Positions 1-30,330 of a DNA stretch of 30,330 bases are shown here, piece after piece. The notes beneath the pieces were generated by a model. It did no database searches. It was not told where the DNA came from and worked only from the letters and a program-made list of their open reading frames with translations. The translations under genes were made by a program, and so were the position numbers. This stretch comes from a virus: IMG/VR virus record IMGVR_UViG_3300030060_004722, positions 1 to 30,330 of that record; one strand, 5' to 3'. Numbering within the stretch: position 1 is the first letter of the stretch; the number at the start of each line of letters is the position of its first letter.

Positions 1-56
1 AGATTAGAAGTGGGGTTGCAGCTACTGCTGCGATTGTAGATTTAATAGACATTTAA
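1..56 (+). CDS. C-terminal end of an unidentified gene (partial)
   Basis: An open frame enters from the left edge and ends in TAA at 54-56, giving a tail that reads ...VAATAAIVDLIDI. Only about 17 residues are visible, too few to identify it. It runs in the same direction as the three secreted-protein genes that follow and may belong with them. No T-rich plus-strand terminator follows it. Confidence 0.45.
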   Translation, partial: IRSGVAATAAIVDLIDI

Positions 57-80
57 TTTATAAGTATCTCGCAAGCGATA

Positions 81-135
81 AAAAAACCTGCGGATGGAAA
101 TTCTTTTCGACTAAGAATTTTACATTCTACGCAGG
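81..135 (-). terminator. Two-part hairpin followed by T7 on the minus strand
   Basis: Outer stem CCTGCG (87-92) pairs with CGCAGG (130-135). Inner stem AAATTCTT (98-105) pairs with AAGAATTT (113-120) around a 7-base loop. Read on the minus strand the structure is followed by seven T (from A's at about 80-86), as in a rho-independent terminator. It would stop leftward transcription, yet the nearest genes on both sides are on the plus strand. It could instead be a small structured RNA; it is not a canonical tRNA. Confidence 0.45.
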
Positions 136-230
136 GGCACGATCTTTCGATCCCGTTGTTCTATGTAATGGTATTTATTATACACTTTCTTTGGGATTGT
201 GTCAAGTGTCTTGATCTAGATATATTTTTG

Positions 231-237
231 CTAAATA
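231..237 (+). promoter_or_regulatory. Late-promoter-like box CTAAATA
   Basis: CTAAATA lies 33 bases before the ATG of the first secreted-protein gene. T4 late promoters have a single TATAAATA-type box. The same motif recurs in front of many other genes here. AT-rich DNA gives chance matches, so confidence is moderate. Confidence 0.45.
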
Positions 238-270
238 GAGCTAAGAAATAGTCTGTTAAAACCAGAAATT

Positions 271-783
271 ATGAGAAAATTATTACCTATTATTATGCTC
301 ATGATGACCACACCACTAACAGCGAAAGCAGATTTGGTGCATAAATTAACTTCTAGTACTCAATTAAGTGTGGATGGAGCTGCTACAGTTTCAACTCGTC
401 TTGGGTCAACATATAGTTCTAGTGGAACAAATGTTACAGTTGCAGATTCAGCAGATTTTGGTGGGTTAACCGCACCAGGATCAGTGACTGCAGCAGCGAC
501 TATGAAGCAAACTGATTATGAATTAAATACAGCAGGATCTGCATATAGTTTCAGTGAGTCATTCACTTATGGTGATGCTGTTGCTCCAATCGGAACAGGT
601 GTAGACGTAACTGCAGGTGTAGTTGCAGACATGCCAGCATTCGGTAATGTGACCACACAAAGTGGTGGTGTCGCAGGAACACTTGCAGGTACAATTACCT
701 CAGCAGGAGTTATGACTGTAACAGCTGGTGGTGCAGGAACTGATGCAACTTCACAATTTGTTTCAGAATTAACAATTAAGTAG
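271..783 (+). CDS. Predicted secreted protein, first of plus-strand trio
   Basis: A 170-residue protein with a clear Sec signal peptide: MRK, a hydrophobic core (LLPIIMLMM), and an AKA cleavage site at about residues 18-20. The mature part is rich in Ser, Thr, Gly, Ala and Val with few charges, as in beta-rich surface or extracellular proteins, and has one short segment (TAGSAYSFSESF, about 91-102) that resembles TPGGAFQFTES in the next gene. The start ATG has no strong Shine-Dalgarno sequence. The role is unknown; export to the periplasm or outer surface of the infected cell, or presence on the virion, are both possible. I recall similar secreted proteins in cyanophage genomes but cannot name a function. 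Confidence 0.75.
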   Translation: MRKLLPIIMLMMTTPLTAKADLVHKLTSSTQLSVDGAATVSTRLGSTYSSSGTNVTVADSADFGGLTAPGSVTAAATMKQTDYELNTAGSAYSFSESFTYGDAVAPIGTGVDVTAGVVADMPAFGNVTTQSGGVAGTLAGTITSAGVMTVTAGGAGTDATSQFVSELTIK

Positions 784-801
784 TTGAAACTAAAATGATA
801 A

Positions 802-1296
802 ATGACTTTCTCGATAATCTGGCAGCACACCAATATCAAAAAATGCATACATCTAAAGAAGAAACTTGCGATGGTTGCGGTTGTGTCTGCCCTTGCGAAT
901 GTCCAGACTGTGATGTCTGTTCCTGTTGTGCCTAATTTTACCCAGGGTGCGATGACCTCAACCACCGAAACTACAAGTACGGTGACTGAGACTATTAATT
1001 CTATGAATTACGACACGGGATATCAGTATGTTATCACTGGTACAAACGTACAAATGGATGGGACATCATTATCACCGACAACAAATCTGACAACTGAAAA
1101 TACTATTGAAGGAGTGACATCTACATGGACTGGTTTAGATCTAAGTACAAAACCAAACTTCACATTAACAACTCCAGGAGGAGCGTTTCAATTTACAGAA
1201 AGTTATTCTGGACCAGGTCTCAAGACGCAAACAATAATACAACGCACCACCGAAATACAAAGTGTTACAAACACAACAAGTCAGTTCTCAAACTGA
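802..1296 (+). CDS. Predicted secreted protein, second of trio; start uncertain
   Basis: A 164-residue frame starting at ATG 802. A typical signal-peptide core lies unusually far in: KKK at about 19-21, then LAMVAVVSALA with an ALA-type cleavage site near 32. The mature part is Thr/Ser-rich and shares the pattern TPGGAFQFTES with the preceding protein, so the two look like diverged paralogues. An ATG at 843, in another frame, would give an ideal short n-region only if one base were skipped near 855-861. No Shine-Dalgarno is visible before 802. Frameshift, sequencing error or a genuinely long n-region are the options. The 3' end overlaps the next open frame. Confidence 0.65.
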   Translation: MTFSIIWQHTNIKKCIHLKKKLAMVAVVSALANVQTVMSVPVVPNFTQGAMTSTTETTSTVTETINSMNYDTGYQYVITGTNVQMDGTSLSPTTNLTTENTIEGVTSTWTGLDLSTKPNFTLTTPGGAFQFTESYSGPGLKTQTIIQRTTEIQSVTNTTSQFSN

Positions 1297-1988
1297 TAGC
1301 ATTGAGTCTCACATTAGGAACAGCATCTCCTTCATTTGCGACTGATGTGGGTGGTGTAAGTGCAACTGCAAACCCGATTGCGAATAGTTCGGGCTCAGTT
1401 ACCAACCAGGCAATTCAGGTTTTACAAGGACCGTATATAACTAATACTTATGGTGGTGGTATACAATGTCAAGGTGCTACCATGAACATAACACCATATG
1501 CAAATGGAAATGTTACGTATAAAAAACCGTTTGAAGATATATTTTTAGATCCAGTATACAACAATGCAGATAATGATGATGATAATATACCTGATAATCC
1601 TGGTCAAATTTTATATGAGATTCCTACAAGAACAGGTCAGAAAGATAATTATACTTTATCAATAGGTCTCTCTGCTACTTGGTCACGACCATTAGATAAG
1701 GAACTACAAGCACAATGTAAAGAAGCAGCCGCAACTCAAATTTCATTACAAAAACAAATCACAGCAAATAAAAGATTGGATTTTGAGATTGCAAGATTAA
1801 AAAATTGTGGAGAATTGATGAAGGCGGGAATTATGTTCCATCCAAAGTCACCATATTATAGCGTATGTGCTGACGTAGTATTAGTAAATCCTGCTGGTGT
1901 TGTCGCCCCACATAATCATCAGATTACACCAAATCCAAGTGGTGACGCAAAAGATTTAAAAAATATATCAATCGGAAAAAATAAGTAA
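1125..1988 (+). CDS. Predicted secreted protein, third of trio; true start unresolved
   Basis: The open frame runs from ATG 1125 (287 residues), but the first ~55 codons overlap the preceding gene and look like out-of-frame translation (N, K, R and T rich). The credible protein begins near 1279, with a signal sequence KSVLKLIALSLTLG and a SFA cleavage site before TDVGG. No ATG, GTG or TTG stands at the expected position in this frame. The mature part has an acidic stretch (NNADNDDDNIPDN) and a later amphipathic helix (LQKQITANKRLDFEIARLKN), plus Cys residues that could form disulfides after export. Function unknown. The stop codon abuts, with no gap, the stop of the convergent minus-strand gene. 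Confidence 0.6.
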   Translation: MDWFRSKYKTKLHINNSRRSVSIYRKLFWTRSQDANNNTTHHRNTKCYKHNKSVLKLIALSLTLGTASPSFATDVGGVSATANPIANSSGSVTNQAIQVLQGPYITNTYGGGIQCQGATMNITPYANGNVTYKKPFEDIFLDPVYNNADNDDDNIPDNPGQILYEIPTRTGQKDNYTLSIGLSATWSRPLDKELQAQCKEAAATQISLQKQITANKRLDFEIARLKNCGELMKAGIMFHPKSPYYSVCADVVLVNPAGVVAPHNHQITPNPSGDAKDLKNISIGKNK

Positions 1989-2744
1989 TTACTTTTTCTT
2001 GATAGGTGGGAGTCCTTTCTTTTCACGATACTTATTTGTTCTCACCTCTGCCAGAGTAGGTCTCTTTATTTCTTTACCTAATTTTTTCTGTATTGTTGCC
2101 CATATCTTTTTAACTACAGGTTTAATAATTCTTACCAATAATGGTGTTGCTGCTGCTCCTGCTGTTGCTACGATTGCTAATGAGGTCACGGTTGATGCCT
2201 GATTAAGTGGTGGAAGATATTTTTCGATTACAGAAGTAGGTTCATATAAAGTCTCACAGGTTTTACCATCATCTAATAGTCGATGACCCACAACTCTCTC
2301 ATCACCTGATTGTGTCACATCACCAATTCTTAACTGACTCGGACCAGGACAGGGTGTTTTCTCTGGAGGAATTATACTTCCAGTATCAGGAATTTCTGGT
2401 GCTGGTGGTGCTACTGGTGGTGGTGGAGCAGGAGTTGTTGGAATAATCTGCTCTGGTTCAAAGTTAAGTGCATTGTATGATGGATATTCACCATTTGGAC
2501 ATAATATTGTTACACCGTTTGGATCATCATTTACCAAATCCCTATCCAAAGGTAAATTGTTTGCTCCTATTTTATTATCTGGATGTGCTTCAACACAACC
2601 TGGTAACTCAACAATAGGAAAACCCAACTGTATGGTCACAGGTGGGTCATTATTTGGAACAGAAGGAATTTGATACATCCAACTCCTTCCATCCAATTGT
2701 GGAATTACTATTTGTGGTACATTAATTTCTTCAATTGGATCCAT
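1989..2744 (-). CDS. Proline-rich protein with C-terminal membrane segment
   Basis: 251 residues. The middle is proline-rich (TTPAPPPPVAPPAPEIP at about 104-120) and a hydrophobic Ala-rich segment (SLAIVATAGAAATPLLVRII, about 188-207) is followed by a Lys-rich tail. Cys residues occur before the membrane segment, so the N-terminal part may be outside the cytoplasm. An AGAGGT Shine-Dalgarno precedes the ATG. It overlaps the upstream 84-residue gene by 14 bases and meets the plus-strand secreted gene tail to tail with no spacer. Possibly a virion or envelope protein; not identified. Confidence 0.75.
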   Translation of the reverse strand: MDPIEEINVPQIVIPQLDGRSWMYQIPSVPNNDPPVTIQLGFPIVELPGCVEAHPDNKIGANNLPLDRDLVNDDPNGVTILCPNGEYPSYNALNFEPEQIIPTTPAPPPPVAPPAPEIPDTGSIIPPEKTPCPGPSQLRIGDVTQSGDERVVGHRLLDDGKTCETLYEPTSVIEKYLPPLNQASTVTSLAIVATAGAAATPLLVRIIKPVVKKIWATIQKKLGKEIKRPTLAEVRTNKYREKKGLPPIKKK

Positions 2745-2985
2745 TCACCTCTTTCCTATAATCAATTTGAGGTTCCTGTAAAGTCATCACTCCACCAGTG
2801 GATGGTGGAAAACTTAACTCAATTTGTTCCTTGATGAAAGGTTTGAGTTCCTCAACGACTGCTTCAACAGTGGCGTTTCTTCTTTTTTCAGATCCATTCG
2901 TGACCTGATCAACCACAGCGTTACCACCTACTACACATGCAGTACCAACTGCACATACACCTACAGCAACCTTTTGTATGTCCAT
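2731..2985 (-). CDS. Small membrane-anchored protein, 84 aa
   Basis: An N-terminal hydrophobic segment (VAVGVCAVGTACVVGG, about 6-21) is followed by a charged helix (VEAVVEELKPFIKEQIEL). It is coupled to the upstream 79-residue gene by a TAATG junction and overlaps the downstream proline-rich gene. Unknown function; one of a run of single-pass proteins that may act in the host envelope. Confidence 0.7.
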   Translation of the reverse strand: MDIQKVAVGVCAVGTACVVGGNAVVDQVTNGSEKRRNATVEAVVEELKPFIKEQIELSFPPSTGGVMTLQEPQIDYRKEVNGSN

Positions 2986-3224
2986 TAGAAAGGACTTGGT
3001 ATTGGTAGTGATGGTTCAGCAGGTAATGATGGTGCTCCTGTTGATGGAGAAGGCAAACCTAGCCCTCCACCAAGTCCACCAGGTAACACTGATTCCATCA
3101 CTTTACTTTTGACGTTTTCGATAATTGCATCCTTACGAACATATACGTAACCAGCAACACCAACGACGGTGATAGACACAACACCACTTGCAATAGCGAT
3201 TCCATTTACTATTTTCTGTAACAT
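2985..3224 (-). CDS. Small membrane protein with Gly/Pro tail, 79 aa
   Basis: One N-terminal membrane segment (IAIASGVVSITVVGVAGYVYV, roughly 9-29), a short charged helix, then a Gly/Pro/Ser-rich tail (GGLGGGLGLPSPSTGAPSLP). A CTAAATA box lies 20 bases upstream of the ATG, overlapping the stop of the preceding gene. Function unknown. Confidence 0.7.
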   Translation of the reverse strand: MLQKIVNGIAIASGVVSITVVGVAGYVYVRKDAIIENVKSKVMESVLPGGLGGGLGLPSPSTGAPSLPAEPSLPIPSPF

Positions 3225-3243
3225 AATTTTATTGAATGTGTTT

Positions 3244-3250
3244 TATTTAG
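3244..3250 (-). promoter_or_regulatory. Late-promoter-like box CTAAATA
   Basis: CTAAATA on the minus strand, 20 bases before the ATG at 3224 and overlapping the TAA of the upstream gene, a compact late-promoter position. Confidence 0.5.
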
Positions 3251-3459
3251 TCTTTCCAACCACCTGCTTTCAACCAGTTATTATAGTGTGGATTATTCCA
3301 ATTATCACTAATTTCATAAGATGGTATAACTACCTCTTGAATATATCTACGATTCTCTTCTACAAGTCTAACCTTATGATCTATCTGAGCACCCCACCAT
3401 ATAGCACCACCTAATTGAACTGCTAGAAATGTAAGCACTGGAACTGGAATGTTTTTCAT
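3247..3459 (-). CDS. Small membrane protein, 70 aa
   Basis: The start chosen is the internal ATG at 3459, because it forms an ATGA junction with the stop of the upstream gene; the longer open frame upstream is Cys/His-rich and overlaps that gene. The N-terminus has one membrane segment (PVPVLTFLAVQLGGAIWWG), then a charged segment (KVRLVEENRRYIQEV) and a Trp/Asn-rich tail. Unknown function; holin-, antiholin- or spanin-like roles are conceivable but unsupported. Confidence 0.7.
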   Translation of the reverse strand: MKNIPVPVLTFLAVQLGGAIWWGAQIDHKVRLVEENRRYIQEVVIPSYEISDNWNNPHYNNWLKAGGWKD

Positions 3460-3659
3460 TTTTCTGCTGCGTATAATGCGAATGTAGAAGTAGTTATAAC
3501 AGTCATCATGTTGGCAATATGTTGTTTGTCTGCCTCTACACATTTATTCGACTTAGCAACAAAGCAACCTACTATGGTTGCTCCTACTATTGCTAATTGA
3601 AAAAAGATAACAAATCTTATCAGATTGATGACTTGTGTTTTTTTACTCTTATCCTTCAA
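3456..3659 (-). CDS. Small membrane protein, 67 aa
   Basis: A Lys-rich N-terminus, then one strong hydrophobic segment (IRFVIFFQLAIVGATIVGCF, about 14-33) and a second weaker one (MMTVITTSTFALYAA). Its stop overlaps the next start as ATGA and its own start overlaps the nuclease gene by 11 bases, which indicates translational coupling. Two-pass topology and size fit a small holin-like protein, but no family is recognised. Confidence 0.7.
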   Translation of the reverse strand: MKDKSKKTQVINLIRFVIFFQLAIVGATIVGCFVAKSNKCVEADKQHIANMMTVITTSTFALYAAEK

Positions 3660-4113
3660 TTAAAGTACCATATGACCTACGTATTTCACGTAGTTCCTCA
3701 AAGTTCTTTTGTTTTGTACCTCCATCATATGCCCAAGCATATCCTTCTTCAATCATTTTTTCGTTGAGCGATACAGTATCATCGCCAACGTATAACCAAC
3801 CAAGCAGCCTACCATACTTACCCATGCCACCTTGGAGTTCAGTTCTAATAGTGAGTTCATCGTCTCCATCAATCGTATCCTCTAATTTTTTCTTCATCCA
3901 GTTTGTAGCATCTAATCCTAGTGCTTTCTCTTCAAGATCTCTTGTTCTCTTCTCTGGTGTATCAACTCCTGCAACTCTAACTCTTTCTTTCTTGTATAAA
4001 TCAAACCCAAGATCAATGGTGACATCAATAGTATCCCCGTCAACAACACGATTGATCTCCGTTACTCTAAAATTATAGCAGCTTTTCCTGCTTGGTGGGG
4101 TCATTGCTCCCAT
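3649..4113 (-). CDS. Staphylococcal-nuclease-like (thermonuclease) protein
   Basis: 154 residues with the SNase (thermonuclease) signature: VVDGDTIDV (about 23-31, Ca-binding Asp), RVRVAGVDTPE (about 44-54, catalytic Arg and Glu, second Asp) and GKYGRLLG (about 98-105, second catalytic Arg). All catalytic positions appear present. Such nucleases hydrolyse DNA and RNA to 3'-phosphates with Ca2+, and could help degrade host DNA. There is no signal peptide. The N-terminal residues MGAMTPPSRK come from a 30-base segment duplicated at 5409-5438; GGGAG inside it would serve as Shine-Dalgarno for the second ATG (4104), so MTPPSRK may be the real start. It overlaps a 17-codon frame, 4073-4126. Confidence 0.85.
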   Translation of the reverse strand: MGAMTPPSRKSCYNFRVTEINRVVDGDTIDVTIDLGFDLYKKERVRVAGVDTPEKRTRDLEEKALGLDATNWMKKKLEDTIDGDDELTIRTELQGGMGKYGRLLGWLYVGDDTVSLNEKMIEEGYAWAYDGGTKQKNFEELREIRRSYGTLIEG

Positions 4114-4126
4114 TTTTTATATCCAT
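4073..4126 (-). CDS. 17-residue peptide sharing the duplicated C-terminal module
   Basis: The frame reads MDIKNGSNDPTKQEKLL. Its NGSNDPTKQE core is identical to the C-terminus of the 39-residue membrane protein at 5394-5513, because the underlying 30 bases are duplicated. It overlaps the start of the nuclease in another frame and could be a remnant of a duplicated gene or a translated leader that couples nuclease expression. A CTAAATA box lies 9 bases upstream of its ATG. Confidence 0.35.
   Translation of the reverse strand: MDIKNGSNDPTKQEKLL
4085..4114 (-). repeat. 30-base direct repeat, copy 1
   Basis: Identical to 5409-5438 over 30 bases (minus strand begins AATGGGAGCAATGACC). Here it covers the start codons of the nuclease gene and, in another frame, the C-terminal part of a 17-residue peptide. 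Confidence 0.9.
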
Positions 4127-4134
4127 AAGTGTAT

Positions 4135-4141
4135 TATTTAG
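4135..4141 (-). promoter_or_regulatory. Late-promoter-like box CTAAATA
   Basis: CTAAATA on the minus strand overlaps the stop codon of the fibre-like gene and lies 22 bases before the nuclease ATG. Confidence 0.45.
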
Positions 4142-5298
4142 ACAGCAGTTGTACTCAAAGTACCATCATCAGCAACGATAAGTCTATACTCTGTACCGTT
4201 AGGTGATGTTAGTATCACTCCTTGTGCTTGTGATGTTCCTACTTTTATGTCACCTGTTACATTTACTCCTGTACTAGTAGTGGCAAATTTCTCATTCTCA
4301 TTATAAAACAGTTTTACATCTTGATTCTTAGTACATTCAATATACTTTCCAGAATCATCTGATCTTTTAAGTAGAATTTTATCTGCACGAATTCTAAGAT
4401 CACCACCTGTCTCACTATTTTTCATAAAGGTATGAGCACCCCCATGCCATATTTCAAAATCTTTATTACTTCCAAATTCTAATCGAGTACTATCAAATAA
4501 AATTAAATCACTTGTAGAATGATCCCATCTCATATTGGTATTATTACCATTAAAAACTACATCATCATTAAACGTAGAAAAACCAACAACATTAAGAGTC
4601 TGAGAAGATACAAACTCTGTGGTAACACCAGATGAAGCATCAGCACCTACCCACTTAGAACTAGAAGAATCATACTTTAAATACTTATCATTAACTTTAG
4701 CCGTTGATAGATCAACATCATCTAAATCTCTAATATTAACAGCACCACCACCACCAAGAGTCGATAGTTGTTTCTGAATTCTATTAACAAATAATTTATA
4801 ATGCTCTTCAAACTTATCAAGAGTTACAAACTTTTGATCTAATGCAGTTAAAGGATCTTCATTATCCGTTGAAGGTGGTTCATTCAGAATATTTTCTTCA
4901 TATGCTTCTTTTATAGTATCAATCTTATCTTCAAGTTTCTTTATTTGAGATATAACTTCATTCTTTATCTTATCAAAATTATTAGTTTGTTGACGGTGCT
5001 CAACTATTCCTATTTCACCTTTCAAAGATTTATTAATTTTTTCAAAATCATTAAATTTAATATTAATTTCTTCTTTAAGCGTATCTATCTTAAGATTAAA
5101 CTTACTTATTTTTTCAGAATATTCATTGGATAATGAATTTAAATTCTTATCTATTGCTTCCGACAAAGAACTAGCAAAAGAACTAGAAACACTATCAGTT
5201 TGTTGAGGAATTTCTACTATTTTGACAGGAGTTTCATCAATAGAAATTTCATCCTCTATTTTTTCTTCAAATAATTCACCAGGTTTCTTTAATCCCAC
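4138..5298 (-). CDS. Fibre-like virion structural protein
   Basis: 386 residues starting at GTG. The N-terminal ~180 residues are acidic and helical with heptad-like coiled coils (about 55-115, 150-175). A Gly hinge (STLGGGGAVNIRDLDDVD, about 178-195) leads to a beta-rich C-terminus of phage-fibre type: VGFSTFNDDVVFNG, DFEIWHGGAHTFMKN, GGDLRIRADKILLKRSD, and a terminal TSPNGTEYRLIVADDG. The H-G-G and IRAD patterns resemble repeats I know from cyanophage fibre proteins. The likely role is a trimeric fibre or whisker in the tail or neck used in host contact; which one cannot be told. An ATAAATA box lies about 31 bases upstream. Confidence 0.75.
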   Translation of the reverse strand: MGLKKPGELFEEKIEDEISIDETPVKIVEIPQQTDSVSSSFASSLSEAIDKNLNSLSNEYSEKISKFNLKIDTLKEEINIKFNDFEKINKSLKGEIGIVEHRQQTNNFDKIKNEVISQIKKLEDKIDTIKEAYEENILNEPPSTDNEDPLTALDQKFVTLDKFEEHYKLFVNRIQKQLSTLGGGGAVNIRDLDDVDLSTAKVNDKYLKYDSSSSKWVGADASSGVTTEFVSSQTLNVVGFSTFNDDVVFNGNNTNMRWDHSTSDLILFDSTRLEFGSNKDFEIWHGGAHTFMKNSETGGDLRIRADKILLKRSDDSGKYIECTKNQDVKLFYNENEKFATTSTGVNVTGDIKVGTSQAQGVILTSPNGTEYRLIVADDGTLSTTAV

Positions 5299-5328
5299 TT
5301 CTCTACTATTATAAAGTCTATACTATAA

Positions 5329-5335
5329 TATTTAT
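5329..5335 (-). promoter_or_regulatory. Late-promoter-like box ATAAATA
   Basis: ATAAATA on the minus strand, 31 bases before the GTG start of the fibre-like gene and overlapping the stop of the 21-residue gene. Confidence 0.4.
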
Positions 5336-5397
5336 TCTTCCACAATCCACTGAAATTCATCTAATGCATTACTTATAGAGTCATAGGGATCACTCAT
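5332..5397 (-). CDS. 21-residue acidic peptide
   Basis: The frame reads MSDPYDSISNALDEFQWIVEE, acidic and helical. Its ATG overlaps the TGA of the upstream 39-residue gene as ATGA, a coupled junction seen repeatedly in this genome, which is the main argument that it is translated. Function unknown. Confidence 0.5.
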   Translation of the reverse strand: MSDPYDSISNALDEFQWIVEE

Positions 5398-5513
5398 AGT
5401 TTTCTCTCTTCCTGCTTGGTGGGGTCATTGCTCCCATTACCCATCTCCTTGTAAGACATACGAAGTATATAGTATATGTACCATGATACTATTATCACAA
5501 GTATCAGAACCAT
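5394..5513 (-). CDS. 39-residue single-pass membrane protein
   Basis: One N-terminal hydrophobic segment (VLILVIIVSWYIYYIL) and a polar tail ending NGSNDPTKQEERKL. The tail DNA is the 30-base segment duplicated at 4085-4114. GGAG stands about 10 bases before the ATG. The stop is coupled by ATGA to the 21-residue gene. Function unknown; its size and topology match many cyanophage small membrane proteins. Confidence 0.6.
   Translation of the reverse strand: MVLILVIIVSWYIYYILRMSYKEMGNGSNDPTKQEERKL
5409..5438 (-). repeat. 30-base direct repeat, copy 2
   Basis: Identical to 4085-4114. Here it encodes the tail of the 39-residue membrane protein. The copies are about 1.3 kb apart, flanking the fibre-like gene, so recombination between them would remove that gene. 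Confidence 0.9.
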
Positions 5514-5533
5514 AATTACTACACTCCAAACAA

Positions 5534-5833
5534 TCAATCTCTCTGTCTCCAGTCATCAGATCTATCAGGTTTAAACCAATCTACAATTTCATCTGGACTA
5601 TTAAAACCCCTTTTATGATTACTTGAATCGGGGTCTCCAATATTCAAGTTATTCAGAAAAGAATCGTTCGGGTTTCTTGCTAGTCTTCTTGCTTGATTTA
5701 ACATACCTCGTGCACTCGTATTTGCTTTTGCTAGTTTTTGTGCCCATATCATATCGTCTATACTTACTTCTGCTCCTGATGAAATATCTTTACAAATTCC
5801 TTCCAGTCTTAAACGGTATTGGGTAGATAACAT
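5534..5833 (-). CDS. Hypothetical protein, 99 aa
   Basis: A soluble, charged, mostly helical protein beginning MLSTQYRLRLEGICKDI, with an Arg-rich middle (MLNQARRLARNP) and an acidic Trp-containing tail (DEIVDWFKPDRSDDW). The N-terminal pattern resembles a ~100-residue hypothetical protein I recall from cyanomyoviruses, without known function. Confidence 0.7.
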   Translation of the reverse strand: MLSTQYRLRLEGICKDISSGAEVSIDDMIWAQKLAKANTSARGMLNQARRLARNPNDSFLNNLNIGDPDSSNHKRGFNSPDEIVDWFKPDRSDDWRQRD

Positions 5834-5859
5834 AAACTAATACGTATGATTAGTATTAT

Positions 5860-6363
5860 CTATGCAATCATTAGCATTGCTTTTTGCAATTCTTTGGAAT
5901 GCTCATATTCATCTTGAGCGATCTCTGCTATCTTCTTATCCTCTGGATGATACGCACTATATTTTACATAAGTTTCGTACGCATGCATCTCAATCTTCAT
6001 GTTGATGTCGTAAGCGTTAATAGGATTGATAAGATAGTACCCAACCATGATCCAATAATAAAGTAGAACAAGATGCTTGGCAAAGAATTTGTCGATCCAA
6101 TACCTGTTACCGTCTCTAAGTTCCATCTCTTCCAAGTGCTCTGTTTCATTTAATGCCTGATAGAAGTGTTCTTTCATTAAGTAGATGTGCTCTTCACCTC
6201 TAAGTCCTAAAGACTCACGAAAATGAAGAACAGAAATAAATGCAAAATATGGTGCTCTAGCAATAACTTCCAGAACCCAGAATCTTTGAAAATCTCTACC
6301 TCTGTAGAGAAAATCTAGGATGTAGATAGTGGTATCTAACACCCAAGTATTAAATTGCCTCAT
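5860..6363 (-). CDS. ptoX: Plastoquinol terminal oxidase (PTOX)
   Basis: 167 residues of the alternative-oxidase di-iron family. Visible ligands and motifs: LEVIARAPYF (Glu32), NETEHL (Glu73, His76), IEMHAYETY (Glu125 and neighbours) and DEYEH (Glu152, His155). It oxidises plastoquinol and reduces O2 to water at the thylakoid membrane. In infection it would act as an electron safety valve when downstream electron use is blocked. The start is ATG 6363, chosen because it forms an ATGA overlap with the upstream 29-residue gene; the longer frame to 6546 only overlaps those small genes. Such auxiliary metabolic genes are known in cyanophages and point to a Synechococcus or Prochlorococcus host. 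Confidence 0.92.
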   Translation of the reverse strand: MRQFNTWVLDTTIYILDFLYRGRDFQRFWVLEVIARAPYFAFISVLHFRESLGLRGEEHIYLMKEHFYQALNETEHLEEMELRDGNRYWIDKFFAKHLVLLYYWIMVGYYLINPINAYDINMKIEMHAYETYVKYSAYHPEDKKIAEIAQDEYEHSKELQKAMLMIA

Positions 6364-6449
6364 ACCCATGCATAATTGATAGAGGTATATACCGCTATAC
6401 AAATAAGTGCAAATAATATAGTTGTTGATTTTATTGGTAGATTTTTCAT
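6360..6449 (-). CDS. 29-residue membrane peptide upstream of PTOX
   Basis: The frame starts MKNLPIKSTT and continues with a hydrophobic segment (ILFALICIAVYTSINYAW). A strong AAGGAG Shine-Dalgarno lies 5 bases upstream. It overlaps the genes on both sides by ATGA junctions. It may be only a coupling leader, or a small membrane partner of PTOX; the latter is speculation from position. Confidence 0.6.
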   Translation of the reverse strand: MKNLPIKSTTILFALICIAVYTSINYAWV

Positions 6450-6607
6450 TTAATCTCCTTAATTGAATCCAAAGAAAAAGGATGTGCCTGTAGATAGGGC
6501 ACATCCTCTCTTGCGTGTTTAACGGCTTCCCATGCGTCTTCCGCATATTCGCCTATTTCGTGATGATTTTGTTGTTGGTCGTGCCAACCTAGTGTGTAAT
6601 GGGACAT
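6446..6607 (-). CDS. 53-residue His-rich acidic protein
   Basis: It begins MSHYTLGWHDQQQNHHE and continues with an acidic helix (IGEYAEDAWEAVKHARED). GGAG lies 11 bases before the ATG. Its stop overlaps the next start (ATGA). I recall a similar short protein as widespread in cyanomyoviruses, without known function. First gene of a three-gene unit ending in PTOX. Confidence 0.7.
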   Translation of the reverse strand: MSHYTLGWHDQQQNHHEIGEYAEDAWEAVKHAREDVPYLQAHPFSLDSIKEIK

Positions 6608-6630
6608 GATAGTTTCAACTCCATTGCTAT

Positions 6631-6641
6631 TATTTATTATA
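6631..6641 (-). promoter_or_regulatory. Overlapping TATAAT and ATAAATA boxes
   Basis: The minus strand reads TATAATAAATA, 23 bases before the ATG of the 53-residue gene. It could serve as a sigma-70 -10 box (a TTGATG lies 19 bases upstream, too far for a good -35) or as a late-type ATAAATA box. Confidence 0.45.
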
Positions 6642-6682
6642 GCAAATAGGTATAATTACGCATCAATGTGTCGGTTTACACA

Positions 6683-7291
6683 CTAACAAGATTTGTTTAA
6701 ATCCTCAGCCATCTGACCACCAATCTCTGCACCCTGATTACCACCAAACATTGCTACCCAACCAGCAGCAACCCAACCAACAAAAGGAATAGTGGAAAGA
6801 GTAGGAGCAGCAGCAGCACCAACACTGGAACCAACCAATCTGCCTGTACCCTCTGCGGATCCGATTGCTTTGATACAGGCTTCACTTTTTCGATATTCTG
6901 CAATCTCCTTTGCTTGTTGATTAGTCAAACCAGGTGGTTGATCTATCCAAGATCTATTGTTAGATACAGGTCCTCCTTGGTTGGTCTGACCATCCATAAA
7001 GTATTCTTCAGTAACTTGAGTAGTTTCATTTGCTAGACCTAAGAAACCACCTTTCTCTTTAATATCTTTACTAATATATGCAGTCTTAGGATCGTTTGCT
7101 TTATATGTAATAGCATATCCGTCTTCGGATACACTCACTTTATATGATGTGTAAGGTCCTACAGGTGGACTTATGATTGGAAGATTATCTTTTCGACTTA
7201 TCATTCCAATCATACCTATGTGAGTTAAACCAAGAACCCCACCAAGTCCAAAAGCAAACATCTTAGACCACTTTATCTCATATTTTTTCAT
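6683..7291 (-). CDS. Membrane protein with glycine-zipper C-terminus, 202 aa
   Basis: The N-terminus has a hydrophobic segment (MFAFGLGGVLGLTHIGMIGM, about 11-30). A polar middle ends in NQQAKEIAEYRKSEACIKA. The C-terminal 60 residues form an Ala/Gly-rich double membrane-type segment (GRLVGSSVGAAAAP, then FVGWVAAGWVAMFGG) with glycine-zipper spacing and a terminal Cys. Coupled to the upstream gene by TAATG. Possibly inserted in membrane or virion; not identified. Confidence 0.72.
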   Translation of the reverse strand: MKKYEIKWSKMFAFGLGGVLGLTHIGMIGMISRKDNLPIISPPVGPYTSYKVSVSEDGYAITYKANDPKTAYISKDIKEKGGFLGLANETTQVTEEYFMDGQTNQGGPVSNNRSWIDQPPGLTNQQAKEIAEYRKSEACIKAIGSAEGTGRLVGSSVGAAAAPTLSTIPFVGWVAAGWVAMFGGNQGAEIGGQMAEDLNKSC

Positions 7292-7728
7292 TATGTTTTT
7301 TTAGTATCATCTGGTTTTGGTGGTTGAGGTGATAATACTAGTGGTGCTTGTTCGATTCTTATAGTTTGAGCAGGTGCTGCTTGAGTTGCTTTCTCAATCA
7401 ACTTTTCCATGTCCTGCTTCGATACTGCTCCACCAGGACCACTACCTCCACCAACTTTCATCGTGCCATCACCTCGTTTTTTTGCTGTCTCTATGCCAAA
7501 TGTAGCTAGGACTCCCGTAAAAACCGAAGCTATGAAAGTTGGATCAATCTTATCTTTTTCATAGTTAGGAATAGTCACATAATTTAATGATAGTATTGCA
7601 CCTGACCAAAAAAGAACAATTATTCTCACTAAAACACTAAGCAATTCTAGTTGTTCCTCTTTATCTGTTGCGAGTTCTTTCAGTCTCCCAATAGGTCCAA
7701 CTGGTTTTTTCTTTGAATCTTCTGCCAT
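7291..7728 (-). CDS. Two-pass membrane protein, 145 aa
   Basis: A Lys-rich N-terminus, two hydrophobic segments (LLSVLVRIIVLFWSGAILSL about 29-48, and FIASVFTGVLATFGI about 65-79), a Gly-rich linker (MKVGGGSGPGGA) and a Pro-rich tail. The layout resembles small phage holins or membrane anchors, but no family can be assigned. ATAAATA lies 23 bases upstream of the ATG. Confidence 0.72.
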   Translation of the reverse strand: MAEDSKKKPVGPIGRLKELATDKEEQLELLSVLVRIIVLFWSGAILSLNYVTIPNYEKDKIDPTFIASVFTGVLATFGIETAKKRGDGTMKVGGGSGPGGAVSKQDMEKLIEKATQAAPAQTIRIEQAPLVLSPQPPKPDDTKKT

Positions 7729-7750
7729 ATTCCCAAATTACAGGCAGCTC

Positions 7751-7757
7751 TATTTAT
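7751..7757 (-). promoter_or_regulatory. Late-promoter-like box ATAAATA
   Basis: ATAAATA on the minus strand, 23 bases before the ATG at 7728, in the short gap after the 88-residue gene. Confidence 0.5.
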
Positions 7758-8024
7758 CTAACGTGAAATTACAGAATCACCATCATCATCTTCATCCTCT
7801 TCTTTAGGTGTGAACACCATCAACTCCTCTCCAAACTTCACTCCCTCCATTTCTGGGTGTGGTGCTGGCATTCGATACGCTCTCATCGCATCATCATATG
7901 ATTTGACTGGTCTCTTATCAAAAGAGTTCAATGTTGACCTCATCATCATGAAAAAATACACGCAAGTCATACCAAAGACTGCTGCAAACCCCATGAGGTA
8001 TATAAAAACTGTTATGTCGTTCAT
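7758..8024 (-). CDS. Small membrane-anchored protein, 88 aa
   Basis: An N-terminal membrane segment (VFIYLMGFAAVFGMTCVYFFMM, about 6-27), then a basic stretch and a strongly acidic tail (PKEEDEDDDGD). Its ATG immediately follows the stop of the 41-residue gene. Function unknown. Confidence 0.72.
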   Translation of the reverse strand: MNDITVFIYLMGFAAVFGMTCVYFFMMMRSTLNSFDKRPVKSYDDAMRAYRMPAPHPEMEGVKFGEELMVFTPKEEDEDDDGDSVISR

Positions 8025-8150
8025 TTAAATTAGTCCCAATGAACCTGCTGTAATTCCTATACAAATAAAAAATCCAAATTCCACTAAGTCTCGACTCCCT
8101 GCAGGAATAGAGTTCACACTTCTATTTAAATTTATCCAAATTTGATTCAT
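8025..8150 (-). CDS. 41-residue membrane peptide
   Basis: It begins MNQIWINLNRSVNSIP and ends in a hydrophobic segment (FGFFICIGITAGSLGLI). Its TAA abuts the next ATG with no gap. There is no clear Shine-Dalgarno, but CTAAATA lies 27 bases upstream. Unknown function. Confidence 0.5.
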   Translation of the reverse strand: MNQIWINLNRSVNSIPAGSRDLVEFGFFICIGITAGSLGLI

Positions 8151-8176
8151 ATATTATTACTAATTGTTAAGTTATA

Positions 8177-8311
8177 TTATTTAGTATCTTTTATAGAAGG
8201 AAAATATGTAAGTTGAAGGCAATTTGCTTCATCAAGTTTTCCTTCATCCTTAAGTTTTTGAATTTGATTGTTTATTCTTTTAATAAATTCTTTTGAATGA
8301 TTGTTAGTCAT
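8177..8311 (-). CDS. Hypothetical protein, 44 aa
   Basis: Start taken at ATG 8311 (MTNNHSKEFIKRINNQIQ), overlapping the end of the upstream gene by 8 bases; the longer frame from 8368 lies inside that gene. A small charged helical protein of unknown function. Confidence 0.55.
   Translation of the reverse strand: MTNNHSKEFIKRINNQIQKLKDEGKLDEANCLQLTYFPSIKDTK
8178..8184 (-). promoter_or_regulatory. Late-promoter-like box CTAAATA
   Basis: CTAAATA on the minus strand, 27 bases before the ATG of the 41-residue gene and overlapping the end of the upstream gene. Confidence 0.45.
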
Positions 8312-8501
8312 CTGATAACTTTTTAAACTGCAGTGATAAGATGTCTGTAAATTCACTTGTTGGAGCAAACCACTCCATATATTCTAAAGCAATTGCATAC
8401 CCATTTACAACATCTTCATGATTACCACTCTCGCAAAGAGTATGTACACGTTTTAATGCCCAATCACGATTTGAATGAAGAGTTTTTTCCAAAGTTTCCA
8501 T
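8304..8501 (-). CDS. Hypothetical protein, 65 aa
   Basis: A soluble, helical, slightly acidic protein beginning METLEKTLHSNRDWALKRV, with ALEYMEWFAPTSEF in the middle. It overlaps the endonuclease-like gene by 38 bases and the next gene by 8. Unknown function. Confidence 0.65.
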   Translation of the reverse strand: METLEKTLHSNRDWALKRVHTLCESGNHEDVVNGYAIALEYMEWFAPTSEFTDILSLQFKKLSDD

Positions 8502-8931
8502 AATCTTTTCGCATATAACGACCTAGAATATTACTATTATAGTATAAAGGTGTTCCATCGTCAAGAGATTCGGATAACACGTTATTCAAAAATAGTTGTC
8601 TAGTCTCTTCGTAGTTACAGTTTCCTTTTGTGGTATGTAAACTCAATATTTCTCTTCTAAAGATCTCCTTTCCGTATGTTTTGAGATCATCTTTTAATTC
8701 TGGGCAAGATCCGTAATACTTTTTCCAATCGGATTCTTGTTTCGATTTGCGTTTTTTGCCTTTTGGTGTTCTAAATGCCCAAAAGTACTTACGACCAATG
8801 TACTGACGATTAATTATGGTGTTCGTGATGCAATAAACAAATCCATAATATTCCTTGATATCTCCAGTGGTGAATATATCACCATTAAAAGTCCAAGGAT
8901 TATCATATACCTCATTATTTATATCATTCAT
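8464..8931 (-). CDS. GIY-YIG-like endonuclease
   Basis: 155 residues. The GIY-YIG core is visible as YYGFVYCITNTIINRQYIGRK (about 28-47: GFVY corresponds to GIY, YIG is intact), followed by a catalytic-type Arg and Lys-rich region (FRTPKGKKRKSK). Later KKYYGSC and FRREILSLHTTKGNCNYEETRQLF fit the Seg-like family of T4-type phages, including a conserved Glu. These are DNA-cutting enzymes, often free-standing homing endonucleases. No separate DNA-binding repeats are visible in the tail, and no interrupted gene is seen nearby. Confidence 0.75.
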   Translation of the reverse strand: MNDINNEVYDNPWTFNGDIFTTGDIKEYYGFVYCITNTIINRQYIGRKYFWAFRTPKGKKRKSKQESDWKKYYGSCPELKDDLKTYGKEIFRREILSLHTTKGNCNYEETRQLFLNNVLSESLDDGTPLYYNSNILGRYMRKDYGNFGKNSSFKS

Positions 8932-8953
8932 AATATAGAATTAGGTATTTTAT

Positions 8954-10063
8954 CTATATTTTAGGTAAATTTACACCTGATCCTAATTTATAAAGAGGTT
9001 CTCCTGTTATTTTATTTTTCACACCTTTTTGATAATTTTTAAATGCTGGTGTTTTGGCATTTATATCAGCCTGACTAATCGTATATGGACTAGACATTTC
9101 TATAATTTGTTGAATGGTATTTGCATCCATCTGCATCATCACATAATGTGCCTCATCCAGTGAATCTGCATGACCTTCAGATAACACATAGTCTAATACA
9201 AGATCATATGCCTCTGGTTTGAAAGATGCTGCTTTCATATCATACTTCTTACGCATGTTTCCTGAGATAACACCTAACTTATCACCCTTTTTGATATTAG
9301 GTCCCATATCAAACTTAGCGATTGTATTTACAGTTGAACGGTCTACCTGTGTTTTACCATCGTCAGCAGTATATTTTTTTGATCTACTATACTTGTTAAG
9401 ATCATCCTTAGAAATAGTAGGATAAATCTCCTTACTCTGTTGTTTTACTAACTCTCTAGTTTGCCTTTGATTTGTTTTGAATGTCGCTGGAGAAGCTACA
9501 CCTTTCTTGTATGCATCAACTTGAGTTTTTACTGAAGCAGTTGGTGCATCCATTCTTTCATCTTTACCAGATTCTACAGCAGATTTATTATCCTTATCAG
9601 TCTTAATCTTATTCAGTGTTTTACCATACTCTGCTCTCTCATCTTTATTTGGAGTATCAGGATTATCAACAACAGGACCAGTACCACTTACTTTTAATTT
9701 AGGTTTATCGGTAGTCTTACCACCATCAGTAATTGGTTTTATTTCAGTTTTATCATTAGTCTTACCACCATCAGTAATTGGTTTTACTTTAGTTTTATCA
9801 TCAATCTTACCATCATTATTAGGTAAGTTTACATTGTCATTTTTGTCTTCCTTTTTTTTAGTTTCTAATTTGTTTTCCTTCTCTTCCTTTCCTTTATCCC
9901 CACCTCCATTTACCTTGTCTCTTGGATCTCTACCTAAGTTTCTTAATTTACCAAGATTGATTTTGATGTTACCTTCTTTGTCTTTTTTTAGAAACTCATT
10001 CAAAGATTGAGAACTTTTCTTGTAGTCTTCGACTACCTGTTGTATTTCTTCTGGAGTCATCAT
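8954..10063 (-). CDS. Putative internal head / ejected protein, Lys-rich, 369 aa
   Basis: Highly charged and mostly disordered: a Lys/Asp/Asn-rich middle with a duplicated 15-residue unit around KPITDGGKT (DNA 9714-9803). A folded helical segment follows (AYDLVLDYVLSEGHADSLDE, about 281-300), similar to a motif I recall from cyanophage internal virion proteins (AFDLVL..L.DEG.A-type). Such basic, low-complexity proteins are common inside T4-like heads. GGAG lies about 10 bases upstream. It is coupled by TAATG to the upstream 216-residue gene. The assignment is inferred from composition, motif and neighbours. Confidence 0.6.
   Translation of the reverse strand: MMTPEEIQQVVEDYKKSSQSLNEFLKKDKEGNIKINLGKLRNLGRDPRDKVNGGGDKGKEEKENKLETKKKEDKNDNVNLPNNDGKIDDKTKVKPITDGGKTNDKTEIKPITDGGKTTDKPKLKVSGTGPVVDNPDTPNKDERAEYGKTLNKIKTDKDNKSAVESGKDERMDAPTASVKTQVDAYKKGVASPATFKTNQRQTRELVKQQSKEIYPTISKDDLNKYSRSKKYTADDGKTQVDRSTVNTIAKFDMGPNIKKGDKLGVISGNMRKKYDMKAASFKPEAYDLVLDYVLSEGHADSLDEAHYVMMQMDANTIQQIIEMSSPYTISQADINAKTPAFKNYQKGVKNKITGEPLYKLGSGVNLPKI
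9714..9803 (-). repeat. Two tandem 45-base coding repeats
   Basis: Two near-identical 45-base units (starting at 9714 and 9759) encode the 15-residue unit KPITDGGKTNDKTEI with few changes. The period is in frame, as in expanding disordered linkers. Confidence 0.85.
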
Positions 10064-10713
10064 TACTTTTCTCCTGCTTTTTTATTAAATAGTCCCCTAT
10101 ATGCTCCTGAAACTCCTCCTGCAACTCCTCCTGCAACTCCATGTGGAAGATTTCTTATAAATCTCTGAACATTTGAACCTGTAGCATCATCAACCATCTT
10201 TCCACCAAATCCCATTCCAATTTTTGATACAGCCTTTCTTAAAGTACCCGCCTTTCTATTTGGATCTGCAATATACTTACTAAAGGGAATTTTAGAAAGT
10301 TGATTTGAAGCAAACTTCATTAAAGGTTTTCTAGTTTTAGTATTCTTTAAACCATATCCTGCTAGGGTTTGAATTGTCTTTAAACCAAAAGCTTCTTCAA
10401 GATCTTTTTCATCTATTTCTTCAAGAACCACTGCTGTTTCAGTTAAAGATACATCTTCACCTATAATTTTAGATATCGATTGTTCTGCTTTTTGCATATT
10501 TAAATTCATCTCAGTAAGAATATCAATAACTGCAGATAGTTGATCGTCACTAAAATGATCATGTGATTCAGTTAAACTATGAATTTCATATGCAATGCCT
10601 GAGCGAATCTGATCCTCGTCCAAATAACCTTCAACAAGTTCGTCTTTAGACTCATACATTTGATTATATAACGAGTTAATATCTCTTATCTGACTCGGTG
10701 ATAAAGATTCCAT
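10063..10713 (-). CDS. Putative internal head / ejected protein, 216 aa
   Basis: The N-terminal half is acidic and helical (SPSQIRDINSLYNQMYESK, about 4-22; then KDELVEGYLDED). The C-terminal half is basic and ends in a glycine zipper (GVAGGVAGGVSGAYRGLF). Two sites match the T4 prohead protease pattern (I/L)-x-E before G or A: LVE-G near 29 and LEE-A near 108. That would fit cleavage during head maturation, but is an inference. Late-type ATAAATA lies about 27 bases upstream. Unknown function. Confidence 0.6.
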   Translation of the reverse strand: MESLSPSQIRDINSLYNQMYESKDELVEGYLDEDQIRSGIAYEIHSLTESHDHFSDDQLSAVIDILTEMNLNMQKAEQSISKIIGEDVSLTETAVVLEEIDEKDLEEAFGLKTIQTLAGYGLKNTKTRKPLMKFASNQLSKIPFSKYIADPNRKAGTLRKAVSKIGMGFGGKMVDDATGSNVQRFIRNLPHGVAGGVAGGVSGAYRGLFNKKAGEK

Positions 10714-10739
10714 TACTTTAAAAAATTCTGTCTTCTATC

Positions 10740-10746
10740 TATTTAT
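10740..10746 (-). promoter_or_regulatory. Late-promoter-like box ATAAATA
   Basis: ATAAATA on the minus strand, 27 bases before the ATG at 10713 and overlapping the end of the upstream gene. Confidence 0.45.
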
Positions 10747-12074
10747 TACTTTTTATCCTTATCCAATCTACCCAAATTTCTTAAATTTAATTTTTTTGCA
10801 TTAGCGTTAATATCATTTCTAAGATTTTTAAATGTCTTACCTACGTTGAGTTTCTTTTCACCTGTTGCGTATTGTCTACCAATATTGTAAAGTTTGTCAC
10901 CAACCTTTGTTCCATAATGATATCCTGCTCCACCACCTACAATACCACCTGGTAAACCTGCAACACCACTACCCAATGTAGCTCCAATTCCACCACCAAT
11001 ATAACCACCTAATGCTCTCGACAGACCTCCAAGTCTTGCTGAAGTTTTACTTCTACCTAATGCCTTTTCCTTTCTCGCAACATCCATGAAGTCTTTAACC
11101 GCATATGCACCACCAGCAACTCTTCCAAGAGTACCTAATGCTCTAGATAATTTTAAACGTTTCGGTGTTTGTTTAAGAATACCTTTAGTAACTTTATCCG
11201 TAGAAAGAGTTTTTAATTTACCACCAACCTCAATTTTAGGTTTAGTTTGTGTTAATCCAGTTCTTTGAGCACCTCTTTTTACAAATCCTTTAAAATCAGT
11301 TATAGATTTTGGTTTTGTTACAAATCGTTTAACTCTTGGGGTTTTATTAGTTTGAATTTTATCAAGGTCAAGATCTGTAAGTTGTTTCTGTCCTTTTTTT
11401 AGATCTATTTTATTTCTGGTAATTTTCTTTTTTATAGTCTTATTTGCAGTCTCTGGTGGTTGAACAAAGTTTATTTTATTACCAGTTGTGACTTTTGGAT
11501 TTGATGTGGTGGTTACTGCAGGTTTAGTGTTTACTGGAGGTTTAGTGTTTACTGGAGGTTTAGTGTTTACTGAAGGTTTTTTTGTTTTTGGATCCTGTAA
11601 AGTGGTGTCTGTGGAATATTTAGTTTGATTTGTTACTTCTTTACCACCAGTACCAGCAGTAGATACTCTGGATGTTTTTTCTGCAGTTTTCTTGGCAGTA
11701 TCTTGCACTGGATTTGCAATAGTAACTCCAGTTTTTGGATCTCTGATTAATTTTTTAGTGTCTATGGAAGGATCAATATCTTTTGTGAATAATTTATTTT
11801 TTGTATCTTGAACTCCTTTTTTTACATCTGTAGTAATCTCGCCCATCTTACCAGATGCTTGCATATGTTTAAGAGCATCTGCAGCAGCATCAATCTCAGA
11901 TTGACCTGATACTGCTTTACCTAAATTTTGGACTGCTTGTTTTAATGCACCTTTTTTTCTTGTTCTACCTTTTCTTACAAACTGATCTTGGGATAAGAAA
12001 GCGAAAGGATCACCTGCAGGTGTGGTTTTTGCATACTTTTTATTTTCTACAATGAATTCTTTAAACGACTTCAT
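10746..12074 (-). CDS. Putative head-packaged protein with capsid-targeting-like N-terminus, 442 aa
   Basis: The frame could begin at GTG 12077, but ATG 12074 gives MKSFKEFIVENKK, the better start, with an exact TATAAATA box 22 bases upstream. MKSFxxF(I/L)xE is shared with the nucleotidyltransferase at 20070-21284 and looks like a T4-type capsid-targeting sequence, with IVE as a possible prohead-protease site. The middle is very basic and Thr/Pro-rich with three TKPPVN repeats. The C-terminal third has a long glycine zipper (GGYIGGGIGATLGSGVAG, about 357-374), as in membrane-penetrating proteins. The suggested role, packaging in the head and ejection with the DNA, is inference. Confidence 0.6.
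   Translation of the reverse strand: MKSFKEFIVENKKYAKTTPAGDPFAFLSQDQFVRKGRTRKKGALKQAVQNLGKAVSGQSEIDAAADALKHMQASGKMGEITTDVKKGVQDTKNKLFTKDIDPSIDTKKLIRDPKTGVTIANPVQDTAKKTAEKTSRVSTAGTGGKEVTNQTKYSTDTTLQDPKTKKPSVNTKPPVNTKPPVNTKPAVTTTSNPKVTTGNKINFVQPPETANKTIKKKITRNKIDLKKGQKQLTDLDLDKIQTNKTPRVKRFVTKPKSITDFKGFVKRGAQRTGLTQTKPKIEVGGKLKTLSTDKVTKGILKQTPKRLKLSRALGTLGRVAGGAYAVKDFMDVARKEKALGRSKTSARLGGLSRALGGYIGGGIGATLGSGVAGLPGGIVGGGAGYHYGTKVGDKLYNIGRQYATGEKKLNVGKTFKNLRNDINANAKKLNLRNLGRLDKDKK
11521..11574 (-). repeat. Three tandem 18-base coding repeats
   Basis: Three 18-base units (11521, 11539, 11557; the last with one change) encode repeats of TKPPVN in the linker of the head-packaged protein. Confidence 0.9.
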
Positions 12075-12231
12075 CACTATCAGACACTTTTTTAGTATTT
12101 ATATCATACGATTCGTAAGCATCATAATCGCCAAACAACCAAGCGTCTGCCTTGGCTGCTTCACGATATGCTTTGATAGATTCTTCTATCTCTTTAGAGT
12201 TTGAATCCGCTGAATGTGTCTTTTTTAACAT
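12061..12231 (-). CDS. Hypothetical acidic protein after nrdB, 56 aa
   Basis: Start at ATG 12231 (MLKKTHSADSNSKEIEESI), overlapping the end of nrdB by 38 bases; the longer frame to 12372 lies inside nrdB. It contains AKADAWLFGDYDAYESYD and is acidic. Its stop overlaps the next gene's start. In several cyanophages a glutaredoxin follows nrdB; this peptide has no CxxC and is not one. Unknown function. Confidence 0.6.
   Translation of the reverse strand: MLKKTHSADSNSKEIEESIKAYREAAKADAWLFGDYDAYESYDINTKKVSDSDEVV
12096..12103 (-). promoter_or_regulatory. T4-type late promoter box TATAAATA
   Basis: An exact TATAAATA on the minus strand, 22 bases before ATG 12074 of the head-packaged protein and inside the end of the 56-residue gene. 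Confidence 0.6.
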
Positions 12232-13378
12232 CTTGTTTGATTCCTCCAACGATGTAAGATTCGACTTCTGTCTCTTGTGGTGCGACCTGCAATCCCTTTG
12301 ATGAGATCCAATGTTGTGTCCAAGGTAGTGGATTATTCTTAAGAGGAATATCATAGATTGGTTTGATACCAATATGCTTCATTCTCTTATTTGCGATCCA
12401 TTCGACGTATTGATGTAATAATTTATCGTTCAAACCTATCATACTACCATCTTTGAAGAGGTATTCTGCCCAACGCTTCTCTTCATCAACTGTTCTCTCA
12501 AAGGTTTTAACTAACCAAGGTTCTTCTTCTTTTGCAATCTCAACCATATCTGGATCATCACCATTTCTCCAGTTCTTTAATATCTGTTGAGTTATTGCCA
12601 GATGCTGGTTCTCATCTCTAGCAATAAGCGATATGATTTTCGCAGATCCTTCCATGAGTTTAAGCTCACCAAAAGCAAAACTACAAGCGAAAGATACATA
12701 AAAGCGGATACCTTCCAAAATGTTGACATTAGCGACTGCCCGATAAAGTTTTCTTTTCAAATCTTTTATTTCTATTCTAGCGGAGATATGACCTCTCATG
12801 TCACCTTTCCACCAGTTACTTTGATCATACTGATGTGCTGAGTTGATAAACTCATTATATGCAGATGTAACACTCTCTGCCCTTTCTAAGATCCTATCGT
12901 CTCTCAAGATAGTATCAAATACCTCTGAGGGATCAGAATATACATTTTTGATAATATGAGTATAAGAACGTGAGTGGATTTGTTCCATAAACTCCCATAC
13001 ACCAATACAACCTTCTAATTCTGGAAGTGAACAATATGGTGAGAAAGCCATACCAGGACCACGACCTTGAACTGAGTCAAGCATCACCTGATACTTTAGA
13101 TTACTTGTGAAGATATGCTTCTGTTCTGGACGAAGTGTTTGATAATCACTTCTATCCTTCTGTAAGGATACCTCCTCTGGTCTCCAGAAATATCCTAACT
13201 GAGTGTTTGTAAGTCTCTCAAAGATAGGATACTTATATGAGTCGTATCTCTGAACACCTAACGGTGCACCAAAAAACATAGGTTGTTTCTTAGTATCCAC
13301 TTCGTGTGAATTAAATACTGTCATAGAATTTACCACTGGTCTGTCCTCTGAATTCAATCTAAAGTTTACACGACTCAC
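12194..13378 (-). CDS. nrdB: Ribonucleotide reductase class Ia, beta subunit
   Basis: 394 residues. It carries the di-iron and tyrosyl-radical site: MLDSVQ (Asp ligand), MEQIHSRSYTHI (Glu, His and the radical Tyr), LEGIRF (Glu) and ARDENQHLA (Glu, His). The C-terminal tail KDTFSGFKL matches the kind of peptide that docks on the alpha subunit. With NrdA it converts ribonucleoside diphosphates to deoxyribonucleotides for phage DNA synthesis. It overlaps nrdA by 20 bases, indicating co-translation. All key residues appear intact and the length is normal. Confidence 0.97.
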   Translation of the reverse strand: MSRVNFRLNSEDRPVVNSMTVFNSHEVDTKKQPMFFGAPLGVQRYDSYKYPIFERLTNTQLGYFWRPEEVSLQKDRSDYQTLRPEQKHIFTSNLKYQVMLDSVQGRGPGMAFSPYCSLPELEGCIGVWEFMEQIHSRSYTHIIKNVYSDPSEVFDTILRDDRILERAESVTSAYNEFINSAHQYDQSNWWKGDMRGHISARIEIKDLKRKLYRAVANVNILEGIRFYVSFACSFAFGELKLMEGSAKIISLIARDENQHLAITQQILKNWRNGDDPDMVEIAKEEEPWLVKTFERTVDEEKRWAEYLFKDGSMIGLNDKLLHQYVEWIANKRMKHIGIKPIYDIPLKNNPLPWTQHWISSKGLQVAPQETEVESYIVGGIKQDVKKDTFSGFKL

Positions 13379-15653
13379 AGTCTTCTTCCTCCGAACTAAG
13401 AATATTTGTAATTAAATTATCTAATTGAGGTGATTCCTCAATTTCATCAGTCTTAATATCATATGTATTCTGATAGTAACTTGTCTTCCATCCATACTTG
13501 TATGTGGTCAAGAAATCTTGAGCCATTACGGACACAGGAACTTCATTATTATCATAATTTTCTGGATTATAACTCCAATTTCCACTTATTGCTTGATCAA
13601 AAAACTTCTGCATTACAGCAACAATGTTGATGTATCCAGTATTGTCTTTCATTTCCCATAGCAAAGTATAATTATTTTTCAATGTTGCATACTGCGGAAC
13701 GATTTGTTTTAAAGGACCTTTCTTTGACTTTTTAATTGAGAGGTATCCTCTAGGTGGTTCGATTCCATTTGTAGCATTAGAGACGACAGAACTACTCTCT
13801 GAGGGCATTTGTGCTGAAAGTGTTGAGTTTCTTACTCCGTATTCCAATACAAGTTTTCTCAGAGATTCCCAATCATATTTCAGATCGTTATCTACGAGTT
13901 CGTCTACATCTTTCTTATATGTATCAATCGGAAGAATTCCATTTCCATACTTGGTTCGATTTGAGTATTCGCATGCACCTTTTTCTTTTGCAAGGTTAAC
14001 TGTTGACTTGATTAAGTAGTATTGGAATGCTTCCGTAAGGTCATGAGTGAGTTTCCATGCCTCTTTATCAGCGTATGTAACACCGTTCTTTGCGAGGTAA
14101 TGTGCAAGACCAATATATCCTATACCAAGTGATCTACGTGCCTTTGTAGCGATCTCTGCTGCCTTTACAGGATAACCTTGAAAGTCAATGAGTTCATCAA
14201 GTGATCTTACACTCAGATCACATAGAACTTCAAGTTCTGATAGGTCACGCAACTTACCAACATTGATAGCAGATAGAATGCATAATGCAATCTCACCGTG
14301 TGGATCATCAATATGTTGAAGTGGTTTAGTTGGAAGTGTGATCTCCTGACAGAGATTACTCATTTCAACCTTATCTAAGAATGACGAATGAGAATTGCAG
14401 TGGTCGATGTTCATAATATACAATCTACCAGTTTCTGCTCTTTCTTTTAACAGTTCAAGTATAAGTTCTTGAGCACCAACAGTGGTTTTGGGGATAGATT
14501 CATCACCTTCGTAACGAGTGTATAATTCATCAAAAAGTTCAGTACCAAAGCTATCATAAAGTCCTGGAACGTCATGAGGAGAAAAAAGCGTGATCTCCTT
14601 GTTCTCACAGAATCTTTCATAAAATAATTTACTAATTTGAATACTATAGTCTAATTTACGAACACGGTTATCTTCAGTCCCTTTATTATTCTTTAAGACT
14701 ATTATGTCTCTGATTTCTTGGTGCCAGATTGGGAAGTGGACAGTCGCTGATCCACCACGGATGCCATTTTGAGTGCAGCATCTGACAGTGCTTTCAAACT
14801 TTTTGAGGAACGGGACAACACCTGTATGTTGAACTTCTCCACCCCTGATTTTAGCGTTGATCCCACGGATCCTACCTGCGTTGATACCGATCCCAGCCCT
14901 TTGAGCGACATAACGACCAATGGCCATATCACTACTAAAAATACTATCCAAGGTGTCGTCAATATCAACCAAAACGCAAGACGCATACTGCCGAAGGGGT
15001 GTTCGGACTCCTGCCATGATTGGTGTTGGGATGTTGATTTTGTGTCTGGAGATTGCATCATAATACTTTTTAACGTAGTCTAGTCTAACTTCTTTGGGAT
15101 ATTTAGAGAATATAGTTGCAGATATCAGCAAATACATAAATTGAGGTGTTTCATAGAGAGCACCATTACTTCTATCCTGTACAAGGTATTTGTCCACTAT
15201 CTGACGAAGACCTGCATATGTAAATAGATAATCTCTTTCATGGTCAATGATACCCTGCAACTTATCAAACTCTTCATCATCATATAAATTCAATATCTCC
15301 TCATCATATATTCCTTTTTCTACACATTTTACCACATGATCCTTAAGATCAGGAAGTTCATGTATTCTTCCATAGAGACTTTTCTTCACAGAAAATAAAA
15401 GTAACCTAGCAGCAACATATTGATAATTAGGATGATCAAGATCTATTAAGTCACTCGCTGATTTGATCAGTATCTCCTGTATCTCTGCAGTGCTTATACC
15501 GTCATAGAACTGAATACCCGATTGTATCTCAACTTGACTCGCAGAGACCCCTGCAAGACCCTCACACGCTTGTTCTACCATCACGTGCATCTTCTCAAGG
15601 TTCAATGGTTCGATAGTACCATTTCGCTTTTTAACTTTAGTTCCGTTACTCAT
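13359..15653 (-). CDS. nrdA: Ribonucleotide reductase class Ia, alpha subunit
   Basis: 764 residues, a normal class Ia length. The N-terminal ATP-cone (KVKKRNGTIEPLNLEKMH) is present. Catalytic motifs: SNLCQEITLP (active-site Asn, Cys and Glu), EIALCILSAINVG (redox Cys), and a C-terminal CESC pair that relays electrons from glutaredoxin or thioredoxin. It reduces ribonucleotides together with NrdB. The gene overlaps the primase by 4 bases and nrdB by 20, forming a primase-nrdA-nrdB unit. No intron or intein is seen. No phage glutaredoxin gene lies in the window. Confidence 0.97.
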   Translation of the reverse strand: MSNGTKVKKRNGTIEPLNLEKMHVMVEQACEGLAGVSASQVEIQSGIQFYDGISTAEIQEILIKSASDLIDLDHPNYQYVAARLLLFSVKKSLYGRIHELPDLKDHVVKCVEKGIYDEEILNLYDDEEFDKLQGIIDHERDYLFTYAGLRQIVDKYLVQDRSNGALYETPQFMYLLISATIFSKYPKEVRLDYVKKYYDAISRHKINIPTPIMAGVRTPLRQYASCVLVDIDDTLDSIFSSDMAIGRYVAQRAGIGINAGRIRGINAKIRGGEVQHTGVVPFLKKFESTVRCCTQNGIRGGSATVHFPIWHQEIRDIIVLKNNKGTEDNRVRKLDYSIQISKLFYERFCENKEITLFSPHDVPGLYDSFGTELFDELYTRYEGDESIPKTTVGAQELILELLKERAETGRLYIMNIDHCNSHSSFLDKVEMSNLCQEITLPTKPLQHIDDPHGEIALCILSAINVGKLRDLSELEVLCDLSVRSLDELIDFQGYPVKAAEIATKARRSLGIGYIGLAHYLAKNGVTYADKEAWKLTHDLTEAFQYYLIKSTVNLAKEKGACEYSNRTKYGNGILPIDTYKKDVDELVDNDLKYDWESLRKLVLEYGVRNSTLSAQMPSESSSVVSNATNGIEPPRGYLSIKKSKKGPLKQIVPQYATLKNNYTLLWEMKDNTGYINIVAVMQKFFDQAISGNWSYNPENYDNNEVPVSVMAQDFLTTYKYGWKTSYYQNTYDIKTDEIEESPQLDNLITNILSSEEEDCESCKL

Positions 15654-16624
15654 ACTTTCTTCCAGATGTTAAATTTAACTTTAGCTTCTAATCCCGAATA
15701 TGTATTTGATTCTAACACATGGGATACATTATGTCCACATTGAACCATGTCATTGATGTCCTTTTCCTCAACAAATGTTGGCCAAATGACTACTTTATCT
15801 CCTCGATCAATTGTTTTGGAGATTCTGTTGACGATTTCTCTATTGCGTGGTTCATTATCAAAAACCCAAATATAATCGCTCCAACCAAACGTCCGAATAT
15901 CAATATCGGAGCCGCACATAGCAACGCTGTTTTCAATGAGGGAAGAGTCAAACGGTCCTTCAACAATGTAAATGGGTTTTTCAGTTTTGATTGTGTCCAA
16001 TCCATAGATTTTTAGTGCTTCCTCATTAAGCATTACAGTGATATATTTAACAGAGTTAGGACCTAGACTTCTGCCTTGGAATCCTATCAAGGTTTTGCTT
16101 TCATCATACATTGGTATAATGATTCGACTCTCGTCATTTTTAACATAATCAAAAGTTTTCTTTTGTGTGTTCACCCATTGTTTAAACTTATCAGTGAAGT
16201 AAAATTTAGTAGGATCAAGTCCTCTTTTTGTAAGATATTTGTTTGCAATCGGTACTTCTGATGCTTTAGGTAGATCTAGTTTCTTTTTAAAAACTGGTTT
16301 ACTGAATTCAAATGTAGGTTCTTCCACCACAAAATTTCTTCCACCAGCAAACCCCTCCTTAAACTTCTCCATTGTGTACTGCTTATGCAGAACAGGATCA
16401 ATCTGTTTAAGAAAGTTATTTAAAGATGAACTTGCACCACAGTTGTGACACTTAAAGTTCGTATTACTTTTAACCTGATATAAGTATCCTCTTGCCTTAT
16501 TCTTATGTTTCTGAGAATCACCACAGATAGGACAACGAAAATTATATAAGTTTGCCTTCACTCTTTTGAACTTCTGTAAGCGTGAAGACACCAAGGTTAC
16601 ATACTTGGAATCAATTATATCCAT
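15650..16624 (-). CDS. 61: DNA primase, T4 gp61-like
   Basis: 324 residues. An N-terminal zinc-binding domain has CPIC (31-34) and CHNC (59-62). The TOPRIM domain is visible as YIVEGPFDSS (about 212-221, catalytic Glu) and WVFDNEPRN (metal-binding Asp). It makes RNA primers for the lagging strand together with the gp41 helicase. Coupled to nrdA by a 4-base ATGA overlap. No late-type box is seen upstream, consistent with early expression. Confidence 0.93.
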   Translation of the reverse strand: MDIIDSKYVTLVSSRLQKFKRVKANLYNFRCPICGDSQKHKNKARGYLYQVKSNTNFKCHNCGASSSLNNFLKQIDPVLHKQYTMEKFKEGFAGGRNFVVEEPTFEFSKPVFKKKLDLPKASEVPIANKYLTKRGLDPTKFYFTDKFKQWVNTQKKTFDYVKNDESRIIIPMYDESKTLIGFQGRSLGPNSVKYITVMLNEEALKIYGLDTIKTEKPIYIVEGPFDSSLIENSVAMCGSDIDIRTFGWSDYIWVFDNEPRNREIVNRISKTIDRGDKVVIWPTFVEEKDINDMVQCGHNVSHVLESNTYSGLEAKVKFNIWKKV

Positions 16625-16634
16625 TTGGATATTA

Positions 16635-17018
16635 TTACGGTATTTGTATTATACTCGAAGATTGTGATGAAGTCAATGAACTTTTTAAAAATCTTTGTCC
16701 TATTGGTGATACAACAAAACTAATTATAGTTAAAGCACCTGCAATTGACCACATTTTCTTTTCCATTGTGCGAAGACGTTGATCAACTAAACGTATATCT
16801 CTCTCACATCCTTTCTTTATCTCATCCGTAGCACGATCCATATCCTTATGTAAGGATTCAATCTTCTCAAAAAGAACTGCATCAATACGATCTTGCTTAT
16901 CTAACTTTTCATTATGAACTGCTAGGAGTTCCCCCATCTTAACAGAGTTATCCTGCAATGCTTCTACAACTCTTTCTACTCTCTCTAATATTGCCGAATT
17001 AACACTATTATTATCCAT
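16635..17018 (-). CDS. Coiled-coil protein with C-terminal membrane anchor, 127 aa
   Basis: The first ~100 residues are a charged helix with heptad patterns (ILERVERVVEALQDN, then VLFEKIESLHKDMDRATDEI). A hydrophobic segment follows (MWSIAGALTIISFVVSP, about 94-110) with a short tail. Such a layout fits a tail-anchored membrane protein. It overlaps the upstream 62-residue gene by 8 bases. Unknown function. Confidence 0.7.
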   Translation of the reverse strand: MDNNSVNSAILERVERVVEALQDNSVKMGELLAVHNEKLDKQDRIDAVLFEKIESLHKDMDRATDEIKKGCERDIRLVDQRLRTMEKKMWSIAGALTIISFVVSPIGQRFLKSSLTSSQSSSIIQIP

Positions 17019-17199
17019 CTTTCATCCAAGCTTTACGTGCTCCACGACCTAATGAAATGTATTTTTTCTTTTTTTTCTTTTTACGCACAGGAGGATCATC
17101 ACCTGCTTCAACAGTTCCAGCGATACCACCTGCACCGACAGTCATCATTTCATTTAACTTGTGCTTTCGCACATAATCTATGATTTCATCGAGTTTCAT
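17011..17199 (-). CDS. Basic protein with poly-Lys motif, 62 aa
   Basis: The start is ATG 17199, chosen for its ATGA overlap with the preceding gene. It begins MKLDEIIDYVRKHKLNEMM, then GAGGIAGTVEAGDDPPVRKK with a run of seven Lys, and SLGRGARKAWM. The GIAG...DPPV.KKKK...G..SRK.W-type module is one I recall at the C-termini of several cyanophage virion-associated proteins. Function unknown. Confidence 0.65.
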   Translation of the reverse strand: MKLDEIIDYVRKHKLNEMMTVGAGGIAGTVEAGDDPPVRKKKKKKKYISLGRGARKAWMKDG

Positions 17200-17567
17200 A
17201 GTTCTTTTAACTGCTGTAAACAATAATCGTCTGCTTCAATCTCATTTACATTTGTCTTCGGATACTCAGGAACACGATTTAAAAATATTAAAAAACTTTT
17301 AATCGCTGGCCATAGTTCCTCATCTAAGTTATAAAATAACAAAGGGACAGTTGCATCATTAAAAACATTGAATAATATTATAAGATGATTCAAAATAAGA
17401 TGAACCTTAAGTTCACCATTATTCTGATATCTCTTAAGTAATCTTTTCACATATCTGATTCTTTTTAGATCAGACTCGAAGTCTTCTCTTGTTACAGATT
17501 GTGGATTATCATAGAATTTAATCGCAAAGAGTAAGTAATTACTCTCATTCAATTCAGCAAATCTCAT
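17196..17567 (-). CDS. Conserved cyanophage hypothetical protein, 123 aa
   Basis: A helical, soluble protein beginning MRFAELNESNYLLFAIKFYD, with basic KRIRYVKRLLKRY, hydrophobic HLILNHLIILFNVF and LWPAIKSFLIFLNRVPEYP. I recall close relatives in most T4-like cyanophages, including the segment from LNHLI to FLNR, but no function. It forms an ATGA junction with the 62-residue gene. Confidence 0.8.
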   Translation of the reverse strand: MRFAELNESNYLLFAIKFYDNPQSVTREDFESDLKRIRYVKRLLKRYQNNGELKVHLILNHLIILFNVFNDATVPLLFYNLDEELWPAIKSFLIFLNRVPEYPKTNVNEIEADDYCLQQLKEL

Positions 17568-17583
17568 AATATATCAGTTCATG

Positions 17584-18093
17584 TTAACTATCTGGTAAGA
17601 TTGAATCGTCTGTGGAGTCACCAGAGATTGTACTACCAGCAACCAGTACTTCAGTTTTAACTCTTAAATTACCATGCATATCAGTGTATGATGTAATACC
17701 AACCCAACCTGCATGTGGTGGTGCAAACTTACGTGCATTACCCGAAGCTGCATTTGCAACTGCGATTTCAGTTGTATCTACTCCAAAAATTTCACCTACA
17801 TCATAATTAGTGTCGTGTAGTGTTGATTTTGGTATCTCACGAATCTCATAACCTTTATTACTAATATTAGCAGAAGGAAGATACTCAGTGCCGATTGTGA
17901 GTTGTGTTGAACTATCAATACTTTCAATTATACCTTCATGAGATCCGTCTATAGTGATTACTTGACCAACCTTTACGCCATTGCCTGATGTCCAAGCAAT
18001 ACCTCCACTTTGTTCAGTGACTACTCCTGTGGTAACATTAACATTTACATTACCTGTAGAGTATACTGTGTCTTTTGTACCCCAAAGAGCCAT
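17584..18093 (-). CDS. Conserved structural protein (MALWG type), 169 aa
   Basis: It begins MALWGTKDTVYSTG, has a beta-rich N-terminal half (GNGVKVGQVITIDGSHEG) and a C-terminal part with PPHAGWVGI and RVKTEVLVAGSTISGDSTDD. The MALWG start, HAGWV and the closing D-S-I-L-P-D-S are features I associate with a conserved cyanomyovirus virion protein. Its exact position in the particle is uncertain. An exact TATAAATA box lies 30 bases upstream, which supports late expression. Confidence 0.72.
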   Translation of the reverse strand: MALWGTKDTVYSTGNVNVNVTTGVVTEQSGGIAWTSGNGVKVGQVITIDGSHEGIIESIDSSTQLTIGTEYLPSANISNKGYEIREIPKSTLHDTNYDVGEIFGVDTTEIAVANAASGNARKFAPPHAGWVGITSYTDMHGNLRVKTEVLVAGSTISGDSTDDSILPDS

Positions 18094-18122
18094 GTTTCTA
18101 TCTCAGAATTTGTTTCTAGGAA

Positions 18123-18130
18123 TATTTATA
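18123..18130 (-). promoter_or_regulatory. T4-type late promoter box TATAAATA
   Basis: An exact TATAAATA on the minus strand, 30 bases before the MALWG-type structural gene, in the short gap after the 64-residue gene. Confidence 0.6.
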
Positions 18131-18141
18131 AGGAGCAAGAT

Positions 18142-18336
18142 TTATCTTGCTTTGATTGCTGCCTCTACCTGAGCAAGTAGTTTATCGTCCATATCAGTCT
18201 TAGTCAGTTTAACTGCCTTCTTAAGAATGAGTAGACATAAATCAATAAGTTTTTCTCCCAATTCTGCATCATCAGGAATCTTATCAATAGCATCCGATAC
18301 AATCTTAGATGCGATTGGTAATAAAAAGGATAACAT
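18142..18336 (-). CDS. Hypothetical protein, 64 aa
   Basis: An amphipathic helical protein beginning MLSFLLPIASKIVSDAID, with hydrophobic LIDLCLLILKKAVKL and a charged C-terminus. Similar short proteins occur in other cyanophages as far as I recall. There is no clear membrane segment and no function assigned. Confidence 0.7.
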   Translation of the reverse strand: MLSFLLPIASKIVSDAIDKIPDDAELGEKLIDLCLLILKKAVKLTKTDMDDKLLAQVEAAIKAR

Positions 18337-18346
18337 TGTTATGTTG

Positions 18347-18367
18347 CGAACTATATTATATAGCTCG
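18347..18367 (-). other. Hairpin in leader of the 64-aa gene
   Basis: On the minus strand CGAGCTAT (18367-18360) pairs with ATAGTTCG (18354-18347) around a 5-base loop. The single non-Watson-Crick pair is a G-U wobble on the minus transcript but an A-C mismatch on the plus, so it fits the minus-strand RNA. It sits 11 bases upstream of the 64-residue gene. No T tract follows, so it is not a simple terminator. Confidence 0.4.
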
Positions 18368-18381
18368 TTTCTTATATTTTT

Positions 18382-20055
18382 TTAACTTCCGAGTCCTTTA
18401 CCCTTATCCATATTTTTTTCACCACCATATCTTGCTACCACATTTGCATAATCCTGAGTGCTCTTGAATCCTTTTTTCTTTGCTCTTGCAGCAAACTCTT
18501 CACCCTTTTTCTTCTCCTCTTTTTTCTTATTCTGCATTCTTAAAATTCTACCACCCTCTTCTTTCTTTTCACCTTTCTTCTTTTTCTTTTCATTAGCACC
18601 CATACGCTCATCCTTATGAGCACTCATTACTGCTTGAAATGCTTTATCGTTTTTAGCAGTTCCACCTTTTACTACAGGTTTACCAGTCTTAGTATCCTCA
18701 CCCTTTTCTTTTTCATAACGATTTAGTTCAGTTAACTCAGGTGGATTCTTTTTTATGGAATACTTAAGTGCATCAAGTGCTTGCTCAACTGATTCATTCT
18801 TATTTTTTGCATTTGAATGATGACTTTCATCATCGAAGGCAGGATTACCAGTTTTCTTTTTCTTCTTGTCTTCCTCCTGCTTCTTTGTATACATTGCCTT
18901 ATACTTCTCTTGAGGAGTCATTACTTCTTTTAAAGCATCTAAAGCCTGATTAACAGACTCACATGCACCTTCTTTTTCCTCTTCCTCTCCAGTTGATGCA
19001 GTCATTGATGTTGCCATCTTTTCAAATTTTTCTTTTGCCTTATCAGGATCTACCATAATCATTGGGTTTTTGATACCCATACCTGCTCTCAACTTATTTT
19101 TCATAAAGTTGATGTATGCATAGTTAGCACGAGAATCTTTCTTCTCAACTTCCTCTTTAACACCATAACCATTTTGTGGATCTGCCTCATTTGTAGGAGC
19201 AATTTGAACTGCACCCGATTTATAATTATCTACTTTAGTAGGATTTATTTTTTTACCAATCGGTTCAGTAGATGTTGTTCCGTCTGCAAGATACTCTTCT
19301 TTAGCGATTGCTTTACCAATTGCTTTACGACGATTCATTAAATACGAATCAGTTTTATTAACTTTACCATCATTATTAACATCCTTATCTTCTTTGCCAA
19401 CAGGATCTAATTTATCACCTTTTTTCTTACCACCACCAAGTGCCTTCGCAGTTTGTTCACCTCTTTTCTTCTCACCTTCATATGGTGTTCCATATTCAGT
19501 CATCTCAACTTTAAGTCCTTTTCCTCTAAGTTGAGTAATTTTCTCACGATCAGCAAAACGAACATATGATTTATCTGTCTTTGGGTCAGTGACTCTAACT
19601 TTATACTTTCTTGATTTCTCCTCAGATAATTTCTGCTCATACTCAGTGACTATTTCATCTTCATGAGGTATCGTATTACCATCCTTATCTTTCTGATGAT
19701 GTTCAAATACATGTGATAATACCTTAGACATACTCTCTATTGCCCAGTCATCAGATGCACCAACATACTGTTCAGAAACTCCACCACCTTTTCCAAAGAG
19801 TTTTCCTCTAACTTCGGTTCTTTCTTTTTGATCCATTGATGTATTTGACATATACTGAGAAAATGCTTGTTTTAAGTCGATATCCTCTCTACGAGCACGA
19901 TAGCGAATATCATAAACTGCCTGTCTAATTCTCTTAGCAGAGTTTTCTGCAGTACCTCCTTTCTTTCCACCAGATTCTTGTTCACCTTTTGGTGCATCTA
20001 CTACTGGTGCTGCCTTTTTTCTCGCAGGTAATCCTTCAGAAATATTAGTGCTCAT
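18382..20055 (-). CDS. Putative internal head / scaffold-type protein with EF-hand-like loop, 557 aa
   Basis: Charged, Lys/Glu-rich and modular. The N-terminus [10 protein letters not shown] has an I-S-E-G site of prohead-protease type. About 41-70 holds [20 protein letters not shown], a helical motif I recall from cyanophage virion proteins. At 225-236 a 12-residue EF-hand or dockerin-type Ca loop is complete (Asp225, Asn227, Asp229, Asp236; [12 protein letters not shown]). Two copies of ESVxQALDALK follow in the C-terminal half, then long Lys/Glu runs. ATAAATA boxes lie about 31-35 bases upstream. The head-internal role is inferred from motifs and neighbours. Confidence 0.6.
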
Positions 20056-20069
20056 TGTAATAATGTTGC

Positions 20070-21284
20070 TTAAGACTTTTTTCTATATTTATTTATGAAA
20101 TCTAAACCGTAACTACTGCCCTTCACCATAGTCTCTACATATTTTCTGAATTTATCTGTCCCAACAAGTCTATTATCTGCAGAAACTCCACTCACAGCAG
20201 TCAATTTATCATAGTTTTTCACCTCATTGATATCCTTAATCCATGATTTAAACATTAATTTATTCTCAGTAACACAAATCACATAACTTGTGCCTCTTCT
20301 TATAATTCTACCCATCAAACCAGTATTCACATTTTCAACCAATTCACCTAGTTTGTAAATAATATTTTCAACATAATTTTCACGAAGCGTTTGTAAATCA
20401 AATTTAGGTGCCATCTCCCAGATACCCCATTCTTCATTGATTCCCATCGAGGAACGAACTGCCTTAAATATAGTTTTTTTATCATCGTCACTCAAATCTT
20501 TAGGTAAACCTTTTTTGTATGCCTTAAAATCATTCTCAGATGCTGCAAGTCTCATTCTCGATGCAGATAATCCCTCCACACCTTCAGCATCAGGATCACG
20601 TTCGCCAGATGAAATTACATCAACCTTATCAAAATCATATAATTTACCATTATAACTATTTGCAAGTTTATCAAATTCCTTAACCCTATCTGCACCACCA
20701 ACTATTTTTACGTTCGCATATCCATCATTATTTGCTGCGTTTAGAATATCAAAAATAGTTCTATTATTATTATCGTTAATAATATTATTACTATGTTGAG
20801 GAAACATTGACCTCATAATATCAACCTTTGTATTCGGATCTAGAGGATTCTTTTTTGGGTCGTTACTTCTCGATGGAACGATAACATAATTATCCTTATC
20901 ACTCTCAACCGAATTTGCAGCGGTGTTCATCAGTTGCAAATGTCCCAAATGAGGTGGATTAAATCTTCCAAATGCTATTGTAAGTGTGCCCTTGTTCTTT
21001 TTATTGGGTTTAAATGCAGGTTCTGATTGTGCTACTTCCTGTTCTGGTTTTTTTTCTTGTTCGTAAGATCCTTTTGATAAGTTTTTTTCTTGCTCACTCT
21101 GGGGTGGATCTTGTTTACCAATTCTCTGCTTTTTATTATAAAATTTTAATCTACCTCTCTCAGTCTTCGCAGTAAACTCTCCAGTATTTTTATCATACCA
21201 ACCACCATGACCATCTCCAACTAAACCAAGTCTAGCTGCCTGTTGTGCTGCAGATTCAAATAGGAATGTAGAAAAAGATTTCAT
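20070..21284 (-). CDS. Nucleotidyltransferase with capsid-targeting-like N-terminus, 404 aa
   Basis: Domains in order: [13 protein letters not shown] (1-13), a capsid-targeting-like leader whose L-F-E before Ser fits the T4 prohead-protease pattern; a short module [20 protein letters not shown] (28-47) of a type I recall from cyanophage proteins; a charged linker; then a cytidylyltransferase-like Rossmann domain with [13 protein letters not shown] (103-115, HxGH) and GLSASRMR (the SxSxxR type motif). The C-terminal ~100 residues are unassigned. Relatives transfer nucleotidyl groups, as in NMN adenylyltransferases. The natural inference is an enzyme packaged in the head and delivered with the DNA. 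It is coupled by TAATG to the upstream small gene. Confidence 0.78.
20086..20096 (-). promoter_or_regulatory. Doubled late-promoter-like box ATAAATAAATA
   Basis: Two overlapping ATAAATA boxes on the minus strand, 31-35 bases before the 557-residue gene and inside the end of the nucleotidyltransferase gene. Confidence 0.45.
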
Positions 21285-21487
21285 TAGTTTCTGGTCAATC
21301 TAACCAAAATTTTATCCTTATTTTGGGTAAATTTATTAAGAATAGATGCTCGTGTATGTTTGTATTTATCATCTTTATCAGCACCTAATGCTTTGTAGCA
21401 GAAAAAAATAAAATTATCATAGATGTTTCCACGTATGACTTTTTGTTTTTTAAATTCTTTTATTAAAGTGTTAAGTAAATCTTCCAT
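21284..21487 (-). CDS. Hypothetical protein, 67 aa
   Basis: A small, basic, helical protein beginning MEDLLNTLIKEFKKQKVIRG with FIFFCYKAL in the middle and a Lys/Arg-rich tail. TAATG junctions on both sides tie it to the nuclease upstream and the nucleotidyltransferase downstream. Unknown; possibly an accessory or inhibitor of either enzyme. Confidence 0.65.
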   Translation of the reverse strand: MEDLLNTLIKEFKKQKVIRGNIYDNFIFFCYKALGADKDDKYKHTRASILNKFTQNKDKILVRLTRN

Positions 21488-22164
21488 TATGCAACAAGTT
21501 GATCAATATTCTTATCTATATCAATAGGAGAAGCCGATGGTTTTTGTGTAACTCGCAAAGCAGTTGTAAATCTGTAATTATTTAAAGGAAAACTACCACC
21601 TCTTTTTAATCTTATTCTCAAACTTGCTAATACATCTAAACGTTTTATCGGGAGATTAGCAGGATTAGCAGACATATAATACAAACCATATCCACCTATT
21701 TGTATGTAATAAGTATCCTTCGCTGCGTAATAATTCCAAATATTTTTTTTATCGACAGGTTTAAATCCATCTTTAAATCGTGTATAATCATCTCTAACCA
21801 TCTCCTGAGTAAAAGATTTAGTCTCTACCTCACCCTTATTAGGTGCACCTTGTTTACCCCATTTCATATTTGCAAATTTATCTGCACCCACAGATCCAAG
21901 CAATCTTCTCATTTCTTCTGCTTCGGGTGTATTTGCACCGCCAAGTGTCCATGTACCATTTGAATAATTTAATGTTCCCTGTCCAAAATCTGTGCTTAAA
22001 TCTAATTTGACTTCTAACTTATATGGCACTCCTTTGTAAATAAACATAGCATCAGGCAAATTAGGATTAGCACCTGCAGGTTGTGAACCTAAAGGTGTAA
22101 TACCTTTTTGTTTTAATTTTCTATGAATTGATGCCTCATATAGAAAACCCTTCTTTCCTGCCAT
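21487..22164 (-). CDS. Putative PD-(D/E)XK-type nuclease, 225 aa
   Basis: It starts MAGKKGFLYEASIHRKLKQK. A PD-(D/E)XK-like site is readable: a helix Glu (E10), then LPDAMFIYKG (Asp38), then YKLEVKLD (Glu51, Lys53), with the spacing and strand pattern expected of that fold. A Gly-rich segment (FGQGTLNYSNGTWTLGG) follows; the remaining ~150 residues are not recognised. It may cut DNA, or serve as a virion-associated enzyme as its coupling to the nucleotidyltransferase suggests. ATAAATA lies 13-19 bases before the ATG, very close for a promoter. Confidence 0.6.
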   Translation of the reverse strand: MAGKKGFLYEASIHRKLKQKGITPLGSQPAGANPNLPDAMFIYKGVPYKLEVKLDLSTDFGQGTLNYSNGTWTLGGANTPEAEEMRRLLGSVGADKFANMKWGKQGAPNKGEVETKSFTQEMVRDDYTRFKDGFKPVDKKNIWNYYAAKDTYYIQIGGYGLYYMSANPANLPIKRLDVLASLRIRLKRGGSFPLNNYRFTTALRVTQKPSASPIDIDKNIDQLVA

Positions 22165-22172
22165 GAGTTTTA

Positions 22173-22316
22173 TTAATATTTATTTCCACTTTCCATTTTT
22201 GATTTTTTATAATCGAGTTTAATTCCTTTACGTCTAAGTAAAACCATTTTTGCTTCAGTCATTTTCTTGTCATAGAAAATAATTGTTTGATCCTCTAGTC
22301 CCATGTCTCCACTCAT
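22173..22316 (-). CDS. Hypothetical protein, 47 aa
   Basis: It begins MSGDMGLEDQTIIFYDKKMT and ends in a basic stretch (VLLRRKGIKLDYKKSKM). Its ATG overlaps the stop of the upstream coiled-coil gene (TAATG), and GAGGAG lies just upstream. Unknown function. Confidence 0.6.
   Translation of the reverse strand: MSGDMGLEDQTIIFYDKKMTEAKMVLLRRKGIKLDYKKSKMESGNKY
22177..22183 (-). promoter_or_regulatory. Late-promoter-like box ATAAATA
   Basis: ATAAATA on the minus strand just upstream of the nuclease-like gene, inside the last codons of the 47-residue gene. The leader would be only a few bases long. Confidence 0.35.
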
Positions 22317-22492
22317 TAGTGTTCCTCCTCAAATGATGGTTTACCGAATGTTTTATACTTTAATTGTTCTTTGAGAAAATTGTTTTCTGCTTGAAGTTGT
22401 TTTTTTTCTTTCTCAAGAACAACAATATGCTCTTCATAAACATGAATCATGTTTTCTATTTTGTTAAGTTTTGCCTCTAATTCCCAATCCAT
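22316..22492 (-). CDS. Small coiled-coil protein, 58 aa
   Basis: It begins MDWELEAKLNKIENMIHVYE and continues VVLEKEKKQLQAENNFLKEQ, an almost continuous heptad-patterned helix, ending TFGKPSFEEEH. It is a likely dimeric coiled coil. A TATAAT-like box lies about 15 bases upstream. Function unknown. Confidence 0.65.
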   Translation of the reverse strand: MDWELEAKLNKIENMIHVYEEHIVVLEKEKKQLQAENNFLKEQLKYKTFGKPSFEEEH

Positions 22493-22528
22493 AGGGTACA
22501 GTATATTATAAATTTAATGTTCTCTTAA

Positions 22529-22939
22529 TTATCTGTCGTCTGCTGCACGATTCTCTGAATGGTACACATCAAAGTCTCCACCAGGATATCTTTTCTTTAA
22601 TTTTTCTACGTTTCCAGCCACCACATCTTCGATTGAAACATCAAGTGCAGCACATGCTTGCATCACATACCACATAACATCACCCAACTCAATAATAAGA
22701 TGCTCTCGATTGTCGTCGTTGTAAGGCTTACCTTGGAAAACCATCTTCTTAACGATCTCCATAAACTCACCACCTTCAGCACTAATCCCAACAGCAGCAG
22801 TGGTAAGGCGATTAATATTGGCACCTTGTCCGTCAAGAACACTAAGACTCTCAATAAAAGATTTATAATTTTTACTGGGATTGGATGTGACACCATCCAC
22901 GAATATAGCGTACTTAGAAAAGTCAATTTTTTTAGTCAT
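22529..22939 (-). CDS. mazG: MazG-type nucleotide pyrophosphohydrolase
   Basis: 136 residues. The MazG metal-binding pattern is present: SAEGGEFMEIVKK (about 53-65) and HLIIELGDVMW (about 80-90). The family hydrolyses NTPs or dNTPs to monophosphates. In cyanophages it is a widespread host-like gene, proposed to alter nucleotide pools (or ppGpp, which is debated). It is coupled by TAATG to gp41 and so sits at the end of the replication operon. Confidence 0.93.
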   Translation of the reverse strand: MTKKIDFSKYAIFVDGVTSNPSKNYKSFIESLSVLDGQGANINRLTTAAVGISAEGGEFMEIVKKMVFQGKPYNDDNREHLIIELGDVMWYVMQACAALDVSIEDVVAGNVEKLKKRYPGGDFDVYHSENRAADDR

Positions 22940-24315
22940 TAGAATTTAAACTCAGCGAACGATTTTTTAGGAGTTTTCTCCTCTACATTATACCCATCAT
23001 CTTTACCATTGTCAAGAATATCATCTTGTGCTTTCTGTTCACAATCATATAATCTCATCTTTGCACGATCAATACCAATCACAAATCTTTTATAAATCGT
23101 AGGATCATTGTACCTATTCTTTAATTGCTTCACCATAATCTGATTTAATCCTTCCAATTCCTCAGTAGATATGAGAGCGAACATAAGGTCAGCAGTAGCA
23201 GGGAGTCCAAAGGATTCTGAAGTGTCAGTAAGGTCAACATCGCTAGAACCGAAACCAGAACGAGTAGTTTGAGTAGCACTAACAATCGGTAAGTTAGTTT
23301 CCACAGCCAACCCTCTAAGTTCCTCCGCAATCGCTTTGATAAACGAATAAGAATTGACATTACTTCCTGCTCTGTATCTTGAGGATGAACATATGTTCAA
23401 ATAATCTATGAATATTATATCAGGTTTAAAAGATTTTTTCAATGCTAACTCATTAAGTAATGCTTTGAAATGTCCTGAATGAGCAGAAGCAGTAGGATAC
23501 TCTTTAATGATAAGAGTGCCTTGTGTCTTCTTAGTTAAGTTAGTTACCTTAGACTCAAACATAGGTCTAGGTAAATCTGTAATGTCTTGTATATTAACGT
23601 TTAAAAGATTAGCATCAATTCTTTCAGCAATTTTCTCCTCAGCCATCTCAAGCGTGATGTATAATACGTTCTTGCCTTGGAGTAACACACTGCTTGCGAC
23701 ATGACACATAAACAAAGACTTACCAACACCAGTGCCAGCGAGAGCAATATTGAGTGTTTTATTTGGAAGGCCGCCCTTTGTAATCTTGTCGAAGAATTCC
23801 AAGTCGAATGGGATCTTATCCTCTTTTCGATGATAAGATTCGTATCTCTCTTCGTAGTCTTGTAAGTAATCATGTCCTATATGATTATCGAAAGACACAG
23901 CCAAAGCATCAGACAGAATAGTAGGAATAGCATCCCTTCCCTTGGTTTCATCTTCTCCATCTGCTAGAGCGATAGATTCCATTAATGCTAAGTATATAGC
24001 ACGATCACGACACCACTTCTCAGTAGTATCCATCAACCATTGATAGTCTGCAGGTGTATCTTTTAATGAATTATTGATGTCTCTAATTTCTTTTACTTCT
24101 GCTTCCGTAAGATCTGTCCGATTATCAGTTTCTATATTTAATGCTTCTATGGTTATTGCTGAACCATACTTCACAATAAATTTGGTTATCTCTTCAAAGA
24201 CAACCTTTTCAGATCTCTGTTCAAAGTAATCAGGTTGGATAAAAGGTATAACCTTTCTAGAAAATTCTTCATTATAAATTAGATTCCGAAGAACCGTTGT
24301 TTCAATTCGTTCCAT
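22939..24315 (-). CDS. 41: Replicative DNA helicase, T4 gp41-like
   Basis: 458 residues, DnaB-like. Walker A is GTGVGKS (194-200), followed by the H1a-type YITLEMAEEKIAERID and Walker B DIIFIDYLNI. It unwinds DNA ahead of the polymerase as a hexamer and works with the gp61 primase. The frame could open at TTG 24345, but ATG 24315 is a more usual start and reduces overlap with uvsX to 14 bases. The mazG gene follows by TAATG. Confidence 0.94.
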   Translation of the reverse strand: MERIETTVLRNLIYNEEFSRKVIPFIQPDYFEQRSEKVVFEEITKFIVKYGSAITIEALNIETDNRTDLTEAEVKEIRDINNSLKDTPADYQWLMDTTEKWCRDRAIYLALMESIALADGEDETKGRDAIPTILSDALAVSFDNHIGHDYLQDYEERYESYHRKEDKIPFDLEFFDKITKGGLPNKTLNIALAGTGVGKSLFMCHVASSVLLQGKNVLYITLEMAEEKIAERIDANLLNVNIQDITDLPRPMFESKVTNLTKKTQGTLIIKEYPTASAHSGHFKALLNELALKKSFKPDIIFIDYLNICSSSRYRAGSNVNSYSFIKAIAEELRGLAVETNLPIVSATQTTRSGFGSSDVDLTDTSESFGLPATADLMFALISTEELEGLNQIMVKQLKNRYNDPTIYKRFVIGIDRAKMRLYDCEQKAQDDILDNGKDDGYNVEEKTPKKSFAEFKF

Positions 24316-25309
24316 ATGAGAAGTATTCTTTTGCGATAGTATCAAGTTTTTGCATCACTTCTTCTGTAAAATATTCTTTGGTATTAGCAAGAATTTGTTT
24401 AGCATAAAGTTTCTTACCATTTACTTCATAACGTCCTGCAACGTTCTTCCAGATTCCACCTATCTCTCCTAATTCTAGAAGACCGTAGTATTTGTCAAGT
24501 CCACGTTCATCATAATAAAGACGAACTTCAACTTCTTTATTTTCTTTGCTTAAACGTGATTTATGAGTCTTTGCTTTGATAATATTTCCGATGACTTCTT
24601 TTCCATCTTTCTCTTTCTTTTTGCTGAGATAAACGATTGTGCTTGCTGCATACTTGAGTCCGCTACCCCCTCCCATTTCTTTAGTTGGAACATAAGCTCC
24701 GATGACATCATACGTGTGATTTGTGACAATGAGTGGGACATTTGCTTGACCTAATTTAAGTGTTAACATTCTAAAAGCACCTTTCACGAGTTGAGATTTA
24801 GTCATATCACGAACTTGTTTATCATCCAATGCATCTCGAATCTCTTTCTCTGTTGAAAGCATACCTAATGAATCTAGCACAAACATGCAAGGTTTACGTT
24901 CTTCTTCATCTTTTTTTAAGTATATGTCGATTGCCTTTAACGCTTTACTTCTGAATTCCTCAATAGTAACTACATTTATAACAACCAACCGTGTCGTATC
25001 AACTCCACGAGACTCCAATAATCCTTTATTGACTGCTGCTTCAGTGTCAAAATAGAGACAATACCCATCAGGGTTAGTGTCCAAAAAGTTTTTGACGACA
25101 GCAAGCGAAAAATAAGTTTTACCAGTACTTGACTCACCAGCAATGGCAGTAATACGATTGCTGCTAACCCCGCCAAAAATAGACCCACTAATGAGTCCAT
25201 TAAAAATGTAGGATCCTGTGTCAATGAATCTTTCAGTTTCATCAATGTCTGACGCAATTTGCGTATACTCATCTCCTATCTCTTTAACTATCTCTTTTAA
25301 AAAATCCAT
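24302..25309 (-). CDS. uvsX: UvsX RecA-like recombinase
   Basis: 335 residues. Walker A GESSTGKT (59-66), Walker B-type CMFVLDSLGML (about 139-149), and NHTYD followed by the Gly-rich loop EMGGGSGLKYAAS, as in RecA/UvsX. It forms filaments on single-stranded DNA for strand exchange, recombination-dependent replication and repair. Its length is slightly below the 391 of T4 UvsX, in the cyanophage range. Next in the same transcript come gp41 and mazG. Confidence 0.95.
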   Translation of the reverse strand: MDFLKEIVKEIGDEYTQIASDIDETERFIDTGSYIFNGLISGSIFGGVSSNRITAIAGESSTGKTYFSLAVVKNFLDTNPDGYCLYFDTEAAVNKGLLESRGVDTTRLVVINVVTIEEFRSKALKAIDIYLKKDEEERKPCMFVLDSLGMLSTEKEIRDALDDKQVRDMTKSQLVKGAFRMLTLKLGQANVPLIVTNHTYDVIGAYVPTKEMGGGSGLKYAASTIVYLSKKKEKDGKEVIGNIIKAKTHKSRLSKENKEVEVRLYYDERGLDKYYGLLELGEIGGIWKNVAGRYEVNGKKLYAKQILANTKEYFTEEVMQKLDTIAKEYFSYGTN

Positions 25310-25348
25310 TATAAAGTTTTACTTTTTTATAGTATACCATTAATTATT

Positions 25349-25519
25349 TCAAATTACCATACCCCTTTCTTCTCTTAATATTTTTTTATAAGGACCATCA
25401 GGATACATTTCTCTAACCTGTTTTACTTCCTTAAGTTTATGATATAATCTAGCATCTCCTCCAAGTGCTAGTGCATTGACAATAGTTTCTAAATCTTTAT
25501 CGTCGATTGGTAAATCCAT
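25349..25519 (-). CDS. Conserved hypothetical between gp43 and uvsX, 56 aa
   Basis: It begins MDLPIDDKDLETIVNALALG and contains ARLYHKLKEVKQVREMYPDG. Its ATG overlaps the gp43 stop (TAATG). A protein of this kind at this location is familiar to me from cyanomyoviruses, which supports it as real. No function is known; the position suggests a replication accessory. Confidence 0.75.
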   Translation of the reverse strand: MDLPIDDKDLETIVNALALGGDARLYHKLKEVKQVREMYPDGPYKKILREERGMVI

Positions 25520-28014
25520 TAGGTAAAAAATAGTTCTAAGTTTACAGTCTTTTCAACATTCCATCCAATTGCGTCAAGGATTGCCTTGAGTGGTTCCACA
25601 AAACTTTTTTCAAACTGTAGATCGTAATCTACATACTTCTCAAGATCAAGTTCTTTGGGAAAGTCTTGGATGAAAGAAATAACATTCTCCTGTATGATAT
25701 TAGGTTTCTTAAGATAACAAAATTTGATCTTCTCACCATTTTGAATCAAAGAATACTTATTAGTAAGTTTCTTTTTATTCACATAGTGATTGAATAGTAA
25801 AGCACCACGACAATGTATTGGTGTGCCCTTCATGTATATTGTATTGTAAGAATAATACTTCTTCACATCAGAAACAGTTCTCGGAAAAGAGATATCTTCT
25901 GGAGGTAGGGATTTGAATTCTTTTCTTGACTTATCAATAAAGTCAATCACATCTTCCTCAGTTTCATTCATCATCAATTTCAAAGCATCCTTGATCATTT
26001 TACGACAGGGTGCAGGGGTCGAAGACTTTACAGCTTCGATTCCCATCATCTTCAGTTTTGGTTCCTCATATCTAACGCCTTCACTATCCCACACGTTTAA
26101 TATATATCTCTTTTTTGCTGTCCAGATACCACGATCAGCAATATTTTCACGTTTCATAACCATTTTATTCTCATAAGCATTCACGTATTTTGCCAACGTC
26201 TCATAAGAACTCTCAATATATTTTTCAAATTCCACCTCACACACCTTATTAAGGAACGAGCAAATGCTCGCACCATCCTTCTCTCTATCTTTGTATATGA
26301 CCTCCACCAAAGGACCAAGATTAAGGTAAATGGAATCAGTATCTGAAGCAATAACATAGTCAACCTCCTTTGTTTTAAGAATTTTATTGATGTGTGCATT
26401 CATTCGGTCTTCAATCCAACGGATTGAGACTTGTCCAGATAGTGTGATGGCTTCTGCGTTTGCAAGTTTGTAATAGCGAAAATATTGATTACCAATAGCA
26501 CCATAAGCAGAGTTAAGTTGGATCTTCCGTGCCATTTGGATATTATTGCACCTTGCGATCTCCTTCTCCAAAGTTTTGGTTTTAGTTTTTTCATACTGCT
26601 GCTTTGCCTCCAACATCTTTTTTTTGTATATGGTTCGATCCTTATAGATCTTCTCCATCAACTCTGGTAAGAAACCCCTTACATCTTTACGATATTGTGC
26701 ACCATTCGCACATACCGCATACTCACCATCTATACCAACTTCCTCTGATAAAATTTTATCAACGGAAACTGTTGGATGTCTGGCATCAACAAGTGTTTCA
26801 GGAGAAATATTATATTGCATAATAAGGTGTGGATATAGACTGTTAAGATCAAAAGATACCACCCAATCATACTTACCAGGTATTGGTTCTTTCACATATG
26901 CACCTGCATATTTTTCCATCTTATCAGACCTTTCTTTTGGTGGAATAACAATATTTCTTTTCTTAAGATAATTGTAGATAATTGTATCCCACATACGAAC
27001 CTGAGAGAATACATCTGCATAGTTTGCCTTAGCATCATAAGCCATAACAATTGCTAATTCAATCAACTTCATCTTATCTTCCAAACGGTCAACAAGTTCT
27101 ACGTCAATGATGTTATATTCAACAAACTTCTGCCATCCTTGAGTATAAAAATCTTTGAATGTATCAAACTCAGAGTGATCTAATTTCTTTTGTCCAAGTT
27201 CGACATTTGCAATATGATCTAAGCGATATGATTCCTGTGCTTTGTAAGTAAACTTCTTATACAAATTAAGATAATCAAGTTGAGTTACACCACCAACATC
27301 ATATGTAATATGCTTACGACCTGCGATCCAAATCTCATCTTCAGTTACAAGACCCCAAGGTGAAAATCTTTTCTTTAACTTCTCACCAAGAACACGATCA
27401 AGTCTACGAGTTAGATATGGAATATCATACAATTCTATATTCCAACCTGTGATAACTTCTGGTGTATTATCCTCTATCATCCACCAGTTTATAAAGTCAT
27501 TTAATAATTCATATTCACTATTAAAACCTTTGTATATAACATTCTCTTGCTTATTATTAAATCCACCTTGACCCCAAGTGCGAATCTGTTTTGTATTATA
27601 ATCTTGTATTGATATGAGTAGTATTTCTTCCGCAGCAGATTCCACATCAGGGAAACCATTCTCAGACTTCACCTCAATATCTAATGTAGTAATCTTGATC
27701 TTACTTACGTCAAACTTTATCTCTTCCTCTGGATACTTCTCAGAAATATATTGGTAGATATATCTATCATTACCATAGATTTTAAAGTTCTCAACCTCAC
27801 TATATTTTCTTATAAATTCACGACACTCTCTTACAGTGCCTGGATCTACTGATTCTACATAGTCACCTTCTAATGTCTTGTATTTTGTTTTTCTTTTGGA
27901 GGGAACAAAAAGGGTTGGATAAAACTTCTCACGAGTCATAAAGTGTTTACCATCTTCATAACCACGAACTAGAAAATTATCTCCAACCATTTGAACGTTG
28001 GTGTAAAATCTCAT
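25519..28014 (-). CDS. 43: DNA polymerase family B, T4 gp43-like
   Basis: 831 residues. The 3'-5' exonuclease residues are intact: Exo I TTLDIEVKSENG (Asp112, Glu114), Exo II GWNIELYDIPY (Asn192, Asp197) and Exo III NIIDVELV (Asp304). Polymerase motifs: A SFDLNSLYPHL (Asp389), B QLNSAYGAIGN (about 499-509) and C IASDTDSIY (Asp558, Asp560). It replicates the phage genome with the sliding clamp, clamp loader and gp32, none of which lies in this window. No intron or intein was seen. It is coupled by TAATG to the upstream Sm-like gene. Confidence 0.97.
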   Translation of the reverse strand: MRFYTNVQMVGDNFLVRGYEDGKHFMTREKFYPTLFVPSKRKTKYKTLEGDYVESVDPGTVRECREFIRKYSEVENFKIYGNDRYIYQYISEKYPEEEIKFDVSKIKITTLDIEVKSENGFPDVESAAEEILLISIQDYNTKQIRTWGQGGFNNKQENVIYKGFNSEYELLNDFINWWMIEDNTPEVITGWNIELYDIPYLTRRLDRVLGEKLKKRFSPWGLVTEDEIWIAGRKHITYDVGGVTQLDYLNLYKKFTYKAQESYRLDHIANVELGQKKLDHSEFDTFKDFYTQGWQKFVEYNIIDVELVDRLEDKMKLIELAIVMAYDAKANYADVFSQVRMWDTIIYNYLKKRNIVIPPKERSDKMEKYAGAYVKEPIPGKYDWVVSFDLNSLYPHLIMQYNISPETLVDARHPTVSVDKILSEEVGIDGEYAVCANGAQYRKDVRGFLPELMEKIYKDRTIYKKKMLEAKQQYEKTKTKTLEKEIARCNNIQMARKIQLNSAYGAIGNQYFRYYKLANAEAITLSGQVSIRWIEDRMNAHINKILKTKEVDYVIASDTDSIYLNLGPLVEVIYKDREKDGASICSFLNKVCEVEFEKYIESSYETLAKYVNAYENKMVMKRENIADRGIWTAKKRYILNVWDSEGVRYEEPKLKMMGIEAVKSSTPAPCRKMIKDALKLMMNETEEDVIDFIDKSRKEFKSLPPEDISFPRTVSDVKKYYSYNTIYMKGTPIHCRGALLFNHYVNKKKLTNKYSLIQNGEKIKFCYLKKPNIIQENVISFIQDFPKELDLEKYVDYDLQFEKSFVEPLKAILDAIGWNVEKTVNLELFFT

Positions 28015-28268
28015 TACTTAGTTAACTCAAGATACCTATTAATAACTGCCTTTGTAGGATCTGCCATCGTTAAAATATTATCTGATCTTATCAAAAGTTC
28101 CTTTTGGTCTGTTGCTTTTGGCCAAGGTTTCATATTATCAATACTTTCAAATAAGTATGGTTTTATGAGTTTACAATCGGGTTCACCTATATCTGCTCCA
28201 ACTTCTTCGACTTGACTGATAATAACATTATCAACATCAAGAAGCAAACACTTAATTACTTTGTCCAT
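28014..28268 (-). CDS. Sm-like small protein, second of pair, 84 aa
   Basis: It begins MDKVIKCLLLDVDNVIISQV and ends MADPTKAVINRYLELTK. The strand pattern and length resemble Sm/LSm folds, and it parallels the neighbouring 109-residue protein at both ends (K-LLL-...-VI, and NP/DP...I..Y). A Sm-like protein of suspected cyanophage origin has been crystallised, as I recall. Such folds can bind RNA, but this is not shown here. It overlaps the upstream gene by 17 bases and gp43 at TAATG. Confidence 0.7.
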   Translation of the reverse strand: MDKVIKCLLLDVDNVIISQVEEVGADIGEPDCKLIKPYLFESIDNMKPWPKATDQKELLIRSDNILTMADPTKAVINRYLELTK

Positions 28269-28581
28269 CTATTTTCTCCTGATACATTTTTACAATAGAG
28301 TCTATTGGATTTACTATAGTTATAACCCATTCTTTTGGAATCGTCATCACTTTATCTTCAGTCAAAAGTATCCAAGGAGCAAGTGTAATCTCTACATTAC
28401 TTTGATCATTAACATCTTCAGTTAAAACCATTGGTCTATTTACCGATACTTTATGTGGTTGAGTTAAAAGATACCCATATACCTTGTCCATAAGATGATA
28501 GTCACCTTCTTTGCGAACTAACTCTTTTGCCTCAGCAATAACTTGATCTCCAGATTTTAATAACAATAACTTAATAGACAT
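28252..28581 (-). CDS. Sm-like small protein, first of pair, 109 aa
   Basis: It begins MSIKLLLLKSGDQVIAEAKE, has GYLLTQPHKVSVNR and LAPWILLTEDKVMTIPKEWV, and ends in an Asn-Pro-anchored helix (NPIDSIVKMYQ). Beta-strand pattern and size suggest a Sm/LSm-type fold; it is a likely paralogue of the next gene. It is the first gene after the sigma-70 promoter and the structured leader, so it may be an early protein, and Sm-like proteins often act on RNA. No clear Shine-Dalgarno precedes the ATG. Confidence 0.7.
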   Translation of the reverse strand: MSIKLLLLKSGDQVIAEAKELVRKEGDYHLMDKVYGYLLTQPHKVSVNRPMVLTEDVNDQSNVEITLAPWILLTEDKVMTIPKEWVITIVNPIDSIVKMYQEKIDGQSN

Positions 28582-28668
28582 TTTTCATATTTAATTTAGT
28601 GGTAGATTCCTATAGCCGCTTATGCTGAACCCACCAAAGGGCATAACCGCAGCCAGTATTTCTCTGAC
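28582..28668 (-). ncRNA. Candidate pseudoknot leader RNA (cis-regulatory)
   Basis: The 87-base leader between the predicted transcript start and the first Sm-like gene can form stem 1, UUAUGC (28646-28641) with GCAUAA (28625-28620), and stem 2, UGGUGG (28636-28631) with CUACCA (28605-28600). Stem 2's 5' strand lies in the loop of stem 1, making an H-type pseudoknot. One G-U pair exists only on the minus-strand RNA. A GC-rich segment (GGCUGCGG and AGCGGC) may extend stem 1 with bulges. A ligand or family cannot be assigned. Confidence 0.45.
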
Positions 28669-28674
28669 GATTAT

Positions 28675-28703
28675 ATTATAGCACAACTTCTCCAATTGTC
28701 CAA
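28675..28703 (-). promoter_or_regulatory. Sigma-70-type promoter TTGGAC-17-TATAAT
   Basis: On the minus strand TTGGAC (28703-28698), a 17-base spacer (28697-28681) and TATAAT (28680-28675). It lies in the last codons of purM and directs leftward transcription of the Sm-like, gp43, uvsX, gp41 and mazG genes. The start would be near 28668. It is the best host-type promoter in the window. Confidence 0.75.
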
Positions 28704-29608
28704 GACTTATATCCAACAGACTCAATCGTATCATGTGCATCATGCTCTGCCTCTCTAGGAATCACCACACAATAACCTATACCCAAATTGAATACCCTCT
28801 TCATTTCCTCCTCTGGTATTTCACCTGATAACATAATTCTTTTGAAAACATTTGGCAACTCCCAAGAGTTATAATCAACGTGTGGTCTTAAACCTTTAGG
28901 AAAACAACGTGGTAGGTTTTCTGGGATACCTCCACCAGTTATATTCGCCATACCTAGTATAGGAACCTCGTTCATTAATTGTTTAACTAAGGATGTGTAA
29001 ATGTAAGTGGGTGTAAGCAAGTCTCTGGTTGCCTTCATTTTTTTCTGTCTGATTAAATGATTTATCAAACTATAACCATTACTATGAATACCACTACTTT
29101 CAATTCCAATTATAATATCTCCCTCCTTTATCAATTTACCATCAACTACATCACATTCCTCTACTATGCCTGTAGAGAATCCTGCAAGGTCAATATCAAA
29201 GGACATTGGATGTTCAGCAGTTTCACCACCAATCAATTCAACTTCAGCGAGTTCACACCCCTTTATAATACCTGCCATGATATCATCTAACTTAGGGTTA
29301 ATTCTATTCAATGAAATATAATCTAAAAAATACAAAGGTTTTGCACCACAAGTTATTATATCATTTACACACATCGCAACTAGATCAATGCCAATAGTCT
29401 TGTAATTATCCAATCTACTGCATATGCATATCTTTGTGCCGACACCATCAGATCCAGATACTAAAATAGGTTCCTCATATCCACGAGGAACCTTGTACAT
29501 ACCACCGAATCCACCGATGGTAGGAACTTTTTCTTTTAGTCTTTCAACGAAAGCGTTACCTGCTTCAATATCTACACCTGATGTTTTATAGGTAATTTTT
29601 TCTTGCAT
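28676..29608 (-). CDS. purM: Phosphoribosylaminoimidazole synthetase (AIR synthetase)
   Basis: 310 residues, somewhat shorter than bacterial PurM (about 345). Motifs: SGSDGVGTKI (about 51-60, ATP/substrate loop), GGETAEHP (about 121-128), GIESSGIHSNGYSL and ANITGGGIPENLPR. It converts FGAM to AIR in purine synthesis, adding purine supply during infection; purM is a known cyanophage auxiliary gene. It overlaps the hsp20 gene by 23 bases. Its last codons hold the sigma-70 promoter for the downstream genes. Confidence 0.95.
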   Translation of the reverse strand: MQEKITYKTSGVDIEAGNAFVERLKEKVPTIGGFGGMYKVPRGYEEPILVSGSDGVGTKICICSRLDNYKTIGIDLVAMCVNDIITCGAKPLYFLDYISLNRINPKLDDIMAGIIKGCELAEVELIGGETAEHPMSFDIDLAGFSTGIVEECDVVDGKLIKEGDIIIGIESSGIHSNGYSLINHLIRQKKMKATRDLLTPTYIYTSLVKQLMNEVPILGMANITGGGIPENLPRCFPKGLRPHVDYNSWELPNVFKRIMLSGEIPEEEMKRVFNLGIGYCVVIPREAEHDAHDTIESVGYKSWTIGEVVL

Positions 29609-30020
29609 GATGTTCTGGTACTACTTTGCCCAACTTAACGGAAAGAAGTCCATCCTCGAAAAGAACCTCTCTGACTTCAACATCGTCTGAAATTGTCCAG
29701 GTTCTTGAAAAACTTCTGTGAGCCAGTCCTTGATGGACATACTCGGATGATGTCTCTTTATCAGTTTTCTTCTTCCCTTCAACAATGAGTTTTCCATATT
29801 CAGTGTAAACATTTAATTCTTTTTTACTGAATCCTGCTAAAGCAATCTCAAGCAAAGATTCAACATTATTTACATGAATAAGATTGTAGGGTGGATAGTT
29901 TGTTGTGGTTTCATAAGAATTGAAAAAACGATCTAGATAATCATCCATACCGATTCCATTCTTAGAAATAATCTTCATTAACTCTGGAAGATTAGCAGTG
30001 TGATACTTTTGTAAGTTCAT
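29586..30020 (-). CDS. hsp20: Hsp20 / small heat-shock protein
   Basis: 144 residues from ATG 30020, which has an AGGAG Shine-Dalgarno 5 bases upstream (the frame extends to 30068 but without one). The alpha-crystallin domain is visible: LIHVNNVESLLEIALAGFSK (about 47-66), VYTEYGKLIVEGKK, then RSFSRTWTISDDVEV and FEDGLLSVKLGKV. It is an ATP-independent holdase chaperone. In T4-like cyanophages Hsp20 is near-universal. The usual C-terminal I-x-I motif is not evident (tail EHHARKNYL). It overlaps purM. Confidence 0.92.
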   Translation of the reverse strand: MNLQKYHTANLPELMKIISKNGIGMDDYLDRFFNSYETTTNYPPYNLIHVNNVESLLEIALAGFSKKELNVYTEYGKLIVEGKKKTDKETSSEYVHQGLAHRSFSRTWTISDDVEVREVLFEDGLLSVKLGKVVPEHHARKNYL

Positions 30021-30049
30021 AGTTCTCCTTAAATAAGCGAGTGTAAAAT

Positions 30050-30066
30050 GTGTCCCCGAAGGCGAC
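30050..30066 (-). other. Leader hairpin with C(UUCG)G loop before hsp20
   Basis: On the minus strand TGTC-G-CC-TTCG-GG-GACA folds with one bulged G and a C(UUCG)G tetraloop, an exceptionally stable loop. It lies 30-46 bases before the hsp20 ATG. It may protect or regulate the leader; no T tract follows. Confidence 0.5.
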
Positions 30067-30071
30067 ATTAC

Positions 30072-30078
30072 TATTTAA
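30072..30078 (-). promoter_or_regulatory. Late-promoter-like box TTAAATA
   Basis: TTAAATA on the minus strand, 52 bases before the hsp20 ATG. It is a variant of the CTAAATA box seen elsewhere and lies just after the putative terminator. Confidence 0.35.
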
Positions 30079-30089
30079 GCACAAACTAT

Positions 30090-30121
30090 AAAAAAAGGCA
30101 GTGGTAATAACCACACACCTT
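30090..30121 (-). terminator. Putative rho-independent terminator
   Basis: On the minus strand GTGGT-TATT-ACCAC (30114-30101) with an outer AGG/CCT pairing is followed by seven T (from A 30090-30096). It would end the transcript of the gene at 30131-30330 and separate it from hsp20. Confidence 0.5.
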
Positions 30122-30130
30122 CATAATTAT

Positions 30131-30330
30131 TCAATTCATTAAACCATGAGGAATAATAAAGTAACCATCTGCCCGACTCATAGAGTTGCATCTTAGGTTA
30201 AAGGAGGGAGGTTGGGTTCCTGTATACCAACAAGTAACGGGCATTACTACAGTAAGTAAATACGTTACAGCCTGAGACCCGATTGGTTGATCGGTTCTAC
30301 CCTTGCGAGCAGCAGCACCACCTGTGTCTC
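30131..30330 (-). CDS. C-terminal end of an unidentified gene (partial)
   Basis: An open minus-strand frame enters from the right edge and ends at TGA 30133-30131, giving 65 residues. The visible parts are GGAAARKGRTDQPIGSQAV, then VMPVTCWYTG and NSMSRADGYFIIPHGLMN. The tail has the feel of a compact beta-rich domain. I cannot identify it; too little is present. Confidence 0.65.
   Translation of the reverse strand, partial: DTGGAAARKGRTDQPIGSQAVTYLLTVVMPVTCWYTGTQPPSFNLRCNSMSRADGYFIIPHGLMN

Follow-up and report, generated by a model that had tools for sequence, protein, structure and literature searches.

To our knowledge, phage-encoded functional RNAs are rare, with put, the phi29 pRNA, and the T4 stable RNAs as examples. 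The put RNA of HK022 binds the zinc-binding domain of the RNA polymerase (RNAP) β′ subunit and suppresses termination. In T4, the stable RNAs of the tRNA cluster, species 1 and 2, are phage encoded, tied to the tRNA operon, and of unknown function, while the gene 32 leader carries a pseudoknot close to the 5′ terminus of a T4-type early mRNA. The manA RNA (RF01745) is a known cyanophage cis-element; together with wcaG (RF01761), it belongs to the structured RNAs of marine T4-like cyanophages that emerged from comparative genomics, and both are described in putative 5′ UTRs of genes with related functions. The HK022 elements putL and putR are structured, phage-encoded, and ~70 nt long and act as RNA; putL lies directly after a strong early promoter, and its action on RNAP requires no protein factors (PMC9378689). 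In type III toxin-antitoxin systems, the protein-bound pseudoknot RNA ToxI is encoded as a tandem repeat array that is followed by the toxin gene (PMC12373285).

Here, we analyzed a 30,330-nt stretch of viral DNA (IMG/VR record IMGVR_UViG_3300030060_004722, positions 1 to 30,330; the window) and found that positions 28668-28600 of its minus strand encode a member of a structured RNA family specific to phages. The RNA consists of a 5′-terminal hairpin (P0), a linker, and an H-type pseudoknot with the stems P1 and P2. Members of the family have a P1 of 6 bp, a P2 of 8 to 10 bp, conserved loops, and a sigma-70-type promoter of their own upstream. Like the put RNAs, the element directly follows a sigma-70 promoter and is about 70 nt long (69 nt from the predicted +1 in the window). 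Put RNAs consist of two stem-loops and head defined early operons, whereas the element combines the P0 hairpin with a covarying H-type pseudoknot and heads varied units; the two are compared here by description. Both manA and wcaG RNAs occur near the element in some loci, but in contrast to these RNAs, it precedes unrelated genes and tRNAs and starts from +1. T4 species 1 and 2 resemble it, by description alone, as phage RNAs associated with a tRNA operon. The gene 32 leader is likewise similar by description; gp32 was found downstream of the element at three loci by inspection, but most copies do not lie before gp32. Unlike ToxI, the element is a single unit in 329 of the 330 loci fetched, and no toxin gene was seen in the downstream ORF census. 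The features of the window that bear on the element are as follows.

28698..28703 (-): -35 hexamer TTGGAC within the purM 3′ end; the adjacent register reads TGGACA (sequence and promoter scan)
28675..28680 (-): -10 hexamer TATAAT, extended by a preceding TG (promoter scan)
28668..28668 (-): predicted transcription start, first G of P0 (from the fixed 6-nt -10 spacing in relatives)
28652..28668 (-): P0, 5′-terminal hairpin GUCAG-agaaaua-CUGGC, 28668-28664 pairing with 28656-28652 (comparison of relatives)
28647..28651 (-): almost invariant linker UGCGG, with a pair between G 28648 and C 28618 (covariation)
28641..28646 (-): P1 5′ strand UUAUGC, partner 28625-28620 (6 of 6 pairs vary, 5 on both sides)
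28637..28640 (-): loop 1, CCUU, conserved (comparison of relatives)
28627..28636 (-): P2 5′ strand UGGUGGGUUC, partner 28609-28600 (covariation)
28620..28625 (-): P1 3′ strand GCAUAA (covariation)
28610..28619 (-): loop 3, GCGGCUAUAG, nearly invariant and mostly unpaired (comparison of relatives)
28600..28609 (-): P2 3′ strand GAAUCUACCA; conservation of sequence stops about here (BLAST and covariation)
28582..28599 (-): AU-rich spacer, no clear Shine-Dalgarno sequence (sequence)
28252..28581 (-): gene for an Sm-like protein (Pfam DUF6561), first ORF after the element (Pfam, profile, and fold)
28014..28268 (-): second DUF6561 protein, adjacent to the first and before gp43 (Pfam)
25519..28014 (-): gp43-type family B DNA polymerase (Pfam)

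A first-pass annotation of this sequence had proposed a promoter in the end of purM, a non-coding leader able to form a pseudoknot, and a function as RNA on the minus strand. The promoter is present at 28703-28675 (-), with a 17-nt spacer between TTGGAC and TATAAT, and was the top-scoring (11/12) of 29 sigma-70-like sites in a scan of the region that overall yielded no more sites than shuffled sequences. The predicted leader, 28668-28582 (-), has exactly the 87 nt proposed, its start agreeing with the -10 spacing in relatives, and no Shine-Dalgarno sequence is visible in it before the ATG of the first gene at 28581, as had also been noted. The label of this gene as Sm-like was borne out by Pfam DUF6561 and by a match of its product to PDB 3by7 in both a profile search (E = 6e-9) and a fold comparison (E = 1.7e-5). 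Farther upstream, a manA RNA (120.5 bits) was located at 30201-30330 (-), upstream of hsp20 and cut by the window end.

When folded alone, the window leader was unremarkable (z = -1.5). This single-sequence result is uninformative because the nested-structure program used cannot model pseudoknots, and comparison with relatives therefore had to decide. BLAST revealed copies that are 89 to 90% identical to the element in the window; they lie in P-SSM2, P-SSM5, and two phage contigs from single cells. Further copies were collected by pattern scans of IMG/VR, each of which fixes certain positions by construction, and by BLAST with divergent copies, giving at least 331 copies in at least 330 phage loci fetched. 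In an alignment of 61 distinct sequences (A3; P2 counted as 9 bp), 99.5% of the cells form standard pairs, 10 of 16 pairs are altered on both sides, and 89 cells are double changed, compared to 18.6 ± 4.0 in shuffles (reached in 0 of 500) and at most 22 when the partner strand was slid. A second alignment of 66 sequences (A5; P2 counted as 8 bp) came mostly from one low-constraint scan, whose pattern fixed only the closing G in P1 and left most of P2 free. Here, 100% of the cells form standard pairs, 11 of 15 pairs are altered on both sides, and 124 cells are double changed (0 of 500 shuffles). The counts of double-changed cells in both alignments are inflated by shared ancestry; nonetheless, many pair types recur, and P1 position 8/30 in A3, for instance, takes AU, CG, UA, GC, GU, and UG. 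Compensatory changes in relatives, which the first-pass annotation had named as its own test, are thus found in both alignments, and this covariation is decisive for the fold being real. G-U pairs are also frequent in the stems of the relatives; read from the opposite strand, they would become A-C mismatches, so the assignment to the minus strand is right.

With regard to the individual helices, P1 was predicted exactly (28646-28641/28625-28620). The pairing of P2 was likewise correct, but the stem comprises 10 bp (28636-28627/28609-28600) instead of the 6 bp given, and the third helix, P0 (28668-28664/28656-28652), had been missed. Among the 331 listed copies, 195 have a P2 of 10 bp with a 4-nt loop 1 and 127 a P2 of 9 bp with a 3-nt loop 1; that loop 1 loses a nucleotide when P2 loses a pair is expected of a real H-type pseudoknot. 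An extra pair below P1 covaries as well (UGCGG..GCGGC, UGCUG..GAGGC, and UGCUC..GGGGC). Loop 3, which contains GAUAG in 193, UAUAG in 128, GACAG in 9, and GAAAG in 1 of the 331 listed copies, is likely a recognition surface. Invariant unpaired nucleotides within a conserved leader structure, as seen here, are also what is expected of riboswitches and other cis-acting leaders.

Among the matches listed, 222 of 231 unique upstream regions harbor a P0-type hairpin of at least 4 bp directly before UGC. These 222 unique relatives have 51 different P0 stems, and nearly all of these read GU...AC or GU...GC. In 194 of the 222 listed, exactly 6 nt separate the -10 hexamer from the first G of P0, a spacing that played no part in choosing P0, and the -35 hexamer matches TTGACA at 5 or 6 of 6 positions in 179. 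As would be expected of an autonomous small RNA gene, nearly all unique copies have a predicted consensus promoter of their own; the predicted first nucleotide is almost always paired within P0. In three loci (L389, L425, and L433), the stem closing at +1 pairs across 119 to 227 nt and also forms in the structure predicted by folding; another (L337) has a 54-nt version of P0. From these sequences, we infer that the RNA is probably defined from its first transcribed nucleotide. In L389 (7142-7660), L425, and L433, the element is embedded in an extended noncoding region that is itself conserved. This region comprises an enlarged P0 domain and, behind the pseudoknot, ~250 nt of conserved sequence, and no notable ORF, tRNA, or Rfam match was found in it. 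In L194, L152, L175, and L280, P0 is apparently swapped for a ~60-nt hairpin with the ends GUUGA...UCAGC or UCAAC.

We further examined what surrounds the element. An intrinsic terminator precedes the -10 hexamer in 52 of 222 unique upstreams, often with the -35 hexamer in its loop. Several loci (L013, L040, L060, L067, and others) show a combined terminator-promoter of the type GGGATC-TTGAC-GATCCC-TTTTTTT, with the -35 TTGAC in the loop. Downstream, the first census gave 25 ORF clusters, some of them spurious ORFs over tRNAs. In ~100 fetched loci of this census, a DUF6561 Sm-like gene begins ~17 nt after P2 without a Shine-Dalgarno sequence; these Sm-like proteins differ by up to ~75%, while the loops and linker of the RNA are nearly invariant. 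In P-SSM2, the copy (89% identical) lies between hsp20 and a T4-GC171 gene and not before the Sm-like genes of this phage. Other downstream genes, named by inspecting translations except in the window and P-SSM2, include T4-GC171, purM, purH, pstS-like, peptide deformylase, methyltransferase, small membrane proteins, and others. Functionally related downstream genes, as are typical of riboswitches and cis-acting leaders, were not found in the contexts censused.

In 78 unique contexts, the element is followed by a tRNA gene, tRNA-Arg(UCU) in 59 and tRNA-Pro(UGG) in 19, beginning 2 to 7 nt after the pseudoknot (3 to 4 nt after P2 in 69 of the 78). In a further type of context, which includes the isolate S-SKS1, the element with or without tRNA-Pro precedes a 73-amino-acid ORF; 21 of 23 unique contexts have a separate near-consensus promoter of the type TTGACT-17-TATAAT between element and ORF, and in the remaining two a -35 hexamer overlaps the end of P2. 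In S-B43 (L293, 2550-3530), ~1 kb of unannotated sequence directly after the element contains six tRNA genes and a manA RNA. The element is single copy in 22 of 23 searched records carrying it, among them six isolate genomes (P-SSM2, S-SKS1, ACG-2014f, S-B43, SynMITS9220M01, and S-SCSM2R). The exception is a 24-kb contig (G411, L364) with two copies; a tRNA-Arg cluster follows one of them and tRNA-Pro the other, and 1.2 kb lie between the two.

Searches against Rfam 15 revealed no family at the gathering threshold over the window element or its divergent copies, and in permissive mode only sub-threshold chance matches occurred. The scan for manA, wcaG, glnA, and other cyanophage motifs that had been suggested earlier thus found no match; CFrI, PhotoRC-II, wcaG, manA, and glnA are different elements or did not match, and neither did abiF RNA, a candidate because of its reported occurrence in cyanophage S-CREM1. 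The family was also not found in the literature searched (open-licence PMC papers); it is new to Rfam and previously undescribed. GTDB contigs contained no exact pattern match, and 400 genomes of the host family Cyanobiaceae contained no credible copy. A host homologue was rejected: five weak covariance matches in Cyanobiaceae genomes align with P1 and loop 3 only, without the P2 part, and one of these, upon inspection, lies apparently antisense in a coding gene. The genomes of P-SSM7, Syn33, Syn9, S-PM2, P-SSM4, and P-HM2 yielded noise only and no recognisable copy. Complementarity to the rRNA of Synechococcus WH7803 was not above that of shuffles.

Several explanations for the function of the element were weighed. 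Our analysis suggests as the strongest rival a put-like action on the transcribing polymerase, by which the nascent 5′ RNA would fold on leaving RNAP, stay on it, and let it pass pause sites and terminators throughout the long following unit. The element RNA, like putL, begins at the predicted start, and the downstream content, mRNA or tRNA, would be irrelevant to such an activity. We nevertheless regard it as rather doubtful: put consists of two stem-loops and not of a hairpin and a pseudoknot, phages with many operons usually hold one copy, and in S-SKS1-type units the next promoter comes only tens of nucleotides later, which would leave little to antiterminate. Less probable still is a 5′ stability cap, with P0 pairing the 5′ triphosphate end and the pseudoknot blocking RNase E/J so that phage mRNAs and tRNA precursors last. 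Such a cap would suit mRNA and tRNA units alike, agrees with the pairing of the predicted first nucleotide, and is in line with a report that cyanophages increase the expression of host RNase E (PMC9692554). However, a plain hairpin would be enough, leaving the invariant UGCGG, CCUU, and GCGGCKAUAG unexplained; only one transcript per genome would be protected, and in tRNA units RNase P would take the cap off.

The first-pass annotation had raised control in cis, that is, translational control or a riboswitch of the Sm-like/polymerase operon, possibly through binding of the Sm-like product or the polymerase. The ~100 loci with a closely following DUF6561 gene that lacks a Shine-Dalgarno sequence fit this, as do the RNA binding suggested by the Sm-like fold and the three loci with gp32. 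As a general function, it is not supported: against it stand the P-SSM2 copy, the unrelated downstream genes without a common pathway, and the tRNA contexts, in which there is nothing to translate. Since no translated sequence directly follows the element in these tRNA contexts and the other genes are unrelated, switching the next gene at the level of translation or in response to a metabolite cannot be its sole role, and we consider cis control quite unlikely. The Sm-like protein may bind the element, but simple cis control by such binding cannot account for P-SSM2 and the tRNA contexts. That the RNA primes or marks a phage replication origin is highly improbable: the element is usually present once per genome, and the detrended GC-skew minimum of P-SSM2 lies at it, but the minimum lies elsewhere in ACG-2014f and S-SKS1 (one of three genomes fits), and none of the three shows a skew sign change at the element.

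As the best explanation, held tentatively and with close to even confidence, we propose that the element is an RNA gene of the phage and that its product, made up of P0 and the H-type pseudoknot, acts as RNA, is probably protein bound, and rides on varied transcripts. A bolder reading, held slightly less firmly, sees in it a new class of trans-acting RNA gene of large cyanophages: a promoter-RNA cassette, usually single copy, would be moved between unrelated loci, and the hairpin-capped pseudoknot RNA, once released from tRNA or mRNA precursors, would target a host or phage protein during infection. The RNA-gene reading is supported by the exceptional covariation, by loops and a linker that stay invariant before divergent Sm-like proteins, and by the unrelated downstream genes. 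The usual single copy, the insulating terminators upstream, the promoter following in S-SKS1-type units, and the longer noncoding region in one lineage argue that the RNA itself is the product. The product would work as RNA, probably in trans, as a ligand of a host or phage protein. The cassette would be placed first in a tRNA or mRNA unit, and what follows it would be largely incidental. Before a tRNA, RNase P would free the RNA, leaving the pseudoknot plus a few nucleotides, almost exactly P0-P1-P2; before an mRNA, an endonuclease cut in the AU-rich spacer might do so. In mRNA contexts, no terminator directly ending the RNA was seen, which speaks against this reading and leaves a separate short RNA putative. 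The two copies in G411, each heading its own tRNA unit, also suit a cis role, and the 5′-terminal location equally suits action on the RNA's own transcript or on the transcribing polymerase.

Taken together, the element represents a well-supported family of structured RNAs that Rfam lacks and that is carried by abundant ocean viruses. The precise predicted start, the very clear fold, and the isolate phages carrying the element make its function directly testable. Should host RNA polymerase, RNases, or ribosomes prove to be the target of the RNA, this would constitute an RNA-based form of host takeover in marine cyanobacteria.
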